From contig NC_003552.1 of assembly GCF_000007345.1 (NCBI RefSeq), positions 868,001 through 932,000 of the forward strand: a stretch of DNA of 64,000 bases, given 5' to 3'. Every line of letters begins with the position of its first letter. Positions within the stretch are counted from its first letter, which is position 1. This document shows, one piece after another, positions 1 to 64,000 of the stretch. A program made the position numbers and the translations under genes. The DNA comes from Methanosarcina acetivorans C2A. Its GTDB lineage: Archaea; Halobacteriota; Methanosarcinia; Methanosarcinales; Methanosarcinaceae. The notes beneath the pieces were generated by a model that was not told the origin of the DNA, made no database searches, and was given only the letters and a program-made list of their open reading frames with translations.

Positions 1-279
1 GGGCTTACCGTTCTGGACCTTGACAGCGGGAAGGAAACAAGTGAATTCGAATCAACAAACGTCTGGCTGGCTGAATTAAGCAAAGAACAGATTTTAGCCT
101 ATGTCAGGACAGGAGAGCCTCTGGATAAAGCCGGGGCTTTTGCAGCTCAGGGAAAAGGGGCGGTGCTGGTGGAAAAAGTAGAGGGGGATTTTTTTAATGC
201 TGTCGGGCTCCCTCTTTTTCGGTTGGGGAAAATTCTGGAAAGGCTTGGGGTTTCGGTGTTTGATGAAGGCTTTTCCTGA
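1..279 (+). CDS. Maf-family nucleotide pyrophosphatase, C-terminal part
   Basis: The reading frame is open from the first base and ends at TGA 277-279, giving 92 residues of the C-terminal half of a Maf/HAM1-like house-cleaning enzyme. Visible family features are the stretch [20 protein letters not shown], the usual conserved 'GEP-DKAGaY-iQG-ga' motif of Maf, and [11 protein letters not shown], the usual 'nvvGLPl--l' motif near the C-terminus. Maf proteins hydrolyse nucleoside triphosphates, removing non-canonical or modified nucleotides. The N-terminus lies outside the window. Codons run in the same direction as cysS, 155 bp downstream, so the two may be co-transcribed, but the AT-rich gap leaves room for a separate promoter. 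Confidence 0.85.
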
Positions 280-422
280 TTCTTTTTTTCCACCCGGAAA
301 CTTCAGGCTGTTTTATTCAGGGAGTTTACCAGGCGTTGCAAAAGTAATAAAGCAATTGGAAGTAATAATAGCAGATAAGGCTAATAGCGGATAGGGCTAA
401 TTTATCTGGAATTTAACAACCA

Positions 423-428
423 GAGGTG
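423..428 (+). promoter_or_regulatory. ribosome binding site deciding the cysS start
   Basis: GAGGTG lies six bases before ATG 435. It shows that the in-frame GTG at 426 is part of the ribosome binding site and not the start codon. Confidence 0.8.
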
Positions 429-434
429 TTCCGA

Positions 435-1856
435 ATGTTGCAAGTCTACAATACCCTGACACGAGAAAAGGAGATATTCAAACCTGTAAAGGAAGGCGAG
501 ATTTCGATTTATGCCTGTGGGCCCACGGTCTACAATATGCCCCACATAGGAAACTACCGAACCTTTCTGATGACGGACAACGTCTTGCGGGCCCTCGAAT
601 ACCTCGGGTACAGGGTAAAACTCGTGATGAACATTACGGACATCGATGACAAAACTATCAGGGACTCAAAAGCAGCCGGGATGACTCTTAAAGACTTTAC
701 GGACAAATACACGGCCGAGTTCTTCAAAGGCCTTGACATGTTGAACATAAAGCGGGCTTTTGCGTATCCGAGGGCTACGGAAAACGTTGACGGCATGATC
801 GAACTTGCACGGAAACTGATCGAAAAGGGGCTGGCTTACGAAAAAGACGGTTCAGTCTATTACAGGATTTCAGGATTCCCGGAATACGGCAAGCTTTCCA
901 GGCTTAATTTTGACAACATCCTGATCGGAGCGTCTGTGGACGTTGACGAGTATGATAAGGACAACCCGCGGGACTTTGCCCTCCTGAAAGCTTCAACGCC
1001 TGAAGAGATCGAAAGGGGGATATATTACGACAGCCCCTGGGGAAAAATCCGTCCTGGCTGGCATATCGAATGCTCGGTAATGGCAATGAACAGTTTCGGG
1101 CCTACCCTGGACATCCATACAGGAGGCGTGGACCTGATCTTCCCGCACCATGAAAATGAGATAGCCCAGTCCGAAGGCGCAACCGGAAAGCCCTTCGTGT
1201 GCACCTGGATTCATGGGGAGCACCTTATAGTCGAGGGGGAGAAGATGAGCAAGTCCAAAAGAAATGTTTTCACCCTGCCCGAGATCGTTGAAAAGTACGG
1301 GGGCGAAGTTGTCCGTTTCATGTTCCTTTCAGTGCATTACCGGAAAAAACTGGACTATTCCGAAGCCTTTGCAGAAAATGCAAAAAACAACTATCTGCGG
1401 CTTAAAGAGACCCTCGACAACCTCGAATTTTCCCTGAAGGGGGCAGACGATAAATCGTACCCCGGAGACCTGGAGACCCTTAAAGCTCTTCCCGAACTTG
1501 AGACTCAGTTCAGGCATGCCCTTGAAGACGACTTCAATACCCCCAGAGCCCTGACCGTTTTCAGGGAACTTTCGCGCACAGCTAACTTATACCTTGAAGC
1601 CGGAAAAAACAGGAAAGTTCTGGAAAAGGTGCATACTCTCTACAGGAAGTTTTCGGATGTCCTGGGCCTTTTTGCACAGGCAGGCAAAGAGGAAATCCCG
1701 GAAGAGGTTTTCAGGCTTGTGGAGGAACGTGAGGCTGCCCGGAAAAAGAAGGATTGGGGAACTTCCGATACCCTCAGGGAGAAAATAAGGACCCTTGGTT
1801 ATATCATACAGGATAAAAAAGAAGGGCCGAATGTAAAGAAAGCTGAAGAGAGTTAA
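435..1856 (+). CDS. cysS: cysteinyl-tRNA synthetase
   Basis: Class I aminoacyl-tRNA synthetase charging tRNA-Cys, 473 residues, the usual length. Cys28 of YACGPTVY is the first zinc ligand; PHIGN at residues 36-40 is the HIGH signature; GWHIECS and [10 protein letters not shown] supply the other zinc ligands; [11 protein letters not shown] is the KMSKS loop. The C-terminal [20 protein letters not shown] is the typical tRNA-binding tail. I chose ATG 435 over the in-frame GTG 426 because the GTG is itself part of the Shine-Dalgarno sequence GAGGTG (423-428). Methanosarcina is known to have a second route to Cys-tRNA (SepRS/SepCysS), so this enzyme may be partly redundant; that part is family knowledge, not seen here. 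Confidence 0.97.
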
Positions 1857-1888
1857 TAATTTACTTCCCTGCCCCGACTCCTGGAAAA

Positions 1889-2740
1889 TCAAATTCGAAT
1901 TTCTTCTTTTTCTCCTGTTTTTTTGCCGGCAGGGATCTGCAGCGGGGAACACTGGAGAGAGGAATATAATTCGTTCAGGCTCTGCAGGATCTTGAACCCC
2001 TTTTCCGTAATCATATAATCCCCTCTTTCGTGCTGCTGCATGATAAGCCCGCTGTCCATGAGCTTCTGCAGGTGAAAGAGCAGGTTTCCGCCTCTGAGGC
2101 CTGTGATTTCGGAAAAGGCTGAGAAGCTTTTAGTCTCAAAAGCCACAGCTCTCAGGATTTCCAGGCGCTGGGGATTGGATACCGGTTCGAGGATTTCTCT
2201 CATGAGGATGCCGGGCTCAAGGGCTAAAATATCAGGTTTCTGTCCCTGGTTGTCAGCATAAATCCTCATCGAGCGCATAAGATTGACCTGTTTTGTAAAA
2301 AGGGTGGATACCTCGGAAAAACACTGTTCACACTTGTTGTAAGGGGCTCTGCATCTCATTTCCTGGAGTTTTTCTCTATTCCCCGAAACAAGATCCTCAT
2401 CCACTCTGCCCTGTTTTATAAGCCCTGCATTCCTCTGAAGAAGGGCTGAAAAGGCAGACCTGCAGTTCTCTTTTTCAGGACATTTTTTCACCATATTTTT
2501 TTCAAGTCCTGTTTCGATATCCTCATAGAGGTGACTGAGAATCGCGTTTGAATACTCCTTTCTCGAACATTCCAGAGCCGTTTCAAAGCGTAGCCTGTTT
2601 GAGTATTCCATTACTTTTTTGATATCGCTGTGCATATCGCAAAGCTTTTCCCTGATGGCCTTTATTTCCGCCATTTCCGGGTCTTCCGGGGCTGCAGGGC
2701 TTTCAGGGAGTTTTTCTTTTTTCCTAGCGCTATCTTTCAT
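1889..2740 (-). CDS. ArsR-like winged-helix transcriptional regulator
   Basis: 283 residues. The C-terminal third (about 180-265) is a winged helix: EPVSNPQRLEILRAVAFET then SFSAFSEITGLRGGNLLFHL and LMDSGLIMQQHERGDYMITEKG, the ArsR/GntR-like layout with recognition helix around GGNLLFHLQKL. The N-terminal two thirds are charged and helical, and hold spaced cysteines (CPEKENC, then CRAPYNKCEQC), which could bind a metal or an iron-sulphur cluster. Regulators with this architecture are common in Methanosarcina, several acting on methyl-transfer genes; the target here is unknown. AGGAAG upstream of ATG 2740 is the likely ribosome binding site. It converges on cysS with 32 bp between stops. Confidence 0.8.
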   Translation of the reverse strand: MKDSARKKEKLPESPAAPEDPEMAEIKAIREKLCDMHSDIKKVMEYSNRLRFETALECSRKEYSNAILSHLYEDIETGLEKNMVKKCPEKENCRSAFSALLQRNAGLIKQGRVDEDLVSGNREKLQEMRCRAPYNKCEQCFSEVSTLFTKQVNLMRSMRIYADNQGQKPDILALEPGILMREILEPVSNPQRLEILRAVAFETKSFSAFSEITGLRGGNLLFHLQKLMDSGLIMQQHERGDYMITEKGFKILQSLNELYSSLQCSPLQIPAGKKTGEKEEIRI

Positions 2741-2928
2741 ATTTTTTACATCTTCCTGCTTTCCTTAATAAGTTTCTGTTACAACTCTAAAGGTCATTGG
2801 GATATATGAATTCTTTCAGGGCACTGGAATGCATTTAGTATATTTTGGTGCCGATTAAGTATAAATCAATGACTTACAGATTACTAATGGCATAAATGCC
2901 AGTACTTGAAGGCGGAGGTGAGAAAAAT

Positions 2929-3048
2929 ATGGTAAAATGCGGTATTTGCGGAGGGGAAGCCCCGAAACAGCCCTGTATAACCGAAGAAGGGAACTGCAAC
3001 CTTTGCGGTAAAAAGGTTGTTCTTGCGGAAGAAAAGGAAAAGAAGTAA
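2929..3048 (+). CDS. 39-residue zinc-ribbon-like small protein
   Basis: A short ORF, ATG 2929 to TAA 3046-3048, preceded by a near-perfect GGAGGTG at 2914-2920. The product begins MVKCGICGGEAPKQPC and continues to GNCNLCGKKVVLAEEKEKK. It has five cysteines in two knuckles (C-x2-C ... C-x6-C-x2-C), which fits one treble-clef or zinc-ribbon site. The lysine/glutamate tail is probably disordered. A terminator-like hairpin follows at 3112-3148. Strong translation signals, balanced cysteine spacing and the terminator make this a real gene. Function unknown; it may bind nucleic acid or a partner protein. Confidence 0.75.
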   Translation: MVKCGICGGEAPKQPCITEEGNCNLCGKKVVLAEEKEKK

Positions 3049-3111
3049 CAACAAAAGATGAATGTAAACCTACAATTTGACAACGACACGCCACCCGAAA
3101 AAGAGGTTTGC

Positions 3112-3156
3112 AGCATTAATTTCCCTTCAATAAAAGGGGATTAATGCTCTCTTTTT
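3112..3156 (+). terminator. hairpin with T-run after the small zinc protein gene
   Basis: AGCATTAATTTCCC (3112-3125) pairs with GGGGATTAATGCT (3136-3148), followed by a T-rich stretch CTCTTTTTC. It lies 64 bp after the stop of the 39-residue gene. Confidence 0.7.
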
Positions 3157-3170
3157 CTTGAAAACTGAAA

Positions 3171-3247
3171 ATCTATGCTGCAAAAAATCTATGCTGCAAA
3201 AAATCTATGCTGCAAAAAATCTATGCTGCAAAAAATCTATGCTGCAA
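3171..3247. repeat. 16-bp tandem repeat, five copies
   Basis: The unit ATCTATGCTGCAAAAA starts at 3171, 3187, 3203, 3219 and 3235; the last copy is cut short at about 3247. Copies are identical. No protein frame runs through it and it follows a terminator. Confidence 0.95.
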
Positions 3248-3441
3248 AGTTTCTCTGTTTTTAGTTGTTTTCTCCTCAATTTTCTATTTTTAGTTGTTTT
3301 CTCCTCAATTTTCTATTTTTAGTTGTTTTTTCCTCTATTTTTTTATTTTTAAGGCTTTCTCCTCAAGCTTCTATTTTAGCTGTTTTTTCTTCAATTTCTG
3401 TTTTTAGCTGTTTTTCCCCTTAATTTTCTGTTTTTAGAGCC
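3248..3441. repeat. degenerate ~29-bp tandem repeat, about six copies
   Basis: Pyrimidine-rich units of the form TTCTATTTTTAGTTGTTTTC followed by TCCTCAATT recur about every 29 bases from 3248 to 3441, with drift increasing to the right. Together with the 16-bp array just before it, this fills most of the 570-bp gap between genes; no gene is seen in 3049-3620 besides these repeats and an AT-rich upstream region. Confidence 0.85.
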
Positions 3442-3620
3442 AAAACCCCTGATTTTTTCTCTATCTTCGCCAGGAAGATAAACTGCGGAATCCAGCAACA
3501 TCTGAAATGTGTCAACAATTATTTATCCAATTATATACTATTTCATATATCTTATTTCGTTCTTTCTGGGCCGTATCCTTTTTTCTTTCATACGTCCCTT
3601 ATCGTCTCCGGGGGGAATGC

Positions 3621-4079
3621 ATGAACTTTAAAGACCTGATCACTAAAGACACGAGCACAAATAAGGATGAAAATGAAAAGTCCGGCAAGGAAGCTGTAAA
3701 AATAGGCCCGGTTTTAGCCGAACTGGGGCATGCTCCAGGCACGATAAAAATGACGCTCGTATCTCCGAAAGCCGTGGAAGAAAAATCCATAGATTCGATT
3801 AACAGTGCAATGCTTCTTATCAAGGAACTCTCAAAAAAGGTAGGAGATACTGTGGAGAAAATGCCTGTCGAGCGCCGTCCCTCTCAGGTACACCTGGCTT
3901 TTAACATTCGCCTTACTACGGACGGAAAGGCGGTCATTACCAAGTCCGAAAAGGAAACAAACCTGAAGGTAACACTGATGTGGAAGCAAGACGGGAAAGA
4001 CAGTGGAGAAGCTATAGAACAGGGCGAGGAACAATATATGCAGGAAGGCGAAGGCAAAAAACGAAAGCTATACTCCTGA
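3621..4079 (+). CDS. Trypco1-like (CU044_2847-type) small protein
   Basis: 152 residues from ATG 3621, which is preceded by a G-run (3610-3615). An upstream in-frame start at 3507 would add 38 hydrophobic residues lacking a ribosome binding site, so I prefer 3621. The C-terminal half, VHLAFNIRLTTDGKAVITKS then NLKVTLMWKQ, has the pattern of the trypsin-co-occurring domain 1 (CU044_2847) family: a beta strand ending in 'F-i-L', a central 'A-i-k', and a final 'l-V-l-W' strand. Those domains often sit beside proteases or in conflict-related operons. A Lon-like secreted protease gene lies 188 bp downstream, which is suggestive but not proof of a link. Soluble, highly charged. Confidence 0.6.
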   Translation: MNFKDLITKDTSTNKDENEKSGKEAVKIGPVLAELGHAPGTIKMTLVSPKAVEEKSIDSINSAMLLIKELSKKVGDTVEKMPVERRPSQVHLAFNIRLTTDGKAVITKSEKETNLKVTLMWKQDGKDSGEAIEQGEEQYMQEGEGKKRKLYS

Positions 4080-4267
4080 AAGCCCAGCCATAAGAGCTAA
4101 AAATAGATTATGTTCAGCCTTCCTGATAAAATCGGCTATGTCAACCATCCTGATAACGCTTATATCCAGTCTTCCTGATAGCTGTCTTTCCAGCGAATAC
4201 ATTTACTTAAAAATACTGGATTCTTGAAGGAAAAAATAAGTACAAGCTGCGCAAAGTAATTCACTAT

Positions 4268-5185
4268 ATGAAATCCAAACTTCTTGCCCTTATCCTTGTC
4301 CTTTCGCTTGTTGCGAATGCTTACTTTGTCTTTTTCTATCAGGCTCCGGTTGAGGGGGAGCAGGTCCAGGAAATGCAGGAACGTATAAATTCCCTTGAAA
4401 AGGACAATAATAGACTTGAAACGCAGGTATCTCAGAATAACCAGTCTCTCCAGTCCTATGCTTCCCAGCTGGACTTCTACCGGGAGAGGGTTTTCGAACT
4501 CGAAAATAACCTCCAGGCATGCCCTGCAGGTATGGAGGGTTTTGCCACTCTGCAGGCTCCTGCCGTTTTCCAGAACGTTGAACTGGAAAAGTCAGGGCCT
4601 TTTGTCAGGGAGGTGATCTCCGAAGAGGGGACCCTTCTCAACATCTCGACTGAAACCAGATCCGGAAAAGGCCGGGTGCTTGTCCAGACCACTCCTCTTA
4701 TGGGTGTGGTTTTTCAGGACGCTGCAAATACTGCAGTTTTCGTGGCTCAGCAGGAGACCGGAGTTTCTCTCTCAGGCAGCGATGTTATTTTCAGCATTGC
4801 CTCTGATCAGGAGATCCCGGGCGTTGACGGTTCGAGTGCAGGGGCTCTCATGACCCTTCTTACAATTTCCGCTATCAACGGCACCGAACTTAATGACAGC
4901 ATCACCCTTACAGGCACAATTGACGATGAAGGGAACGTCGGAGAAATAGGCGGGGTCTTTGAAAAAGCTACGGCAGCAGAAGCCGGAGGAAAAACTCTCT
5001 TCCTTTTGCCCAGAGAAAACAGCGAGCTTGTCACTTATAAACTTGTAAGCCGAAAAATCGGAGGCATTGATGTCGTCCAGAGAGTTCCGGAAACTGTGGA
5101 CGCCGAAGAATATATCGAGGAAAATGTCGGGATAAATGTCGAGTACGTTGACACTATTGAGGACGTGCTGGAGTATGAGACGTAA
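4268..5185 (+). CDS. membrane-anchored, secreted Lon-like (S16) serine protease
   Basis: 305 residues. Residues 1-24 form a signal peptide or N-terminal anchor; 30-80 form a coiled coil (EQVQEMQERINSLEKDNNRL); the rest is a Lon proteolytic domain without any AAA+ ATPase part. The catalytic serine is Ser190 in PGVDGSSAGA and the catalytic lysine Lys233 in GEIGGVFEKA, both in the canonical S16 context. Thus the enzyme would cut proteins outside the membrane without ATP. Archaeal LonB is instead a cytoplasmic membrane-bound ATPase-protease; this one is a separate, stand-alone type. It may trim surface proteins. A Trypco1-like gene is just upstream. Start ATG 4268 has a weak ribosome binding site. 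Confidence 0.85.
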   Translation: MKSKLLALILVLSLVANAYFVFFYQAPVEGEQVQEMQERINSLEKDNNRLETQVSQNNQSLQSYASQLDFYRERVFELENNLQACPAGMEGFATLQAPAVFQNVELEKSGPFVREVISEEGTLLNISTETRSGKGRVLVQTTPLMGVVFQDAANTAVFVAQQETGVSLSGSDVIFSIASDQEIPGVDGSSAGALMTLLTISAINGTELNDSITLTGTIDDEGNVGEIGGVFEKATAAEAGGKTLFLLPRENSELVTYKLVSRKIGGIDVVQRVPETVDAEEYIEENVGINVEYVDTIEDVLEYET

Positions 5186-5226
5186 ACTTGACGCCTTCCT
5201 ACATTTTTATTTTTAAAAAGTTCTGA

Positions 5227-5251
5227 AAAGGGATTTTTTCTACATCCCTTT
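5227..5251 (+). terminator. hairpin followed by T-rich tract after the Lon-like gene
   Basis: AAAGGGAT (5227-5234) pairs with ATCCCTTT (5244-5251) around a nine-base loop, followed by CCTTTAACCTTTTTGTTTTT. Confidence 0.65.
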
Positions 5252-5485
5252 CCTTTAACCTTTTTGTTTTTCTTTCCTTCCCTTTATCCTTACAGGCATG
5301 GAATATTTACAAATCAGGATCTGAAAATCTTCTATTTTCTCCAATAGCAGGCTCCCGGTTCTGAGTTATATTGGACTGCGTAATTAATTAATGAGCCTGG
5401 CCCTGCTAGATTTTATATTCTTCGATAGTCATAATTCTTATATCTGAACTTTTATCTTCTACTTTTGATTCCAGAGGTGACCGGA

Positions 5486-5890
5486 GTGCTTGATAAATTA
5501 ATCCCAAAACAGAGGAAAATGTCTACCCGGGTCGGGGGAATGCTCACCCTTGTGGGGGAGGCAATGTTTCTGTTTTCAATCCTCAATTTCCTTATGATTT
5601 CCCGACTTCAGTATTACAGTGAAGGAGACTCGTATATCAGGACCGTTTTCCCGCATTATTTGCTCTTTCTTGCGGGGTTGGGCACCATAGGCTTTGTTGC
5701 TATGTGGATGGTGTACGTTTATGTCTTGCCGAGCAAACAGCGTTTTTCCCAGGAACAGGCGGTTAAGGACAACCGGAGCCCCATGTATGACAGGATTCTT
5801 GAGGTTCAGGATGAGCTTGCAGAGATGCGGAAGATGATCAAAGAACTCTCGGAAAAGGTCGAAAAACTTTCGGAAAAAGATTCGAGATGA
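5486..5890 (+). CDS. small membrane protein with C-terminal coiled coil
   Basis: 134 residues from GTG 5486, chosen because AGAGGTGA (5473-5480) sits just before it; the longer TTG 5465 start would place that sequence inside the gene. Two hydrophobic segments (about residues 17-40, GGMLTLVGEAMFLFSILNFL, and 59-83, LLFLAGLGTIGFVAMWMVYV) are predicted transmembrane helices. The tail from ILEVQDELAEMRKM to the end is a heptad-rich coiled coil. No family recognised. The two-helix plus coiled-coil build is common in small archaeal membrane scaffolds. Upstream 5186-5485 holds only a terminator and AT-rich sequence. Confidence 0.7.
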   Translation: MLDKLIPKQRKMSTRVGGMLTLVGEAMFLFSILNFLMISRLQYYSEGDSYIRTVFPHYLLFLAGLGTIGFVAMWMVYVYVLPSKQRFSQEQAVKDNRSPMYDRILEVQDELAEMRKMIKELSEKVEKLSEKDSR

Positions 5891-5939
5891 GCACTGAGTG
5901 TGGTAAGTACTTTGAGCCGGTTTTGAGTTTTACGATGAG

Positions 5940-6163
5940 GTGAGACTGAATCGAATTCTCCTTTAATTAAAGTTACGAATAAGGCTTTTTTCTCTCTTTC
6001 AAACGGTGATTACAGCAGTTTCAAAGCTCAGGTTTCAGATGCAGGGAATCTTGGTTCCGAAACTTCTGGACGCGAGAATGCCAGTTTTTCCAGTTTTGAG
6101 TTTATATCTGCGGCAGCAGTCATACCAGTTATTGTGTACGTACGCAGGTCCGGGAAAAATTGA
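5940..6163 (+). pseudogene. C-terminal remnant of a surface-anchored protein
   Basis: A frame open from just after a TGA near 5940 to TGA 6161-6163 reads ...SNGDYSSFKAQ, a Ser/Asn/Glu-rich linker, then SFEFISAAAVIPVIVYVRRS. That is the layout of the C-terminal membrane anchor of Methanosarcina S-layer-type surface proteins: low-complexity stalk, F-E-F-I motif, hydrophobic helix, arginines. No start codon or ribosome binding site precedes it, so it looks like the tail of a deleted gene. The rest of 5891-6430 shows a hairpin (AGCTGCTTTAATTT at 6246 with AAATTAGCAGCT at 6264) and AT-rich sequence. Confidence 0.45.
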
Positions 6164-6473
6164 ACTTTTCAAATTGAAGAAAAGAAAGTTTCTTTGGAGG
6201 ACTTTTTCCATTTCCGTCTCTTATGTGTCTACTTTTTTTGGTAGTAGCTGCTTTAATTTCTCTAAATTAGCAGCTTCATCAAAAATAGTTCATCCCGGAA
6301 CAGCTACTACTCTGTGCCTGATTACAGTATAATGCAATAGTAAAGGATCTCAACTTCTATTTTAAAATCCCTTATCTAGTTTCAGTATACCAGATTAATA
6401 TGTTTTTTTTATAAAAGCCCTATATTATTAATGATTGCCTTCTTCGTCCATACCCCTGAGGAATTCAGTTTTT

Positions 6474-6643
6474 CCTCAGGCAGCCGGTCAGCTTCAAGCT
6501 CGAGGTCAGGACGCAGTTCAAGCCGGTTGACCTGGACGTCTGGTGGGGAATGTACAATGCGGGGTACGAGATCCCGGGATCCGGGTGCATGTCGGTTCTG
6601 GACTCTAATTCGAGCAAACTAAAGTATCAGGAGCGATCACGAT
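6474..6643 (+). pseudogene. GC-rich coding remnant of unknown family
   Basis: A GC-rich frame ending at TGA 6641-6643 reads VSFKLEVRTQFKPVDLDVWW then GMYNAGYEIPGSGCM. Its composition and codon use resemble protein-coding DNA, unlike the AT-rich sequence before 6430, but it has no start. It abuts the next ORF and, with it, marks the left edge of a GC-rich patch reaching to about 8020. I do not recognise the family. Confidence 0.3.
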
Positions 6644-6992
6644 GAGGCACACGTTTTTTCCACTCAGCATGGCGACTCTAGTTGTGGGGGTAGGAACCAT
6701 CGCCATCGCCGCAGATAACCCTCTGGCAAAATACCTGGAGGTTCCGGGGGCCAGGACGACCCTGCTGGTCAGCGCAGCAAAACAGGGCTTCTCTGCTGAC
6801 TTTGTGGCAGAAGCAAGGAAGTATTTCGAGAATTTCCACTACCAGATGGGCGGAGACCACGCCCTCTACTACAATCTGCGGTTATCGGAGTTCCTGTCCA
6901 CCGCTATTCGAACGCATGATGATAAAGGAATGGAAATGGGAAATTCTGCTTATCAACAGCGTCGATCCATTTCGGAAAAAATCTGCCTGTGA
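6642..6992 (+). CDS. short secreted protein of unknown function (possibly truncated)
   Basis: 116 residues with a good signal peptide (MRHTFFPLSMATLVVGVGTI, cleavage likely after AIAA) and a helical body, VAEARKYFENFHYQMGGDHA. It is GC-rich compared with neighbours. The last 25 residues look like a frame change rather than a natural end, since the local sequence has coding character in other frames as well. It lies 50 bp before the choloylglycine-hydrolase-family gene and probably came in with it. No family recognised; intactness doubtful. Confidence 0.4.
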   Translation: MRHTFFPLSMATLVVGVGTIAIAADNPLAKYLEVPGARTTLLVSAAKQGFSADFVAEARKYFENFHYQMGGDHALYYNLRLSEFLSTAIRTHDDKGMEMGNSAYQQRRSISEKICL

Positions 6993-7042
6993 GAAAACTT
7001 GATTTCAAGCTCGACAGGCAACAGAAGGAAGGAGGTTAACAC

Positions 7043-8019
7043 ATGTGTACACGCATTCTTTACGAAACGGGCACCGGGACCTACGTCACGGGGCGCAGCA
7101 TGGACTGGAATGACCTGCAGATGGATACATACTGCTGGATCTTTCCCCGCGTCATGAAGCGAGATGGCGGCGTTGGGGCTGATTCGATCACCTGGACCTC
7201 AAAGTATGGCTCGCTGATCTTTAGCGCTTACAACCTGGTAACTTCCGATGGGGTGAATGAAGCAGAGATGGCCGGCAACTTGCTCTACCTGGCTGAGGCC
7301 GACTACGGGGACGCGAAGACCAGCGGAAAGCCCACGATTTCGGTGGGGGCATTGCTCCAGTACCTGTTAGACAACTATGGGAGTGTGGCTGAGGCCGTCG
7401 AGGGGATACGGTCCGACCCCGTCACGGTAATTGCCGCCAACGCTCCGAACGGGAGGCCGGTCAGTGTTCACTTTTCGCTCTCCGACGCCACTGGTGATTC
7501 GGCCGTCCTCGAGTACATCGGCGGAAAGCTGCAGATCCACCATGATCGTGAGTACCGGGTCATGACGAACTCGCCCATCTACGACCAGCAGCTGGCCATC
7601 AATGCCTACTGGGATCTGATCGGCGGAAAGAACTTCTTGCCCGGAACCATCAGCGCCGCCGACCGCTTCGTGCGCGCCAGCTACGCGCTCAAGTCGTCGC
7701 CCAGGTTTAAGGATCGGCGTGCAGCGGTCGCGGCGGTACTATCCCAGATGCGGTCCATAGGCGTTCCGCCCGGCAGAGCGATCCCGACAAGCCTAACATC
7801 TCGTCGACGCTGTGGCGAACCGTTATCGACCACGATGCAAAACGTTACTACTTCGACTCCGTGATAAATCCGTCAGTGATCTGGGTGGACGTCGACAGGC
7901 TCGATCTGAGCCCTGGCGCGAAGTCGATGGTGCTCCAGCTTGGCGTTCCCGGGGATGTGGGTGGGGATGTCTCCTCGAAGTTCGAACCGGCCGAGCCCTT
8001 CAAGTTCCTCGCGCCGTGA
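7043..8019 (+). pseudogene. choloylglycine hydrolase / penicillin V acylase family gene, frameshifted
   Basis: Ntn hydrolase of the linear amide C-N hydrolase family. GGAGG at 7031-7035 precedes ATG 7043; the product starts MCTRILYE with the nucleophile Cys2, and GRSMDWND gives the family Asp; SAYNLVTSDGVNEAEMAGNL and YRVMTNSP supply the usual Asn-containing motifs. The first frame runs to TGA 7864 but homology-like sequence leaves it near 7785: after MRSIGVPPGRA the expected PDKPNISSTLWRTVIDH and VINPSVIWVDVDRLDLSPGA continue in another frame to TGA 8017-8019. A net loss of one base (or gain of two) explains this. GC content is well above the surrounding DNA, suggesting transfer from bacteria. 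The truncated product lacks the last fifth and may be dead. Confidence 0.8.
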
Positions 8020-8181
8020 AGAGAATGACTATTCAGGTTGTCCCTGCCTGGCCGGCACCAGCGTTCGTGTCCGTTGTTGAGACTCGGGGATCAAAAAGAA
8101 CGCCTGCAGGGGTGTAGGACAAGGCTCGGTGACGGAGGTTAAAAAAGAAAGGAGATGTAAGTCGCGAAGACAACAAGTAAT

Positions 8182-8325
8182 ATATCGAAGTGGATCTGAA
8201 GGAGCATATCGAAGTGGATCTGAAGGAGCATATCGAAGTGGATCTGAAGGAGCATATCGAAGTGGATCTGAAGGAGCATATCGAAGTGGATCTGAAGGAG
8301 CATATCGAAGTGGATCTGAAGGAGC
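8182..8325. repeat. 24-bp tandem repeat, six identical copies
   Basis: The unit ATATCGAAGTGGATCTGAAG+GAGC starts at 8182, 8206, 8230, 8254, 8278 and 8302 and ends at 8325. As 24 is divisible by three, several frames stay open: one reads YRSGSEGA repeats (ORF 8129-8332), another HIEVDLKE repeats bounded by TAA and TAG. Neither has a convincing start. The perfect identity suggests a recent expansion. It directly follows the foreign GC-rich patch. Confidence 0.9.
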
Positions 8326-8371
8326 GTGGTAGCGAGTAGATGGGTAAGGTGCCAAAATCTCTCATATCCTT

Positions 8372-8490
8372 TTCTCATCGTTTTCTTTTCAACACGTCAA
8401 ACCGATGGGGTCATGACAAAGCACCGGCAATGATGGCACCGATGATGACCACCTGGAATACTGCGCTCAGCCCCTCTACGAGACTGTGTC
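8372..8490 (-). pseudogene. remnant encoding a hydrophobic C-terminus
   Basis: On the minus strand a frame following a stop reads SLVEGLSAVFQVVIIGAIIA then GALS and a TGA at 8417-8415. It looks like the last transmembrane helix of a lost membrane protein. The region 8020-8713 otherwise holds only the 24-bp repeats and AT-rich sequence. Confidence 0.3.
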
Positions 8491-8713
8491 TCCCGGGTTT
8501 TCTCAGTTATCTGATTTTTAAAAGAATAGTGCTTTTGTATCACAATATTCCTTTCCTACCTATTGAATACAATTTGCCAGTGCCCGACCATTTAAATATT
8601 GTGAATTACATATTATTGCCGGTCTGAGAATTTATGTTCTCTTTTCAAGAATAACTCACTTTTCAGAATGAAAATAATCTCTTCAAATCCTTGAAAACGA
8701 TCTTCCACCGATT

Positions 8714-9568
8714 ATGCCTCCAGAAATTACCCCCATCCTTGACGAACCCGCTCTCACAGTCACGAACACCGAAACATCTCTGGTCATTGCCGACATCCAC
8801 CTCGGGATCGAGTGGGACCTCTGCAGGAGCGGGATCAATTTGCCTAGCCGGGTCAAAGACAGGCTGGACCGGGTTCTCGGATATCTGCAAACATGTTCCC
8901 CTGATCGTATAGTGCTCCTTGGGGATGTGAAGCACAATGTCCCTCAGGTTTCCTGGCAGGAGAAGGATGAGATCCCCCTCTTTCTTGAAACACTTGCAGA
9001 ACACGCACATGTAGATATTTTCCCGGGAAACCACGATGGAGGGGTTGAGTTTCTCTTTAGCGGGCAAAAGGATATAAAAGTCCATTCTGCAAGAGGTTCT
9101 GTCCTTGACGGAGTGGGATATTTCCACGGGCATACCTGGCTTGCTCCCGAATTACTGGCGGCATCCCATGTAATTACCGCCCATAACCATCCCACAGTCC
9201 GTTTTACGGATAACTTCGGTTATTCCATAGTTGAACCTGCCTGGATCAGGACCCGATTCAATGTTGAAACACTGAAAACTCGTTTCGGAAACCTTGATTT
9301 TGAAAACGGGAGAGACTGGGCAGACCCTGCGGTCTTTATCATGCCAGCTTTTAACGAACTCTGCGGAGGTGTCCCCTTTAATGAGTCAACACAGGAAGAC
9401 CTCCTGGGTCCGGTTTTTTCTTCAGGAGGGATTGGACTTGAAAATGCTGAAGTGTACCTCCTTGATGGGACAAGGCTCGGGCTACTTAAAAATATCCGGA
9501 AATTGGAGCATACAAGAGCTAAAACCAAAAAAAGGGGAAGGACACATCTCTCTGGAGGTTCTCCGTGA
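8714..9568 (+). CDS. MJ0037-type metallophosphoesterase
   Basis: 284 residues; calcineurin-like phosphoesterase of the archaeal SbcD-related group. Metal-binding motifs in order: VIADIHLG (residues 24-31), LLGDVKHN, FPGNHDGG, YFHGHTW and TAHNHP, which together form the two-metal site. The family is known from archaea and some bacteria, where it occurs near Lhr-like helicases and DNA ligase-associated genes; a DNA or RNA end-processing role is inferred. Notably an Lhr helicase gene lies 12.5 kb away in this window, so no operon is formed here. The start ATG 8714 has no strong ribosome binding site. Confidence 0.85.
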   Translation: MPPEITPILDEPALTVTNTETSLVIADIHLGIEWDLCRSGINLPSRVKDRLDRVLGYLQTCSPDRIVLLGDVKHNVPQVSWQEKDEIPLFLETLAEHAHVDIFPGNHDGGVEFLFSGQKDIKVHSARGSVLDGVGYFHGHTWLAPELLAASHVITAHNHPTVRFTDNFGYSIVEPAWIRTRFNVETLKTRFGNLDFENGRDWADPAVFIMPAFNELCGGVPFNESTQEDLLGPVFSSGGIGLENAEVYLLDGTRLGLLKNIRKLEHTRAKTKKRGRTHLSGGSP

Positions 9569-9866
9569 ACTGTCATGGAATGTAACTTTTGATGCAAAAA
9601 TAGTTTTTTCGCTTGAATTTTGTAACATGCTCTGGCTTTCATGGAAAATTGGTACATTTTCTTTTTGACTTCCAAACTTCACTCAAAAATAGACATGTTG
9701 TTTGATTTTTATGTCCTGGCTTCTCTTTTGGAACCATTTAGTAGTAACATTTTTCTTTAGTATACAACTATCTTTATGAAATTGACAATTACCCTCAGAC
9801 AAAATAATTACCCTCAGACAATTAAACTGGAATTTCAAAATTGTTTTGTGACCGGAGAGGAGTGGA

Positions 9867-12800
9867 ATGGGAGGAAACTTGAGACCGTCTGGGATTGATG
9901 TTATTGGAGACGTGCCCTGGGGAATGCATTTCTGCCAATTCTACCAGACAAAAGAAGATTTAATGGAGATACTTATTCCCTACTTCAAATCAGGGCTGGA
10001 AAATAACGAGCTTTGCGTGTGGATCATATCAAAGCCTCTGGAAGTGGGGGGGGCAAAAGAAGCCCTGAGGACGACCATTCCTGATATTGATGTCTACCTG
10101 GCTAAAGGGCAGATCGAAATTGTTCCCCAGACTCAGGGACATGTAAATGAGGGGATTTTTGATTCCGAGCAGGTCATAAACGGGTGGGTAAATAAGTTAG
10201 ATCGGGTTCTATCAAGGGGCTACGAAGGGCTCAGGGTGGCAGGGGCTACCTCCTGGTTGAAAAAAGAGGACTGGGACGATTTTGTAGCTTATGAGAAAAA
10301 AGCGGATTCCAGTATCAGGAAACGACCGATAATATCTCTGTGCCCTTATTTCCTCGAGATGTGCAGTGCAGCCGATATTATTGACGTGACCTTCAATCAC
10401 CAATTTGCCTTGATCAAAAGGGAAGGAAAATGGGAACGGATAGATAATTCCGGATGGGAAAATCTCTCCGGGAAAAAACAGGCAGAAGAAGCTATACCTC
10501 TGGAGGAACCGCGCCCAGGGCTGAATCTGGAGAACATTTTTTCTCCTTCCCAGGAGATGGCTAACCTTGAGCTTGCTGATATCATTGATATCGGGGCGGT
10601 CCAGTCCCTGATGAACGATTTCTATGAGTTTTCACACGTTACCATAGGCCTGGTCGATCTCAAAGGCAATGTTCTTGTATGGGTCGGATGGCAGGATATC
10701 TGTACCAGGTTCCATAGAGTTCACCCCGAAGCCTGCAAGCACTGCATAGAAAGTGACACAAAGCTATCCGCAGGTGTTGCCCCTGGAGAGTTCAAGCTAT
10801 ACAGGTGCAAGAATAATATGTGGGACGTAGCGACTCCCATCGTGGTTGGAGGGCAGCATGTAGGCAATATCTTCTCCGGACAGTTCTTTTTTGAAGACGA
10901 GCCTCTGGACTATGAACTTTTCCGGGCTCAGGCCAGGAAATACGGTTTCAATGAAGAAGAATACATAGCAGCGCTTGAAAAAGTTCCGCGCTTGAGCAGG
11001 GGGTATGTGGATACGGTTATGTCCTTCTTCATGAAATTTGCCCACATGATCTCACAGCTAAGCTACACCAATGTCAGGCTTGCCCAGTCGCTGACGGAAC
11101 GTGAGTCGCTGGTGGACGCGCTGAGGGAGAGCGAGAAATGTGAACGAGCTCGCTCGGATGAAATGGCAGTATTACTGGATGCAGTACCTACTGCCGTGTG
11201 GATAGCACATGATTCCCGGGCGCTTCACATAACCGGTAACCGACTTTCATACGAATGGCTCCGCATTCCTCTGGGTTCAAACGCATCCAAATCCTCTCCT
11301 CCAGGAGAAAGGCCCGAAACCTTTAAGGTATTCAGGAACGGGGTGGAGCTCTCACCTGTAGATCTGCCGTTGCATGTCTCGGCTGCCGGTACAGAGTTAC
11401 TTGATTACGAGTTCGACTTTGTTTATCCTGACGGCGTTATTCGGCACGTGCTGGGTAACGCCAGGCCCCTACATGATGAAATTGGCAACCCGCGAGGTTC
11501 CGTTGCTGCATTCATAGACATCACCGAGCGCAAACGGGCCGAGGAGGCTCTTCAAAAAGCATACGACAATCTGGAAGAAAAAGTTAAAGAACGCACGGCT
11601 GAACTTGAAGAAGCTTGTAAGGCCCTGGTGGAAAACGAGAGACGTCTCTCTGAAGCTCAAAAAATGGCTCATATTGGAATCTGGGATTGGGATCTTGTAA
11701 CCGATGAAATGTACTGGTCTGATGAAGCTTTTCGGATTGCTGGGTGCAGTCCCCGGAAATCTGGCTTATCGTATACTGACATTTTAAATCTCATACACCC
11801 CGACGACCGAGAATATGTGGACAATACCGTTAAAAGGGCTTTAAAAGGAAAGCCCTTTGGCATTGATCCCAGGATTGTTCTGGCTGATGGAGAAAACCGC
11901 GTAGTTCATGTACAGGGAGAAGTTGTTTTTGATGAGAAAAATAACCCTCTTCGAATGAGAGGGGCAGTCCAGGATATTACTGAAAGCAAAAGGGCAGAAG
12001 AAAAAATTAAGATCCTGGCGGATGCCGTGGAATCCTCGGACGATGCTATAATAACCAAGTCTCTTGATGGTATTATTACCAGCTGGAATAAAGGGGCAGA
12101 GCAGATTTATGGGTACTTAGCCGAAGAAATTCTCGGAAAAAATGCGTCAATACTTGAGCCTTTTCATCTTAAAGGAGATATGAAACAGTTAACCGAAAAG
12201 ATTAAACGGAAAGAAAAGATCCAGCGCCACAGAACTTTAGGGTTAAAAAAGGATGGTACTATAATAAACGTTTCAATAACTCTCTCTCCTATTTTTGATG
12301 CATCAGGAGAGCCTGTAGCCGTTTCAGCCATTGCCAGAGACATTACCGAGCGTATCAGGGCAGAAGAAGCCCTGGCAAAAATTGAAGACGCCAGGAAAAA
12401 AGAGATACATCACAGGATCAAGAACAACCTGCAAGTAATCTCTTCCCTATTGGATCTCCAGGCTGAAAAGTTCCGGGATAAAGATGTACTTGAGGCTTTC
12501 AGGGAAAGCCAGAGTCGGGTACTCTCGATGTCCCTTATCCATGAGGAACTCTATAAAGGTGGGGAAACCGATACTCTGGACTTTTCAACATATCTAGAAA
12601 AATTAGCTGAAAACCTTTTCCGGACTTACAGCTTTAGGAGTAAAAATATTTGCCTGTCAATGAATCTGGAAGAAAATGCCTTCTTTAATATGGATATTGC
12701 TGTCCCGTTAGGAATTATTGTTAACGAACTCGTTTCGAATTCTCTCAAACACGCTTTCACTGAAAAAGAAGGAGATATTCGAATCCGGCTTTGCAGGGAA

Positions 12801-13013
12801 GAATCGGATTGTGAAATGAGCAAATCCCTTTTCAGCCTGACAATTTCAGATAATGGAAAAGGAATTCCTGAAAATGTGGAGTTGGAAAGTGTCGAATCAC
12901 TCGGACTGCAGCTAGTAAACATCCTTGTTGACCAGCTGGATGGGAATATTAAGCTTAAACATGATCAAGGGACGGAATGCAGAATTGAATTCAAGGTGAT
13001 GGAAAGATCTTAA
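9867..13013 (+). CDS. MEDS-PocR-PAS sensor histidine kinase (paralogue 1)
   Basis: 1048 residues, no transmembrane segment, so a cytoplasmic sensor. Order: MEDS domain (about 1-195; starts SGIDVIGDVPWGMHFCQFYQ), PocR ligand-binding domain (about 232-405; CKHCIESDTKL and YRCKNNMWDVATPI carry three conserved cysteines), three PAS domains (about 430-560, 590-715, 715-840; each ends in DITE-RKRAEE-like), then a HisKA_2-type phospho-acceptor (KEIHHRIKNNLQVISSLLDL, His of HHRIKNN) and HATPase (VNELVSNSLKHAF; ISDNGKGIPENVE). MEDS domains were described from methanogen/methylotroph regulators. No receiver domain or response regulator is adjacent. GGAGAGGAG precedes ATG 9867. A longer paralogue follows. 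Confidence 0.92.
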   Translation: MGGNLRPSGIDVIGDVPWGMHFCQFYQTKEDLMEILIPYFKSGLENNELCVWIISKPLEVGGAKEALRTTIPDIDVYLAKGQIEIVPQTQGHVNEGIFDSEQVINGWVNKLDRVLSRGYEGLRVAGATSWLKKEDWDDFVAYEKKADSSIRKRPIISLCPYFLEMCSAADIIDVTFNHQFALIKREGKWERIDNSGWENLSGKKQAEEAIPLEEPRPGLNLENIFSPSQEMANLELADIIDIGAVQSLMNDFYEFSHVTIGLVDLKGNVLVWVGWQDICTRFHRVHPEACKHCIESDTKLSAGVAPGEFKLYRCKNNMWDVATPIVVGGQHVGNIFSGQFFFEDEPLDYELFRAQARKYGFNEEEYIAALEKVPRLSRGYVDTVMSFFMKFAHMISQLSYTNVRLAQSLTERESLVDALRESEKCERARSDEMAVLLDAVPTAVWIAHDSRALHITGNRLSYEWLRIPLGSNASKSSPPGERPETFKVFRNGVELSPVDLPLHVSAAGTELLDYEFDFVYPDGVIRHVLGNARPLHDEIGNPRGSVAAFIDITERKRAEEALQKAYDNLEEKVKERTAELEEACKALVENERRLSEAQKMAHIGIWDWDLVTDEMYWSDEAFRIAGCSPRKSGLSYTDILNLIHPDDREYVDNTVKRALKGKPFGIDPRIVLADGENRVVHVQGEVVFDEKNNPLRMRGAVQDITESKRAEEKIKILADAVESSDDAIITKSLDGIITSWNKGAEQIYGYLAEEILGKNASILEPFHLKGDMKQLTEKIKRKEKIQRHRTLGLKKDGTIINVSITLSPIFDASGEPVAVSAIARDITERIRAEEALAKIEDARKKEIHHRIKNNLQVISSLLDLQAEKFRDKDVLEAFRESQSRVLSMSLIHEELYKGGETDTLDFSTYLEKLAENLFRTYSFRSKNICLSMNLEENAFFNMDIAVPLGIIVNELVSNSLKHAFTEKEGDIRIRLCREESDCEMSKSLFSLTISDNGKGIPENVELESVESLGLQLVNILVDQLDGNIKLKHDQGTECRIEFKVMERS

Positions 13014-13427
13014 ATCCTGGCATTAAAGAAATGAAGGAATTAAAAAGTTTTATTAGATGGTTCCAGGAGGAACCGGTAATCTATGTCCTGTTTTTTTTGG
13101 GAATCCTTAACCCTAATATTCCCATCAGATCCAAATCTTTTCTTGAAGTCAACTACTCATTCGATATTTCTTGACCGATCTGGGCAGAAAACATGAAGCT
13201 TGGAGGATATCAAAAACGTTTAGAAATATTAATATATAATTTATTTAAATTTTCATATGATATTAAAATTATCAGCAGACAATTCTCTATTTTTTTCCTG
13301 AAAGTTCCATAAAGTATACTCTGTTTGACACGATAAAAAGTTTAAGAAGCCTCAAATCTCATAATAAGTACTCGCAGACAATTTATTTCGATTTTTAAAA
13401 ATTATTTTCTGGTCGGAGAAGAGCGGA
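13014..13427. promoter_or_regulatory. intergenic region with probable promoter of the second kinase
   Basis: 414 bp, AT-rich. The stretch near 13231-13260 (AATATTAATATATAATTTAT) is a candidate TATA region. CAGACAATT occurs at 13277 and 13376, and similar CAGACAA/CAGACAATT motifs lie at 9797 and 9816 upstream of the first kinase, so these may be shared regulatory sites. A 37-codon ORF at 13083 with AGGAGG upstream is possible but its spacing is long. Confidence 0.4.
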
Positions 13428-16400
13428 ATGAGAGAAAAATTGAGAAAATCCGGTATTGATATCATTGGAGATGTACCCTGGGGGACACACTTCTGCCAAT
13501 TCTACCAGACAAAAGAAGATTTGACGGACATACTTATCCCATATTTCAAATCAGGGCTGGAAAATAACGAATTTTGCTTCTGGGTCACATCGCAACCACT
13601 GGTAGTAGAGGAGGCAAAAGAAGCCCTGAGGACGGCCATTCCTGATATTGATGTCTATCTGGCTAAAGGGCAGATCGAAATTGTTCCCTACACTCAGGGA
13701 TATGTAAATGGGGAGGTTTTCGATTCCAAGCAGGTCATAAACGCATGGGCAAAAAAGTTCGATCAGGCTCTTTCAAGAGGTTATGACGGGCTCAGGGTGG
13801 CAGGTGCTACTCCCTGGCTGAAAAAAGAAGAATGGAAAGATTTTGCAGCTTATGAGAAAAGAGGGGATGCCAATACCGGGAAACAACATATGATATCTCT
13901 GTGTCCTTATTCCTTCGATGTGTGCAGTGCAGCCGATATTATTGACGTAGCCTTCAATCATCAATTTGCTTTGATCAAAAGGGAAGGAAAATGGGAACGG
14001 ATGGATAATTCCGGGCAGGAAAATCTTTCCGGGCAAAAGCAGGCAGAAGAAGCTATACCTCCGGAAGAACCGTGCTCTGTGCTGAGGTCGAAGAACATTC
14101 CTTCGCCTGCTCAACAGACAACATCTAACCTTGAGCTTGCTGATATCATTGATATCGGGGCGGTCCAGTCCCTGATGAACGATTTCTATGAGTTTTCACA
14201 CGTTACGATAGGCCTGGTCGATCTCAAAGGCAATGTCCTTGTATGGGTTGGCTGGCAGGACATCTGCACCAGGTTCCATAGAGTTCACCCCGAAGCCTGC
14301 AAGCACTGCATAGAAAGTGACACAAAGCTATCCGCAGGTGTTGCCCCTAGTGAGTTCAAGCTATACAGGTGCAAGAATAATATGTGGGACGTAGCGACTC
14401 CCATCGTGGTTGGAGGGCAGCATGTAGGCAATATCTTCTCCGGACAGTTCTTTTTTGAAGACGAGCCTCTGGACTATGAGCTTTTCCGGGCTCAGGCCAG
14501 AAAATACGGTTTCAATGAGGAAGAATACATAGCAGCGCTTGAAAAAGTTCCGCGCTTGAGCAGGGAGTATGTGGATACGGTCATGTCCTTCTTCATGAAA
14601 TTTGCCCACATGATCTCACAGCTAAGCTACACCAATGTCAGGCTTGCCCAGTCGCTGGCGGAACGCAATGCTCTGGTGGATGCTTTGAGGGAAAGCGAGA
14701 TGCGGTATCGAATGCTGTTCGACCACAGCGTGGATGCCTTTATCCTGAGTGACCCCAGGGATAGAGGGAGAATTCTGTCAGCTAATCAAGCCGCCTGCCG
14801 GATGCTGGGATGGACGGAAGAAGAACTGATCGGCAGGGGGCGCGATGTGATGTTTGACCTGGAAGACCCGGCGGTATCCGATGTATTGGACGAACTTATA
14901 CTCACCGGATCAACAAAAGCCCAGCTCACTTACAGGCGCAAGGACGGAACTACGTTTCCTGGAGAAATAAGCAGTGCTCTTTTCATGGATGGTAATGGAG
15001 AGCCCCGGATAGTCATTATCATCAGGGACATTACAGAGCGCAAAAAAGCGGAGGAGGCCCTCCGACTATCAAATCTTTACAATCGTAGCCTTATTGAAGC
15101 CAGTCTGGACCCTTTAATAACCATCGGGCGTAGCGGCAAGATTACGGATGTGAATGTGGCTACGGAAAAGGTTACCGGATATTCCAGAAGCGAGTTGATA
15201 GGGAGTGATTTTTCAGACTATTTTACTGAGCCTGAAAAAGCCCGTGCAGGCTATCAGCAGGTGTTTATAGATGGTGAGGCTCGGGATTATTCTCTTGAGA
15301 TTCGACACAAGGATGGACATGTAACCCCTGTCCTGTACAATTCTTCGGTTTATAGAGACGGGAACGGGGAGATTATTGGGGTCTTTGCCGCCGCGCGTGA
15401 CATCACTGAACGCAAGAAAGCAGAACTAGCTCTAAAAAAAGTACATGATAATTTGGAAAAACTGGTTGAAGAGCGTACGGAAGAGCTTGAGAAGGCTTGC
15501 CGTTCATTGAAAGAAAGTGAGGAAGGTCTTGCTAAAGCCCAAAAAATAGCTCATATTGGAAATTGGGAATGGGATATTGTAAATGATAAAGCAAACTGGT
15601 CTGATGAGCTTTATCGTATTTATGGAATCACCCCTCGAAAATTAGCTTTATCTTACAATGACTCTTTAAGTTATGTACATCCAGATGATCGAGACTATGT
15701 AGCTAATGCCGTTGAAGAAGCTTTTAATGGAATTCCATATGACATTGATTACAGAATGACCTCAGTTAATGGAGAAGAGCTTGTAGTCCATGCACAAGCT
15801 GAAGTTATTTTTGATAATGAAAACACTCCTGTTCGAATGATAGGAATAGTTCAGGACATTACCGAGCGTAAAAAATCAGAAGAGAAGATTAAGACTCTGG
15901 CAAATGCTCTGGAATCATCGAACGATGCTATCGTAACGGAGTCTCTTGAAGGAATTATCATTAGCTGGAACAGGGGAGCACAGCAGATTTATGGTTATTC
16001 GGCTGAAGAAATTCTGGGGAAAGATGTTTCTATACTTGAACCGGCTAATTTAAAAGGGGAAACGAAACAGTTAATCGAGAGGATTAAAAAGGGAGAACGA
16101 GTCAAACACTACGAAACCATACGTATAAAAAAGGAAGGCACTCTTATAAATTCTTCAGTAACCCTTTCTCCGATTTTTGATGCATCCGGAGAGCTTGTGG
16201 CTATCTCAGCTATTGCCAGAGACATCACTGAGCGTAAGCAGGCTGAGGAGGCGTTACGTGAAAGCGAAGCGCGCCTGCGTCGGTTTTACGAATCGGATAT
16301 GTTCGGCATTCTTTTCTATAGCCTGGATGGTTCGGTTACTGACGCCAATGATAAGTTTCTGGAGATTGTCGGTTACACGCGTGAGGACCTGCAAGCCGGA

Positions 16401-17273
16401 AGAATCAAGTGGGACAGGATGACCCCACCGGAATACCGTCTCCTGGACGAGCTATGCATTAAGGAACTGAAAACCACTGGCTTCTCGAACGCGCCCTTCG
16501 AGAAGGAATACATCCGCAAAGATGGCTCGCATGTACCTATCATTCTCGGAATAGCTACCTTCGATCATGCGCGTTGTGAAGGTATTGCTTTTGTTCTCGA
16601 TATTACTGAGAAGAAAAAAACAGAAAAAGCTCTGGCTGAGATCGATAAAACCCGGATTAAAGAAATCCATCACAGAATTAAGAACAACTTACAGGTAATC
16701 TCTTCCCTATTGGATCTCCAGGCTGAAAAGTTCCGGGATAAAGAAGTACTCGAAGCCTTCAGGGAAAGCCAGAGCCGGGTTCTCTCAATGTCCTTAATCC
16801 ATGAGGAACTCTATAAAGGAGAAGGAACCGATACTCTGGACTTTCCGACATATCTCCAAAAATTAGCTGAAAACCTTTTCCAGACTTACAGCTTTAGAAG
16901 TAAAAATATCCGACTGTATATGGATCTGGAAGAAAATGCCTTCTTCAATATGGATATTGCTGTCCCGTTAGGAATTATTGTTAACGAACTCGTTTCCAAC
17001 TCCCTCAAACATGCATTCACTGAAAATAAGGAAGGGGAAATTCGAATCAAGCTTTGCAGGGAAGAAAAGAATAATGAGATGCAGGAGTCCATTTTCAGCC
17101 TGACAATTTCAGATGACGGAAAAGGAATTCCTGAAAACATAGAATTGGAAAATATCGAGTCTCTGGGCCTGCAGTTAGTAAACATCCTTGTTGACCAGCT
17201 GGAAGGGAATATTGAGCTTAAACGTGATCAAGGGATGGAATCCAGAATTGAATTCAAGGTGATGGAAAGATAA
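13428..17273 (+). CDS. MEDS-PocR-PAS sensor histidine kinase (paralogue 2)
   Basis: 1281 residues, same plan as the gene before it but with five PAS domains. MEDS (about 1-195), PocR (about 235-410), PAS at about 425-545, 545-670, 700-820, 820-945 and 950-1070, then HisKA_2 (EIHHRIKNNLQVISSLLDLQ) and HATPase (LGIIVNELVSNSLKHAF; SDDGKGIPENIE). No membrane segments. PocR is nearly identical in DNA to that of paralogue 1 while the PAS blocks differ in number and sequence, so the two probably sense the same ligand with PocR but differ in second inputs. GGAGAAGAG lies before ATG 13428. The upstream region also resembles that of paralogue 1 (CAGACAATT motifs). Confidence 0.92.
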   Translation: MREKLRKSGIDIIGDVPWGTHFCQFYQTKEDLTDILIPYFKSGLENNEFCFWVTSQPLVVEEAKEALRTAIPDIDVYLAKGQIEIVPYTQGYVNGEVFDSKQVINAWAKKFDQALSRGYDGLRVAGATPWLKKEEWKDFAAYEKRGDANTGKQHMISLCPYSFDVCSAADIIDVAFNHQFALIKREGKWERMDNSGQENLSGQKQAEEAIPPEEPCSVLRSKNIPSPAQQTTSNLELADIIDIGAVQSLMNDFYEFSHVTIGLVDLKGNVLVWVGWQDICTRFHRVHPEACKHCIESDTKLSAGVAPSEFKLYRCKNNMWDVATPIVVGGQHVGNIFSGQFFFEDEPLDYELFRAQARKYGFNEEEYIAALEKVPRLSREYVDTVMSFFMKFAHMISQLSYTNVRLAQSLAERNALVDALRESEMRYRMLFDHSVDAFILSDPRDRGRILSANQAACRMLGWTEEELIGRGRDVMFDLEDPAVSDVLDELILTGSTKAQLTYRRKDGTTFPGEISSALFMDGNGEPRIVIIIRDITERKKAEEALRLSNLYNRSLIEASLDPLITIGRSGKITDVNVATEKVTGYSRSELIGSDFSDYFTEPEKARAGYQQVFIDGEARDYSLEIRHKDGHVTPVLYNSSVYRDGNGEIIGVFAAARDITERKKAELALKKVHDNLEKLVEERTEELEKACRSLKESEEGLAKAQKIAHIGNWEWDIVNDKANWSDELYRIYGITPRKLALSYNDSLSYVHPDDRDYVANAVEEAFNGIPYDIDYRMTSVNGEELVVHAQAEVIFDNENTPVRMIGIVQDITERKKSEEKIKTLANALESSNDAIVTESLEGIIISWNRGAQQIYGYSAEEILGKDVSILEPANLKGETKQLIERIKKGERVKHYETIRIKKEGTLINSSVTLSPIFDASGELVAISAIARDITERKQAEEALRESEARLRRFYESDMFGILFYSLDGSVTDANDKFLEIVGYTREDLQAGRIKWDRMTPPEYRLLDELCIKELKTTGFSNAPFEKEYIRKDGSHVPIILGIATFDHARCEGIAFVLDITEKKKTEKALAEIDKTRIKEIHHRIKNNLQVISSLLDLQAEKFRDKEVLEAFRESQSRVLSMSLIHEELYKGEGTDTLDFPTYLQKLAENLFQTYSFRSKNIRLYMDLEENAFFNMDIAVPLGIIVNELVSNSLKHAFTENKEGEIRIKLCREEKNNEMQESIFSLTISDDGKGIPENIELENIESLGLQLVNILVDQLEGNIELKRDQGMESRIEFKVMER

Positions 17274-17278
17274 ATTCT

Positions 17279-17362
17279 ATGAAAAAATCCCGTGAAAAGG
17301 TCCTGTGAAAAAATCCCGTGAAAAGATCCCGTGAAAAAAATCCCATGAAAAGGTCCTGTGAA
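17279..17362. repeat. 13-bp tandem repeat, six imperfect copies
   Basis: Units of the form GTGAAAAAATCCC or GTGAAAAGGTCCT alternate from 17279 to about 17362, starting just after the kinase stop codon; a looser continuation runs to about 17400. Confidence 0.85.
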
Positions 17363-17697
17363 TACCTTACGAAAATCCCCGAGGGAAAAAATCCTGTGAA
17401 TTGATAAACAGAGAGTGTTTCTGCAGCAATCTGTGGGAGCGATTTTTTTCTCCTGAAGCATGCCATTTTCATTAATCTGTCTGCTCCTTTTCTCAACGTT
17501 TATATAAAATGCATGGATGTATGGAAAAAAATAAATGTCAGGAATTCGGCTAATACAGTCATTATTCCTGATAATTCAGATTTCAACATTCGGCCATAGA
17601 AGGGATGCAGAACTCACATGACCCGGATAAACTTTTCAAACTCTCTTCTGCTTTGGGTCTGGCTGATTTTTGATTCTTGATTTATGGCCAACTTACT

Positions 17698-17806
17698 GAT
17701 CGATTTGCTGATTACTTACTGATCAGCTGTTGATCGGAATAGATCAATTTGCTGATTACTTACTGATCAGCTGTTGATCGGAATAGATCGATTTACTGAT
17801 CGATTT
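17698..17806. repeat. 44-bp direct repeat, two copies plus a partial third
   Basis: GATCGATTTGCTGATTACTT (start of unit) begins at 17698, 17742 and, cut short, 17786. Each unit holds the palindromes CTGATCAG and TGATCGGAATAGATC. It lies about 80-190 bp upstream of lysS, so it could be a regulator-binding array or simply a minisatellite. The rest of 17363-17883 contains AT-rich DNA without a gene. Confidence 0.85.
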
Positions 17807-17883
17807 CTTTAGTTTGGCAGTTAGTTGCCGGTCAATTTACCGGTTTATTTATTCGTATCACCTGAAAAGGATGTACTTATTCG

Positions 17884-19419
17884 ATGACTATGGAAATTAA
17901 CAATACGGACCCGTCTGAAAATATGCCTCTGCCTGATGATGTTGATTTATCGGGCTCCAGGGCTTTTGATGACTCAAAACTTGCAAAATTAAACGGTATC
18001 ATAAGCCAGGGACTCGATCCCTATCCCTACAGATTCGAAAAGAACGGGGATATCTGCGAGATCCTGGTAAAGTTCGAGGACTTTGAAAAGAACGAAGGCT
18101 TATCTGTCCGGACTGCAGGCAGGCTCTACAATATCAGAAAGCACGGAAAAATGATATTTGCCGATCTAGGGGACCAGACCGGCAGGATTCAGGTTCTTAT
18201 CAGGAAAGGGAACCTCCCTGACGAGGAATTCGCGACTTTCAAGAACCTTATGGATTCCGGAGATATCATAGGCATTCAGGGCGAGCTTTTCAGGACAAAA
18301 AGAGGGGAAAATTCAATCAGCGTATCCGAGTTTTCTCTGCTCTCCAAATCCCTCTGCGCCCTCCCCGAGAAGTTCCACGGCTTAAAAGATGTTGAAACAA
18401 GGTACAGGAAGAGATACCTTGACCTCATAGTCAATGCCGAAAAGAGGGAGATTTTCGTAATGAGGAGCAAGCTCATCTCGGAAATCAGAAGGTTCCTTGC
18501 TGACAGGGAATTTCTGGAGTTTGAAACCCCAATCCTCCAGACCGTGTACGGAGGAGCAAATGCAAGGCCCTTCAAGACTTTCCACAACTGCCTCGGGCAG
18601 AACCTCTTCCTCAGGATCGCTCCGGAACTTTACCTCAAGAGGCTTGTCGTCGGCGGCTACGAGAAGGTCTTTGAGATTTCCAAAAACTTCAGAAACGAAG
18701 ACATCGACACCACCCACAACCCCGAGTTCACAATGATCGAGGTCTACGAGGCTTACCGGGATTATAACGATATGATGGATTTAACCGAAGCCCTGATCTC
18801 GGAACTCGTGTTCAGGCTGACAGGCGGCTACGAAGTCAAAATGGGCGAAAACACAATCAACCTCCGCTCCCCCTGGAAGAGGATTTCCATGGAAGGCGCC
18901 TTAAAAGAGTATGCGGGTCTTGACGTCTTTTCCCATTCGCTTGAAGAACTGAAGCAAATCGCAATCCAGAACAGGATCGAGGACTACGAAAAGGCAAAGA
19001 GTCATGGGGAGTTCCTTGCCCTGCTTTTTGAAGGTCTTGTAGAAGACAAGCTCGTAAACCCGACTTTCATCTACGACTTCCCGGTTGAAAACTCCCCTCT
19101 CGCTAAAAACCACAGAGAAAAAGAAGGTTTTGTTGAGCGTTTCGAACTCTTCCTCAACGGCTGGGAACTGGCAAACGGCTATTCAGAATTAAACGACCCC
19201 CTCGAACAGGAAAAGAGGTTCGAAGAACAGGACAAGAAAAGAAAGCTCGGAGACCTTGAAGCCCAGACCGTTGATTATGACTTCATAAACGCCCTCGGAT
19301 ACGGCCTGCCCCCGACCGGTGGTATGGGGCTCGGAATCGACCGCCTTACAATGATTCTTGCGGGCCTTGAGTCCATCAAGGAAGTAATCCTTTTCCCGCA
19401 GATGAAAAGGGAGGACTGA
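17884..19419 (+). CDS. lysS: lysyl-tRNA synthetase, class II
   Basis: 511 residues, usual length for class II LysRS. N-terminal OB-fold (about 85-180, VRTAGRLYNIRKHGKMIFAD), then the class II core: motif 1 around LISEIRRFLADREFLEFETP, motif 2 FRNEDIDTTHNPEFTMIEVY, motif 3 GMGLGIDRLTMILAG. It joins lysine to tRNA-Lys. AAAAGGATG at 17865-17873 is the ribosome binding site for ATG 17884. Methanosarcina species are known to carry both class I and class II LysRS, with a separate PylRS; the class I gene is not in this window. An array of 33-bp repeats starts right after the stop. Confidence 0.96.
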   Translation: MTMEINNTDPSENMPLPDDVDLSGSRAFDDSKLAKLNGIISQGLDPYPYRFEKNGDICEILVKFEDFEKNEGLSVRTAGRLYNIRKHGKMIFADLGDQTGRIQVLIRKGNLPDEEFATFKNLMDSGDIIGIQGELFRTKRGENSISVSEFSLLSKSLCALPEKFHGLKDVETRYRKRYLDLIVNAEKREIFVMRSKLISEIRRFLADREFLEFETPILQTVYGGANARPFKTFHNCLGQNLFLRIAPELYLKRLVVGGYEKVFEISKNFRNEDIDTTHNPEFTMIEVYEAYRDYNDMMDLTEALISELVFRLTGGYEVKMGENTINLRSPWKRISMEGALKEYAGLDVFSHSLEELKQIAIQNRIEDYEKAKSHGEFLALLFEGLVEDKLVNPTFIYDFPVENSPLAKNHREKEGFVERFELFLNGWELANGYSELNDPLEQEKRFEEQDKKRKLGDLEAQTVDYDFINALGYGLPPTGGMGLGIDRLTMILAGLESIKEVILFPQMKRED

Positions 19420-19432
19420 ATCCGAAGGGAGA

Positions 19433-19581
19433 CTGAGCTAAAGGAAGACTGAGACGGAAGGAAAACTGAGCTAAAGGAAGACTGAGACGGAAGGAAAACT
19501 GAGCTAAAGGAAGACTGAGACAGAAGGAAAACTGAGCTAAAGGAAGACTGAGACGGAAGGAAAACTGAGCTAAAGGAAGAT
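19433..19581. repeat. 33-bp tandem repeat, four copies plus a partial fifth
   Basis: CTGAGCTAAAGGAAGACTGA (start of unit) begins at 19433, 19466, 19499, 19532 and, partial, 19565. Each 33-bp unit is itself built of two similar ~16-bp halves (CTGAG..AAGGAA). It begins 14 bases after the lysS stop. A T-rich stretch with TTTTTATTTTTATTTTTTTG at 19660-19720 follows and may end transcription. Confidence 0.9.
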
Positions 19582-19797
19582 TGAACCCTAAAGAATTCTG
19601 AAACCCATATAAGTTTAGTAGGCCTTGTCGGAAATTTAATTTTCCCTGCTTTTTTCCAGATTTTATTTTTATTTTTTTGTTTTTTCCATATTTTTATTTT
19701 TATTTTTTCAATTTTGAGCGTTATTTGAAGAGTTTCATGTTTGTTTTTGAAAAAAGGGAATCTATAAGTAAGCAACAAGCAAATTAATGTGCGCTAA

Positions 19798-19807
19798 TTT
19801 ATATATC
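19798..19807 (+). promoter_or_regulatory. TATA box upstream of the amidohydrolase
   Basis: TTTATATATC at 19798-19807 matches the archaeal TATA consensus and lies 75 bases before the GTG start. Confidence 0.5.
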
Positions 19808-19881
19808 TACCTCCATAAATTGAATTGCTTCAGCGTTATATAGACTGCTGGGGGTAGAACTCTTTAGAAAGGGAATTAATC

Positions 19882-21543
19882 GTGGGGGACATCATGGGAC
19901 AGACTTTTTCTCCGGGTACCGTTGCTGAGGTCATCTACCAGGGAGGCGATATCATCACTATGAACTGCGCAGCGCCGACGGCTGAAGCACTAGCCGTGAA
20001 GGATGGCAGAATACTCGCAGTAGGCAGCAAGGAGGAGGTGCTGAAGACACGGGGCAACACCACCAGAATCGTTGATCTCGGCGGCAAGGCGCTTTTGCCT
20101 GGCTTCCTTGATGCACACAGTCATTTCAATAATGCATTGCAGATTGTCGGCTGGGCCAATGTCTCACCCCCGCCCGTAGGGCCGGTCACGGACATCCCGG
20201 GCTTGATTGCCACTGTTAAGGCACACGCTGACAGGATGAAGCCCGAGAAAGGTGAATGGATCATTGCCTATGGCTACGATGCGAACGAGCTACATGAAAA
20301 ACGTGATGTCACTATCAACGACCTTGATCCGGTGTTCCCGGATAACCCTGTCATGCTGATTCACGTATCAAACCATGGGGCGGTGCTGAATTCCGCCGGT
20401 CTCGCTAAGGCGGATGTGACGGAGAAGACAGAGACGCCCGCTGGCGGCATTATTGCACGTCTTCCCGGTAGTAATAGACCCGCCGGCCTCCTGATGGAAA
20501 CTGCATTTCTTCCTATTTTTGCCGATATGCCTCAGCCCGCAGAGGAGGAAAAATTCGCGAGCTTTAAGCAGGCGCAGTTGGAGTACGCCCGCAACGGTTA
20601 CACCACGATTCAGGAAGGTGCGACGAACTATGCTGATTTCGTCACGATCAGAAAAGCAGCGGAGAAAAACCTCCTTTTCCTCGACCTCGTCGTGCTCCCC
20701 ATGGTCACCGACCTGAGGCAGTTCAGCGGAGAGAACCTTGACCCTGCGTATCGCCATCGTCTTAAGCTAGGGGGTGTGAAGCTGTTTGGTGATGGTTCTC
20801 CCCAGGGTAAGACGGCCTACTGGTCAAAACCCCTTCTCACACGTGGGCCTGGAGGGGAACTTGCCTGGTGTGGGGAGCCAACTTTTCCTTACGAGACTTT
20901 TGCCAAAATGGTGGCAGCTGTCTATGCAACCGGTGCGCGCATTTACTGCCACTGTAATGGCGATGGGGCCATTGACAACCTTATAAAAGCATTTGATGAA
21001 ATCGGCGTGAAAGCGGATCAGGACCGTCGTGATGTGGTGGTTCATTCTCAATTCGTTCGGGATGACCAGCTCGATCGCTATGTGGAAATAGGGCTTACTC
21101 CTTCGTTTTTTACTAACCATGTCTTCTTCTGGGGTGACATCCATGTGCAGAACACCGGTGAAGAGCGAGCTTCCTTCATCAGCCCGATGGCGGCGTCAAA
21201 GGCCAGAGGCATTCGTTTCAGCAACCACACGGATTTCTCTGTCACACCGCTCGATCCGTTCATGACCATCTGGACAGCTATTACCCGTCAGACCAGGAGT
21301 GGTCGGGTGCTGGGTCCTGACCAGTGCGTGGACGTTTTGACCGCACTCAGGGCTCTCACGCTCGATGCGGCCTGGCAATACAGGGAGGAGAAAACCAAAG
21401 GTTCGCTTGAAGCTTGCAAGCTGGCTGACCTCGTAATCATTGACAAGAATCCCTTGAAGGTGAAACCTGATGATGTGCGCAACCTCAAAGTGGTGGAAAC
21501 AATCAAGGAAGGTCGAAGTGTTTACCGCCGTGAAGAGCAGTAG
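19882..21543 (+). CDS. amidohydrolase of the YtcJ-like (Amidohydro_3) family
   Basis: 553 residues. Metal-dependent hydrolase: GFLDAHSHFNNA holds the N-terminal HxH; the middle contains GGVKLFGDGSPQGKTAYWSK with the family G-DGSPQG signature; IYCHCNGDGAID supplies the further His, and FSNHTDFSVTPLDPF the catalytic Asp. YtcJ-type enzymes cleave amides, often N-acyl or formamide substrates; the true substrate is unknown. It may start at GTG 19882 (GAAAGGGA upstream) or ATG 19894 (GGGGGA upstream). Codon use is GC-rich compared with the flanks, hinting at acquisition from bacteria. It stands alone between long AT-rich gaps and ends with TAG; the bases after it repeat ATGAAGAGCAGTAGA. Confidence 0.85.
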   Translation: MGDIMGQTFSPGTVAEVIYQGGDIITMNCAAPTAEALAVKDGRILAVGSKEEVLKTRGNTTRIVDLGGKALLPGFLDAHSHFNNALQIVGWANVSPPPVGPVTDIPGLIATVKAHADRMKPEKGEWIIAYGYDANELHEKRDVTINDLDPVFPDNPVMLIHVSNHGAVLNSAGLAKADVTEKTETPAGGIIARLPGSNRPAGLLMETAFLPIFADMPQPAEEEKFASFKQAQLEYARNGYTTIQEGATNYADFVTIRKAAEKNLLFLDLVVLPMVTDLRQFSGENLDPAYRHRLKLGGVKLFGDGSPQGKTAYWSKPLLTRGPGGELAWCGEPTFPYETFAKMVAAVYATGARIYCHCNGDGAIDNLIKAFDEIGVKADQDRRDVVVHSQFVRDDQLDRYVEIGLTPSFFTNHVFFWGDIHVQNTGEERASFISPMAASKARGIRFSNHTDFSVTPLDPFMTIWTAITRQTRSGRVLGPDQCVDVLTALRALTLDAAWQYREEKTKGSLEACKLADLVIIDKNPLKVKPDDVRNLKVVETIKEGRSVYRREEQ

Positions 21544-21850
21544 ATGAAGAGCAGTAGACTGCCAAAGAAGGCGGGTCAGGCAATCGGAAGAAGAGAACTT
21601 TATGGTGTTCATGAAGATATAAGATCTACAAGAACACGCTTGAAAAAGCCTTGAAACTCCAGTCTGATTCAAACAAATGAATTTGTTCGGACGCAATGGG
21701 CGGACTGGATATTGCAGGATCGGTTCTGGTTTCGGATATGTGAATTGGGTGTGTTGTAATGTTTAATGTTCTTAACATACCGGTTTTATAGGGTGTGAAC
21801 ATTCTCTGTAATGGGGATAGTTCGGATTTCCTTCCTGATATTTTTTAATT

Positions 21851-21908
21851 CATTTCATTGCTCATTTCATTGCTCATTTCATTGCTCATTTCATTGCTCA
21901 TTTCATTG
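21851..21908. repeat. 12-bp tandem repeat, five copies
   Basis: CATTTCATTGCT starts at 21851, 21863, 21875, 21887 and 21899. It lies in the 500-bp gap before the Lhr gene. A related pair, ACAAGCATTTATA, follows at about 21922 and 21936 and includes the TATA box. No gene seen in 21544-22045. Confidence 0.95.
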
Positions 21909-21940
21909 AACTATCTTTCACACAAGCATTTATAACAAGC

Positions 21941-21950
21941 ATTTATATCA
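21941..21950 (+). promoter_or_regulatory. TATA box upstream of the Lhr helicase
   Basis: ATTTATATCA at 21941-21950, about 96 bases upstream of ATG 22046, in an AT-rich tract; part of a duplicated 13-mer. Confidence 0.45.
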
Positions 21951-22045
21951 TCATTAACTACACAGCAACTAAATCATTCTAACTAAAATTTACTACTCAA
22001 TACGTTTATCTAATAAATTCTAACCAAAAACCTATTTCAGGAAAA

Positions 22046-24913
22046 ATGACTTTCAATAACGACTTCAACTCTTTTCACCCGAAAATTCAGGAAGCTCTCA
22101 GGACCCTGGGCTTTACCCGTCCCACAGAGCCGCAGGAAAGGGCATTTCCTCACATCCTGGATGGAAAACACACCCTTCTGATTGCTCCAACGGGCTCGGG
22201 AAAGACCGAGTCGGCTGTCCTGCCGGTCTTTAATGCTATCCTCAAGAAAAAGCCGGAGAAGCGGAGTGGGATTTCTGCCCTTTACATCACACCCCTGCGG
22301 GCGCTCAACAGGGATATGCTCTCCAGAATTGAGGTTATGGGGAAGCTGCTGGATATAAAGGTGCAGGTCAGGCATGGAGATACCCCGCAAAGCGAAAGGC
22401 AGCGCCAGTCCCGAAATCCTCCGGATTTGCTGATTACAACCCCCGAGACCCTGCAGGCGATGTTTTCCGGCTCACGTTTGCGGAAGAACATGGAAACTGT
22501 TACCCATGTGGTCGTGGACGAAATCCATGAGCTTGCGAGCTCAAAGCGGGGAGCCCAGCTGGCTATCGGGCTTGAGCGACTTGTGGAAATCTCAGGGGAG
22601 TTCCAGAGGATAGGGCTTTCGGCAACAGTCGGGAATCCCTGGGAGATTGCAAAGTTTCTGGCAGGGGCAAACCGGGATTTTACGGTTATTGAAGTGGCAC
22701 TTCTGAAGCTGCTGGAGTTCGATGTGATCAGCCCGCAGGTCTCGGGAGAAGCCGAAGATCGGGAAGTTATGGAAATTGCAAGGACCGTGGGTTGCGAACC
22801 TGAATTTGCCTCCCATCTGTCTCTTATCCGGAAAATAGTTGAAGAAAGCCAGTCAACTCTTATTTTTGTGAATACCCGGCAGAGCGCGGAAGCCCTTGCT
22901 GCAGGTTTTCGGAAACTGGGGGCATCCATCGGGGTGCATCATGGTTCCCTTTCTTTTGAAGCCAGGGTTGAAGCCGAAGAGGCGTTCAAAGCAGGAGCCC
23001 TCAGGGGCCTTATCTGTACCTCGTCAATGGAACTCGGGATCGATATCGGAAACGTTGACCGGGTGGTCCAGTACGGATCTCCACGCCAGGTCTCAAGGCT
23101 GCTCCAGAGGGTCGGGAGGGCAGGGCACAGGCTGCATGAGGTTTCGCGGGGTACGGTCCTCTCCATGGAGGCTGATGACACTGCCGAGAGCATGGCAATT
23201 ACGAAAGCTGCACTCGAAGGCAGGGTTGAGGACATTTCTCCGCACGTAAACTCCCTGGACGTAGTGGCTAACCAGATTGCAGGCATGGTTATGGACTTCG
23301 GGGAAGTCGGGATCGAAAAGATTTTCAGGATTCTCAGGCGGGCGTACCCTTTCAGAGATCTTCGGCCCGAAGAGCTACAGCGGGTTGTTGACCAGATCGG
23401 GGACTACAGGCTGGTCTGGCACGAAAAAGGCTCACAGATTGTGAAAAAACGCAGGAAAAGCTGGCAATATTATTACGATAACCTTTCCATGATCCCGGAC
23501 GAAAAGAAGTACGAGATCTATGACATCGTTGGCGGCAGGTCAATCGGCGTGCTGGACGAAGCCTTTGTGGTGAACTTTGCCGAACCCGGAGCCGTTTTTA
23601 TCACAAAGGGGGATATGTGGCGGGTCATTGAGATGCCGGACCGCGAACGGGAGCCTTCCCGGGATCGGATCAAGGTCGAACCGGTCGAGGGTATGGGAGA
23701 AGTCCCGAGCTGGACCGGAGAAGAGATCCCCGTGCCCTTTGAGGTAGCCCAGGATGTGGGAAAGCTCAGGGCTGAGATTGCTGCCCTCCTCCGGGATGGG
23801 TTGGAGGACGAAGCCGTTGCCGAAAAACTGCGGTTGAAATATCCTGTTTCCAGGTCAGCCGTACTCGAACTTATCCGCCTGATCCGGGACCAGGTTGAAG
23901 GAGATTTCCCGCTCCCGGACGCCGAGACGATCGTAATCGAAGACGAAGGAGACGCTGTGACCCTGAACGCCTGTTTCGGGCACAACACCAACGGGACGCT
24001 GGCAAGGGTTCTGACCTCTCTTCTTTCGGCCCGCTTCGGGAGCAGTGTCGCTCAAGAGGTGGACCCGTACAGGATCAGGCTTACTCTCCCCCGCAGGGTA
24101 GGCCCTATCCAGATCCGGGACATGCTTCTCTCGCTCCGCCCGGAACACGTTGAGCCCATCATCGAAATGACCCTGAAGAACACGACCCTGATGAAATGGA
24201 AAATGGTCCACGTAGCCCGCAAGTTCGGAGCCCTCTCCCGGGACGTCGACTACGACAGGATCAGCATGAAAAAGCTCCTTGAAATCTACGAGGGCTCTTC
24301 CATGTACGACGAGGTGGTCCGCGAGATCTTCCACGATATGCTCGACGTCCCCAGGGCAAAAGAAGTCCTGACAAAACTTACAGCCGGCGAAATTGCAGTT
24401 GAGGTCTCGGGCCCGACCCCGATCGGTTCAGCCGGCTTTGCCATGAAAAAAGACCTCGTAGCCCCGGAAAAAGCCGACCGTTCGATCGTCCTTGCCTTAA
24501 AGGAACGCATTATGAACGACAATATCATCCTCTTCTGTACGACCTGCAAGAAATGGACCTCTCGCCGCCAGGTCAAAAACGTCCCCGAGGAAATCATCTG
24601 CCCGGTCTGCGACTCAAGAATGGTTGCAGCCCTCAAGCCCTGGGAAGACGAGGAAATCAAACTGGTCAGGAAGCAGGGAAAAGGCGTCCCGGTCTCAGCC
24701 GAGGAGAAGAAACGCATCCAGAGAGTCTACCGTAATGCCAGCATCGTGAACTCTCAGGGAAAAAAGGCTGTTATTGCGCTTGCGAGCAGGGGGGTCGGGC
24801 CTGAGACGGCGTCGAGGGTGATTGAGAAGATGAGGGTGGATGAAGAGGCGTTTTACAGGGATATTTTGAGGGCGGAGAGGCAGTATGTGAAGACGAAGAA
24901 GTTCTGGGAATGA
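22046..24913 (+). CDS. lhr: Lhr-family DEAD/DEAH-box helicase
   Basis: 955 residues; large superfamily 2 helicase. Motif [11 protein letters not shown] (about 50-59), motif Ia TPLRALNRD, motif [10 protein letters not shown], motif [11 protein letters not shown], motif [10 protein letters not shown] and motif [14 protein letters not shown] are all present. After the helicase core come a winged-helix and Lhr-core domain ([20 protein letters not shown]) and a C-terminal cysteine knuckle, FCTTCKKW then ICPVCDSRM, that probably binds zinc. Lhr proteins unwind or anneal DNA and DNA:RNA hybrids and have been tied to DNA repair and replication-coupled processes. ATG 22046 follows AGGAAA. The gene is GC-rich and highly expressed-looking in codon use. 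The STAND NTPase gene converges on it, 35 bp away. Confidence 0.93.
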
Positions 24914-24948
24914 GGGGGAAATAGTGGTAAAGTATCTTAAAACCACTA

Positions 24949-27900
24949 TTAATCTTCAGTCGTTTCTTCGTCCCTTTCTAGCGAATCTTTTATTGATCTT
25001 TTGGCTCGTTCTGAGAGCCATTTGTAGAAATTCCAAGTGGTTGATCCAATTGGATACATTTCTATAAATTCTTGAGCTCTATTACGAACCTTTTGGTCTT
25101 CATAACTTGGTTCACCGACGAATCCTGACCTTCCTTCACTCTCAACTGATTCTAATAAGTCAGATCTTACTTCTTTGTAGCAATCATCGCTAATCTCTTG
25201 TGCATTTGTAAGTAAATTTGACACAAAATCAGAGTGTGAAAACACGAAATCTGAGGGTGCTTCTTTGACAAGAGTTCCAACTACCCTTATTTTTTCTTCA
25301 TCTCCAATATCTATCCATTCGCTCAGAACTTCCAAGCTATCTAATGAAAAATCTTCAGAAATGTAATAATATAGCCTTGCAAGCCAAGATGAATCTTCAT
25401 CCATTGGATCTAAAGATTGATCTCTGACCTTCCGAAGTATTTCTTTGTAATGAGGACTAAGTGATATGCCATTTAATCCTTTGTCAAAGAAATTTTTGTA
25501 AGGTAAAGGTTGAAATCGATCGACTGAACTATATTTTACTTTTTTATCTAAATCTATCCTTTCCAAAAGGAAATCGACCAATTCCTCAGGTATCCTGGTA
25601 CTGCAATATGTTAGAAAAGTCTCCAAATAACATAAGTTCTCATCAAATATTTTAATTTGGGATACTTTTTTTAGGATTAGTTTTAGTTGCTCTGTATTTA
25701 AGTCAACAGGTGAAATCCTGTGTTCATCAAATATACTACAGTATGCATCAGCTAATTTCTCATTATCTCCAATTTCAATACTTAAAGCAATTTCGAGAGC
25801 TTTATTCTTCTGGGTATCGGGAAAATGTCCAAGAGATTCAATAGCCAATCTTCTTGTATCTATATCTAACGAGCTTAGTAATTTCTTTATTATTTTGATT
25901 TCTTCATTTTTTAGTCTAAGTGCCCATCCTCTATTTGCATACCCCTCTGCTACAGAACGACAGAGGATCAGATCATCACTATTAATAGCAATCTCTGTTA
26001 GTCTTATAGCTGTATTCTCATCTTTTCCTCTTATTCCTGACAATAAAAACTCCAAATAATTAGCTAAAGGCTTTGATGTATCGGATACAATATGATTGCA
26101 AACCTCACAAGCGATTTTATGATCTGTAGTGGAAAGAGCCACCAAAAAGTTAGCTGGGCAAATTGTAATCTCACTTATTTGGAACTTGGTAATGGTTTCA
26201 TTTAGAGAATTGAAAACTTGTTTACCTTCATTATTACATCTATCTAAGAATTCTCTTGCTATTTCTTGGAATATCTGTTCCTTATTCTTCTCTAAGTCTT
26301 CATAATCCCTGTCATAATGATACCAAATCGCTCTCATTAATTTTGTATCAAAGTCTTCAGGCAGAGACTTTATAATTGAACTGGCTTTATCTGCAACCTC
26401 AGACTGGTTAGTTTGTCTAGCATGCCAAGTAAGTGAGGATTTGATCTGAATTTTAACAATAGGATCTATCGTGATTTTTGAAAAATCTTCTATAATTTTA
26501 AGTATTTCCATTTGCTCTGGAAGCCATCTTATAATTTCTTCAGTAGAAACTTTCCTACCAAAGTAACCAGTAGGCGGATTCAATGTTTCAGAATGAATTT
26601 TCAATGCTTTTAATACAACTTTAGTTGATTCGGATTTTAGTTGATTTTCAATTAACCATATGGCTTTTCTTCTGATTTCTTTTGTATTTTCATAAGGGAT
26701 TGACCAAGGTATGAACTTTATCTCGTATCCTACAAGTTTATTTGACAGTATCTCTTTTTCTAGTATTGGATCAAGTATATCTAAAAGTGAGCAAGTATAT
26801 TTCGGGTCTTTACAATTTTTTATCTTTTTTTCAACAAAACTAAGAATTTGGGAATTATATCCCAAAGGTTTGTACATCTCATATTTGGCTAAATCTACGA
26901 GTACTTTTAGTGCACCATTTAAATCATTACTTTGATGTTTTATTTCCATTTCTTTTTCAGCTAAACCCCAAAGAATTTCACAAGATTGGAGGAGGTATTC
27001 AAAATTATAACTAACATTTTTTAGTAATGGGGGAATTTTTCCTAATACATCTTCGTGAGTGAATTCATACAATTGTGTACAGTCACTCTCGGATTTATTA
27101 AGTGGGTTACTAATTGCATATTTAATTAGGCTCACTGTTCTCTGAGGTTGAAAATAAGCCACTTTATCTAAATTTCCCAATAAGATTGCTCTATCAAGGT
27201 TTGATGAATTTTTGAATTGTTCGTCTATATTTTCCCATGTTTCTACTAAAAGGTCAGTTTCTCTATTTTGTCTGGTTACTCTCCAGTCCAATTCTGACAA
27301 ATTTTCTAAAATATTCTTGAGATATACATCTCCAAAAGCTTCAAATACTTCTTGAGAATACCCAGTTGAACAACCGTCTGATGTAATACATGAATTGTGT
27401 AATATATGATCTGATAAAACATCAGGGGTTATCCTGAGTTTAGACCCCACTGGATGGAGTACTTTACTCCTTTTAAGAGTATCAATTGCTCCTTTAAGCT
27501 TTGATTTTTTTACTTGTAAATATTTAGCCACTCTTTCAATGAATTCATTTTCTTCTCGAATTGGAGATAATATCGAAATGATAGAAAGCAAGTCTCTACA
27601 AAAAGTTGCGTCAAGATCCTCACTAATGACACCCGATATTATATCTTCCTTGAATCTTCTGAAAACTGTCTCTTGAAACTCTTGGTCTTGTTCCAAAAGA
27701 GCTGGCTGTACGTTATCTTCTGCAATAAGTTGTGCTCCGAGGACTAAAACTATAGTGGAATCTTTGGCTACTTTAATTAAAGGTTCTAAATATTGATGAT
27801 GTTTTGATCCAAGTATACTTTTTCCAAGCTCCTCTTTTTCTTTTCTTTCAAGCTCTCCAACTTCAGAAATTTCTTCAATTTCGCGAGTATCAAATCCGCA

Positions 27901-28848
27901 TCTATTGCAGCTGTTTTTAATGTAATTTCGTCCGTGAGGTCTGAAAGCCAGAATTATTTTTATTGGGGACTTTATTATAACATCGGCTTGTTGAGCCGTT
28001 TCTAATAATGTAATAATATCTTCTCTTCTATGGGCATCGTCTACCACTATAATACATTTTTTTTCAGGCAATTCACGAATTGAATCCCCTGTTAATGGAT
28101 TTTCGCTAACATATCTTAGTTCCCACTCATTGTGTTTTGATTCAAAACTTTTCCCAAATTCAAAAAGTATCCTACTTTTTCCAATTCCTCCCCTTCCAGG
28201 TAAAAGGGCTATCTTTTTGTCAGATTCTAAGAAGCTATCTAATTGCGATAAAATATTACTTCGGCCTACAAAGTGGTATTTATGGTTCAGCAGGTTTGTA
28301 CTTTCGAGGGAACGAGAGAAGAACTCGTTTAAAGTTAAAAAAGACTTTAAATAAATTCGGCTTTCTTCTATATGTTTTTTTAGCTCTTGATTTGTATCTC
28401 TTGCATAGTCTAATATTAATTTACCTCTTAAGTCTGGATTTTTTTGAATATTATCATCTAATATATCTATAAAATTAGTTATAATTTCTTTAGCTTCTTC
28501 TCTCGAAAAATATCCTTCTTCAAAATAAATAATAAATTCTTCTATAAGTTTTTCACTAAATAATTTCTTTTCTGAAGAATTAATATAATTTTCTGGATGT
28601 TCGATATAATTTTTCATTAAGTTTTCCGCAGGAGATTCATATAAAAAACTATCAATATGAACCTTTGTCAACTTTGGGTGTTTTGGTGTCATTTCATTAA
28701 TTGAATCATCAAAAACATCTGTGTAAGTATCACGGTATTTTTTAATTATTCTTTTGGCACTATCATATAAAGTGTTGGCCAAAATTCCATCGACAATTCC
28801 ACCAAAGCTCATTTGATCTTCCCGTTCATTTTTTGACTCTGAACTCAT
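24949..28848 (-). CDS. STAND-type P-loop NTPase with helical-repeat sensor, probable defence protein
   Basis: 1299 residues. Residues 1-190 are an alpha-helical N-terminal region beginning SFGGIVDGILANTLYDSAKR, with no catalytic motif I can name; 191-400 a NACHT/NB-ARC-like NTPase with entry motif YHFVGRSNIL, Walker A PGRGGIGKSR (217-226) and Walker B KKCIIVVDDAHRRED (263-277), then KIILAFRPHGRNYI; about 400-550 a winged-helix-like part; the remaining 750 residues are long alpha-helical repeats, including HEAT-like blocks such as DTRRLAIESLGHFPDTQKNK. This effector-NTPase-repeat layout is that of STAND proteins used in anti-phage immunity (Avs and NLR-like). The gene is far more AT-rich than its neighbour Lhr, consistent with transfer. 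Toxin-antitoxin pairs lie next to it. Its specific trigger and effector are unknown. Confidence 0.75.
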   Translation of the reverse strand: MSSESKNEREDQMSFGGIVDGILANTLYDSAKRIIKKYRDTYTDVFDDSINEMTPKHPKLTKVHIDSFLYESPAENLMKNYIEHPENYINSSEKKLFSEKLIEEFIIYFEEGYFSREEAKEIITNFIDILDDNIQKNPDLRGKLILDYARDTNQELKKHIEESRIYLKSFLTLNEFFSRSLESTNLLNHKYHFVGRSNILSQLDSFLESDKKIALLPGRGGIGKSRILFEFGKSFESKHNEWELRYVSENPLTGDSIRELPEKKCIIVVDDAHRREDIITLLETAQQADVIIKSPIKIILAFRPHGRNYIKNSCNRCGFDTREIEEISEVGELERKEKEELGKSILGSKHHQYLEPLIKVAKDSTIVLVLGAQLIAEDNVQPALLEQDQEFQETVFRRFKEDIISGVISEDLDATFCRDLLSIISILSPIREENEFIERVAKYLQVKKSKLKGAIDTLKRSKVLHPVGSKLRITPDVLSDHILHNSCITSDGCSTGYSQEVFEAFGDVYLKNILENLSELDWRVTRQNRETDLLVETWENIDEQFKNSSNLDRAILLGNLDKVAYFQPQRTVSLIKYAISNPLNKSESDCTQLYEFTHEDVLGKIPPLLKNVSYNFEYLLQSCEILWGLAEKEMEIKHQSNDLNGALKVLVDLAKYEMYKPLGYNSQILSFVEKKIKNCKDPKYTCSLLDILDPILEKEILSNKLVGYEIKFIPWSIPYENTKEIRRKAIWLIENQLKSESTKVVLKALKIHSETLNPPTGYFGRKVSTEEIIRWLPEQMEILKIIEDFSKITIDPIVKIQIKSSLTWHARQTNQSEVADKASSIIKSLPEDFDTKLMRAIWYHYDRDYEDLEKNKEQIFQEIAREFLDRCNNEGKQVFNSLNETITKFQISEITICPANFLVALSTTDHKIACEVCNHIVSDTSKPLANYLEFLLSGIRGKDENTAIRLTEIAINSDDLILCRSVAEGYANRGWALRLKNEEIKIIKKLLSSLDIDTRRLAIESLGHFPDTQKNKALEIALSIEIGDNEKLADAYCSIFDEHRISPVDLNTEQLKLILKKVSQIKIFDENLCYLETFLTYCSTRIPEELVDFLLERIDLDKKVKYSSVDRFQPLPYKNFFDKGLNGISLSPHYKEILRKVRDQSLDPMDEDSSWLARLYYYISEDFSLDSLEVLSEWIDIGDEEKIRVVGTLVKEAPSDFVFSHSDFVSNLLTNAQEISDDCYKEVRSDLLESVESEGRSGFVGEPSYEDQKVRNRAQEFIEMYPIGSTTWNFYKWLSERAKRSIKDSLERDEETTED

Positions 28849-29066
28849 TAATCTCTAAAAAATATTTAGATAAAATAAAGCTTCTATATCCTTTAATTAT
28901 ATTTTCCTATTTTGCTTTCGACTATTTATCTGGATTATTCTCTAAGCAAATACATTAAACATTTATTGAGTTCTACTTCTCGGAAAAACTCAAGTAGGCT
29001 TTAAATGTTTCTGATGATAAATTCCAATCTTCTGCAGTATAAATTGGGAACAGGAAATTCTAAGTT
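28849..29066. promoter_or_regulatory. divergent upstream region of the STAND gene and first toxin-antitoxin cassette
   Basis: About 220 very AT-rich bases. On the minus strand, AAAATATAATTAAAGG (28910-28895) is a plausible TATA element about 55 bases upstream of the STAND start codon. No coding sequence seen. Confidence 0.35.
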
Positions 29067-29196
29067 AGCGGCGCAACCTTCGAATTTCCAATCGAAGGAT
29101 TTGAGGGGGGCTGGGGCGGAAATATTATAAAAAAAGTGATATTTCCAGGTCTTTCTACGGCTTTTTGCTGATTTTTGTCTTCTATTTTTGTTTCCA
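29067..29196. repeat. cassette repeat, copy 1 (before hicBA)
   Basis: Begins AGCGGCGCAACCTTCGAATT and ends TTTTTGTTTCCA. It holds a hairpin, CCTTCGA-ATTTCCAA-TCGAAGG (29077-29098), and AAAAAGTGATATTTCCAGGT. Copies 2 and 3 lie after hicA and after hepT. The bases following it, ATCTTTAAATACTCACAG, match those following copy 2 and may be a promoter. Confidence 0.9.
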
Positions 29197-29240
29197 TATC
29201 ATCTTTAAATACTCACAGCCCTAATGTTATTCTGGTAAAG

Positions 29241-29468
29241 ATGGAAGGCAAGAGCTTGAATTACACGGTTCTGATCGAACAAGACGAAGATGGTGTATAC
29301 GTTGCAAAGGTTCCTGACATACCGGGTTGTTATACTCAGGGAAAAACAGTTGAGCAGGCTATGGAGCGTATAAGGGAAGCGATCCAGGTTTGTCTTGGGG
29401 CTGAGGAACTTGAAGATGTCCTGCCGCTGAAATTTATTGGAATTCAGCAGGTAGAGGTAAAAGTATGA
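29241..29468 (+). CDS. hicB: HicB-family antitoxin
   Basis: 75 residues from ATG 29241. The sequence SLNYTVLIEQDEDGVYVAKV and PDIPGCYTQGKTVEQAMERI is the classic HicB partial RNase H-like fold: 'y-v-i--dedG-y-a-vPdlpGc-t-G-T-eEA'. HicB binds and blocks its partner HicA and usually represses the operon. An upstream in-frame start at 29175 would add 22 residues but overlaps the cassette repeat, and the pseudogene copy at 34622 also starts at the equivalent ATG, so I use 29241. The stop overlaps the start of hicA by four bases. Antitoxin-first order is the less usual arrangement. Confidence 0.9.
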   Translation: MEGKSLNYTVLIEQDEDGVYVAKVPDIPGCYTQGKTVEQAMERIREAIQVCLGAEELEDVLPLKFIGIQQVEVKV

Positions 29469-29698
29469 GCAGGCTCCTTCCTGTAAGTGGAAGGGATATG
29501 TGCAAAATACTTGAGATGCTTGGCTTTCAAAAGGTGCATCAGGTTGGGAGCCATGTGAGATACGTTCATCCTGACGGCAGAAAAACAGTAGTGCCTGTTC
29601 ACGGAAACGAAGATTTGGGCACTGGTCTGATTAAAGAAATCCTGAAGCAGACCCGGATTTCTCGGGAGACGTATGAGGAATTAAGGAAAAAAGTTTGA
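29465..29698 (+). CDS. hicA: HicA-family mRNA-interferase toxin
   Basis: 77 residues. KILEMLGFQKVHQVGSHVRY, then HPDGRKTVVPVHGNEDLGTG and LIKEILKQTRI match HicA, a double-stranded RNA-binding-fold ribonuclease. His29 in the GSH motif is the catalytic histidine of the family. ATG overlaps hicB (ATGA), so translation is coupled. Toxin-antitoxin pairs of this type are stress or phage-response modules; here they sit next to a STAND NTPase and an MNT/HEPN pair. Confidence 0.92.
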   Translation: MSRLLPVSGRDMCKILEMLGFQKVHQVGSHVRYVHPDGRKTVVPVHGNEDLGTGLIKEILKQTRISRETYEELRKKV

Positions 29699-29736
29699 TA
29701 AATCGAAGGCGTAGTTTTTCTTTTCTTCTCCAAACC

Positions 29737-29866
29737 AGCGGCGCAATCGTAGAATTTCCAATCGAATGATTTGAGGGGAGGCTGGGGTGGGAATATAATA
29801 AAAAAGTGATATTTCCAGGTCTTTTTACGTCTTTTTGCTGATTTTTGTCTTCTATTTTTGTTTCCA
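29737..29866. repeat. cassette repeat, copy 2 (between hicA and mntA)
   Basis: Begins AGCGGCGCAATCGTAGAATT and ends TCTATTTTTGTTTCCA; nearly the same as copy 1 over its whole ~130 bases. The hairpin arm is imperfect here (ATCGTAGAATTTCCAATCG). The downstream CATATCTTTAAATGATCACA resembles the sequence after copy 1. Confidence 0.92.
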
Positions 29867-29936
29867 GTTTTCTCCCTCTTTTGCCGTTATTTCGCTCCAG
29901 CATATCTTTAAATGATCACAAACAAAATATACTGAC

Positions 29937-30233
29937 ATGGAAAATGCTGACCGGCACAAAGAGTTGTTCGAAAAAATCTCTTTGTTCCTCCAAAAGGAAG
30001 GAGCAACAAAAGTAGCTGTTTTTGGCTCTTATGCAAGAGGAGAGGAAAAGCCGGAAAGCGATATTGACATTCTTGTAGAGTTTTCTGAAACAAAAGGTCT
30101 GCTAACCCTTGTCCGGATTGAGAGGGAACTCTCGGAGTTGCTCAGGTTAAAGGTCGATTTGCTTACCGAAGAATCGATAAGTCCGTATCTTATTGATGGG
30201 ATCAAAAGGGAAGCAAAAGTGATCTCTACATGA
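29937..30233 (+). CDS. mntA: MNT-domain nucleotidyltransferase antitoxin
   Basis: 98 residues; minimal nucleotidyltransferase. The catalytic signature GSX10DXD is exact: GSYARGEEKPESDIDILVEF. The active-site serine and both aspartates are present, so it should be active. Known MntA antitoxins add AMP groups to a tyrosine of the HEPN toxin and so silence it. ATGA overlap with the next gene indicates coupled translation. ATG 29937 lies 71 bp after cassette repeat copy 2. Confidence 0.92.
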   Translation: MENADRHKELFEKISLFLQKEGATKVAVFGSYARGEEKPESDIDILVEFSETKGLLTLVRIERELSELLRLKVDLLTEESISPYLIDGIKREAKVIST

Positions 30234-30580
30234 AAAAGAATGATACGGTTTACCTCAACCATATCCTTAATTCAATCGAAAGGATTGAAGAATATACTGA
30301 GGGTCTGGAAAGAGAAGATTTTCTATCCAGCAATCTGGTTCAAGACGGAACGATAAGGCAGATTGAGATCATAGGTGAAGCTACCAAACACTTATCAAGA
30401 GATTTTCGGGAGAAGAATCCTCAGGTTTCCTGGAAGGACATTGCGGGTATGAGGGATCGGTTAATTCACCATTATTTCGGGGTTAATCTGAAAGATGTTT
30501 GGTATACTGTGAAAGTCGATATTCCGGCTTTGAAAAATGATATTCTGGCTATATTCGATGCACTTAAGACTGAAAAATAA
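30230..30580 (+). CDS. hepT: HEPN-domain ribonuclease toxin
   Basis: 116 residues, all alpha-helical. The HEPN signature RX4HXY is exact in MRDRLIHHYFGV, with the Arg and His forming the ribonuclease site and the Tyr the AMPylation target in studied pairs. Other family marks are QIEIIGEATKHLSRDFREKN and SWKDIAGMRD. Pairs with the nucleotidyltransferase before it, starting four bases inside that gene. Confidence 0.92.
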   Translation: MKKNDTVYLNHILNSIERIEEYTEGLEREDFLSSNLVQDGTIRQIEIIGEATKHLSRDFREKNPQVSWKDIAGMRDRLIHHYFGVNLKDVWYTVKVDIPALKNDILAIFDALKTEK

Positions 30581-30590
30581 CCACGGATTC

Positions 30591-30660
30591 AGCGGCGCAA
30601 TTGCAGAATTTCCAATCGAAGGCTTTGAAGGGGCTGTGTTAGAAATATAATATAAAAGTG
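30591..30660. repeat. cassette repeat, copy 3 (after hepT)
   Basis: Begins AGCGGCGCAATTGCAGAATT and ends with TATAAAAGTG; it matches the first ~70 bases of copies 1 and 2 and then diverges. Thus both toxin-antitoxin pairs are bracketed by the same repeat. Confidence 0.88.
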
Positions 30661-30819
30661 TTAACTACTGGCTCATTTTTGATTTAGATGTCTCCATATA
30701 TAAGTTTTCTCAAAATGATTTTTTCATACATTCTTTAGAATAAAAAGAGTATAGGTAATACTTATAATACATATCCTCTTAATTTAGATAGTCCTTAATG
30801 AGCTTTTAGGGGAGTGTAT

Positions 30820-31326
30820 ATGGAAAAATACATCTACTTCGTCCTGTTTATTTTGATATTTGCACTTATTGGCTGGGTTTTTGGTGGAGCACAAAACGAT
30901 GAAAATGCATCTCAAGCGGATTCACCGCTAAATACCTTACAGTCAGCCCACCAGGATATTGCATGGGGAATTAATGTCCAGAATAATTTGAAGATACTTA
31001 AAGCAGATTTGGACGATATATCCAATGCTACAAACAATTCTGATTATACCGCTCTCGCGATGTATGCACAGCAAACAGTAAATGATACTCATAACGCTAT
31101 TCAGGAAAATGATCAATATACCGTATCTCCCAAACTTCAGGATGCACAGAATGAATGGAGGATGGCTCTTCAGGACTATAACTCTGCAGGTCAGTTTTTG
31201 CTGCAGGGAGCAAATGAAGCGAAAAACGGTACTGGAGGAGCTGAATATTTTCTGAATGCCAGTATATCTCGTAATTCCGGTACGGATCATCTCAAGAACG
31301 CGTCTGAGCTGGCAGGAATAACATGA
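30820..31326 (+). CDS. membrane-anchored helical protein, unknown function
   Basis: 168 residues from ATG 30820. The preceding AGGGGAG (30808-30814) makes GTG 30814 part of the ribosome binding site. Residues 3-22 (YIYFVLFILIFALIGWVFGG) form one membrane segment, and the rest, rich in N, Q, D and A (DISNATNNSDYTALAMYAQQ), should be an extracellular helical bundle. Several N-x-S/T sites suggest glycosylation. No known family recognised; similar one-pass proteins are frequent in Methanosarcina. Confidence 0.7.
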   Translation: MEKYIYFVLFILIFALIGWVFGGAQNDENASQADSPLNTLQSAHQDIAWGINVQNNLKILKADLDDISNATNNSDYTALAMYAQQTVNDTHNAIQENDQYTVSPKLQDAQNEWRMALQDYNSAGQFLLQGANEAKNGTGGAEYFLNASISRNSGTDHLKNASELAGIT

Positions 31327-31377
31327 AATGTATTTTCTGATTATCAAATCCCGGAAATCTGTTTCAGGACGGAATGA

Positions 31378-32142
31378 TTAGACTTTTTCCCCATAAATTA
31401 AATGGGATTGAGGTTTGAAGACTATTCTTTTTCGGAAGGACATTTTTTCCTTCTGAATTTTAGAGATTTCTTTCAGGTCCAGATCCTTAATGTTTTTAAA
31501 CCCTGTCTTCCTGAAGTATTCGATCGTTTTTTTCGGTGGAACTCCATAGGGGTTTGGGAGTTCGGTTTTGATTTCGTCAGGATACTGTTTTCTTCCTGGA
31601 TACCTTCTCTCGACAAGAAAAGTTAAGAAGTCACTGATAAATTGCCTTGTTTTTCTTTCAATCGAACCGCCATTATAGAGCCCGTCTATAACGATAAGCA
31701 CTCCTCCTTTCCTGAGTACTTTCTCCCAGTTCCTGACTGCAGTATCAGGGTGCGGAAGAGTCCACAGTAAGTGACGGGTTACAACAACATCAAAAGTTTC
31801 CGCTTCAAAAGGAGGATTTTCGGCATCTCCTGCTCTGAAATTAATGTCATACTTTTTCCGGGATGTTTTTTCTCTTGCTTTTGCAAGCATTTGCTCCGAA
31901 AGATCAAGCCCGGTAACATGATGCCCCATTTCTGTAAATAAGAGTCCGATTTCCCCTGTCCCGCAGCCTGCATCGAGCACTTCCAGCCTGCCTGAGGGAA
32001 GCAGACTTCGAAACAGGGTTTTCCATGCTTCCTTTTCTATTTCGCTCTGGATTCCATGCCCTTCTTTGTTGTCGTAGGTTGCGGATGAGATGTCCCAGAC
32101 ATGAGCAATATCCAGTTTCATCTGTTTATCCTGAATAGCCAT
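31378..32142 (-). CDS. class I SAM-dependent methyltransferase
   Basis: 254 residues, Methyltransf_11/25 type. Motif I VLDAGCGTGEIGLLF, motif II HVTGLDLSEQMLAKA, post-II DAENPPFEAETFDVVVTRHL and motif III VLRKGGVLIVIDG. It transfers a methyl group from S-adenosylmethionine to a small molecule or protein; the substrate cannot be told. AGAGGAATC precedes ATG 32142. Transcribed away from the hydrolase gene, across 280 bp of AT-rich DNA. Confidence 0.88.
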   Translation of the reverse strand: MAIQDKQMKLDIAHVWDISSATYDNKEGHGIQSEIEKEAWKTLFRSLLPSGRLEVLDAGCGTGEIGLLFTEMGHHVTGLDLSEQMLAKAREKTSRKKYDINFRAGDAENPPFEAETFDVVVTRHLLWTLPHPDTAVRNWEKVLRKGGVLIVIDGLYNGGSIERKTRQFISDFLTFLVERRYPGRKQYPDEIKTELPNPYGVPPKKTIEYFRKTGFKNIKDLDLKEISKIQKEKMSFRKRIVFKPQSHLIYGEKV

Positions 32143-32423
32143 ATCTTGATTCCTCTTTTAGTGCTTTCAATTGATACAATAGTCCATTTTTGATGTTCTT
32201 AAAACATGTCTTAAAGTTTTATAATCCCTGGCAACTCGATTGTTTGCTAGCATCAAAAACTAACTAAAAGAACACCTGATTCTGGTGGTTTATTTTATAA
32301 TGAATAGGAAATAATTATGGATTATAAAACGTCCGTCGAATAATAAAGGAATATTAAAACGCACTCTTGTATAATAGCAGAAAACGTCAAAGCTTTTGCG
32401 TTTGCAGCCGGGGAGTTAATCAA

Positions 32424-33380
32424 ATGAAAACTAAAATCCTAAGGATTGTACTGTTTATCATTGGGATTTTAAGTGGCATAGGTACTGTGTTTATCGCAAT
32501 CACTTTCCCCCGTTACCATTGTGAAATGCATGGGGCTTATGGTTGCTTGTCAACTGGCAGCAAAATCTATAAAACTGATTACGGAGACATCGAATTTGCA
32601 GTAAAAGGAGAGGGACAGCCTGTTTTGTTGCTGCATGGTGCAGGCGGTGGTTATGACTAGGGCCTCTGGTTTGGCAGGGTGGGTCTTGGAAATGGTTATA
32701 AATTCATCTCGGTTTCTCGTTTCGGTTTTCTTCGCTCGCCAATCCCGGAAGGTGCCTCCATTAAGTTACAGGCAGCCCAATATAAGGCTCTGCTGGATTA
32801 CCTGAACATAAAAAATGTTATCGTTTTTGGCGCTTCGGCGGGGGGGCCGTCAGCCACACAGTTTGCTAATGATTATCCTGAGCGTTGCTCGGTATTGCTG
32901 CTGTTATCTGCAGTAAGCAGGGCTCACATTCCCGGTGATCGGGAACCGTTTTACGTTAATATTATTCATCGCGTCCAGCAATCTGATTACATATACTGGC
33001 TCATTTCCAGATTTTTTCAATCACAAATTCTGAGCCTCATGGGAATTCCTCCCCAAATATACAGGCATTTCACTCCTGAACAGAAAGTTCTGGCTCAAGA
33101 AATGCTGGATATAATGCATCCGATGAGCCCAAGGTACGGAGGTACAAAAAACGATGGTGAGATGCTCGAGAATTATCACATAACAACTGATAGGTTAACT
33201 GCGCCTGCGCTGATAATACATGCTAAAGATGATTCATTGGTTAGCTATGAGCATGCTGAATATGCGCATAAGAACATCAAACAATCTAAACTTATTTTGT
33301 TTGACACTGGCGGTCACGGGATGCTGCCTCAAATGGAAAAAGTTAGAAGAGAATTAAATGAATTCTTAAGTGCGGTTTAG
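32424..33380 (+). CDS. alpha/beta hydrolase with in-frame TAG (possible pyrrolysine at residue 79)
   Basis: Reading 32424-33380 as one frame gives 318 residues with a single internal TAG at 32658-32660. The reading VLLLHGAGGGYD-TAG-GLWFGR joins the HG oxyanion motif to the downstream part without any frame change; relatives generally have YDQG here, so CAG to TAG explains it. After the TAG: nucleophile elbow VFGASAGGPS, acid HAKDDSLVSYEHA and histidine DTGGHGMLPQ. ATG 32424 follows GGGGAG (32410-32415); residues 1-25 form a signal or membrane helix. In Methanosarcina TAG can be decoded as pyrrolysine. So either a full-length Pyl-containing hydrolase or a nonsense mutant. Confidence 0.75.
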
Positions 33381-33518
33381 TAAATCCTTCATAGATGTAT
33401 TACCTTCATAGATGTATTATTTTCTACTATTATTTTCTACTTTTCTGCTATTCAATGGGTGTGGCGCTTGCTGGTTCGAGGGCTGACGGTTGGCTGGCGG
33501 AATTTATGGTGTATGATC

Positions 33519-34511
33519 TTACAATAGTTCCGGTGCCAGCAGGACAATATTGCCGGTTACCTTTCCGCTTTCCAGCAACTTATTGGCTTTGGGAGCTTCC
33601 AGGATCGGAAACCTCTCTGCAATGACGGGCTTTATTTTTCCTTTCTCAAGCAGTTTGAAGAGCACCAGCCAGTCTTCCTTGGGGAGGTTTATATCAACTC
33701 TATGAGTTCCATATCCCTTAATCGCCTTTCCATTGGGCAGCAAGTTGAACAGAGCAAACTTGGCGAGAAGAAGCAAAAAGCGCGAAAAACTCTGCGGTCC
33801 ACCGTATTGCACCATTGCGCCGCCTCTCCGTAACACTGCCAACCCGCGCGCGATGTACTCCTCTCTCATCCCATTAAATACAAAATCAACACCATCGGGT
33901 TCCATCTGCCTGATTACCTCTACGAAGTCTTGCGTGTGGTAGTCAATGGGTATCGCACCCAGCTCGGTGAGTGTGCCGTGTTTGCCGGAAGATGCCAATC
34001 CATACATTTTGAGGTTGGCTAGCTTGCCGAGTTGCAAAAAAGCAGTCCCTACACCACCGCTGGCGCCGATAATGAGTACCTTATCATCGGGCTTTACCCG
34101 TGCATATCGGTGCAGCACCTGGTAAGCAACCGTATAGTTCAGGATAAGTATTACAGCTTCCGCCGGGTCCAGGGTTTCAGGAACGTGAACAAGTTTTTCT
34201 TCTGGCAATAAAATATACTCGGCATGGCCCCCTAAACGCGTCAAAGCTGCAACGCGGTCACCTACGGCTACATTTGTGACTCCTTCTCCTATTGCATCCG
34301 CAATGCCAAGGATACTATACCCTGGCACAAACGGTATCCTGGGCAAAAAAGGCCTGTTTCCAACTCTGGCCGCGATGTCGTCCTGACACACGGGTGTGGC
34401 AAGGATTTTAATCCGAACCTCCCCCGAAGAAGGGGCGTGCAGATCATTCTCGATTATCTTGAGAACCTCAGTGCCGCCTCTTCTGGTTACGATGACGCTT
34501 TTATACTTCAT
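33519..34511 (-). CDS. MDR-family zinc-less alcohol dehydrogenase / quinone reductase
   Basis: 330 residues from ATG 34511 (GGAGAG just before); the 345-residue form from 34556 adds residues without support. GroES-like domain (HAPSSGEVRIKILATPVC, VPGYSILGIADAIGEGVTNV) then a Rossmann domain with VLIIGASGGVGTAFLQLGKL. The zinc-binding cysteines of classical alcohol dehydrogenases are absent, placing it with NADP-dependent quinone oxidoreductase-like enzymes. Substrate unknown. Converges on the hydrolase gene, 138 bp away. Confidence 0.88.
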   Translation of the reverse strand: MKYKSVIVTRRGGTEVLKIIENDLHAPSSGEVRIKILATPVCQDDIAARVGNRPFLPRIPFVPGYSILGIADAIGEGVTNVAVGDRVAALTRLGGHAEYILLPEEKLVHVPETLDPAEAVILILNYTVAYQVLHRYARVKPDDKVLIIGASGGVGTAFLQLGKLANLKMYGLASSGKHGTLTELGAIPIDYHTQDFVEVIRQMEPDGVDFVFNGMREEYIARGLAVLRRGGAMVQYGGPQSFSRFLLLLAKFALFNLLPNGKAIKGYGTHRVDINLPKEDWLVLFKLLEKGKIKPVIAERFPILEAPKANKLLESGKVTGNIVLLAPELL

Positions 34512-34621
34512 GGTTTTCTCTCCATTTCCTACCCGGATATTTGCGGTCCTCAGCAAAATTTGTCTTTTATTCTGGTTGTAGCAGTTTTAAGTATTCACAG
34601 ATTAAATGTTGTTCTGGCAAG

Positions 34622-34800
34622 ATGGAAGGCAGGAGCTTGAATTACACGGTACTGATATAAGCAGGACGAAGTTGGTGTATACGTTGCAAAGGTTCCTGAC
34701 ATATCGGGGTTGCTATACACAGGGTAAAACTGTGGAACAGGCTATGGAACGTATAAGAGAGGTGATACAGGCCTGTCTAGACTCTGAGGGACTCTGAAGG
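34622..34800 (+). pseudogene. degraded second copy of hicB
   Basis: ATG 34622 starts MEGRSLNYTVLI, the same as hicB at 29241, then meets TAA at 34658. Past this, the DNA still aligns with hicB to the end (CAGGCTATGGAACGTATAAG), with one-base insertions near 34659 and near 34705. Even the 40 bases upstream (TTTAAGTATTCACAG, GTTGTTCTGGCAAG) match those before the intact hicB. No hicA follows. A dead duplicate of the cassette start. Confidence 0.85.
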
Positions 34801-34899
34801 TCTTTCATGATCTCAATCTGAAAATATGAAATACAGTAAGTTGTTTTTCAGCTAATCCTGAACAAAATCAAGTTTACAGGATGTGAGAAATAAAAAAGT

Positions 34900-35333
34900 A
34901 TAAAATAGGTATACGACTCGGATCACTTCAATATTATGTGTGAATGTCCGTACTCCACTTTCTTCCCAGGGTCTTTTATATGTTGTTTCCATAGAATGGG
35001 AACCTGTACTTGTGGCTTCAATTTTCCATAAATGAAATCCCCCAGCCCCAAAAATGGTATCTCCACCTTCAGATTCCCACGGATGATATTTATCCCGGAG
35101 CAGGTTAAGCCCATCGTTCAGGCCGACTGGTTCTCAGGAATAACTCGTGCTTGGGTTTTCGTTTAGCTTCAGGATGAAAGTTTGTCCTTCTTTAATACAG
35201 GTCGTTTTTCCATTGTCATCTCAGTTATCATATGCTGACTTGCTGTAGAGGGTTTGGCATATGCAGCTGTTGGAATTGTTGCCAGAATCAAATATATTAC
35301 TACAACTGTCACTCCGGGTACAGCTCTTGACAT
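34900..35333 (-). pseudogene. chagasin-like (I42) secreted protease inhibitor, disabled
   Basis: From ATG 35333-35331 a clear signal peptide is read (MSRAVPGVTVVVIYLILATI, cleavage after AYA). After a frameshift, the frame EGQTFILKLNENPSTSYS meets TGA where chagasins have Trp (NPTTGY-W). It continues DGLNLLRDKYHPWE, FGAGGFHLWKIEATSTG, TYKRPWEESGV and TFTHNIEVI: the three chagasin loops NPsTsY, GaGG and RPW are all present. Chagasins block papain-type cysteine proteases. At least one frameshift and one nonsense codon make it a pseudogene. The following 35334-35733 is AT-rich without a gene. Confidence 0.75.
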
Positions 35334-35733
35334 AATATCACCTGTTACCTACAATAACTTATTTTTGAAATTGTTTTATTCGTGATTATTTTGATTTTTA
35401 CATATGTCTAACAGGATCTTTAAAGCTCAGATTTATTTTCAGGGGGTCACAGTTTTTATCAAATGTGCGGAAGATTAAATATCCACACAGTTGACATATA
35501 CATAAAACAAACAGAATAAAAATTTCCTTTGATAAATAAGCATAAAACGCATATGGAATTCTTCAAGTAACAGGCACAAATTAATAAAAGTACTTTCAAA
35601 TCAAGTACTTTCATGCCAAAAAAAGTAGGTGATACAGGTCTCAAATCAATTTATTTACAGGGCTATTTCCAAAGGTCCTTAAATAAAAAAGTTGATTAAA
35701 AATTCGGTTTCTTTTTGTTTCGTTAAAATCATA

Positions 35734-36126
35734 TCAGTAACTCGTTTTCCAGGCTCTATATTTTTCTAAGTCGTCTTTAATAAGGCTAAATGCAAAAGCA
35801 AGCACAGCCACATCATCCGCAAATCCGATTAAAGGAAGGAAATCCGGAGAGATGTCAATCGGACTTACCAGGTACAGAAGAGCGAATGTAATCACCAATG
35901 CCGTTTTCTTTGGAATCGGGTATTTCCCGTTGAAGGCAGCTGCTAACATTGAAAACAATAATTCCAGATAATACCAGATTTTCCTGGGATCTGCTCGGCG
36001 GTGATGAGTATCTCTTAGTTCTTCAGGAAAAGCCGTGCTGGTATCGGAAGCTTGATCCGGATTTTCATTAAATTGGTCAAGATTTGATCCAACTTTTTTC
36101 CTGCTGCTATTATAGATTTTAGCCAT
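35734..36126 (-). CDS. DUF1232 (YkvA-type) membrane-associated protein
   Basis: 130 residues. The C-terminal half, ALVITFALLYLVSPIDISPD then FLPLIGFADDVAVLAFAFSL, is the DUF1232 signature (yl-sPiDliPd--p-lG--DD). N-terminal 45 residues are polar. Two short hydrophobic stretches suggest membrane attachment. GGAGGATT lies before ATG 36126. Function unknown in all members. Confidence 0.88.
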   Translation of the reverse strand: MAKIYNSSRKKVGSNLDQFNENPDQASDTSTAFPEELRDTHHRRADPRKIWYYLELLFSMLAAAFNGKYPIPKKTALVITFALLYLVSPIDISPDFLPLIGFADDVAVLAFAFSLIKDDLEKYRAWKTSY

Positions 36127-36626
36127 GATAATCCTCCAATTTACGCTGGATTGTATATCGGGTCTCTTAAACTCTCAAATTGGATGCCTTTTCTCTTCTT
36201 TGTATCAACTAAGGCAATTAATGGTCTTTCCAGGAAAATAAATCAAACTTTGGCTCTTAGAAATCCTGACTTGTTGATCCTTATGAAAACAATTTTTATT
36301 AAGTCCCCCCTCTCGATTTCTGTCTAAAAATACATGTGCACTAAAATAATCGAGTATATATAAAAATAATGGTAATAGGATATTAAGTTTCTCTCAAAAT
36401 TTCTTTTCCATTCTTCAATTTTATATAAACTCAAATCCATTTTAATCGGGTGTAACAGATAAGTTTCACTGAAATATTCTTTACAGATGTCACTATGCCA
36501 GTAAACGATGAAATTTCCGAAATCTCATCCGAACTCAGGGAAGGGATGAACTTTAACAGATAATTAATTGAAAAATTTTAAAAATCCTTGAAAAGGATTT
36601 CTAATTTTTTATCTTTTATCCCGTTT
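36127..36626. other. 500-bp intergenic region with a short gene-fragment-like ORF
   Basis: AT-rich. TATA-like elements occur near 36355 and 36420. A plus-strand ORF of 22 codons (ATG 36495 to TAA 36563) reads MPVNDEISEISSELREGMNF, which looks like the start of a truncated protein, but no ribosome binding site is evident. No other gene seen. Confidence 0.3.
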
Positions 36627-37556
36627 TCACTGCGGGTCTTCTGCCACCCTCAAAACGATCTTTCCGCGCGTATGGTGGGTTTCACTCATCTCATGCGCCT
36701 TTTGGGCTTCGGAAAGAGGGAGTATTGTCGTTACAACTGGCTTGACCGGCTGTTCGTCTATTATGGCTGCGATTTGAGCGAGTTCTTCTCCGTCAGCCCG
36801 GGTCATGAGGGTTTGTGCATGTACTCCGTATTTTTCGGGAACCCCTTCCGGAATTCTCGCCACAGTACTTACAAGGAACCCACCGGGCTTCAACACTCCC
36901 CAGGACCTATCGAAGGTATCTCCCCCAATAGTATCCAGTACCACGTCCACCTTGCCAGCCGCATCCTCAAACCGCTGTTTTTTATAATCGATAAATTCGT
37001 CAGTCCCTATACTTTTCAAGAACTGCTTATTCTTCTCGGAAGCCGTGCCGATTACGTAAGCTCCTTTCCATCTGGCAAACTGTACGGCAAAGCTTCCAAC
37101 TCCGCCTGCGGCTCCGTGGATGAGGACCGACTGTCCTTTTTCGAGCCCTGCAATATCAAAGAGGGACTGCCAGGCAGCAAGTCCTGCGGTCGGAATTGCC
37201 GCACTTTCAACGAACCCGATACTTTTGGGTTTTCTTGCCACCTGTGCAGAATTGACAACCGTGTATTCGGCATAGCTTCCCTGCCCTATCGAGACTTTGG
37301 CAAAGACCTCTTCTCCGGGCTGGAAAGAGACTTCTCCCGGGCCCTGAGCATCTACAACACCTGCAACATCGATTCCCATAGTCATTGGCAAAGGCATTTC
37401 CCCTATCATGCCGCTGCGTATCTTCCAGTCCATGGGGTTGACCCCGGCTGCAATGATCCTGATCCTGATCTCTCCCGTACCAGGCTGAGGCTGCGGAATG
37501 TCCTCGTACTTCATAACCTCCTTTCCGCCAAACTCATGAATCCTTATTGCTTTCAT
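36627..37556 (-). CDS. NADP-dependent MDR oxidoreductase (quinone oxidoreductase-like)
   Basis: 309 residues. GroES-like domain with VNPMDWKIRSGM and MTMGIDVAGVVDAQGPGEVS; nucleotide-binding VLIHGAAGGVGSFAVQFARW; C-terminal EAQKAHEMSETHHTRGKIVL, the typical final motif. A strong GGAGGTGG precedes ATG 37556. Distinct from the MDR gene at 33519. It probably reduces quinones or reactive carbonyls. The region 37557-37867 upstream holds only AT-rich DNA and a short GTGAGTACCTGAG duplication. Confidence 0.9.
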   Translation of the reverse strand: MKAIRIHEFGGKEVMKYEDIPQPQPGTGEIRIRIIAAGVNPMDWKIRSGMIGEMPLPMTMGIDVAGVVDAQGPGEVSFQPGEEVFAKVSIGQGSYAEYTVVNSAQVARKPKSIGFVESAAIPTAGLAAWQSLFDIAGLEKGQSVLIHGAAGGVGSFAVQFARWKGAYVIGTASEKNKQFLKSIGTDEFIDYKKQRFEDAAGKVDVVLDTIGGDTFDRSWGVLKPGGFLVSTVARIPEGVPEKYGVHAQTLMTRADGEELAQIAAIIDEQPVKPVVTTILPLSEAQKAHEMSETHHTRGKIVLRVAEDPQ

Positions 37557-37867
37557 ATTTCCACCTCCAAAAAGATCCCTTTAACCGCTACCTATCCCCT
37601 TCTCCTGTCACAGGAATCCCCTTCATGCATTAACCTGTGAGCATCTGAGTACCTGTGAGTACCTGAGCCGGAGCTAACGGTTCTGACGTCCAGCTTTTTA
37701 CATAACCTGAGAACTTACCCCTTAACTGAGAAATTGTTCCCTCGTTACGATTGCTTTATTCTACTTTTTAATAATTTCCTCAGGTTCATGCTGCATTCAG
37801 TATATGCTCTGATAACGCAATACCTGAATAACGGGCTACTTGAATGCGGACGACTCGAATAGCGAAC

Positions 37868-38128
37868 TTATGCGCTTCCTGTATTTTCAGCAGCATGCAT
37901 GTATCCTATCGGGTATCCCGGATTTCTGAAATAATCAAAATTATCGACTATGCCGTCCCTGTACTTCCCACCGTTATTGAGGTTTATCTCCCCTTCTGTC
38001 AGGTCCGCTGGCAAATCCCCTGCTTCGGGGTCGGAACTTCCCATATACTTTATCCAAACTGTGTTTGCAGCCGGAAACACAAGAAATAAAACGAATACGA
38101 ATAGCAGCAAAGCTCTCTTTCCCTTCAA
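37868..38128 (-). CDS. small secreted protein of unknown function
   Basis: 86 residues starting at TTG 38128, with GGGGAG (38140-38135 on the minus strand) at ideal spacing. Residues 5-22 form a hydrophobic signal segment (ALLLFVFVLFLVFPAANTVW), followed by an acidic mature part, EAGDLPADLTEGEINLNNGG, and a tail with aromatic residues. No family recognised. The AT-rich 38129-38554 upstream holds no other gene. Confidence 0.6.
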   Translation of the reverse strand: MKGKRALLLFVFVLFLVFPAANTVWIKYMGSSDPEAGDLPADLTEGEINLNNGGKYRDGIVDNFDYFRNPGYPIGYMHAAENTGSA

Positions 38129-38554
38129 ATTAACTCCCCACCATCTATTTATATTCTAATTATTGTATTTTAACTTTCCCTGTTTTTCCTAAAAAATGTT
38201 AAATAATTCCATACTTGCTTAAATTTTTAGTAAAATTGGAACATTATAAATCAAGACGGTAGGAACCATGTTTATTCCCAAAACAACTTCTTTAAATTTG
38301 AATTAATTTTGTATATCCACCCTATTTTGCTTAAATTCCAATAAAATTTAAAATATGGGTGTCCGAGCTTAAAACGTAGCCTTTTATACAAATAAGCGCA
38401 GCGAAGATTCATCTTCGTAATCCGGATAAGAGTTAAGTCTTAAAATTTTAAGATGGTAATGGTATTTGTGATACGGTTTACTATCCGGGTAGAGGATACA
38501 TTGATTTCTTTCCTTTTACAGGTTCTATTTAATGTTCCTTCAACCTCCTCTTTT

Positions 38555-39094
38555 TTATTTTTGATTTTCCTCAAGGAACTTTTGCAGCCAAACAATATCA
38601 AAATAGTACCCAAACTTGGTCCCGACTTCCCGGAACTTCCCACATTCAATAAAACCGTGTTTCAGATGAAAGTTCAGGCTGGCCTCATTCTTTGAGGACA
38701 CGTTTGCAAGGAGGCTTCTCATTTTTTTCTCGCGGGCTTCCGTGCAGAGTTTGTCCAGCATCCTTGACCCGAGCCCTTTTCTTGTGTGGCCGGGCAGGAT
38801 GAAATAAGAAACCACTCCTGTGTGCCGGAAATTCGGGAACGGGAAATATGGTCTGAGGGTCCCTATTCCTATTATTTTGCCCCTTTCTTCAATAACGTAA
38901 AAAGGAAAGTACTCATTTTCATCCTCTTCTTTTTCACTCTGGACAGCTTGAAAAAACTCAGGTCCAACAGAAGTTTCGAGATAGGCTGCAAAACTATTTT
39001 CCACATAATAGTTAAAGACCTCAAGCATTCCGGAGATGTCTTCGGCTGTGGCCTCTCTGATCAAATACTTCTCGGAATTTTTGCTTCCTTGCAT
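38555..39094 (-). CDS. GNAT-family N-acetyltransferase
   Basis: 179 residues. Resembles the phosphinothricin acetyltransferase group: YLIREATAEDISGMLEVFNY at the N-terminus, the acetyl-CoA loop VVSYFILPGHTRKGLGSRML, and ASLNFHLKHGFIECGKFREV with the final KFGYYFDIVWLQK. It transfers an acetyl group to an amine. No partner gene near it. Confidence 0.9.
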   Translation of the reverse strand: MQGSKNSEKYLIREATAEDISGMLEVFNYYVENSFAAYLETSVGPEFFQAVQSEKEEDENEYFPFYVIEERGKIIGIGTLRPYFPFPNFRHTGVVSYFILPGHTRKGLGSRMLDKLCTEAREKKMRSLLANVSSKNEASLNFHLKHGFIECGKFREVGTKFGYYFDIVWLQKFLEENQK

Positions 39095-39220
39095 ATATTA
39101 GTAGTCTGGGAATTTGTATTTAAATTTTTTTTGTTAGTTCTCGCCCCTCCCTCAAAAAATCTAATTAGTGACAAACATTTGAATATAGAATCAAGGTTTG
39201 AAAGATGGGTTATTGAGCAA

Positions 39221-39310
39221 GAAAGGAATACTGGACCAGTGAAAGGAATACTGACTCAGTGAAAAAGGACTACTAAATCAGTGAAAAAGGACTACTAAAT
39301 CAGTGAAAAA
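39221..39310. repeat. 20/22-bp tandem repeats
   Basis: Two 20-bp units (GAAAGGAATACTGACTCAGT type, at 39221 and 39241) and two identical 22-bp units (GAAAAAGGACTACTAAATCA+GT at 39261 and 39283) in line, with the start of a fifth. The rest of 39095-39758 is AT-rich and shows no gene. Confidence 0.85.
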
Positions 39311-39758
39311 GAAGTGTTGGATTTCTCAGATGGGGCGCGGAATTTTTTAGAATCTGTGCCTTAAACTTTGCGGTAGAAGGGGATTTATTTATTCACATCT
39401 CTATATTTTATTATACCTGGAGCTGTGTCTGAGATTTTTCTCCCAAAATCCAAAGGTCGTAGCGTATCGTTTTTGAGCGCCGAACCGTGTTTGTTCTGGA
39501 TATTTATCATGATTTATATTTATAATTATTTTTCAGTGCGAATATATTTATATACTTATGCTATTCTACTATTCCTTGCAGGTAATTTCCAATCCAGGAC
39601 CTGCATTTCAGACCGGATTTTGATGATGTTAATGGGGCATCAGAATCCAAGAGGGCTGAAAAAATTATTTCTTAATGACTCAGGGAAGATCCAGCCCTGA
39701 AAATAAAAACAGGAGAAAAATAATTTTCTCAATATATTTTTACAGAAGTGAAAAATAG

Positions 39759-40814
39759 ATGTTCCTGAATAAAAACAGAATTGTAGAAAAAATCTGTGAA
39801 CTTCCGACCACCCTTGGAGACATCTCTGAAAGCATCTTCGGAGGCATCAGCACCAAAAACGGTTTGCTGCACAGGCTTACCGTTCCCGAAGGAAGTGATT
39901 CTGACTCGCTTTATCTTTGTGAGGGTCTCTGTAAACCAGTATTTTTAGAGCCTGAACTTGTTTATCCCTATGTCTCAGGCATATTTTCCGAAAAATTTGC
40001 ATTTAACTCCTCCCCTTACCGCTTTATGCTTCCTTATGAGTTTTCGGACAGGGACAGCAGGAAAGAGTGCAGAGTAATCCCTCCAGAAGAGCTGAAAATC
40101 AGGTTCCCTATGGCATACGGAAGGGTCCTGGAATTCAAAAATCAGTTCGCTCACGACGACTCTCCACTTGACTCTGCAGAATACTATAGTGTAAGAGGCA
40201 GGAAACTTCTTGAGCACCTTGGCACTCCGAAGATCATTGCTACCGAAGGATACCACTTGCAGGCAGCCTATGACACATCTGGAAACCATGTATTTAAGAA
40301 CGGCTGTGGGGTTGTCCTTAAAGAACCGGAAAAATACCCTTATGTAACTGCAGTCCTTAACAGCCAGATTGCCAGACTTTTCCCCTCGGTCTGTGAGTCT
40401 GAAATGCTGTACTCAGGCTCTGCAACCCCCGCAGCAATGAAACGCTTCCCGATCGTATTCCCGGAAGACAGGCTGACCGAGGACCTGATTACCAGCATCT
40501 CCGGTTATCTGATGTTCCTCAACCGGCAGAAGAACGCGAGCTATGCTGTGGGTTGGCTTGATGAGCTTACGGGCTTCTATGAGCAGATCTCAAACCTTCT
40601 GGTTATGGATGCCTACTTTGGAAACGGCATTGACCCGAAACTTCTGAATGCTCTTGAAGATAATATCCACCCGTATGCAGGAGATATGGAATTTGAAAGC
40701 AGTGACAGCCTTTTGAGTGTACTTTATTACATAAAGCAGAGGATCTCCGATACCTCAAACTTCAAAAAGTACGCCTTTGACACTGAATTCCCCGGAATTC
40801 TCAGCTTCCTTTAA
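39759..40814 (+). CDS. TaqI-like specificity-domain protein without methyltransferase part
   Basis: 351 residues. Begins LGDISESIFGGISTKNGLLH, resembling the start of TaqI/Eco57I-like target-recognition domains ('l-di---i-qGi-tG-N--f'); later ATEGYHLQAAYDTSGNHVFK and YPYVTAVLNSQIARLFPSVC with PAAMKRFPIVFP match the 'N---lN---lNS-l--f' and 'l---pip' blocks of such domains. No SAM-binding or NPPY motif exists in it or beside it. It may be a stand-alone DNA-binding protein or what remains of a modification enzyme. The frame is intact and well conserved in codon use. GAAGTGA lies before ATG 39759. Confidence 0.6.
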   Translation: MFLNKNRIVEKICELPTTLGDISESIFGGISTKNGLLHRLTVPEGSDSDSLYLCEGLCKPVFLEPELVYPYVSGIFSEKFAFNSSPYRFMLPYEFSDRDSRKECRVIPPEELKIRFPMAYGRVLEFKNQFAHDDSPLDSAEYYSVRGRKLLEHLGTPKIIATEGYHLQAAYDTSGNHVFKNGCGVVLKEPEKYPYVTAVLNSQIARLFPSVCESEMLYSGSATPAAMKRFPIVFPEDRLTEDLITSISGYLMFLNRQKNASYAVGWLDELTGFYEQISNLLVMDAYFGNGIDPKLLNALEDNIHPYAGDMEFESSDSLLSVLYYIKQRISDTSNFKKYAFDTEFPGILSFL

Positions 40815-40822
40815 ACAGGAAA

Positions 40823-40873
40823 GGCTCTGGATTGCCTCTTATTTGAGGTTTCATTCAGAGCCCTTTGTTTTTC
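40823..40873 (+). terminator. strong hairpin terminator
   Basis: GGCTCTG (40823-40829) pairs with CAGAGCC (40856-40862), with an inner CCTC/GAGG stem, followed by CTTTGTTTTTCCG. Confidence 0.75.
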
Positions 40874-40965
40874 CGTTTTTCTTTTTAATCCGGGTTTTTC
40901 TTCTCACTGTAGTTTTTTCGTGCACTTTATCCTTCATTATTTTACATTTAGATTTTTATGAAAAA

Positions 40966-40976
40966 TTTTATATATG
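40966..40976 (+). promoter_or_regulatory. TATA box in the 40.8-42.0 kb gap
   Basis: TTTTATATATG at 40966-40976 is a near-ideal archaeal TATA box. Transcription from it would begin near 41000. Only a short ORF lies downstream, so a small RNA or small protein is possible. Confidence 0.5.
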
Positions 40977-41020
40977 TCCACCTTTTTTAAACCATGGGGT
41001 AAAAGTGCTCTCAGGGCCGA

Positions 41021-41221
41021 ATGGCAGTTTTTCCAGTTGGAATCACCGAGCCCGTGAAAGATTCAGGTCTTTGCTGTGCAGAAGGATTAATTTTCTCTGG
41101 CTCCGGATGCTGCGGGAGCATGAAGATCAATCCTGAAAGGTTATTTCCCTCCTTAATGTTCGAAAATTTTAACGAAAAATCAGCCCTGAGAGAATTTTTA
41201 ACCTTTGCAGTGCCGGATTAA
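41021..41221 (+). CDS. possible small Cys-containing protein (doubtful)
   Basis: 66 codons, ATG 41021 to TAA 41219-41221, product beginning MAVFPVGITEPVKDSGLCCA then GLIFSGSGCCGSMKI. Two CC pairs are notable. It lies 45 bases after a good TATA box, but there is no clear ribosome binding site and another frame is also open here. The rest of 41222-41970 is AT-rich, with no gene that I can support. Confidence 0.25.
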   Translation: MAVFPVGITEPVKDSGLCCAEGLIFSGSGCCGSMKINPERLFPSLMFENFNEKSALREFLTFAVPD

Positions 41222-41859
41222 AAGGTTGCTTATAGAAGCTAATAAGTGAGGTCAAGTTCCTTGGATTTTTTTCTCTACGGGATTGTATCCGTTTTTCGGG
41301 CAATGAAAAGTTTATCCTGAACATTCATTTTTCTTAAATTGATACCGGAAGGATACCCTGAAGTTAATATTTTCAAACCTGGCCCCCTACATGTGTTATA
41401 TACACAGAAAAGGAGCCTGCATGTCAGATCACATGTTAAAATGGTTTATTTCCATTTTTCTTCTTTGACATGAAAGTCATTTCATTTACTTTCATTATAT
41501 GGGCTTGTTATTTGAAGAATATCATGTGCGTTTTTTCGAATTTGCATTTGGAACCAAACTTATGCAGAGTATCTTCTAAACAGCACATAATATAATAAGA
41601 ATAAAAGTTATAATGTATGCTTAATAAGAAGAAAGATTATAATGTGTAGGGCTATCTAGCACAAAATTTAAAGATGCGAGCCCCGGTTAAAAGGAATATT
41701 CTCAGGTAATAAAAGTAAGAGAACTCTGGAAAACTTATGGATTTTCAATGCTGGTTAACCTGCCAATAGTAAAGGGCCTGCATATGCCTCTAAACATTCC
41801 GGATAAATATATATCGCGGGAGGTGCCCGGTAACATTTCCTCCTGATCTCTGATCCATA

Positions 41860-41870
41860 AATTTATATAG
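41860..41870 (+). promoter_or_regulatory. TATA box upstream of the 7TM kinase
   Basis: AATTTATATAG at 41860-41870, about 100 bases upstream of the ribosome-binding-site-like GGAAGGT at 41958-41964. Confidence 0.45.
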
Positions 41871-41997
41871 ATAGTATTTGTGTACTATTAAGACGTCTGA
41901 TGTTTTTTTTATTTTTATTTCCTGACTCTCCCGATTCTCTATCAATAATTGAAAAAAGGAAGGTAGTCTTATCAGCCTGCAAATCCACACCACTGCG

Positions 41998-43701
41998 TTG
42001 CCCTATATGGGGGTATTAATCTTTTCAGGGCTTATATCTACCTCACTTGCAGTCAGGGCATATAAAGTCTTTAATTCTCGCAGTTTGCCTTTTTCAAAAT
42101 ATTTTGTATTGAGTATGCTCTGTATGGCTCTCTGGTCAGTGAATTATGCCTTTGAAATCGGATTCGTTGATCTTGAGTATAAGTATCTATTTGCTCGTTT
42201 CCAGTACCTCGGGATTGCCTTTGTTCCCGTAACCTGGTTTTTATTTGCAGCTGAATACACCGGGGTGTGCAGACAATTTGCACGAAAGTATGAAAAACCG
42301 CTTTTTATTTTTCCCGTAATTGCAGTTCTGTTGATGCTTACAAACAGCCTTCATGGGCTGTACTTCGAAGGTTACTATCTTGACTTCTCAGGAGGCTTTC
42401 CTCTCCTTATATTCAAGCATGGGGCTTTTTTCTGGATCTTTTATGTCTACTCCTTTGTTCTGATCCTTGCAGGAGTTTTTTTCTTTTTCCGGCAGTTTGT
42501 CCGCCTTACCACCCCTTACGGGACCCAGGCAGCCATTGCCCTTTCGGCAGCCTGTATCCCGGTGATTGGAAATATACTGCACGTAGGAGATGTAGGGCCC
42601 TTTGAATTCTTTGATCCGACTCCCTTTTCCTTTGCAATAACCGGCTTAATCCTCTTCTGGGGAACAATCGAACATGAGTTCCTTAACATTATCCCGGTTG
42701 CCAGGCAGAGTGTGATAGAGTCAATGAACGACGGATATATTGTTGTGGATCTTTCAAACTCTATAATGGATATCAATAAAGCAGCCCTTGAACTTGCCGG
42801 AAAAGAAAGAAAAGAGGTTCTGGGGACAAACATGAATGGGCTTTTCAAAGAAGGAGTGGAGGTTTTGGGTAACTCTTCCGAGGGAAGTTTAGGCAGGGAA
42901 ATTTCCCTCCAGATCGGTCTGGAAACTAAGTTCTTCTCCGTCAGTGTCAGTCCCCTTCAGACAAGGGATGATGAAGACGGCAAGCTGGTAATGATCCACG
43001 ATATCACGGAGATCTACCGTTACCAGGAAGCTTTGAAACAGGCAAACAAGAAGATAAACCTCATGAGCAATATTACCAGACACGATATTCTTAATCAGGT
43101 GAATGTACTTTCAGGATACACCGAGCTGATCTCGGAAACGCTTCCTCCCGAAGTAAAAGGAGACCTCAGGATCTCAAAATACCTCAGAAATCTTAACAAA
43201 GGCATCGAAACAGTCCACAACCAGATCATTTTTACAAAGGACTATCAGGAACTTGGAGTTGTTTCTCCTACATGGCAGTCTATAAGCAGCCTTGCAAAAG
43301 AAGCTGCTTTTGCCTTTTCCGGGCAGGGGCTGAAGTTTTCCATAGAGGATAACGGGCTTGAAGTATATGCCGACCCTCTGCTCAAAAAAGCTTTTTACAA
43401 CCTGTTTGACAATGCAAGAGCCCATGGGGATCACGTCAGCGAGATTGATGTAAGCTCTCATATAGTCGGGGAGAGTGTTGTGATCGAAGTAAAGGATAAC
43501 GGTATAGGGGTTTCTCCTGTCATGAAAGAACTTATTTTTGAGAAATCCGTGGGTAGAAATACAGGACTTGGGCTTTTCCTCGTCCGAGGCATTCTTTCCA
43601 TTACAGGCATGGAAATTACTGAGACTGGAATCGAAGGGGAAGGTGCAAGATTTGAAATCAAAGTCCCTCCCGGGAACTGGCGTAGAGTCCCGCCTAAATA
43701 A
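41998..43701 (+). CDS. 7TM-domain sensor histidine kinase with PAS
   Basis: 567 residues from TTG 41998. N-terminal seven hydrophobic helices (about 5-225) of the histidine-kinase 7TM sensor type, PAS domain (about 240-345, SVIESMNDGYIVVDLSNSIM), dimerisation helix with phospho-acceptor His in NITRHDILNQVNVLSGYTEL, and HATPase (NLFDNARAHGD; VKDNGIGVSPV; GRNTGLGLFLVRGIL). The start is uncertain: the only good ribosome binding site, GGAAGGT 41958-41964, lies 33 bases before the TTG. The frame is open back to 41953, and residues SLQIHTTALPYMG would fit the usual N-terminus, but only ATC 41971 or CTG 41977 are available. No adjacent response regulator. Confidence 0.9.
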   Translation: MPYMGVLIFSGLISTSLAVRAYKVFNSRSLPFSKYFVLSMLCMALWSVNYAFEIGFVDLEYKYLFARFQYLGIAFVPVTWFLFAAEYTGVCRQFARKYEKPLFIFPVIAVLLMLTNSLHGLYFEGYYLDFSGGFPLLIFKHGAFFWIFYVYSFVLILAGVFFFFRQFVRLTTPYGTQAAIALSAACIPVIGNILHVGDVGPFEFFDPTPFSFAITGLILFWGTIEHEFLNIIPVARQSVIESMNDGYIVVDLSNSIMDINKAALELAGKERKEVLGTNMNGLFKEGVEVLGNSSEGSLGREISLQIGLETKFFSVSVSPLQTRDDEDGKLVMIHDITEIYRYQEALKQANKKINLMSNITRHDILNQVNVLSGYTELISETLPPEVKGDLRISKYLRNLNKGIETVHNQIIFTKDYQELGVVSPTWQSISSLAKEAAFAFSGQGLKFSIEDNGLEVYADPLLKKAFYNLFDNARAHGDHVSEIDVSSHIVGESVVIEVKDNGIGVSPVMKELIFEKSVGRNTGLGLFLVRGILSITGMEITETGIEGEGARFEIKVPPGNWRRVPPK

Positions 43702-43740
43702 CCGGGCTAAAACGGGAATTTTTCGGACTGAAAAATAATC

Positions 43741-44111
43741 TTAAAAAAAGTCTTCACCACATATTTTCAGTACATCCAAAAATATGCAGAAAGGAGACTT
43801 CAAGAAATTAAGCATACCCGAATAGGCCATAAATGCAGTTGACAGTACCAGTATCAAAGTTGCAATCACAACCATGATCAGCAGTTTACTTTCCCGTTTG
43901 TTAAATTTTTCGGGTTTTTCCTTGCTGTCGAGGAATGCTCCCAGACTTACCCCGGCTACAATCCCTACTGCAATGCCTGTAGCTGTCCCTTCCATAGTAC
44001 TGCCCAGAGCCCAAGAATAAAAGCTCCATAAAGGCTTCCGACGGCGGCACCTATGGAAAAGGCAATTACTACCCACCGTTTCTCTTTTTTAAGCTCATAT
44101 TGTTTTCCCAT
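43741..44111 (-). pseudogene. small membrane protein, frameshifted
   Basis: ATG 44111-44109 begins MGKQYELKKEKRWVVIAFSI then GAAVGSLYGAFI, a polar start and a glycine-rich helix. The frame then ends at TAG, but the continuation ALGSTMEGTATGIAVGIVAG, VSLGAFLDSKEKPEKFNKRE and a final helix LLIMVVIATLILVLSTAFMA lie in another frame down to 43741. A single indel near 44020 explains it. The intact form would be a three-helix membrane protein of about 120 residues; family not recognised. Confidence 0.6.
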
Positions 44112-44277
44112 TTTTTTCTCACCCGCAGTTTCTACATACTTGTGTGAAGTTTCTTAATTTATATTTTTTATATTTGTTTTTATTATATTATAATAACAAG
44201 TTTTTCAATAATACTTCTTTGAGTTGACAGCTGACTCTCAACGTTCGTAATACCTCTTCATTATGTCTGGTGAAACT

Positions 44278-45303
44278 ATGAGTGAATTTACCCTGAATAA
44301 AAGATTTGAAAAGGCGCTAAAAGGTGGACCCACGGATCTGATTCCTGTCTGTTCCGTAACCCAAACAGGCACTGTGGAACTCATGGAAATGACAGGCGCT
44401 TACTGGCCTCAGGCTAACTACGATGCTCTCAAAATGGCGGACCTTGCCCTGGCAGGGTACAAGCTTGCAGGTTTTGAAAACGTTCGCTGTCCTTTCTGCA
44501 CCACAGTGCTTGCCGAAACCCTGGGCTGTACGGTAGCTGAAGGCAGTATAGATATACAACCTTATGTTACGGACTTTCCATGCAAGAAAAAGAAAGATGT
44601 AAAGGATATTACGATCCCGGGCTCGCTCCTTGAAAGCAGGCGGACCTCGGTAGTCCTGGACGCGGTTGGAATCCTGAAAGAACGTGTAGGAGAAGATGTG
44701 CCTGTTGTCGCAGGACTTGTGGGGCCTGCCGGACTTGCTTCCATGCTTGCGGGCATGAAAAATTACCTTATGTGGTTCGTGACAAATCCCGAGCTTGTTG
44801 AGGAACTGATGGGAGTTCTGACCGAAGCCTGTATCGAATACGCAAAAGGCTTGCTGGAGCGCGGGGCAGATGCCGTAACCCTTATAGACTCCGAAGCCGG
44901 CCCTGATATTATTGCCCCTCAGATGTTTGAGACCTCGGTTTTACCCCTCTACAGGAAGTTCTGCAGGGAGGTTCCGGGTTTGAAAATCCTCCATATGTGT
45001 GGGGATGCAACGTTTGTCCTTGATCCTCTGGCAGATGCAGGGTTTGAGGGCATAAGCATTGAAGAGAAAGTGGGGGTCAGTTTTGCAAAAGGAATTGTGG
45101 GGAGCCGGGTATGTCTGATAGGCAACGTCTCTCCTTCCGACACCCTGCTGGCAAAAGGGCCCGAAGAGGTTATAATCGAAGCCAGGGCATGCCTTGAAGA
45201 CGGGATCGATATCCTTGCCCCGGGTTGCGGGCTTGCTCCCCATACGCCGCTTGAAAATATAAAAGCGCTTTTCAGGGCAAGGGATGAGTTCTATTCATTG
45301 TGA
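44278..45303 (+). CDS. methylcobamide:coenzyme M methyltransferase (MtaA/MtbA family)
   Basis: 341 residues from ATG 44278, preceded by GGTGA; the upstream ATG 44263 lacks a ribosome binding site and family members begin at the equivalent of MSEFTLNKRFEKAL. Uroporphyrinogen decarboxylase fold. Zinc ligands in LKILHMCGDAT (His-x-Cys) and LAPGCGLAPHT (Cys). SVTQTGTVELMEMTGAYWP is very characteristic of MtaA/MtbA. It moves the methyl group from a methylated corrinoid protein to coenzyme M in methylotrophic methanogenesis. No corrinoid protein or substrate methyltransferase gene is adjacent, so the methyl donor (methanol, methylamine or methylthiol) cannot be settled. Its 3' end overlaps the convergent exporter gene. 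Confidence 0.88.
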   Translation: MSEFTLNKRFEKALKGGPTDLIPVCSVTQTGTVELMEMTGAYWPQANYDALKMADLALAGYKLAGFENVRCPFCTTVLAETLGCTVAEGSIDIQPYVTDFPCKKKKDVKDITIPGSLLESRRTSVVLDAVGILKERVGEDVPVVAGLVGPAGLASMLAGMKNYLMWFVTNPELVEELMGVLTEACIEYAKGLLERGADAVTLIDSEAGPDIIAPQMFETSVLPLYRKFCREVPGLKILHMCGDATFVLDPLADAGFEGISIEEKVGVSFAKGIVGSRVCLIGNVSPSDTLLAKGPEEVIIEARACLEDGIDILAPGCGLAPHTPLENIKALFRARDEFYSL

Positions 45304-46269
45304 ATCTTCCGGAGGAACGCCGGAAGGAACCTGCGGAGGGAGGTCTTTTAAAAAGCCTGGAGGCGTTCCTTCACTTATTTTTTCAGGAAGTTTTTCCGCA
45401 TCTTTAAGACTTATTATCAGCGCCGAACCAATAATCAAGGCGCAGCCTGCAAGCGTTTCTGAAGATAGAGCGATTCCAAGAACTGCTATATCAAAAAAGA
45501 CTCCGCTTACAGGTTCGATAAGGGAAAGGATGCTTCCTGTCTGGGCTTTGATATTGGCAAGCCCGAGAACTGTAAAAATCTCTCCGAAACCTATGGAGAC
45601 TATCCCGAAAGCAGCAAGTATTTTCAGGTTGCTGTAAAGGACCGGCGGGGAAACCTCAAATGCAAAGGGGCTCAGCAACAAAAGGGCTATTCCCATCGGC
45701 CAGAAGACAATTGCAAGTTCAGGGTATTCTGTTTTCAAAACCTTTACATTCAGGATCAGAGCCGCAAAGACCACCCCCGAAAGCAGCCCCGATACCATGC
45801 CAAGCATGTAGGTACCGGTAAGTTCAATGCCGGAAAGCCCGCCTTCGGGCCTGATTATCAGAAAGACTCCTGTGATTGCGATGAAGAGGGCAGCTATACT
45901 TTCCTTCCCGATTTTTTCATTCAGGAGAAAAGGAGATGCCAGCATTACATAGATCGGGGCCGTATACTGGAGTAGAATTGCAATGGAGACGCAGGTAATC
46001 TTCAGGCAGGTAAAATAGAGGAGCATACAGGCAACCACGAGTGTTCCCTGCAGGAGCAGGTTTTTTTTCTTTTTCTTTAACCTGAGGTCCGAAATTTTCC
46101 CTCTTGCAACAATATATATAAAAAGAAACAGAAGTCCGAAGAATAACCTGTAAAAGATTACTGGAGAAATAGCCATATCATGGATATTGGAAATAAAAAG
46201 CCCGTTCATGCTGTAGAAGACGCAGCCTGTAATTACTGCCAGATGCGCCTTTTTGCTCTCCAGAAACAT
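45295..46269 (-). CDS. EamA/DMT-family transporter
   Basis: 324 residues with ten hydrophobic segments arranged as two EamA halves: VITGCVFYSMNGLFISNIHD at the start, YFTCLKITCVSIAILLQYTA in the first half, and IGFGEIFTVLGLANIKAQTG with SLIEPVSGVFFDIAVLGIAL in the second. The family moves metabolites out of or into the cell; substrate unknown. The last three codons overlap the convergent methyltransferase gene. The C-terminal tail (PEKISEGTPPGFLKDLPPQV) is proline-rich. Confidence 0.9.
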   Translation of the reverse strand: MFLESKKAHLAVITGCVFYSMNGLFISNIHDMAISPVIFYRLFFGLLFLFIYIVARGKISDLRLKKKKKNLLLQGTLVVACMLLYFTCLKITCVSIAILLQYTAPIYVMLASPFLLNEKIGKESIAALFIAITGVFLIIRPEGGLSGIELTGTYMLGMVSGLLSGVVFAALILNVKVLKTEYPELAIVFWPMGIALLLLSPFAFEVSPPVLYSNLKILAAFGIVSIGFGEIFTVLGLANIKAQTGSILSLIEPVSGVFFDIAVLGIALSSETLAGCALIIGSALIISLKDAEKLPEKISEGTPPGFLKDLPPQVPSGVPPEDSQ

Positions 46270-46376
46270 TCTGCATCATATACGTATAGAATTTATATAT
46301 TTATTGGATCTGCATCGTTGAGATAAATTAACAAAAGATTAACTTCTGGTAAATCGAGTAAGGATGGCGAATTCAA

Positions 46377-47108
46377 ATGAAATCTCCCGCAGAAAACAGA
46401 CCCAAAGCGATCAGGGACAGAATCCCGGAAATTATCCGGAATTCAGGCAGGGAATGTGCCGTAAAAGAACTTTCAGACTCTGAATTTCTTCCTGAGCTGG
46501 AAAGAAAGCTTGAAGAAGAACTGGCCGAGTATCTTGAGAGTAAAGAGCTTGAGGAGCTTGCCGACCTGCTTGAACTTATCTCTCGAATTGCCGAACTCCG
46601 GGGCTCTTCAAAAGAGAACCTTGAAGCGCTCAGGCTGCAGAAAAAACTGGAAAAGGGTGGGTTTGAAAAGAATCTGCTCCTGTTCAATCCTTCGGAAGAG
46701 AAACGCTCTCTTCCGGGATCTCCTGTTGACTCGGGAGAACTCCTACAGGGAACTCAACAGATAGTTTTCAGACCTGAAAATACGGTAGTAATCGAGAAAC
46801 ACGGGGTCCGGATGAGAATCCATACCACCAAAGAAGACAGCCGGAATGCAGCTGTCCTTTACCAGGAAACCGAAAAAGGGCATGCAGAAGAGTTTGTTCA
46901 TGAAATAAGTGATTTCCTGTATTACATTCTTGAAGGGTCCGGCACATGGGTAGTTGAGGACAGGGAGTTTGAAGTTAGGGCAGGGGACGTGGTCGTGGTG
47001 CCTGCCGGGAAAAGGTTCTGGTTCCGGGGCAGCCTGAAACAGGTCTGTATAACGGCTCCGGCCTGGGAAGAAAAGTATGAACACCACATCAGGGATATTG
47101 AGCTATAA
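46377..47108 (+). CDS. fusion of MazG-like pyrophosphohydrolase and cupin
   Basis: 243 residues in two parts. Residues 8-103 resemble the small house-cleaning NTP pyrophosphohydrolases: RPKAIRDRIPEIIRNSGREC, then LERKLEEELAEYLESKELEE with the E-E-x-x-E metal pattern, LADLLELISRIAELRGSSKE and KLEKGGFEKNLLLF. Residues 135-243 are a cupin: VLYQETEKGHAEEFVHEISD, FLYYILEGSGTWVVEDREFE and VRAGDVVVVPAGKRFWFRGS. Normally these two domains are separate proteins, so one chain may couple nucleotide clean-up with binding of a small ligand. Start ATG 46377 is supported by the domain edge. Confidence 0.75.
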   Translation: MKSPAENRPKAIRDRIPEIIRNSGRECAVKELSDSEFLPELERKLEEELAEYLESKELEELADLLELISRIAELRGSSKENLEALRLQKKLEKGGFEKNLLLFNPSEEKRSLPGSPVDSGELLQGTQQIVFRPENTVVIEKHGVRMRIHTTKEDSRNAAVLYQETEKGHAEEFVHEISDFLYYILEGSGTWVVEDREFEVRAGDVVVVPAGKRFWFRGSLKQVCITAPAWEEKYEHHIRDIEL

Positions 47109-47130
47109 CCGATATCCTGAACTACAACCT

Positions 47131-47178
47131 TTGCTCTACGGTAATCCTTGCTCTACGATAATTCTTGCTCTACGCTGT
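47131..47178. repeat. ~17-bp repeat, three copies
   Basis: CTTTGCTCTACGGTAAT, CCTTGCTCTACGATAAT and TCTTGCTCTACGCTG occur in line, just after the fusion gene's stop. Confidence 0.8.
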
Positions 47179-47195
47179 TTTTCTTCCCGACCTTT

Positions 47196-47330
47196 TTTAT
47201 TTTTTGTTTATCATATTCGAAGCTTATCAGATTCGAAACTTTGATTTTTTGTTTATCCGGATCCGAAACTCTATTTTTTGTTTATCCGAGTTCGAAACTT
47301 TATTTTTTGTTTACCCGAGTTCGAAACTCG
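47196..47330. repeat. ~30-bp tandem repeat, four copies
   Basis: ATTTTTTGTTTATCCG followed by AGTTCGAAACTTT recurs about every 31 bases from 47196 to 47330. It runs into the 3' end of the GNAT gene on the minus strand, so the last repeat copy encodes the terminal residues SFELG. Confidence 0.85.
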
Positions 47331-48171
47331 TAACCCCATAAACCTTATCAAGCTCTATATCGGGTTCTTTTAGGCTGTACATGCGGATAGTTTTGAACAT
47401 CACATTCATGTGATATTTATTTGCTATTTCCATTGCTTTTTCGTTGGGTTCGGGGACGTCAAGATAAACGGTTTCCCCAGGAACCGAAGCTTTAAGAGCC
47501 CTGAATATTTTCTCGGCGGTGTCCTGTTCGTCCGCAAAAAGAGGGCCTACCTTATAACCTACCCGACACTTCCTTATCACCCCGTACCCTTTCATAGCTC
47601 CTTCTTCAAGAGCTGCAAAGGCGTAGGAATCGGGTTGATTTATCCATTTCTTCAGAAAGCCGGACCTTGGGGCTGGAAACATCCTCCTGTCGTAGGAAAG
47701 CAGTTTTCCAAAGGGAACTTCGGAAATTTTCACAATCCCACCCGGAATTTCTCCTCCGCCCTTCCCTTCAAAACGCAGGTTGCTGTAAGAGGAGCTGAAT
47801 TTCATCATTTTCTGGTACTTCTTTTCGTTTTCTACAACGCCGTCAAGTCCGATGTTCCTGTCTTCCAGGTATTCCAGGCATTTTTCGGTCAGTTTCCTTC
47901 CTATGTATTTTTTCCGGAATTCGGGTTTGACCACATAGAGCCCTAAAAACCCGAAAGAATCGTCATAAGCAACAGCAGAGGCACAGCCTGCGGGCTTGCC
48001 TTCAAGTTCTGCAATAAAAAAGCCGTCGTTATCAGCTTCGTAAAAAAGTTCTCCGTCATGGATGCCGGGGTTCCAGCCTTCGGCAGCAGCCATCTCAACT
48101 GCAAATTCGACTTCTTCCCGGCTCATTTTTCGGATTATAAGTTCTTTTATATGTTCCGAATTTTTTTCCAT
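47311..48171 (-). CDS. YitH-like double GNAT acetyltransferase
   Basis: 286 residues. The N-terminal GNAT domain has EFAVEMAAAEGWNPGIHDGE and the acetyl-CoA loop GLYVVKPEFRKKYIGRKLTE. The C-terminal half (about 150-280), with DSYAFAALEEGAMKGYGVIR and VGPLFADEQDTAEKIFRALK, matches the Acetyltransf_18 domain that follows such GNATs. The acceptor is unknown. The last codons come from a tandem repeat shared with the intergenic region. Confidence 0.85.
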   Translation of the reverse strand: MEKNSEHIKELIIRKMSREEVEFAVEMAAAEGWNPGIHDGELFYEADNDGFFIAELEGKPAGCASAVAYDDSFGFLGLYVVKPEFRKKYIGRKLTEKCLEYLEDRNIGLDGVVENEKKYQKMMKFSSSYSNLRFEGKGGGEIPGGIVKISEVPFGKLLSYDRRMFPAPRSGFLKKWINQPDSYAFAALEEGAMKGYGVIRKCRVGYKVGPLFADEQDTAEKIFRALKASVPGETVYLDVPEPNEKAMEIANKYHMNVMFKTIRMYSLKEPDIELDKVYGVTSFELG

Positions 48172-48254
48172 GACAGTTTATACACTCATTTCCTATTTAT
48201 TTTTTAAGTGTCTTGATGCGGCTTCTTTTTCCTGATATCGTAGCTTGCAAGGAA

Positions 48255-49382
48255 TTAAAGTTTTCTTCTTCTGTTCTTCCCTGAGCTTACTATAAAGTAA
48301 GCAGCTATAACCGCAACTGACACCGGAAAGATCCCGAGGGGTGATTCTTTTGCTCCGGCATCGTCTCCCATTTCTTCTCCGGCAGCTGCGCCCGTTTCAT
48401 AACCCTCTTCTGTGAACATGTAGATGTCCATGGTACCTTTACGTTTGTCCTGCCAGACGATCCGGTTGCCGTCGATCGCAGGGTTGCTTTCATATTCCGA
48501 TGAAGTGGAAACGGTTTTTTCCTGTCCAGTGGCTATATCATATATGAAGATGGTTGTTCCCTTAATCCGTCCGTCAGCCCAGACTATTCTTCCGTCCGAG
48601 ATCGCAGGGGTTTTCTGGGGAGCTGAATCAACGCAAACAGGGGTCGTTTTTCCGCTTGAAAGGTCATACATGTAGATATCAAGGTTTCCGGCACGTCTGT
48701 CCTCCCAGACAATATAGTTTCCTTCGATTACGGGGTTTGTCTGGCTCGCAGGGTCCGTAACCACCGGGCTTTCTTTGCCTGTACTGATATCGTACATGTA
48801 AATATCGTCATTCCCGCTGCGTGTGTCTTTCCAGACGACGATATTGCCGGAGATTGCAGGCTGGCTCTGGTCTGCCTTATCTGTTGTTATCTGCGTTTCC
48901 TTTTTGGAGCTGATGTCATACATGTAAATGTCAGTATTCTGGTTCCTGCGGTCCGTCCAGACAATATAGTTCCCTGAAATTGCCGGCTCTTTCTGGTCTG
49001 TCCTGTCCTCGGTAACCTGGGTTTTGACCTCGGAGTCGAGATCGTACAGATAAATGTCATAGTTGCCTCTATTGTCATCAGAAAACACAATGCTGCTGCC
49101 TGAGATTGCCGGTTCGATTTCGTCTTCCGAGCCCGTGAACAGGGCAGTTTCGGTCATTCCTACGGACATGTCGTACAGGTAAATGTCCCAGTTTCCATTC
49201 CTCTCGTCCTGCCAGACAATGTAGTCCCCTGAGATCACAGGGCTGGTCTGGTGACTAATAGCCGAGTTAATCTCCTGCTCAGTCCCTTTCAAAGCTTCGC
49301 TGGCAGCTGAACCTGCACATGCGCTCAGTACAATGAATAAAACAACTGAAATAACTATAATTGAAAATCTGCTGTGCCTCAA
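48255..49382 (-). CDS. secreted TolB-like beta-propeller surface protein
   Basis: 375 residues. Signal peptide (IIVISVVLFIVLSACAGSAA; a lipobox-like LSAC is present), then seven repeats of about 44 residues, each with the pattern IVWQDERNGNWDIYLYDMS. The repeats form a beta-propeller of the TolB/PD40 type. A C-terminal helix, LGIFPVSVAVIAAYFIVSSG, followed by KNRRRKL, would anchor it to the membrane. Methanosarcina encodes many such surface proteins; binding partner unknown. Repeats are similar at DNA level, favouring recombination. Confidence 0.85.
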   Translation of the reverse strand: MRHSRFSIIVISVVLFIVLSACAGSAASEALKGTEQEINSAISHQTSPVISGDYIVWQDERNGNWDIYLYDMSVGMTETALFTGSEDEIEPAISGSSIVFSDDNRGNYDIYLYDLDSEVKTQVTEDRTDQKEPAISGNYIVWTDRRNQNTDIYMYDISSKKETQITTDKADQSQPAISGNIVVWKDTRSGNDDIYMYDISTGKESPVVTDPASQTNPVIEGNYIVWEDRRAGNLDIYMYDLSSGKTTPVCVDSAPQKTPAISDGRIVWADGRIKGTTIFIYDIATGQEKTVSTSSEYESNPAIDGNRIVWQDKRKGTMDIYMFTEEGYETGAAAGEEMGDDAGAKESPLGIFPVSVAVIAAYFIVSSGKNRRRKL

Positions 49383-49647
49383 TCTTACACTTCCAATATT
49401 CCCTCTGGAGTTTCAGTGCGGGTTTTTTTGAGTACAAATACTTTCAACTTCGGATTGAATTTCGGTCAAAACTTCCGATTTTATTTTAAGCTAAAGTATT
49501 CCCAGCATAGAATATTTCCAATACTGGTTGATCTCTAAAAGATGTATATCTCCATACTTTTTAGCGGTTTCTTGCATTTAGTGTTTTCTTTATTTGATGG
49601 GATACTTCCTTGAAGTTCAATGCAAGCCCTGGCCCCACTTCCTGAAG

Positions 49648-50232
49648 TTAAAGCCTCTCCAGTTCAACTTCATTTCTTGTCAGTTTTGCCAGTTTTTCAA
49701 GAAATTGCTCTTCAAAACTCTTTTTTACAAGGAAAATAAATTCAACCGCATCGGAATATTTTTCTTCCTCTACTCTTCCGTATTTTTCTATGAGGTTTTT
49801 AAGCTTCTGAATCTCCGGATATCCGAATCGCATCCTGAGCCTTACTTCTTCAAATACCTCGACAGTTCCTGCTTCTTCAATGGCTGAAATTGCGGTTTCC
49901 CTGTACGCTCTGGACAGCCCCCCAAAGCCCAGCTTTATTCCCCCAAAGTACCGGGTTACAACCACAGCTGCATTATAGAGCCCTTTTGATTCGAGGACCT
50001 TAAAAACCGGTTTTCCAGAGCTGCCGGCAGGCTCTCCGTTGTCATCGTATCTAAGGGCAAAAGAACTCCCTTCTTTTACAATATAAGCTGAAACATTATG
50101 GTTTGCATCTGCATGCAACTCTTTTATCTCTTTTATGAAAGCCTTTGCTTCGTTTTCATTTTCTACGTGCCTGGCATATCCGATAAATATGGAGTTTTTG
50201 AATTCTCTCCGGGCTCTGCCGGAGCTTCTCAT
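49648..50232 (-). CDS. YigZ/IMPACT-family protein
   Basis: 194 residues. FIGYARHVENENEAKAFIKE, DDNGEPAGSSGKPVFKVLES and VVTRYFGGIKLGFGGLSRAY are the hallmarks of UPF0029/IMPACT; C-terminal ferredoxin-like domain follows. Bacterial members link to translation or proline/nucleotide processing, but the biochemical role is unclear. The assigned ATG 50232 has no ribosome binding site. Upstream, GAGGAT is followed at seven bases by CTG, in frame, which would start LNNYKTMRSSGRA and match the usual family N-terminus, so a CTG start is conceivable. Confidence 0.88.
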   Translation of the reverse strand: MRSSGRARREFKNSIFIGYARHVENENEAKAFIKEIKELHADANHNVSAYIVKEGSSFALRYDDNGEPAGSSGKPVFKVLESKGLYNAAVVVTRYFGGIKLGFGGLSRAYRETAISAIEEAGTVEVFEEVRLRMRFGYPEIQKLKNLIEKYGRVEEEKYSDAVEFIFLVKKSFEEQFLEKLAKLTRNEVELERL

Positions 50233-50655
50233 GGTTTTATAGTTGTTCAGGGTTTTATCCTCAGGACTTCTTTTTCAATTAGTTTTGCACTTGAGGCTTT
50301 TAAGTTTTACAGCTGCGCGCCGGAAGAACTCTATGATATCTTTAATTAATTTTCTGCTGCCTTATTGCTTGCGGCTTTCCTACCCATGCATCTATTTTCT
50401 CATGTTGGATTTTTTATAGTCTGGAGTTTTCTTCAGTATTCATATCATATATTCATAACCCTCTGACCTCTCCTAAAAAAATCTGTCTGGAGTATTTATC
50501 GGGGATATTCTGAGTCCTTCGTTCTCTTTTTTTTTTGTCAAATCGAAAAGTTTTAATCTAATTGGCGGTTCATGCATAAATATCTCATATAAAGGTTTCA
50601 CGAATTTGTATGAGATGGGTGTAAAAAAGGAAGAGAACTTTTAGAGGTAAAACTA
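50233..50655. promoter_or_regulatory. divergent promoter region of yigZ-like and lipoprotein genes
   Basis: 423 AT-rich bases with no gene seen. TAAATATCTCATATAAAGG at 50576-50594 is the likely TATA region for the lipoprotein gene, whose ribosome binding site is AGAGGTAA at about 50642. Confidence 0.4.
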
Positions 50656-51090
50656 ATGAAAAAAATGTTAAAGATAATAGCAATGCTCCTTGTAATTGCT
50701 ACTGTTGTCTTCGCAGCCGGCTGTGCTGAGAGCGGTGAGGAAACAACAGAAGAAGGAGCAGAAGAAGCGGTACACGAAGAAGCCCCCGTAGCTGAAGAAG
50801 CTTCCCCAGCTGAAGAGGAAGCTGTAGCTGAAGTTGCCCCTGAAGGCGAAGTAGCCGACGAAGAAGTGGCTGACGAAGAAGTAGCCGACGAAGAAGTGGC
50901 TGACGAAGAAGTAGCCGACGAAGAAGTGGCTGACGAAGAAGTAGCTGACGAAGAAGTAGCTGACGAAGAAGTAGCTGACGAAGAAGTTACTGACGAAGAA
51001 GCTACTGAAGAAGAAGTAGCTGACGAAGAAGTTACTGACGAAGAAGCTACTGAAGAAGTTACTGAAGAAGTTACTGAAGAAGAAGTGTAA
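50656..51090 (+). CDS. acidic repeat lipoprotein
   Basis: 144 residues. Residues 1-22 form a signal peptide and VFAAGC is a lipobox, so Cys23 should carry the lipid. The mature part is almost entirely E, A, V, D and T. From about residue 66 it is a run of V-A-D-E-E pentapeptides, about ten in a row, then VTDEE/ATEEE variants. The DNA is a 15-bp tandem repeat (GTAGCTGACGAAGAA type) in a 30-bp higher-order phase. It would form a highly negative, disordered surface brush that could bind cations. Unknown function. AGAGGTAA precedes ATG 50656. Confidence 0.85.
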   Translation: MKKMLKIIAMLLVIATVVFAAGCAESGEETTEEGAEEAVHEEAPVAEEASPAEEEAVAEVAPEGEVADEEVADEEVADEEVADEEVADEEVADEEVADEEVADEEVADEEVTDEEATEEEVADEEVTDEEATEEVTEEVTEEEV

Positions 51091-51118
51091 ACTGAATAGT
51101 GAATTCATAACTATTCAC

Positions 51119-51148
51119 GTAGCCTTTTAAGGCTACACTTCTCTATTT
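51119..51148 (+). terminator. hairpin terminator after the lipoprotein gene
   Basis: GTAGCCTT (51119-51126) pairs with AAGGCTAC (51129-51136), followed by ACTTCTCTATTTTT. Confidence 0.75.
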
Positions 51149-51599
51149 TTAAAATATCGGTATAATAGTTTATATCTGTGTAAAATTGCAATATGATCTT
51201 TTTTAAAAATCCCCTTCTTAGAGCTTTTTTTCTGTTTTTCTACCTCAATTCTGGAAGTACAGTCTAATTATGCAAATACCGGGACTGTATTGTAAATATT
51301 GAACTCACTGAAATCTTCTAAATATCTCGGGCTTCCTGATAAAATTTTTACAAATAGGGTTCTGGACAGGGTCACCTTAACATCAGCATTTTTTCTTATT
51401 CTAGCTCTGGCGAGAACTATAATTTTTTTTATCTGCTTTTCGGAAATGCTAAAACTTTCTCCCTTTTCCAGAATTCTACCTGAATTTTCTACTCTAAATT
51501 GGGTTCATAGATGAACCTTCAGTGAACTCTATAAATAAATGGAAGCACATGTCTGCAAATTTGTTGAGAATCCCTGTCCCGTGAGATGCACAAAAGAGC

Positions 51600-52282
51600 T
51601 CCTATTTTTTTACAGGGTGTTTCTGTAACAGCGAGCAGTAATCACCGTAGAGGTCACTACCTTTGCCATATTCTTCGGATTAATTCTGGGAACAATTGAG
51701 GCTTTCGGAAAGCTCTCTAAAAGGTCTGTTTTCAGAATTCCCAGTATTTTCAGAATTCCCAGTATTATGTATATTGATTTTATCAGGGGTACTCCTCTTT
51801 TTGTTCAAATTTTGCTTTTTTACTACAGCATCCCTGGCCTTATTATCGGGATCACAGGAGATCCGTTCAGGGTGGATCCTATTCTAGCGGGTGCCGTATG
51901 CAGCATTAACAGCGGGGCTTATAATGCGGAGATTATACGTGCAGGTATCAAATCCGTTGACAGAGGCCAGATGGAAGCCGCTCGCTCCCTGGGTATGACC
52001 GAAGGGCAGGCCATGAAGGAAGTTGTCATGCCACAGGCTGTAAGGCTGATCATTCCTCCTCTCGGCAATGAGTTTATCGCTCTTTTGAAAGACTCTTCCC
52101 TGCTTGCAATCATCAGCGTGCACGAACTAGCAAAGAACGGGATGCTTTATGTCTCAAAGACCTTTGCAGCTTTCCCTACGTACATCTCGGTTGCCTTTGT
52201 ATATCTGGCACTGACCATGGGCATCTCGCATATACTCGGTTACATTGAAAGGAGGCTTGGTGTAAGTGATAGAAGTGAATAA
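51600..52282 (+). pseudogene. amino-acid ABC transporter permease (HisM/GlnP type), 5' end decayed
   Basis: From ATG 51767 the frame gives 171 residues: MYIDFIRGTPLFVQILLFYY, the permease-ATPase contact loop EAARSLGMTEGQAMKEVVMP, and a final membrane helix. About 50 more N-terminal residues (VITVEVTTFAIFFGLILGTI) are still readable from 51640 in the same frame, without a start. Before them, FLQGVSVTA lies in another frame (51610), so a frameshift broke the gene. There is also a small in-frame duplication of FRIPSI at 51734-51766. Neighbouring 51149-51600 holds no solute-binding protein gene. Confidence 0.8.
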
Positions 52283-52987
52283 CCTCCACAAAAGTTTCGG
52301 AAACCTGAAAGTCCTTAAAGGAATTTCCGAAAAAGTTGAAGAAAGCGAAGTTGTATGCGTGATAGGTCCTTCCGGTTCCGGAAAAAGTACCTTCCTCCGC
52401 TGCCTGAACCTTCTTGAAACTCCCACCTCGGGAGAAATCTGGATCGATGGGGTAAAGGTCACCGACCCCAATGTGAATATAAACAAGATCCGCGAGGAAG
52501 TCGGAATGGTTTTCCAGCGCTTCAACCTCTTTCCTCACATGACAGCTCTTAAAAACGTAGCGATTGCCCCGATAAAGGTCCGCGGCCTTCCCGAAAAAGA
52601 AGCTTATGACCGCGCCTACTACCTCCTGAAAAAAGTAGGACTCGAAGACAAAGCCGATGTATACCCTAGTTCCCTTTCCGGAGGCCAGCAGCAGAGAGTT
52701 GCAATCGCTCGCGCCCTTGCCATGCATCCCAAATAATGCTCTTTGACGAACCCACCTCCGCACTTGACCCCGAAATGGTCGGAGAAGTCTTAAACGTCAT
52801 GAAAGACCTGGCAAAAGAAGGCATGACAATGGTCGTCGTGACCCACGAAATGGACTTTGCCAGGGAAGTCGGGGATCGCGTCCTCTTTATGGACGGGGGC
52901 ATCATAGTCGAAAAAGGCACACCCCAGGATATCTTCTTTAATGCCCGGAACGAGAGGACAAAGTCGTTTTTGAGCAAGGTTCTGTAA
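52266..52987 (+). pseudogene. amino-acid ABC transporter ATP-binding protein (GlnQ type), frameshifted
   Basis: GTG 52266 overlaps the permease end by 17 bases, as in functional operons. The N-terminal half has Walker A VIGPSGSGKSTFLRCL and the ABC signature [20 protein letters not shown]. The frame then hits TAA 52734-52736, where [15 protein letters not shown] (Walker B) should follow; that part continues in another frame to TAA 52987. Loss of one A in a run (CCCAAATAATG where CCCAAAATAATG is expected) explains it. A sequencing error is possible, but the permease is broken too. Confidence 0.85.
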
Positions 52988-53068
52988 CAAGATTTTGTAA
53001 TCAGATTTTGTATCTCAGTAATTTCTTGAGTGGTCCCTGATTAATCGGGGAATTTGCTCCGGGACCCG

Positions 53069-53090
53069 GAGAGGAAATCTCTCTTTTTTT
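53069..53090 (+). terminator. hairpin with T-run after the ABC transporter remnants
   Basis: GAGAG (53069-53073) pairs with CTCTC (53079-53083), followed by a run of seven T. The 52988-53377 gap has no gene. Confidence 0.65.
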
Positions 53091-53377
53091 TCTCTTCCTG
53101 CACTGCGCGGGCCCTGAACCAGGCTGCCAGCTCAGTAAATTACAAATTAAAAACCAGCAACGCAATTAAGAGAGACAAACGGAGATAATATACTGGAAAT
53201 GCTCCCTGGCCGAGAGAATACTTTACTAAGCCCAAAAACCTTTTTTCAATTCAAGTAAATATCAACTCTTCCGCCAATCTATCACTTCCTCCTTGTAAAC
53301 AACAGTTTTAACCTATACTTATAATTTTTATGGAATGGTTTCCCTTATTCATCACTATTGTTACTGAGGCCAAAAAA

Positions 53378-54271
53378 ATGAAAGAAACCCTTAAAGCTTA
53401 TATCGACCTCACCCGTGTTCACTTTCTTCCGGCCTGGCCCCTTATTTTCTGTTCCGGGCTGGTGCTTGCTTTTGCTAATTACGGCGGCTTTTCCTGGGCT
53501 TTAATTCTCAAAGCTGCGCTGATAGGCCTGCTGGGGTTTGAAGCCGGCTTCGTGCTCAATGACTACGTGGACAGGAACAGGGACAAGCTTGATGTGGAAA
53601 ATACCATGACAAGGTACTGGAGGCTTTTTAAAGAAAGGCCCATTCCTTCAGGCAAGATCTCTTCCAAAAATGCTTTCTGGCTGTTTATCCTGCTTGTGGG
53701 GGTTACTTCAGCCCTGATTTTTACCCTACCTTACCCGAATTCCCTCTATGTCTTTGTAATTATGCTGTATTCTTATGGCATTGAGGCTTTTTATCAGGTG
53801 AAAAAAAGAGATCAGAAGTACCCGGTTGCCCAGCTTCTGGGCAGGACTGACTTCACCCTCTTTCCGGCAGCAGGTTATCTCTGCTACGGGCAGCCGGATA
53901 TGACTGTGCTGCTCTATATGGTTTTCTTCTACCCCTGGACGATGGCGCACCTAGGGTTGAACGACTTTATAGACCTGGAAAATGACCGGGCAAGGGGCAT
54001 GAAATCGATAGCCGTCCTTTATGGTTCAAAAGGGGCCATGTACTGGGTTACAGGCTTTACTGTTCTGCATTTCCTTGCAGCTATCTTCTTCCTCAGGGAG
54101 CTCGGGACTATTGCGCTCTATGGCTTCCTCGCAGGCTTTGTACTCCTTGCAGGGTCAAACCTTTACCTGTGGAAAGAAAAAAGTCAGGATGCCGGAATGA
54201 AGATATTACCTGTTTACCACATGACTCTGGTAATCTATTCGGTTTCGATTATTCTTGATTTCATGTATTGA
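53378..54271 (+). CDS. UbiA-family prenyltransferase (paralogue 1)
   Basis: 297 residues from ATG 53378 (GAGG at 53366-53369 upstream); a longer start at 53330 lacks a ribosome binding site. Integral membrane enzyme with about eight helices. The two Asp-rich motifs are NDYVDRNRDKLD (61-72) and LNDFIDLENDRARGMKS, which bind the prenyl diphosphate through magnesium. UbiA members attach isoprenoid chains to aromatic or lipid head-group acceptors. In methanogens this includes lipid and methanophenazine biosynthesis; which applies is unknown. A tandem paralogue follows. Confidence 0.9.
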   Translation: MKETLKAYIDLTRVHFLPAWPLIFCSGLVLAFANYGGFSWALILKAALIGLLGFEAGFVLNDYVDRNRDKLDVENTMTRYWRLFKERPIPSGKISSKNAFWLFILLVGVTSALIFTLPYPNSLYVFVIMLYSYGIEAFYQVKKRDQKYPVAQLLGRTDFTLFPAAGYLCYGQPDMTVLLYMVFFYPWTMAHLGLNDFIDLENDRARGMKSIAVLYGSKGAMYWVTGFTVLHFLAAIFFLRELGTIALYGFLAGFVLLAGSNLYLWKEKSQDAGMKILPVYHMTLVIYSVSIILDFMY

Positions 54272-54531
54272 TCCGGAAAAGGCGGAATCGGAGCAGCTGA
54301 GGGAAGTGGTGCTTGAAACTGGTTTCTTTATACAGTTTGCTTGAAACTGACCGCCTTTTCTCTCCCTTCCTTTTTGCTCACGATTTTTACTCTCCATTTC
54401 TACTCGCCATTCCCTTACTTATCCCTGCTTTTGGGCCAAAAGTTTTTAATTTCCACTTTTTGGCTTACAAAAACTATAAACATATAATTCTCTTTTATAT
54501 TATCGGGGTTGAGGGAACGAAGGTTGAAGGG

Positions 54532-55425
54532 ACGAAAGAGACTATTAAAGCCTTGATAGACCTGACCAGAGCTCATTTCTCTCTTGTCTGGATTTTGCTT
54601 TTCTACTCGGGTCTTGTCCTTGCTTTTAAAAACTATGGAGAATTTTCCCGGGAAATAACCTTCAAAGCTGTTTTGATAGGACTTTTCGGATTTGAAGGCG
54701 GGCTTGTGCTCAATGATTATGTCGACCGGAAAAGGGATCGGCTTGATGTTGAAGGTGCCCTTACAGTTTACTGGCGCCCTTTTAAGAGCCGTCCTCTCCC
54801 TTCCGGTAGGCTCTCGCCTGCTTTTGCCCTGGCATTGTTCTTGTTATTCTCCGCATTAACAGGAGTCCTGATGCTGACTTTGCCTTTCCCTAACTCTCTG
54901 TATGTGTTTATCACAATGCTTTCTTCATGCATCATTGAGTACTTTTATCAGGTGAAAAGAAAAAACCAGAGTTTTCCCGTCGCTCAGCTTGTGGGAAGAA
55001 TGGACTTTACTCTTTTTCCGGTTGCAGGTTATCTCTGTTACGGAAAACCTGATACTACCCTATTGCTCTACCTGGTCTTTTTCTATCCCTGGACCCTCTC
55101 CCACCTTGCGGTCAATGATTTCATTGATACGGAAAATGACAGGGCAAGGGGAATAAAATCAATTCCCGTACTTTATGGGCTTGAAGGTACATTATTCTGG
55201 ATTTTCGGCTTTACGCTCCTGCATTACCTTGCAGCCCTTCTTTTCTTAAAACAGCTTGGTGATATTGCGCTTTATGGTTTTTTGCTCGGTTTCCTGGTGC
55301 TCGGATTTGCAAACTATAAGCTTTTGAAGGAAAAGAGCCAGAGGGCAGGTTTGTTTGCCCTTTTCCTTTTCCACGTCTCACTCGTGCTCTATTCCTGTTC
55401 GATTATCTTTGACTCCTTTTCCTAA
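54532..55425 (+). CDS. UbiA-family prenyltransferase (paralogue 2), unusual start
   Basis: 297 residues if started at ACG 54532, the codon aligned with ATG 53378 of the first copy (MKETLKAYIDLTR against TKETIKALIDLTR). No ATG, GTG or TTG fits between 54313 and here with a ribosome binding site; a long start at 54313 adds 73 residues of poor quality. GAAGGG abuts the ACG and a 15-bp duplication (GAGGGAACGAAGGTT/GAAGGGACGAAAGAG) precedes it. Asp-rich motifs NDYVDRKRDRLD and VNDFIDTENDRARGIKS are intact. So it is likely functional or recently start-damaged. Confidence 0.8.
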   Translation, partial: TKETIKALIDLTRAHFSLVWILLFYSGLVLAFKNYGEFSREITFKAVLIGLFGFEGGLVLNDYVDRKRDRLDVEGALTVYWRPFKSRPLPSGRLSPAFALALFLLFSALTGVLMLTLPFPNSLYVFITMLSSCIIEYFYQVKRKNQSFPVAQLVGRMDFTLFPVAGYLCYGKPDTTLLLYLVFFYPWTLSHLAVNDFIDTENDRARGIKSIPVLYGLEGTLFWIFGFTLLHYLAALLFLKQLGDIALYGFLLGFLVLGFANYKLLKEKSQRAGLFALFLFHVSLVLYSCSIIFDSFS

Positions 55426-55466
55426 CGCAAACTTTTTAGTTTTTCGGATCTCAGGCTTTCAGGTCC

Positions 55467-56438
55467 TTATTTTTTTCTCCTGCAGAGCCTCAGGGTATGG
55501 CAGCGCAGGCTCCCTCCTCCCGCAAGCAGGGCTTCAGGATGGAAAGGAATAATCTCAACACCTTCGCCTGCAAGGTTTTTCCTTGTGTCCCGGTCAAGTG
55601 CAATGTCATAGTGGAAGATGGTCCCGCTTTCAAGAGGGACAAAAGAACAGGCAAGGCGGCTTTGCTCGGAATCCGACACAGGTACGATCTCCATGCCTTT
55701 CTCCTGCATGTACGCTTTAAAATCGATCCTTTCGCTGGAGTTTTCCGTAAACAGGCAGGTTTCTTCAAAGGCAGGAAGGTAGGCAAGAGCCAGATCTTCC
55801 CTGATCCTGTTGAAGACGGTATCGGGGTGCATGTAGCGCCTGGCTTTCGGAATGCGGGCATAGATTACCTCTTCAAACTCGTTAAGAATATTCGAAATAA
55901 ATTCCCGGATAAAGGGATAGGTGTGCCTTTCCGTATCCGCAACAAAAATAGTATCTTTTGAAAGCAGGAGGCAGCCTTCAAAAAACCCTTCGCATCCGTC
56001 AAACTCGTTGAGTATGGGAATCCCCAGGTTGTTCAGGGCTTCCTTTACGACAATCTCTTCATTTTCCCTCGCAGGCGGACGCATTTTTGAAAGGAGCGCG
56101 CCTTTTCTGGAGATTACCGCAGTATCGTGCAGAAAAGTAAGGTTTGGCATCTTCCGGATAAGTTCACGGTTTTCGTCCACATAGTCTGAAAGCTCATAGA
56201 CCCTGACCCCATTTGATTCCATCAGTTCCTGATACTGCCTGTGTTCTTCAACATATCCGGAAATATCAGGTACTTCGTCATAAAGCCAGTGTTCATAATT
56301 TGATTCGTTAACCAGGGTGAGTTCGTCTCCCGGAGTGTGTACAAGTACGCTTTTCAGCCTCCCCAGTTCATCGCAGCCGTAAGCGATACTTGATCCGGTT
56401 TTTTTCTCCTCCTTCAATTTTTCTATCTGGCAACCCAT
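55467..56438 (-). CDS. arginine-deiminase-like amidinotransferase-superfamily enzyme
   Basis: 323 residues from ATG 56438, supported by AAAAGGGGG (56455-56447) at ideal spacing; longer starts to 56474 overlap the upstream gene and lack one. Pentein fold. Motifs: FLHDTAV (Asp), GCEGFFEG (Glu), RRYMHPDTVF (His and Asp) and the nucleophile Cys in LAGGGSLRCHTLRL near the C-terminus. The HPD motif and Cys-His pattern are those of arginine deiminase and relatives, which hydrolyse or transfer the guanidino carbon of arginine. It is the last gene of a minus-strand cluster with a methyltransferase and a radical SAM enzyme, so its substrate may be a modified arginine or a guanidino product. Confidence 0.85.
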   Translation of the reverse strand: MGCQIEKLKEEKKTGSSIAYGCDELGRLKSVLVHTPGDELTLVNESNYEHWLYDEVPDISGYVEEHRQYQELMESNGVRVYELSDYVDENRELIRKMPNLTFLHDTAVISRKGALLSKMRPPARENEEIVVKEALNNLGIPILNEFDGCEGFFEGCLLLSKDTIFVADTERHTYPFIREFISNILNEFEEVIYARIPKARRYMHPDTVFNRIREDLALAYLPAFEETCLFTENSSERIDFKAYMQEKGMEIVPVSDSEQSRLACSFVPLESGTIFHYDIALDRDTRKNLAGEGVEIIPFHPEALLAGGGSLRCHTLRLCRRKK

Positions 56439-56470
56439 GTCCAGAACCCCCTTTTGATTTATTATCATTT

Positions 56471-57502
56471 TCAAATACGTTTTTTTGCCAGGATCATCAC
56501 ATTTGTCCTGTCTTCACTCAGGAAAGCCTTGAGAAGCTCAAACCCGCAGATGTCCAGAAAAGCGAGAATCTGCCCATATGTATATTTGTAGGTAAAACCC
56601 ATGCGGATGACGTCTCCTTCCTTGAAATCTATGGTCTCTGTCCCTATCCTGATCTCAGCATCTTTCAGGATATTCAGGCTCTTCCGGGTTCTGCAAAGCG
56701 TCCCTATTCTGGAATCCACCTGTGCGAGCAAAATCTCGAAATCGAAGTCCTCGGGAGCCATTCCGTACTGAAGCAGAGGATACATATTGAAAAGCACGTT
56801 CTCTCTTGAGGCATAGGTTCCCAGGATGGATTTTCTTGCAGCCTGTGTCTCTTCCCCGGATTCCTGTGTTGGGAGAAGGTTGGCATCGAAGAAGAATAGG
56901 TCCCCCTGCTCAAGATTTTCATGGACGAGCTGGAGAATGAATTCAGGCTCGTAATTGCAGAAGGTGTTTCCCAGAATGCAGAACAGAACAGGAAGGTGCC
57001 AGTGCTTTTTCAGGAGCGGCATGTCCTCGATAAAAGCGACTATCCCTTTCTTTTCCACTGGCAGGTCTTTTACCTCTTCAAGGGCAAGGTCTACAAAATG
57101 GCTGTTTATGTCTACGGGATAATAGCGTATTGACACTTTTTCCGAGGCTGGCTTTTCAGTCCGATTTTTCTTTATAAGCTCTTCGAGAAGAATTCTTTCT
57201 TTTTCCCCACTCCCTACTCCCACGCTCACAAGGCTCATGCATGCAGGAATAAATCGGACAATCGAAGAGACATTTTCCTCAAGCATGACTTTGAGCTGAC
57301 GGGCAACAGGAAACATTTTTGCCCCATCCAGTTTCAACCAGTTATTTGCCCCTCCTGAACCTGTATAGAGGAGATAATCGGGCAGTTCGTATTTCTTGAG
57401 GCTTTCGTACAGCTTCTCTTCGGGACTTTTCTCACTGATAGTTATGATCTTTTCTTCTTGTTCCGGATCCTGTTCCAATATTGCTTTTCCTCTGCTGTTC
57501 AC
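56471..57502 (-). CDS. EgtD-like (histidine-specific type) SAM methyltransferase
   Basis: 343 residues; Methyltransf_33 family. SAM-binding SLVSVGVGSGEKERILLEEL, IRYYPVDINSHFVDLALEEV, LPVLFCILGNTFCNYEPEFI (the family 'GntigN---' motif) and LEQGDLFFFDANLLPTQESG. EgtD uses this fold to trimethylate histidine in ergothioneine synthesis; relatives methylate other amino-acid amines. No EgtB-like sulfoxide synthase is nearby, so the product differs. The stop lies about 33 bases before the start of the deiminase-like gene, and the radical SAM gene ends 92 bp upstream. Confidence 0.8.
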   Translation of the reverse strand: MNSRGKAILEQDPEQEEKIITISEKSPEEKLYESLKKYELPDYLLYTGSGGANNWLKLDGAKMFPVARQLKVMLEENVSSIVRFIPACMSLVSVGVGSGEKERILLEELIKKNRTEKPASEKVSIRYYPVDINSHFVDLALEEVKDLPVEKKGIVAFIEDMPLLKKHWHLPVLFCILGNTFCNYEPEFILQLVHENLEQGDLFFFDANLLPTQESGEETQAARKSILGTYASRENVLFNMYPLLQYGMAPEDFDFEILLAQVDSRIGTLCRTRKSLNILKDAEIRIGTETIDFKEGDVIRMGFTYKYTYGQILAFLDICGFELLKAFLSEDRTNVMILAKKRI

Positions 57503-57594
57503 CTTCTCACTTCCGGGGGCTATCCCGTATTAGATGTGCCCTTTACCTGAGCAATTTTCAGATTTCTTGCCTGGATCCGGTTTTTGTTATTTCA

Positions 57595-58740
57595 TTATTC
57601 TTTGAAGCACTGCTGGCATTCCATCCTCAGGGCTTCAAGCGGCCCGGCTCCGTTATTTATCCCGACGCTGTAGGCATACCCGCGGCAGCCTATGCATTCT
57701 TTGATGTATTCGCAGTTCCCGCATCTGCCTTCAAGTACTTTGTCGATATTCCTTACATATGTGAAGAGCTTGGAGTCATAGATCTCCTTCAGGCTCATCC
57801 TGTTCACGTTATAGGGATATTCCCCATTAACCCTGAGTGCTGGATGTTCGTCCAGTTTCGTAGGCGCACAGGGCCTGACATTCCCTTCTATATTGATGTA
57901 CAGGCTGTAAAGGTGCTGGAGGCAGCCGCTTGCGGTGATAGGGGTATAGGGCAGCCAGTTATACCCGTAATAATTCCTGTCTATCTCAAGAAGTCTCAGC
58001 TTGTATTCTTTTATCTCATCGGCTGTGAGCAGCTTATCTTCAAGTTCGTCATTTGCCCTGCCTGTCGGCGTAAGGATCTCCATATTGGGAAAAATATTGT
58101 TCTGCCGACAGAAATGCCATATCTCCGCAATCTCTTCAAGGTTCAGCTTATTGCTCACAAAAGAGATTCCCAGGCGGAGTTTTCCGGGCTCTGCGGGTTT
58201 TGAAAAGCCTGCTTTCTGGAGGTTTCCAAGTCCGGTCTTTATATCTTTGAAAGCCCCTTCCCTGCCTGCCAGATAGTCCTGGACCTCAGGCTTGAGGGAA
58301 TCGAGCTTTCCCATAACAGAGGCGTTGTGTTCATACAGGAAGTCTGCAAGCTCCTCTGTCATTAAAATAGTGTTCGAAAACAGCATCGGGACGATTCCAA
58401 GGGAATCAATGTAGGCAATCAATTCTCTAAAGTTCGGGTACAGAGTTGGCTCTCCTCCCCCGATCACAACCACAGACCTGATCCCGAGTTCTTTTGCTTC
58501 GGATATTATGCGTTTAAGGACATTAAAGTCCGCTATTTTCACCGAGTCCTCCCCGCTCTGTGCATAGCAGTAGCGACAGTGGAGGTTACATGAGGTGTTC
58601 GTTTCAAGCCGTATGGCTAAAAGCCTGTTTGAATCCCTCGCTCCATAGGCTTCCTGTGCCCCGTACATGTATCCCCTCAGGATAGGTGGAGGAGAAAACA
58701 GGCTCAACGCATCGAAATTCTTAGACTCTTTCCCCAACAT
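57595..58740 (-). CDS. radical SAM enzyme with SPASM-like C-terminus
   Basis: 381 residues. NTSCNLHCRYCYAQSG gives the [4Fe-4S] cluster motif (Cys51, 55, 58); SVVVIGGGEPTLYPN is the SAM-binding GGEP. C-terminal cysteines in SGCLQHLYSLYINIEGNVRP, GRCGNCEYIKECIGCRGYAY and ECQQC would bind auxiliary clusters, as in SPASM enzymes that modify peptides or small molecules. First gene of a minus-strand cluster with an EgtD-like methyltransferase and an arginine-deiminase-like enzyme. No precursor-peptide gene recognised nearby. Its promoter region is shared with a divergent radical SAM gene. Confidence 0.9.
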   Translation of the reverse strand: MLGKESKNFDALSLFSPPPILRGYMYGAQEAYGARDSNRLLAIRLETNTSCNLHCRYCYAQSGEDSVKIADFNVLKRIISEAKELGIRSVVVIGGGEPTLYPNFRELIAYIDSLGIVPMLFSNTILMTEELADFLYEHNASVMGKLDSLKPEVQDYLAGREGAFKDIKTGLGNLQKAGFSKPAEPGKLRLGISFVSNKLNLEEIAEIWHFCRQNNIFPNMEILTPTGRANDELEDKLLTADEIKEYKLRLLEIDRNYYGYNWLPYTPITASGCLQHLYSLYINIEGNVRPCAPTKLDEHPALRVNGEYPYNVNRMSLKEIYDSKLFTYVRNIDKVLEGRCGNCEYIKECIGCRGYAYSVGINNGAGPLEALRMECQQCFKE

Positions 58741-58961
58741 ATTAAAAGGTATATAAATCCCCCTTTATCAAGTTGCAAGAAACTAAGTGTTATTTTCGGG
58801 ATCAGATGGTTGATTTTGTTTTGATGTTTTTATTTTTTATTTCGGATTTGTTTTCGTTTTTTCCAAATGTTTTTCCCCATTTTTTATTGAAATTGCCTAT
58901 TTTATTCTAAGTTATTCTGTTCTCAAGTTTCTTATAGCTTTCAATTCAATCTTATTCCGGG
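58741..58961. promoter_or_regulatory. divergent promoter region between two radical SAM genes
   Basis: 221 AT-rich bases. On the minus strand GGATTTATATACCTTTTAAT (58760-58741) runs right to the start of the SPASM gene and holds a TATA-like TTTATATA, which is close to the start codon (short leader). No gene is present. Confidence 0.4.
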
Positions 58962-59891
58962 ATGTTTGAAGAAATTCAGGTTAAAAAAGCTCTGAATAAA
59001 ATAAAGGGAACTAGCAGGCTCAAATTACCCTTCCGCTGGGACCTGAACCTTTACAGGGGATGTGGACACGGCTGCAGCTATTGTTATGCAATGTATTCCC
59101 ACAGCTATCTGGAAAAAGAAGAAAAACCCTCATGTTCAGGGGAAGAAGACTCGGATTTTTTCCGGAAGATCTATGTAAAAACCAACATTGCAGAAGCTCT
59201 TGAAAAGCAGCTTGGAGCCCGGTCCTGGAAAAAAGAGCTGATCAACATAGGTGGGGTTTGTGACAGCTACCAGCCCGCCGAGGCACGGTACGGCCTGATG
59301 CGGGAGGTCCTGAAACTGATGATCGAGTACAAAAATCCGGTTACCATCTCCACAAAATCGGCTCTTATCCTCAGAGACTTTGACCTGCTTGAAGAACTTG
59401 CTGAACTGACATATGTAAATGTCGCAGTCACGGTCACCACGACGGATGAAAAGCTCAGTTCCCTGCTGGAACCCCTGGCTTCTTCTCCGGAAAAACGTTT
59501 TTCAGTCCTGCGGGCTTTCAAAGATTCCACTGCTACTACCGGGCTACATATGATGCCGATTCTCCCTTTTCTTACGGACAGCCCTGAAAATCTCGAGCAA
59601 GTTTTTTCCCGTGCAGCCGAATGTGAAGTCGATTATGCTCTTCCGGGCCTGCTTAATCTCAGGGGAGAAACCAGAAAGCATTTTTTCAATTTCCTTTCCC
59701 GCAATTTCCCCGAATTTTCTGCCCCTTACCGCAAATTGTATGCAAAAGGAGGCGTAGATAGCAGCTATAAGGCTGAACTTTACGGGGTAATCAGGACTCT
59801 CATGGAAAAATACCGGCTTTCAGCCGATTATATGAAACCTCTGGAAGCAGGGCTTTCCCGTTCCCGACAGCTTAAACTCACTGATTTTTAA
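58962..59891 (+). CDS. SPL-family radical SAM protein
   Basis: 309 residues. [20 protein letters not shown] gives the C-x3-C-x2-C cluster (Cys34, 38, 41) in the SPL/Rv2578c-type context. [20 protein letters not shown] and [20 protein letters not shown] are typical of this family. Its best-known member, spore photoproduct lyase, repairs DNA, but the archaeal ones are uncharacterised. A C-terminal SPASM part is absent. Transcribed divergently from the SPASM gene cluster. Confidence 0.88.
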
Positions 59892-60092
59892 GGAACTATG
59901 TTTGAGCTGTTCATAAAAGCATTTAAATGAGGAAAACAAAAATCTGAACTTTCATGTCTCAGGTTTTACCTGTCTGTTCGGACATGCACATGGAAAAACA
60001 AGTTCCGAAAGCTCTTACTTTTGGCTTCCGGTTTATGTAAATCCGAACACTTTTTCCCGTGAATATTTTTTCTTTATTTCTGGTTTTCTTCT

Positions 60093-60416
60093 TTATTTTT
60101 CGCAGCTACAGAAAATGTTGCCTTTCAGGATCTCTTTCCAGTCGCCGATTACGTCATGGGTCCAGCAGTCGTCGGCTCCTGCAGCTTCCCGCATGACAAG
60201 GGCAAAGATATATGAGAGTTCCTTGACTGTAGCTCCTGCTTCGAGGGCACCTTTGAAGTGCTTCAGGACGCAGGGTTTTGACCTGGCTTTTATCGAGAGG
60301 GCAAAGCAGATGAACTGATAGGTCTTTTCGTCAATCATCCTTTTTTCGGCATAGAGCTGGTCAATCTCGTCCAGCTTCTGGGTGAATTCAGGGAAAAATT
60401 CTTCCAGCATTCTCAT
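60093..60416 (-). CDS. carboxymuconolactone decarboxylase-like (AhpD fold) protein
   Basis: 107 residues. EKRMIDEKTYQFICFALSIK, then KPCVLKHFKGALEAGATVKE and LSYIFALVMREAAGADDCW fit the CMD fold. The usual redox pair C-x2-C-x3-H is reduced to a single Cys in SKPCVLKH, so a thiol peroxidase-like function is doubtful; the C-terminal FCSC could give another pair. Function unknown. It stands alone between short AT-rich gaps. Confidence 0.85.
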   Translation of the reverse strand: MRMLEEFFPEFTQKLDEIDQLYAEKRMIDEKTYQFICFALSIKARSKPCVLKHFKGALEAGATVKELSYIFALVMREAAGADDCWTHDVIGDWKEILKGNIFCSCEK

Positions 60417-60543
60417 TTCTACGGCTCCTTTTTTACCTGCACGCCTGCAGGTTCACGCTGTTAAGGCGGTACAGATATTATGCTATTTTTTTATATTTAA
60501 GGATTAGTTCAAAATCTTTTGAAACCGCTCTCTTAATCCCTAA

Positions 60544-61260
60544 TCATAATTTTTCAAGGGATGCTTTTTCTTCCAGAGTTAAAAAAAGACAGTTTTCAGC
60601 TTTAGAAGCATGTATCAGAGCCTTAAGGTTTTCAAGGGCTTTTTCTCCGGTATTGAACTTGCAGTCCGGACGTACAGGCACTCCGGACATGTCCACAAAT
60701 TCCCAGGGATGGACAAAAATCACAGGAGCTGTTATACGCCTGAGTACCGGGATAAAAATATCCTGGGGTAGTCTCAGAAAAGAGGAGGTAATTGTTGCCG
60801 GAATCCTTATTATTTTGCCTTCTATCCTTGTTTTTTGGAAAAAGGGAGGCTTGTAAGCTGCAAGGGAGGAGTCGTACCGAAAGCCCTCTTCTTCCAGAAG
60901 TTCAAGATAGCTTTCAGGGAACTGAAGGTTTGGAGCCCTGAAGGAAACCACCCGCTTTTCAAACTGCCTGAGCACGTTTCCCGCCTGCTTCAGGGCAATT
61001 TTTGCCTCTTCCTTTCCCATGCGGTCAAAACGGGTATGGGTATATCCGTGACAGCCCAGCTCATGTCCCTCTTCCGGGACCCGGCAGATAAGATCCGGAT
61101 ACTGCTCTGCCATCATACCTGTCACAAAGAAAGTAGCCTTTATTCCTTCTTTTTTGAAGAGTTCCAGCAGTGCTGGCATCCCCTCTTCCATTCCCCTTGT
61201 ACTTGTAAGCATGGGTGGGCAGTCTTCTTCCACATCAACTGTTATGGTGATGTTTTTCAT
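60544..61260 (-). CDS. polysaccharide deacetylase (NodB-type)
   Basis: 238 residues from ATG 61260, supported by GAGAGGT five bases upstream; the longer start at 61347 would overlap much more of the previous gene. NITITVDVEEDCPPML gives the catalytic and metal Asp, ATFFVTGMMAEQYPDLI and HELGCHGYTHTRFD the metal histidines, and SFRAPNLQFPESYLELLEEE the Arg-containing motif. Such enzymes remove N-acetyl groups from sugars. It overlaps the glycosyltransferase by 26 bases, so the pair is coupled; its target is probably the glycan or glycolipid built by that enzyme. Confidence 0.9.
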   Translation of the reverse strand: MKNITITVDVEEDCPPMLTSTRGMEEGMPALLELFKKEGIKATFFVTGMMAEQYPDLICRVPEEGHELGCHGYTHTRFDRMGKEEAKIALKQAGNVLRQFEKRVVSFRAPNLQFPESYLELLEEEGFRYDSSLAAYKPPFFQKTRIEGKIIRIPATITSSFLRLPQDIFIPVLRRITAPVIFVHPWEFVDMSGVPVRPDCKFNTGEKALENLKALIHASKAENCLFLTLEEKASLEKL

Positions 61261-62365
61261 AAATGACCTCTCTATATACCCGGCAGGTCTGTTCATAGAT
61301 TTTGTTCCAATCGTAATTTGAAAGCCCTTCACCAGCCTTTCGGGCAAATTCGGCTCTTAAGGCCGGCTTTTCTATCAGGTCCTGAAGACAGGATGCAAAT
61401 TCCGAAAGGTTATCTGCAAGGTATCCGTTTACTCCGTGTGTGATAATGTCTGAGATCCCGCTGTGGTTCATTGCCACAACAGGGACATTTTTTGAGATCG
61501 CTTCCAGAATCGAAATTCCAAAGGCCTCATCACTGGAGGGGAGGGCAAAGATATCTGCCTGTTCCAGATATTCCAGTACCGCCTTCCGGGGCACTTCCCC
61601 TGTAAAGTAGAAGTTTTCGGACAAACCGGATTCTTCCACCTTTTTTTCCAGGTTTTTTAGAAGGGGGCCATCACCTATCATCAGGAATATCAGGTTTTCA
61701 TATTTTTTAAGGAAAGAAGGGGCAAGTCCTATAAGGTTCTGGACCCCTTTCTTTTTTGTCATTCGGGCGACCGTTATGATTACAAGTTTTCCTTTCCTGT
61801 CAAAAGGAAGAGGGGCTATGGGGTTACTTTCCTCATATTCCATACCGTTGAAGATCCTGTAAACGGGTTTTTTTGTCATCAGTTTCGTATCCTTTTCAAC
61901 TGCTGAACTGACAGCAATTACAGCATCGGCATTTCCTACAAGTAGTTTTCCTGCAAGATACAGATAAAGGCGAAGCGGCGTATGTCCTACGAGAGAATGG
62001 TTGGTAACCACCGAGGGGATCCCGAGTTTTCTGGCTGCGATAAGAGCTATCATGCCGAGTGGGGAGTCCAGCCCGTGAGAATTAATAATGTCATAATTCC
62101 CTTCTTTTAGAAGCCGGTAGAGCTCTTTATACGCACCCGGCATCAGGAATCGCTGCTGTCCGGGAAAGGGGCTGCTTTTGATTCTGATTATTGCGACCCC
62201 GTCCCTGATATTGTATTCTGGGATGTTCGGATAGCATCTGGTAATGACATGTACTTTATGACCCCGCTGATTCAGGGTTTTTGCAAGGGCGTGTATGGAA
62301 TATTCGATTCCCCCTACTTTCGGAAAATACCAATCGCTGATCAGCGCGATTTTGTGTTTTTCCAT
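61235..62365 (-). CDS. GT4-family glycosyltransferase
   Basis: 376 residues, GT-B fold. N-terminal IALISDWYFPKVGGIEYSIH, GNYDIINSHGLDSPLGMIAL, and C-terminal VARMTKKKGVQNLIGLAPSF, DEAFGISILEAISKNVPVVA (E-x7-E nucleotide-sugar motif). It transfers a sugar to a lipid or glycan. Overlaps the membrane protein gene before it by 25 bases and the deacetylase after it by 26 bases, marking a tight operon. Confidence 0.92.
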   Translation of the reverse strand: MEKHKIALISDWYFPKVGGIEYSIHALAKTLNQRGHKVHVITRCYPNIPEYNIRDGVAIIRIKSSPFPGQQRFLMPGAYKELYRLLKEGNYDIINSHGLDSPLGMIALIAARKLGIPSVVTNHSLVGHTPLRLYLYLAGKLLVGNADAVIAVSSAVEKDTKLMTKKPVYRIFNGMEYEESNPIAPLPFDRKGKLVIITVARMTKKKGVQNLIGLAPSFLKKYENLIFLMIGDGPLLKNLEKKVEESGLSENFYFTGEVPRKAVLEYLEQADIFALPSSDEAFGISILEAISKNVPVVAMNHSGISDIITHGVNGYLADNLSEFASCLQDLIEKPALRAEFARKAGEGLSNYDWNKIYEQTCRVYREVIYEKHHHNS

Positions 62366-63303
62366 GCCGTAACCCCTCCGTAATAAGACAGATACAGAAA
62401 CCCTATCATGCTACTGAGCCCATAGGATATGAGACGCTCAATAAACACAAAACTACCAGCAGATGCGAGGGGTAGCCCGAAATACAGGAGCAGATAGACA
62501 AGTCCTCCTTCGACAATTCCAAGCCCGCCAGGTGTGATAGGGAGGCATCCGAGTACGAAGTAAAGGATCGAAACCGCTGCTATAATATGCAGGGGGATGG
62601 GAAGTTTCAGGGCTGAAGCGATCATTTCCAGGCGCACAATATCAAGAACCCAGACCCCGCATGAGAGCAGGAGCACAGGAACAAAAGATTTGCGTAGCTG
62701 TTTCCAATTATGATGAAGCCTGTTCAGAAAGGGCTCAAGTCTTTTTCGGAATAACCAGGTTCCTGTCCCTGCTCCAAGGAAGAATAAGGGAAGAAAAAGG
62801 GCTGTACTCCACGATAGCATACCTCTATGGAGCTGGAAGATATCCCTGGTGAAAGGGAAAAAATAAAGCGAATAGAGAAATAGCAGAGCAATCGGAATTG
62901 CTTCGACCAGCCTTTCGAAGAGGATCGTTATAAGGGCATGAGTATGGACGATTCCAAAGCGTCGATTGACCCAGATTATTCGGAGAGGTTCTCCTCCAAA
63001 CCTGCTTGCCGGGGTGAAGTTATTTACGAATATTGCCCCAAAGAAAATGGGAAAAAGGTCTGTTGCTTTTAGATCGTACCCGATGGAAGAGAGCACCTTT
63101 TGCCAGCGAATAGCAAAGAAATATACACTCAAAAGGTAGACTGAAAATGCCAGGACAAAATAACGGATCTGGATTTGCCGGAGCATCTTCCAGCTTTCCT
63201 CCAGAAGAAGTGTTAGTTCTGTCCAGCGAACGTATACAAGAATTGATGCTGTCATAAGCAGTAAGATAACTGCAACGCTTCGTCTTAAGACTCCCCGTTT
63301 CAA
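62341..63303 (-). CDS. LPG-synthase-TM / flippase-like integral membrane protein
   Basis: 320 residues with about eight membrane helices; UPF0104/lysylphosphatidylglycerol synthase transmembrane family. Signature stretches: FAIRWQKVLSSIGYDLKATD, GAIFVNNFTPASRFGGEPLR, ERLVEAIPIALLFLYSLYFF, and LPITPGGLGIVEGGLVYLLL. Relatives move or modify lipid-linked compounds, as in archaeal AglD neighbours. First gene of a three-gene operon with a GT4 enzyme and a deacetylase, probably making a surface glycolipid or polysaccharide. Confidence 0.9.
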   Translation of the reverse strand: MKRGVLRRSVAVILLLMTASILVYVRWTELTLLLEESWKMLRQIQIRYFVLAFSVYLLSVYFFAIRWQKVLSSIGYDLKATDLFPIFFGAIFVNNFTPASRFGGEPLRIIWVNRRFGIVHTHALITILFERLVEAIPIALLFLYSLYFFPFTRDIFQLHRGMLSWSTALFLPLFFLGAGTGTWLFRKRLEPFLNRLHHNWKQLRKSFVPVLLLSCGVWVLDIVRLEMIASALKLPIPLHIIAAVSILYFVLGCLPITPGGLGIVEGGLVYLLLYFGLPLASAGSFVFIERLISYGLSSMIGFLYLSYYGGVTAWKNTKSR

Positions 63304-64000
63304 CAGTACACCCTCATAACAGGTTTTAAGCGGGAGTTTCCTTTAGGGTGGTTTTCATCCTTTAACATTCAATTTTCGTTTCTTGACCTGTGGATTATTT
63401 TATAGTCAAATTCGGTTTTTGATATTTTCTGCCCACATGCCCGAAAATTAACTCTTATCCTTCATTTATCATGAATAAAATTCGATATCCAATTGCTGAA
63501 GATACCCCTTTCTGGAAACTATTTGATTCAAGTGTTTTGATTCATTCGAAAAGAGATATCCCAACCTAGAGCCTCGCCTTCCCCCCTTCTAATAAAAATG
63601 CGAATTTTCCTTTTTTATTTTAAACCCTATGTCCCATCTCTTTCCCCTCATTCAAGTTTGAATTCTTTTTATTTAAGGTCTGTGATCATCTTTTTTTAAA
63701 ATCAGGCTTCTTCCACCTTATTTTTTAGTTGATTCCCTACCTTCAGGTAACTTTTTTCTGCGGAATTTTCCCTTTTTTCTTCCAATAATCTAATCTTCTG
63801 GACGAGGAAAAGACTTGTTATAACTAAAATATGGCAACACAGATGAAGATATCTCAAGCTTGAATTTAGATATAACATCTATTTTCCATAATAGGAAGGG
63901 GTAATAGGAAGGAAGCATGCCGGATTGATGAGGGAAAACTGCACGTGTGATCTCCGTTATGCCTTCCGTTTCAGTGCCAATTACATCAATTTGGCTTATC
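63304..64000. other. 697-bp AT-rich region at the window end, no supported gene
   Basis: Only short ORFs occur. On the minus strand a frame is open from the window end to TAG at 63803-63801 (about 66 codons, ...RAVFPHQSGMLPSYYPFLLW...), so a gene tail entering from the right is possible but I cannot identify it. A 24-codon plus-strand frame from ATG 63928 is also open to the end. Confidence 0.3.

Follow-up and report, generated by a model that had tools for sequence, protein, structure and literature searches.

An in-frame amber codon in an otherwise intact alpha/beta hydrolase gene of Methanosarcina acetivorans: a candidate pyrrolysine protein

In archaea that carry the pyl genes, UAG is used both as a sense codon and as a stop (PMC2933860, a review). 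In Methanosarcina acetivorans, a uidA gene with an introduced amber codon yielded 20-30% full-length pyrrolysine product without any special context, and the PYLIS element was helpful yet not essential for read-through of mtmB (PMC2933860). The amber codon of Thg1 occurs in M. acetivorans only; its protein was observed to contain pyrrolysine, which was not essential for activity, as stated in the passage of PMC2933860 that cites Heinemann 2009. Amber codons are also annotated in a TetR-family regulator and in transposases of M. acetivorans, reported from sequence alone (PMC1914089, PMC3639795). Finally, Chaudhuri and Yeates counted 97 UAG frames in M. acetivorans that show read-through similarity (PMC1242214), and the hydrolase gene described here may already figure among them.

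The window analyzed in this work is a stretch of 64,000 bases (868001-932000) of the M. acetivorans C2A genome, which forms one contig of 5,751,492 bases. The genome harbors pylT (tRNA-Pyl, anticodon CTA), pylS, pylB, pylC and pylD in a single cluster at 181-189 kb, and PylS (718.8 bits), PylB (602.2), PylC (557.6) and PylD (419.5) all score over their NCBIfam cut-offs. The pyl set is complete, so that TAG can be read as pyrrolysine in this organism.

There is an alpha/beta hydrolase gene of 318 codons plus stop on the forward strand at window positions 32424-33380, recognized by translation, Pfam and its relatives. It contains a single internal stop, the TAG at 32658-32660 (codon 79), and neither translation nor the alignment with relatives revealed a second stop or a frameshift across the 318 codons. 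A Shine-Dalgarno-like GGGGAG (32410-32415, +) was found by eye 8 bases upstream of the ATG at 32424. The first part of the frame encodes a hydrophobic helix (residues 2-43; 32427-32552, +), apparent in the sequence and in the AlphaFold2 model, which is a probable membrane anchor. Further on lies HGAGGGYD (residues 71-78; 32634-32657, +), invariant among close relatives, the oxyanion loop running into helix A. The TAG comes next, and the open half downstream (239 codons plus stop; 32661-33380, +) carries no more lesions. This half includes Ser138 in the elbow GASAGG (32835-32837, +), which we take to be the nucleophile from what is known of the alpha/beta hydrolase fold. The probable catalytic acid Asp270 (33231-33233, +) and the probable catalytic histidine His298 (33315-33317, +) are likewise assigned from the fold; by motif, all three residues are kept in the hydrolase and are invariant or nearly so across relatives.

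The Pfam domain Abhydrolase_1 spans the TAG as one domain (residues 66-299; 66.9 bits against a cut-off of 25.8). The AlphaFold2 model of the joined hydrolase has a mean pLDDT of 76.9 and consists of the N-terminal helix followed by an alpha/beta hydrolase, and a fold search with it matched 1587 PDB chains at E <= 0.001, the closest being 4y7d (E 1.3e-18). Residue 79 is placed at the beginning of helix A (77-88), immediately after the HGAGGGYD loop, in a region where pLDDT is low to middling and the modeled geometry is unreliable in detail. The gene thus encodes, probably, a membrane-anchored serine alpha/beta hydrolase with its anchor at the N-terminus. Termination at the TAG would give a 78-residue product comprising the anchor and three strands, devoid of nucleophile, acid and base. 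Two adjacent genes were considered and rejected, since the Pfam domain and all relatives continue across the TAG, and since no start codon in the downstream half is preceded by a convincing ribosome site. The coding signal of the hydrolase is weak (10th percentile among frames of similar length). An earlier note on this DNA had described a frame that is clean on either side of the TAG, a junction from HGAGGGYD to GLWFGR without insertion or loss, and a Ser elbow, Asp and His kept downstream. Our analysis agrees on each of these points, and the junction aligns free of gaps with 14 full or near-full relatives.

Relatives were sought in 31 genomes of the genus, in 112 genomes of the family and in bacterial MAGs. 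Within the genus, full-length intact relatives (60-65% identity) are present in seven genomes and short, frameshifted remnants in two (L024 and L026), while many of the 31 genomes have no member of the hydrolase family. Other genera of Methanosarcinaceae supplied four more full-length copies and one split between contigs, and outside the archaea there are copies in a Zixibacteria MAG (65% identity) and in an Acidobacteria MAG (57%, cut by a contig end). Whole-length identity to the joined hydrolase ranges from 57 to 65%, with E values down to 1e-141, and on this sequence comparison the match to the joined frame is far beyond chance. At the TAG site Gln is found in 14 of the 14 relatives, encoded in every case by CAG, and both remnants also have Gln. 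A single C-to-T transition is therefore sufficient to produce the TAG. This confirms the statement of the earlier note that relatives carry Gln here, as well as the proposal that one change from CAG to TAG is enough. In searches of 31 genomes of the genus and 112 of the family, no other genome was found to have TAG at codon 79. Distant hydrolases carry His, Cys or Ala at this site, and Gln is accordingly typical of the close family and not of the fold.

In the phylogenetic tree, the 12 Methanosarcinaceae rows form one clade (100/99) and the present copy falls outside it, beside the bacterial rows, with the warning from the program that long rows, this copy included, are placed unsurely. Copies within the genus resemble one another at 83-93%, and the present copy resembles them at only 60-64%. 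That it is an orthologue of the genus copies is ruled out by the tree, as the clade excludes it. From its position, the hydrolase was probably acquired separately from the other Methanosarcinaceae copies, with some doubt left by the long branch. In the Zixibacteria and Acidobacteria MAG contigs (L045 and L050) the hydrolase family is surrounded by bacterial genes, suggesting that it has been transferred between bacteria and methanogens.

The hydrolase is adjoined by a SAM methyltransferase gene on the reverse strand (31378-32142), with a paralogue at G000:C1:354502-355309. Two other genomes of the genus have copies of the methyltransferase at 87-91% identity, and these matches stop short of the hydrolase, which fits an insertion of the hydrolase at its present place. 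Several toxin-antitoxin-like genes were also observed in the window. Adjacent genes for a MntA-like nucleotidyltransferase and a HepT-like RNase (29937-30580, +) resemble a type VII pair, below NCBIfam cut-offs. A HicB-like/HicA-like pair (29175-29698, +) was recognized by eye and is unmatched in NCBIfam, and another HicB-like piece, which is truncated, lies at 34606-34797 (+). Many genomes of the genus also contain the DNA found near 34560-34700.

The constraint on the gene was estimated with a codon model that allows a separate omega on the hydrolase branch, fitted before and after the TAG. Omega before the TAG is 0.25 on this branch and 0.24 in the rest of the tree, and after it 0.17 on both (95% limits about 0.09-0.30); these values are averages over a long branch and give no date for the TAG, and a recent null allele would look alike. 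For the downstream half, the fit excludes terminal neutral evolution of more than about 0.22 changes per codon (some 10% of the branch) and is compatible with a shorter episode. Changes at sites conserved in Methanosarcinaceae downstream of the TAG number 27/149 in the hydrolase and 31/149 in the intact Zixibacteria copy. Given the omega of the branch and these counts, the sequence record indicates that the hydrolase remained useful throughout almost the whole of its separate history. A long-dead gene, which the earlier note had already argued against, is ruled out by the omega values, by conserved-site changes that do not exceed those of the intact copy and by the limit on a neutral phase. 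With purifying selection on either side and no decay, the TAG is either young or tolerated, if not both.

We consider that the hydrolase TAG is a CAG-to-TAG mutation confined to this species, leakily read as pyrrolysine and neutral or mildly harmful, of the Thg1 type, and give this reading a probability of about 0.58. A separately acquired hydrolase gene would recently have been hit, in one species, by a single change at the Gln79 codon. Charged tRNA-Pyl would compete with the release factor here as at any UAG, so that the majority of ribosomes should stop after 78 residues, with a product that would surely be inactive, and a minority would insert pyrrolysine at codon 79 and complete the 318-residue protein. 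Pyl79 would then be no selected catalytic residue, but an accident rendered less costly by the expanded code, as in Thg1. The intact frame, Gln in every relative, a TAG confined to this genome, purifying selection along the lineage and the pyl genes are established here, whereas the decoding of UAG 79, its frequency and any activity of the product are inferred. Strict conservation of Gln in the close family points to some harm from Pyl79, and a bulky residue at this position may well impair the enzyme; the Ala in 4y7d points to some tolerance.

The main rival, possible although somewhat doubtful, is a young pseudogene that is being lost, its TAG terminating translation, with negligible read-through or a Pyl79 protein that has no activity. 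The decayed remnants in two relatives and the absence of the family from many genomes of the genus imply that the hydrolase gene is dispensable, and the invariance of Gln79 in the close family and the weak coding signal are also in favor of this explanation. However, a young pseudogene has to be reconciled with the lack of a second lesion across 318 codons, with a constraint that is unrelaxed on either side of the TAG (omega 0.17-0.25, matching the remainder of the tree), and with the fact that an amber codon is no absolute stop in M. acetivorans (PMC2933860).

The frequency of interrupted genes also bears on the pseudogene explanation. It was estimated from a sample of 1.66 Mb, made up of the window and 80 stretches of 20 kb at even spacing, where TAG is the stop codon of 40 of the 762 open frames of at least 250 codons. 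In this sample, 41 stops have coding-like frames on both flanks (TAA 16, TGA 17, TAG 8). All of the joined frames except one TGA case (40/41) were scanned with Pfam, and a gene was counted as interrupted when a domain spans the stop or when the two halves are parts of a single known protein. Three genes are interrupted by TAA (VIT protein, IS110 transposase and Vut_1), three by TGA (HAD hydrolase, HTH-DDE transposase and Rce1) and four by TAG (Thg1, PAS kinase, amino acid permease and TetR regulator); the Thg1, TetR and HTH-DDE cases are based on the literature or on known domain order, with no domain crossing the stop. Genes broken by TAA and by TGA are hence about as common as those broken by TAG, in favor of the pseudogene explanation. 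Given codon usage and a transition bias of 3, about 40% of interruptions should be TAG by mutation alone, and no TAG excess is visible among the interrupted genes of the 1.66 Mb sample (4/10, small numbers). A genome-wide excess of TAG was therefore discarded as support for decoding, and an in-frame TAG alone is weak evidence of it. The screen did not pick up the hydrolase itself, because of its weak coding signal.

Some of the interrupted frames merit mention. The amino acid permease frame L108:12115-13056 (G000:C1 about 2012115-2013056) has a single in-frame TAG (L108:12715-12717) inside its Pfam domain and is, by sequence, a candidate for read-through or a pseudogene. In the PAS/GAF sensor frame L094:6322-7524 (-; G000:C1 about 1026322-1027524) a PAS match crosses the interrupting TAG, and this is possibly the histidine kinase candidate of PMC3639795. 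The TetR-family regulator L131:15655-16350 (+) and Thg1 L093:1174-1911 (-), each with an in-frame TAG, act as positive controls; they probably correspond to the TetR gene with an annotated amber codon and to the protein with proven pyrrolysine. Pfam domains are cut by TGA or TAA in L085:17057-17977 (HAD hydrolase), L119:15537-16127 (Rce1), L103:17717-18733 (VIT) and L142:16760-17515 (Vut_1). These are ordinary pseudogenes, or else errors, and their rate is similar to that of the TAG cases.

Another explanation is a selected pyrrolysine, with Pyl79 catalytic beside the oxyanion loop or with the TAG tying the hydrolase to pyrrolysine supply during growth on methylamines. The position of codon 79, at the start of helix A and straight after the loop, and the constraint on the downstream half would suit such a role. 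On the other hand, no relative carries TAG. A PYLIS-type signal was also ruled out, as the 106 nt around and after codon 79 fold no better than shuffled sequences (z -0.46), and no methylamine gene was recognized in the neighborhood of the hydrolase. We thus regard selection for pyrrolysine as very improbable. A sequencing or assembly error hiding a real CAG is equally improbable: the change is a single base and one genome of the species was compared, but the gene is otherwise without oddity and a complete single-contig genome should hold few errors.

Returning to the leaky decoding of a recent mutation, passive decoding is what is to be expected at this codon, considering the 20-30% read-through of uidA, the dispensability of PYLIS and the lack of structure found here. 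The label "candidate pyrrolysine protein" is fair for the hydrolase, whereas "new chemistry" is unsupported. The first part of the original proposal stands on the complete pyl system, a gene that is not long dead and a single step from CAG to TAG, without extending to a selected role. The second, a novel pyrrolysine beside an oxyanion hole, does not agree with the absence of TAG from relatives, the retention of Gln, and the lack of both a PYLIS and a TAG excess.

If a Pyl79 peptide were found, the hydrolase would be one more natural pyrrolysine protein that is not a methyltransferase, with pyrrolysine in place of a Gln invariant in close relatives, and it would provide a sharper test than Thg1 of the extent to which the expanded code shields genes from nonsense mutations. 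Should the selected reading be true, there would be a pyrrolysine enzyme outside methylamine metabolism with a residue or codon under selection. The base-rate count cautions against naming pyrrolysine proteins in M. acetivorans from an in-frame TAG by itself.

The best solved relative, 4y7d, an alpha/beta hydrolase fold protein of Nakamurella multipartita (sequence E 2.2e-24, fold E 1.3e-18), has Ala at the TAG site, no amber codon and no N-terminal anchor in the match, while the hydrolase has both the anchor and the TAG. The methylamine methyltransferases MtmB, MtbB and MttB share with it an in-frame TAG in a cell with pyl genes; however, in these enzymes different species share the TAG, which encodes a catalytic residue, whereas the TAG of the hydrolase is found in one genome only. 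The TetR-family regulator and the transposases resemble the hydrolase as amber-containing reading frames described from sequence, although the amber codon of the TetR regulator occurs in two species and that of the hydrolase in one. Unlike the hydrolase, with its Gln invariant in the close family, Thg1 (tRNA-His guanylyltransferase) is, in the account cited above, a protein in which pyrrolysine was seen. The Thg1 gene with its TAG was recovered independently in our sample of the same genome (L093), and it has in common with the hydrolase a species-specific in-frame TAG, sense codons in the relatives and an intact remainder.
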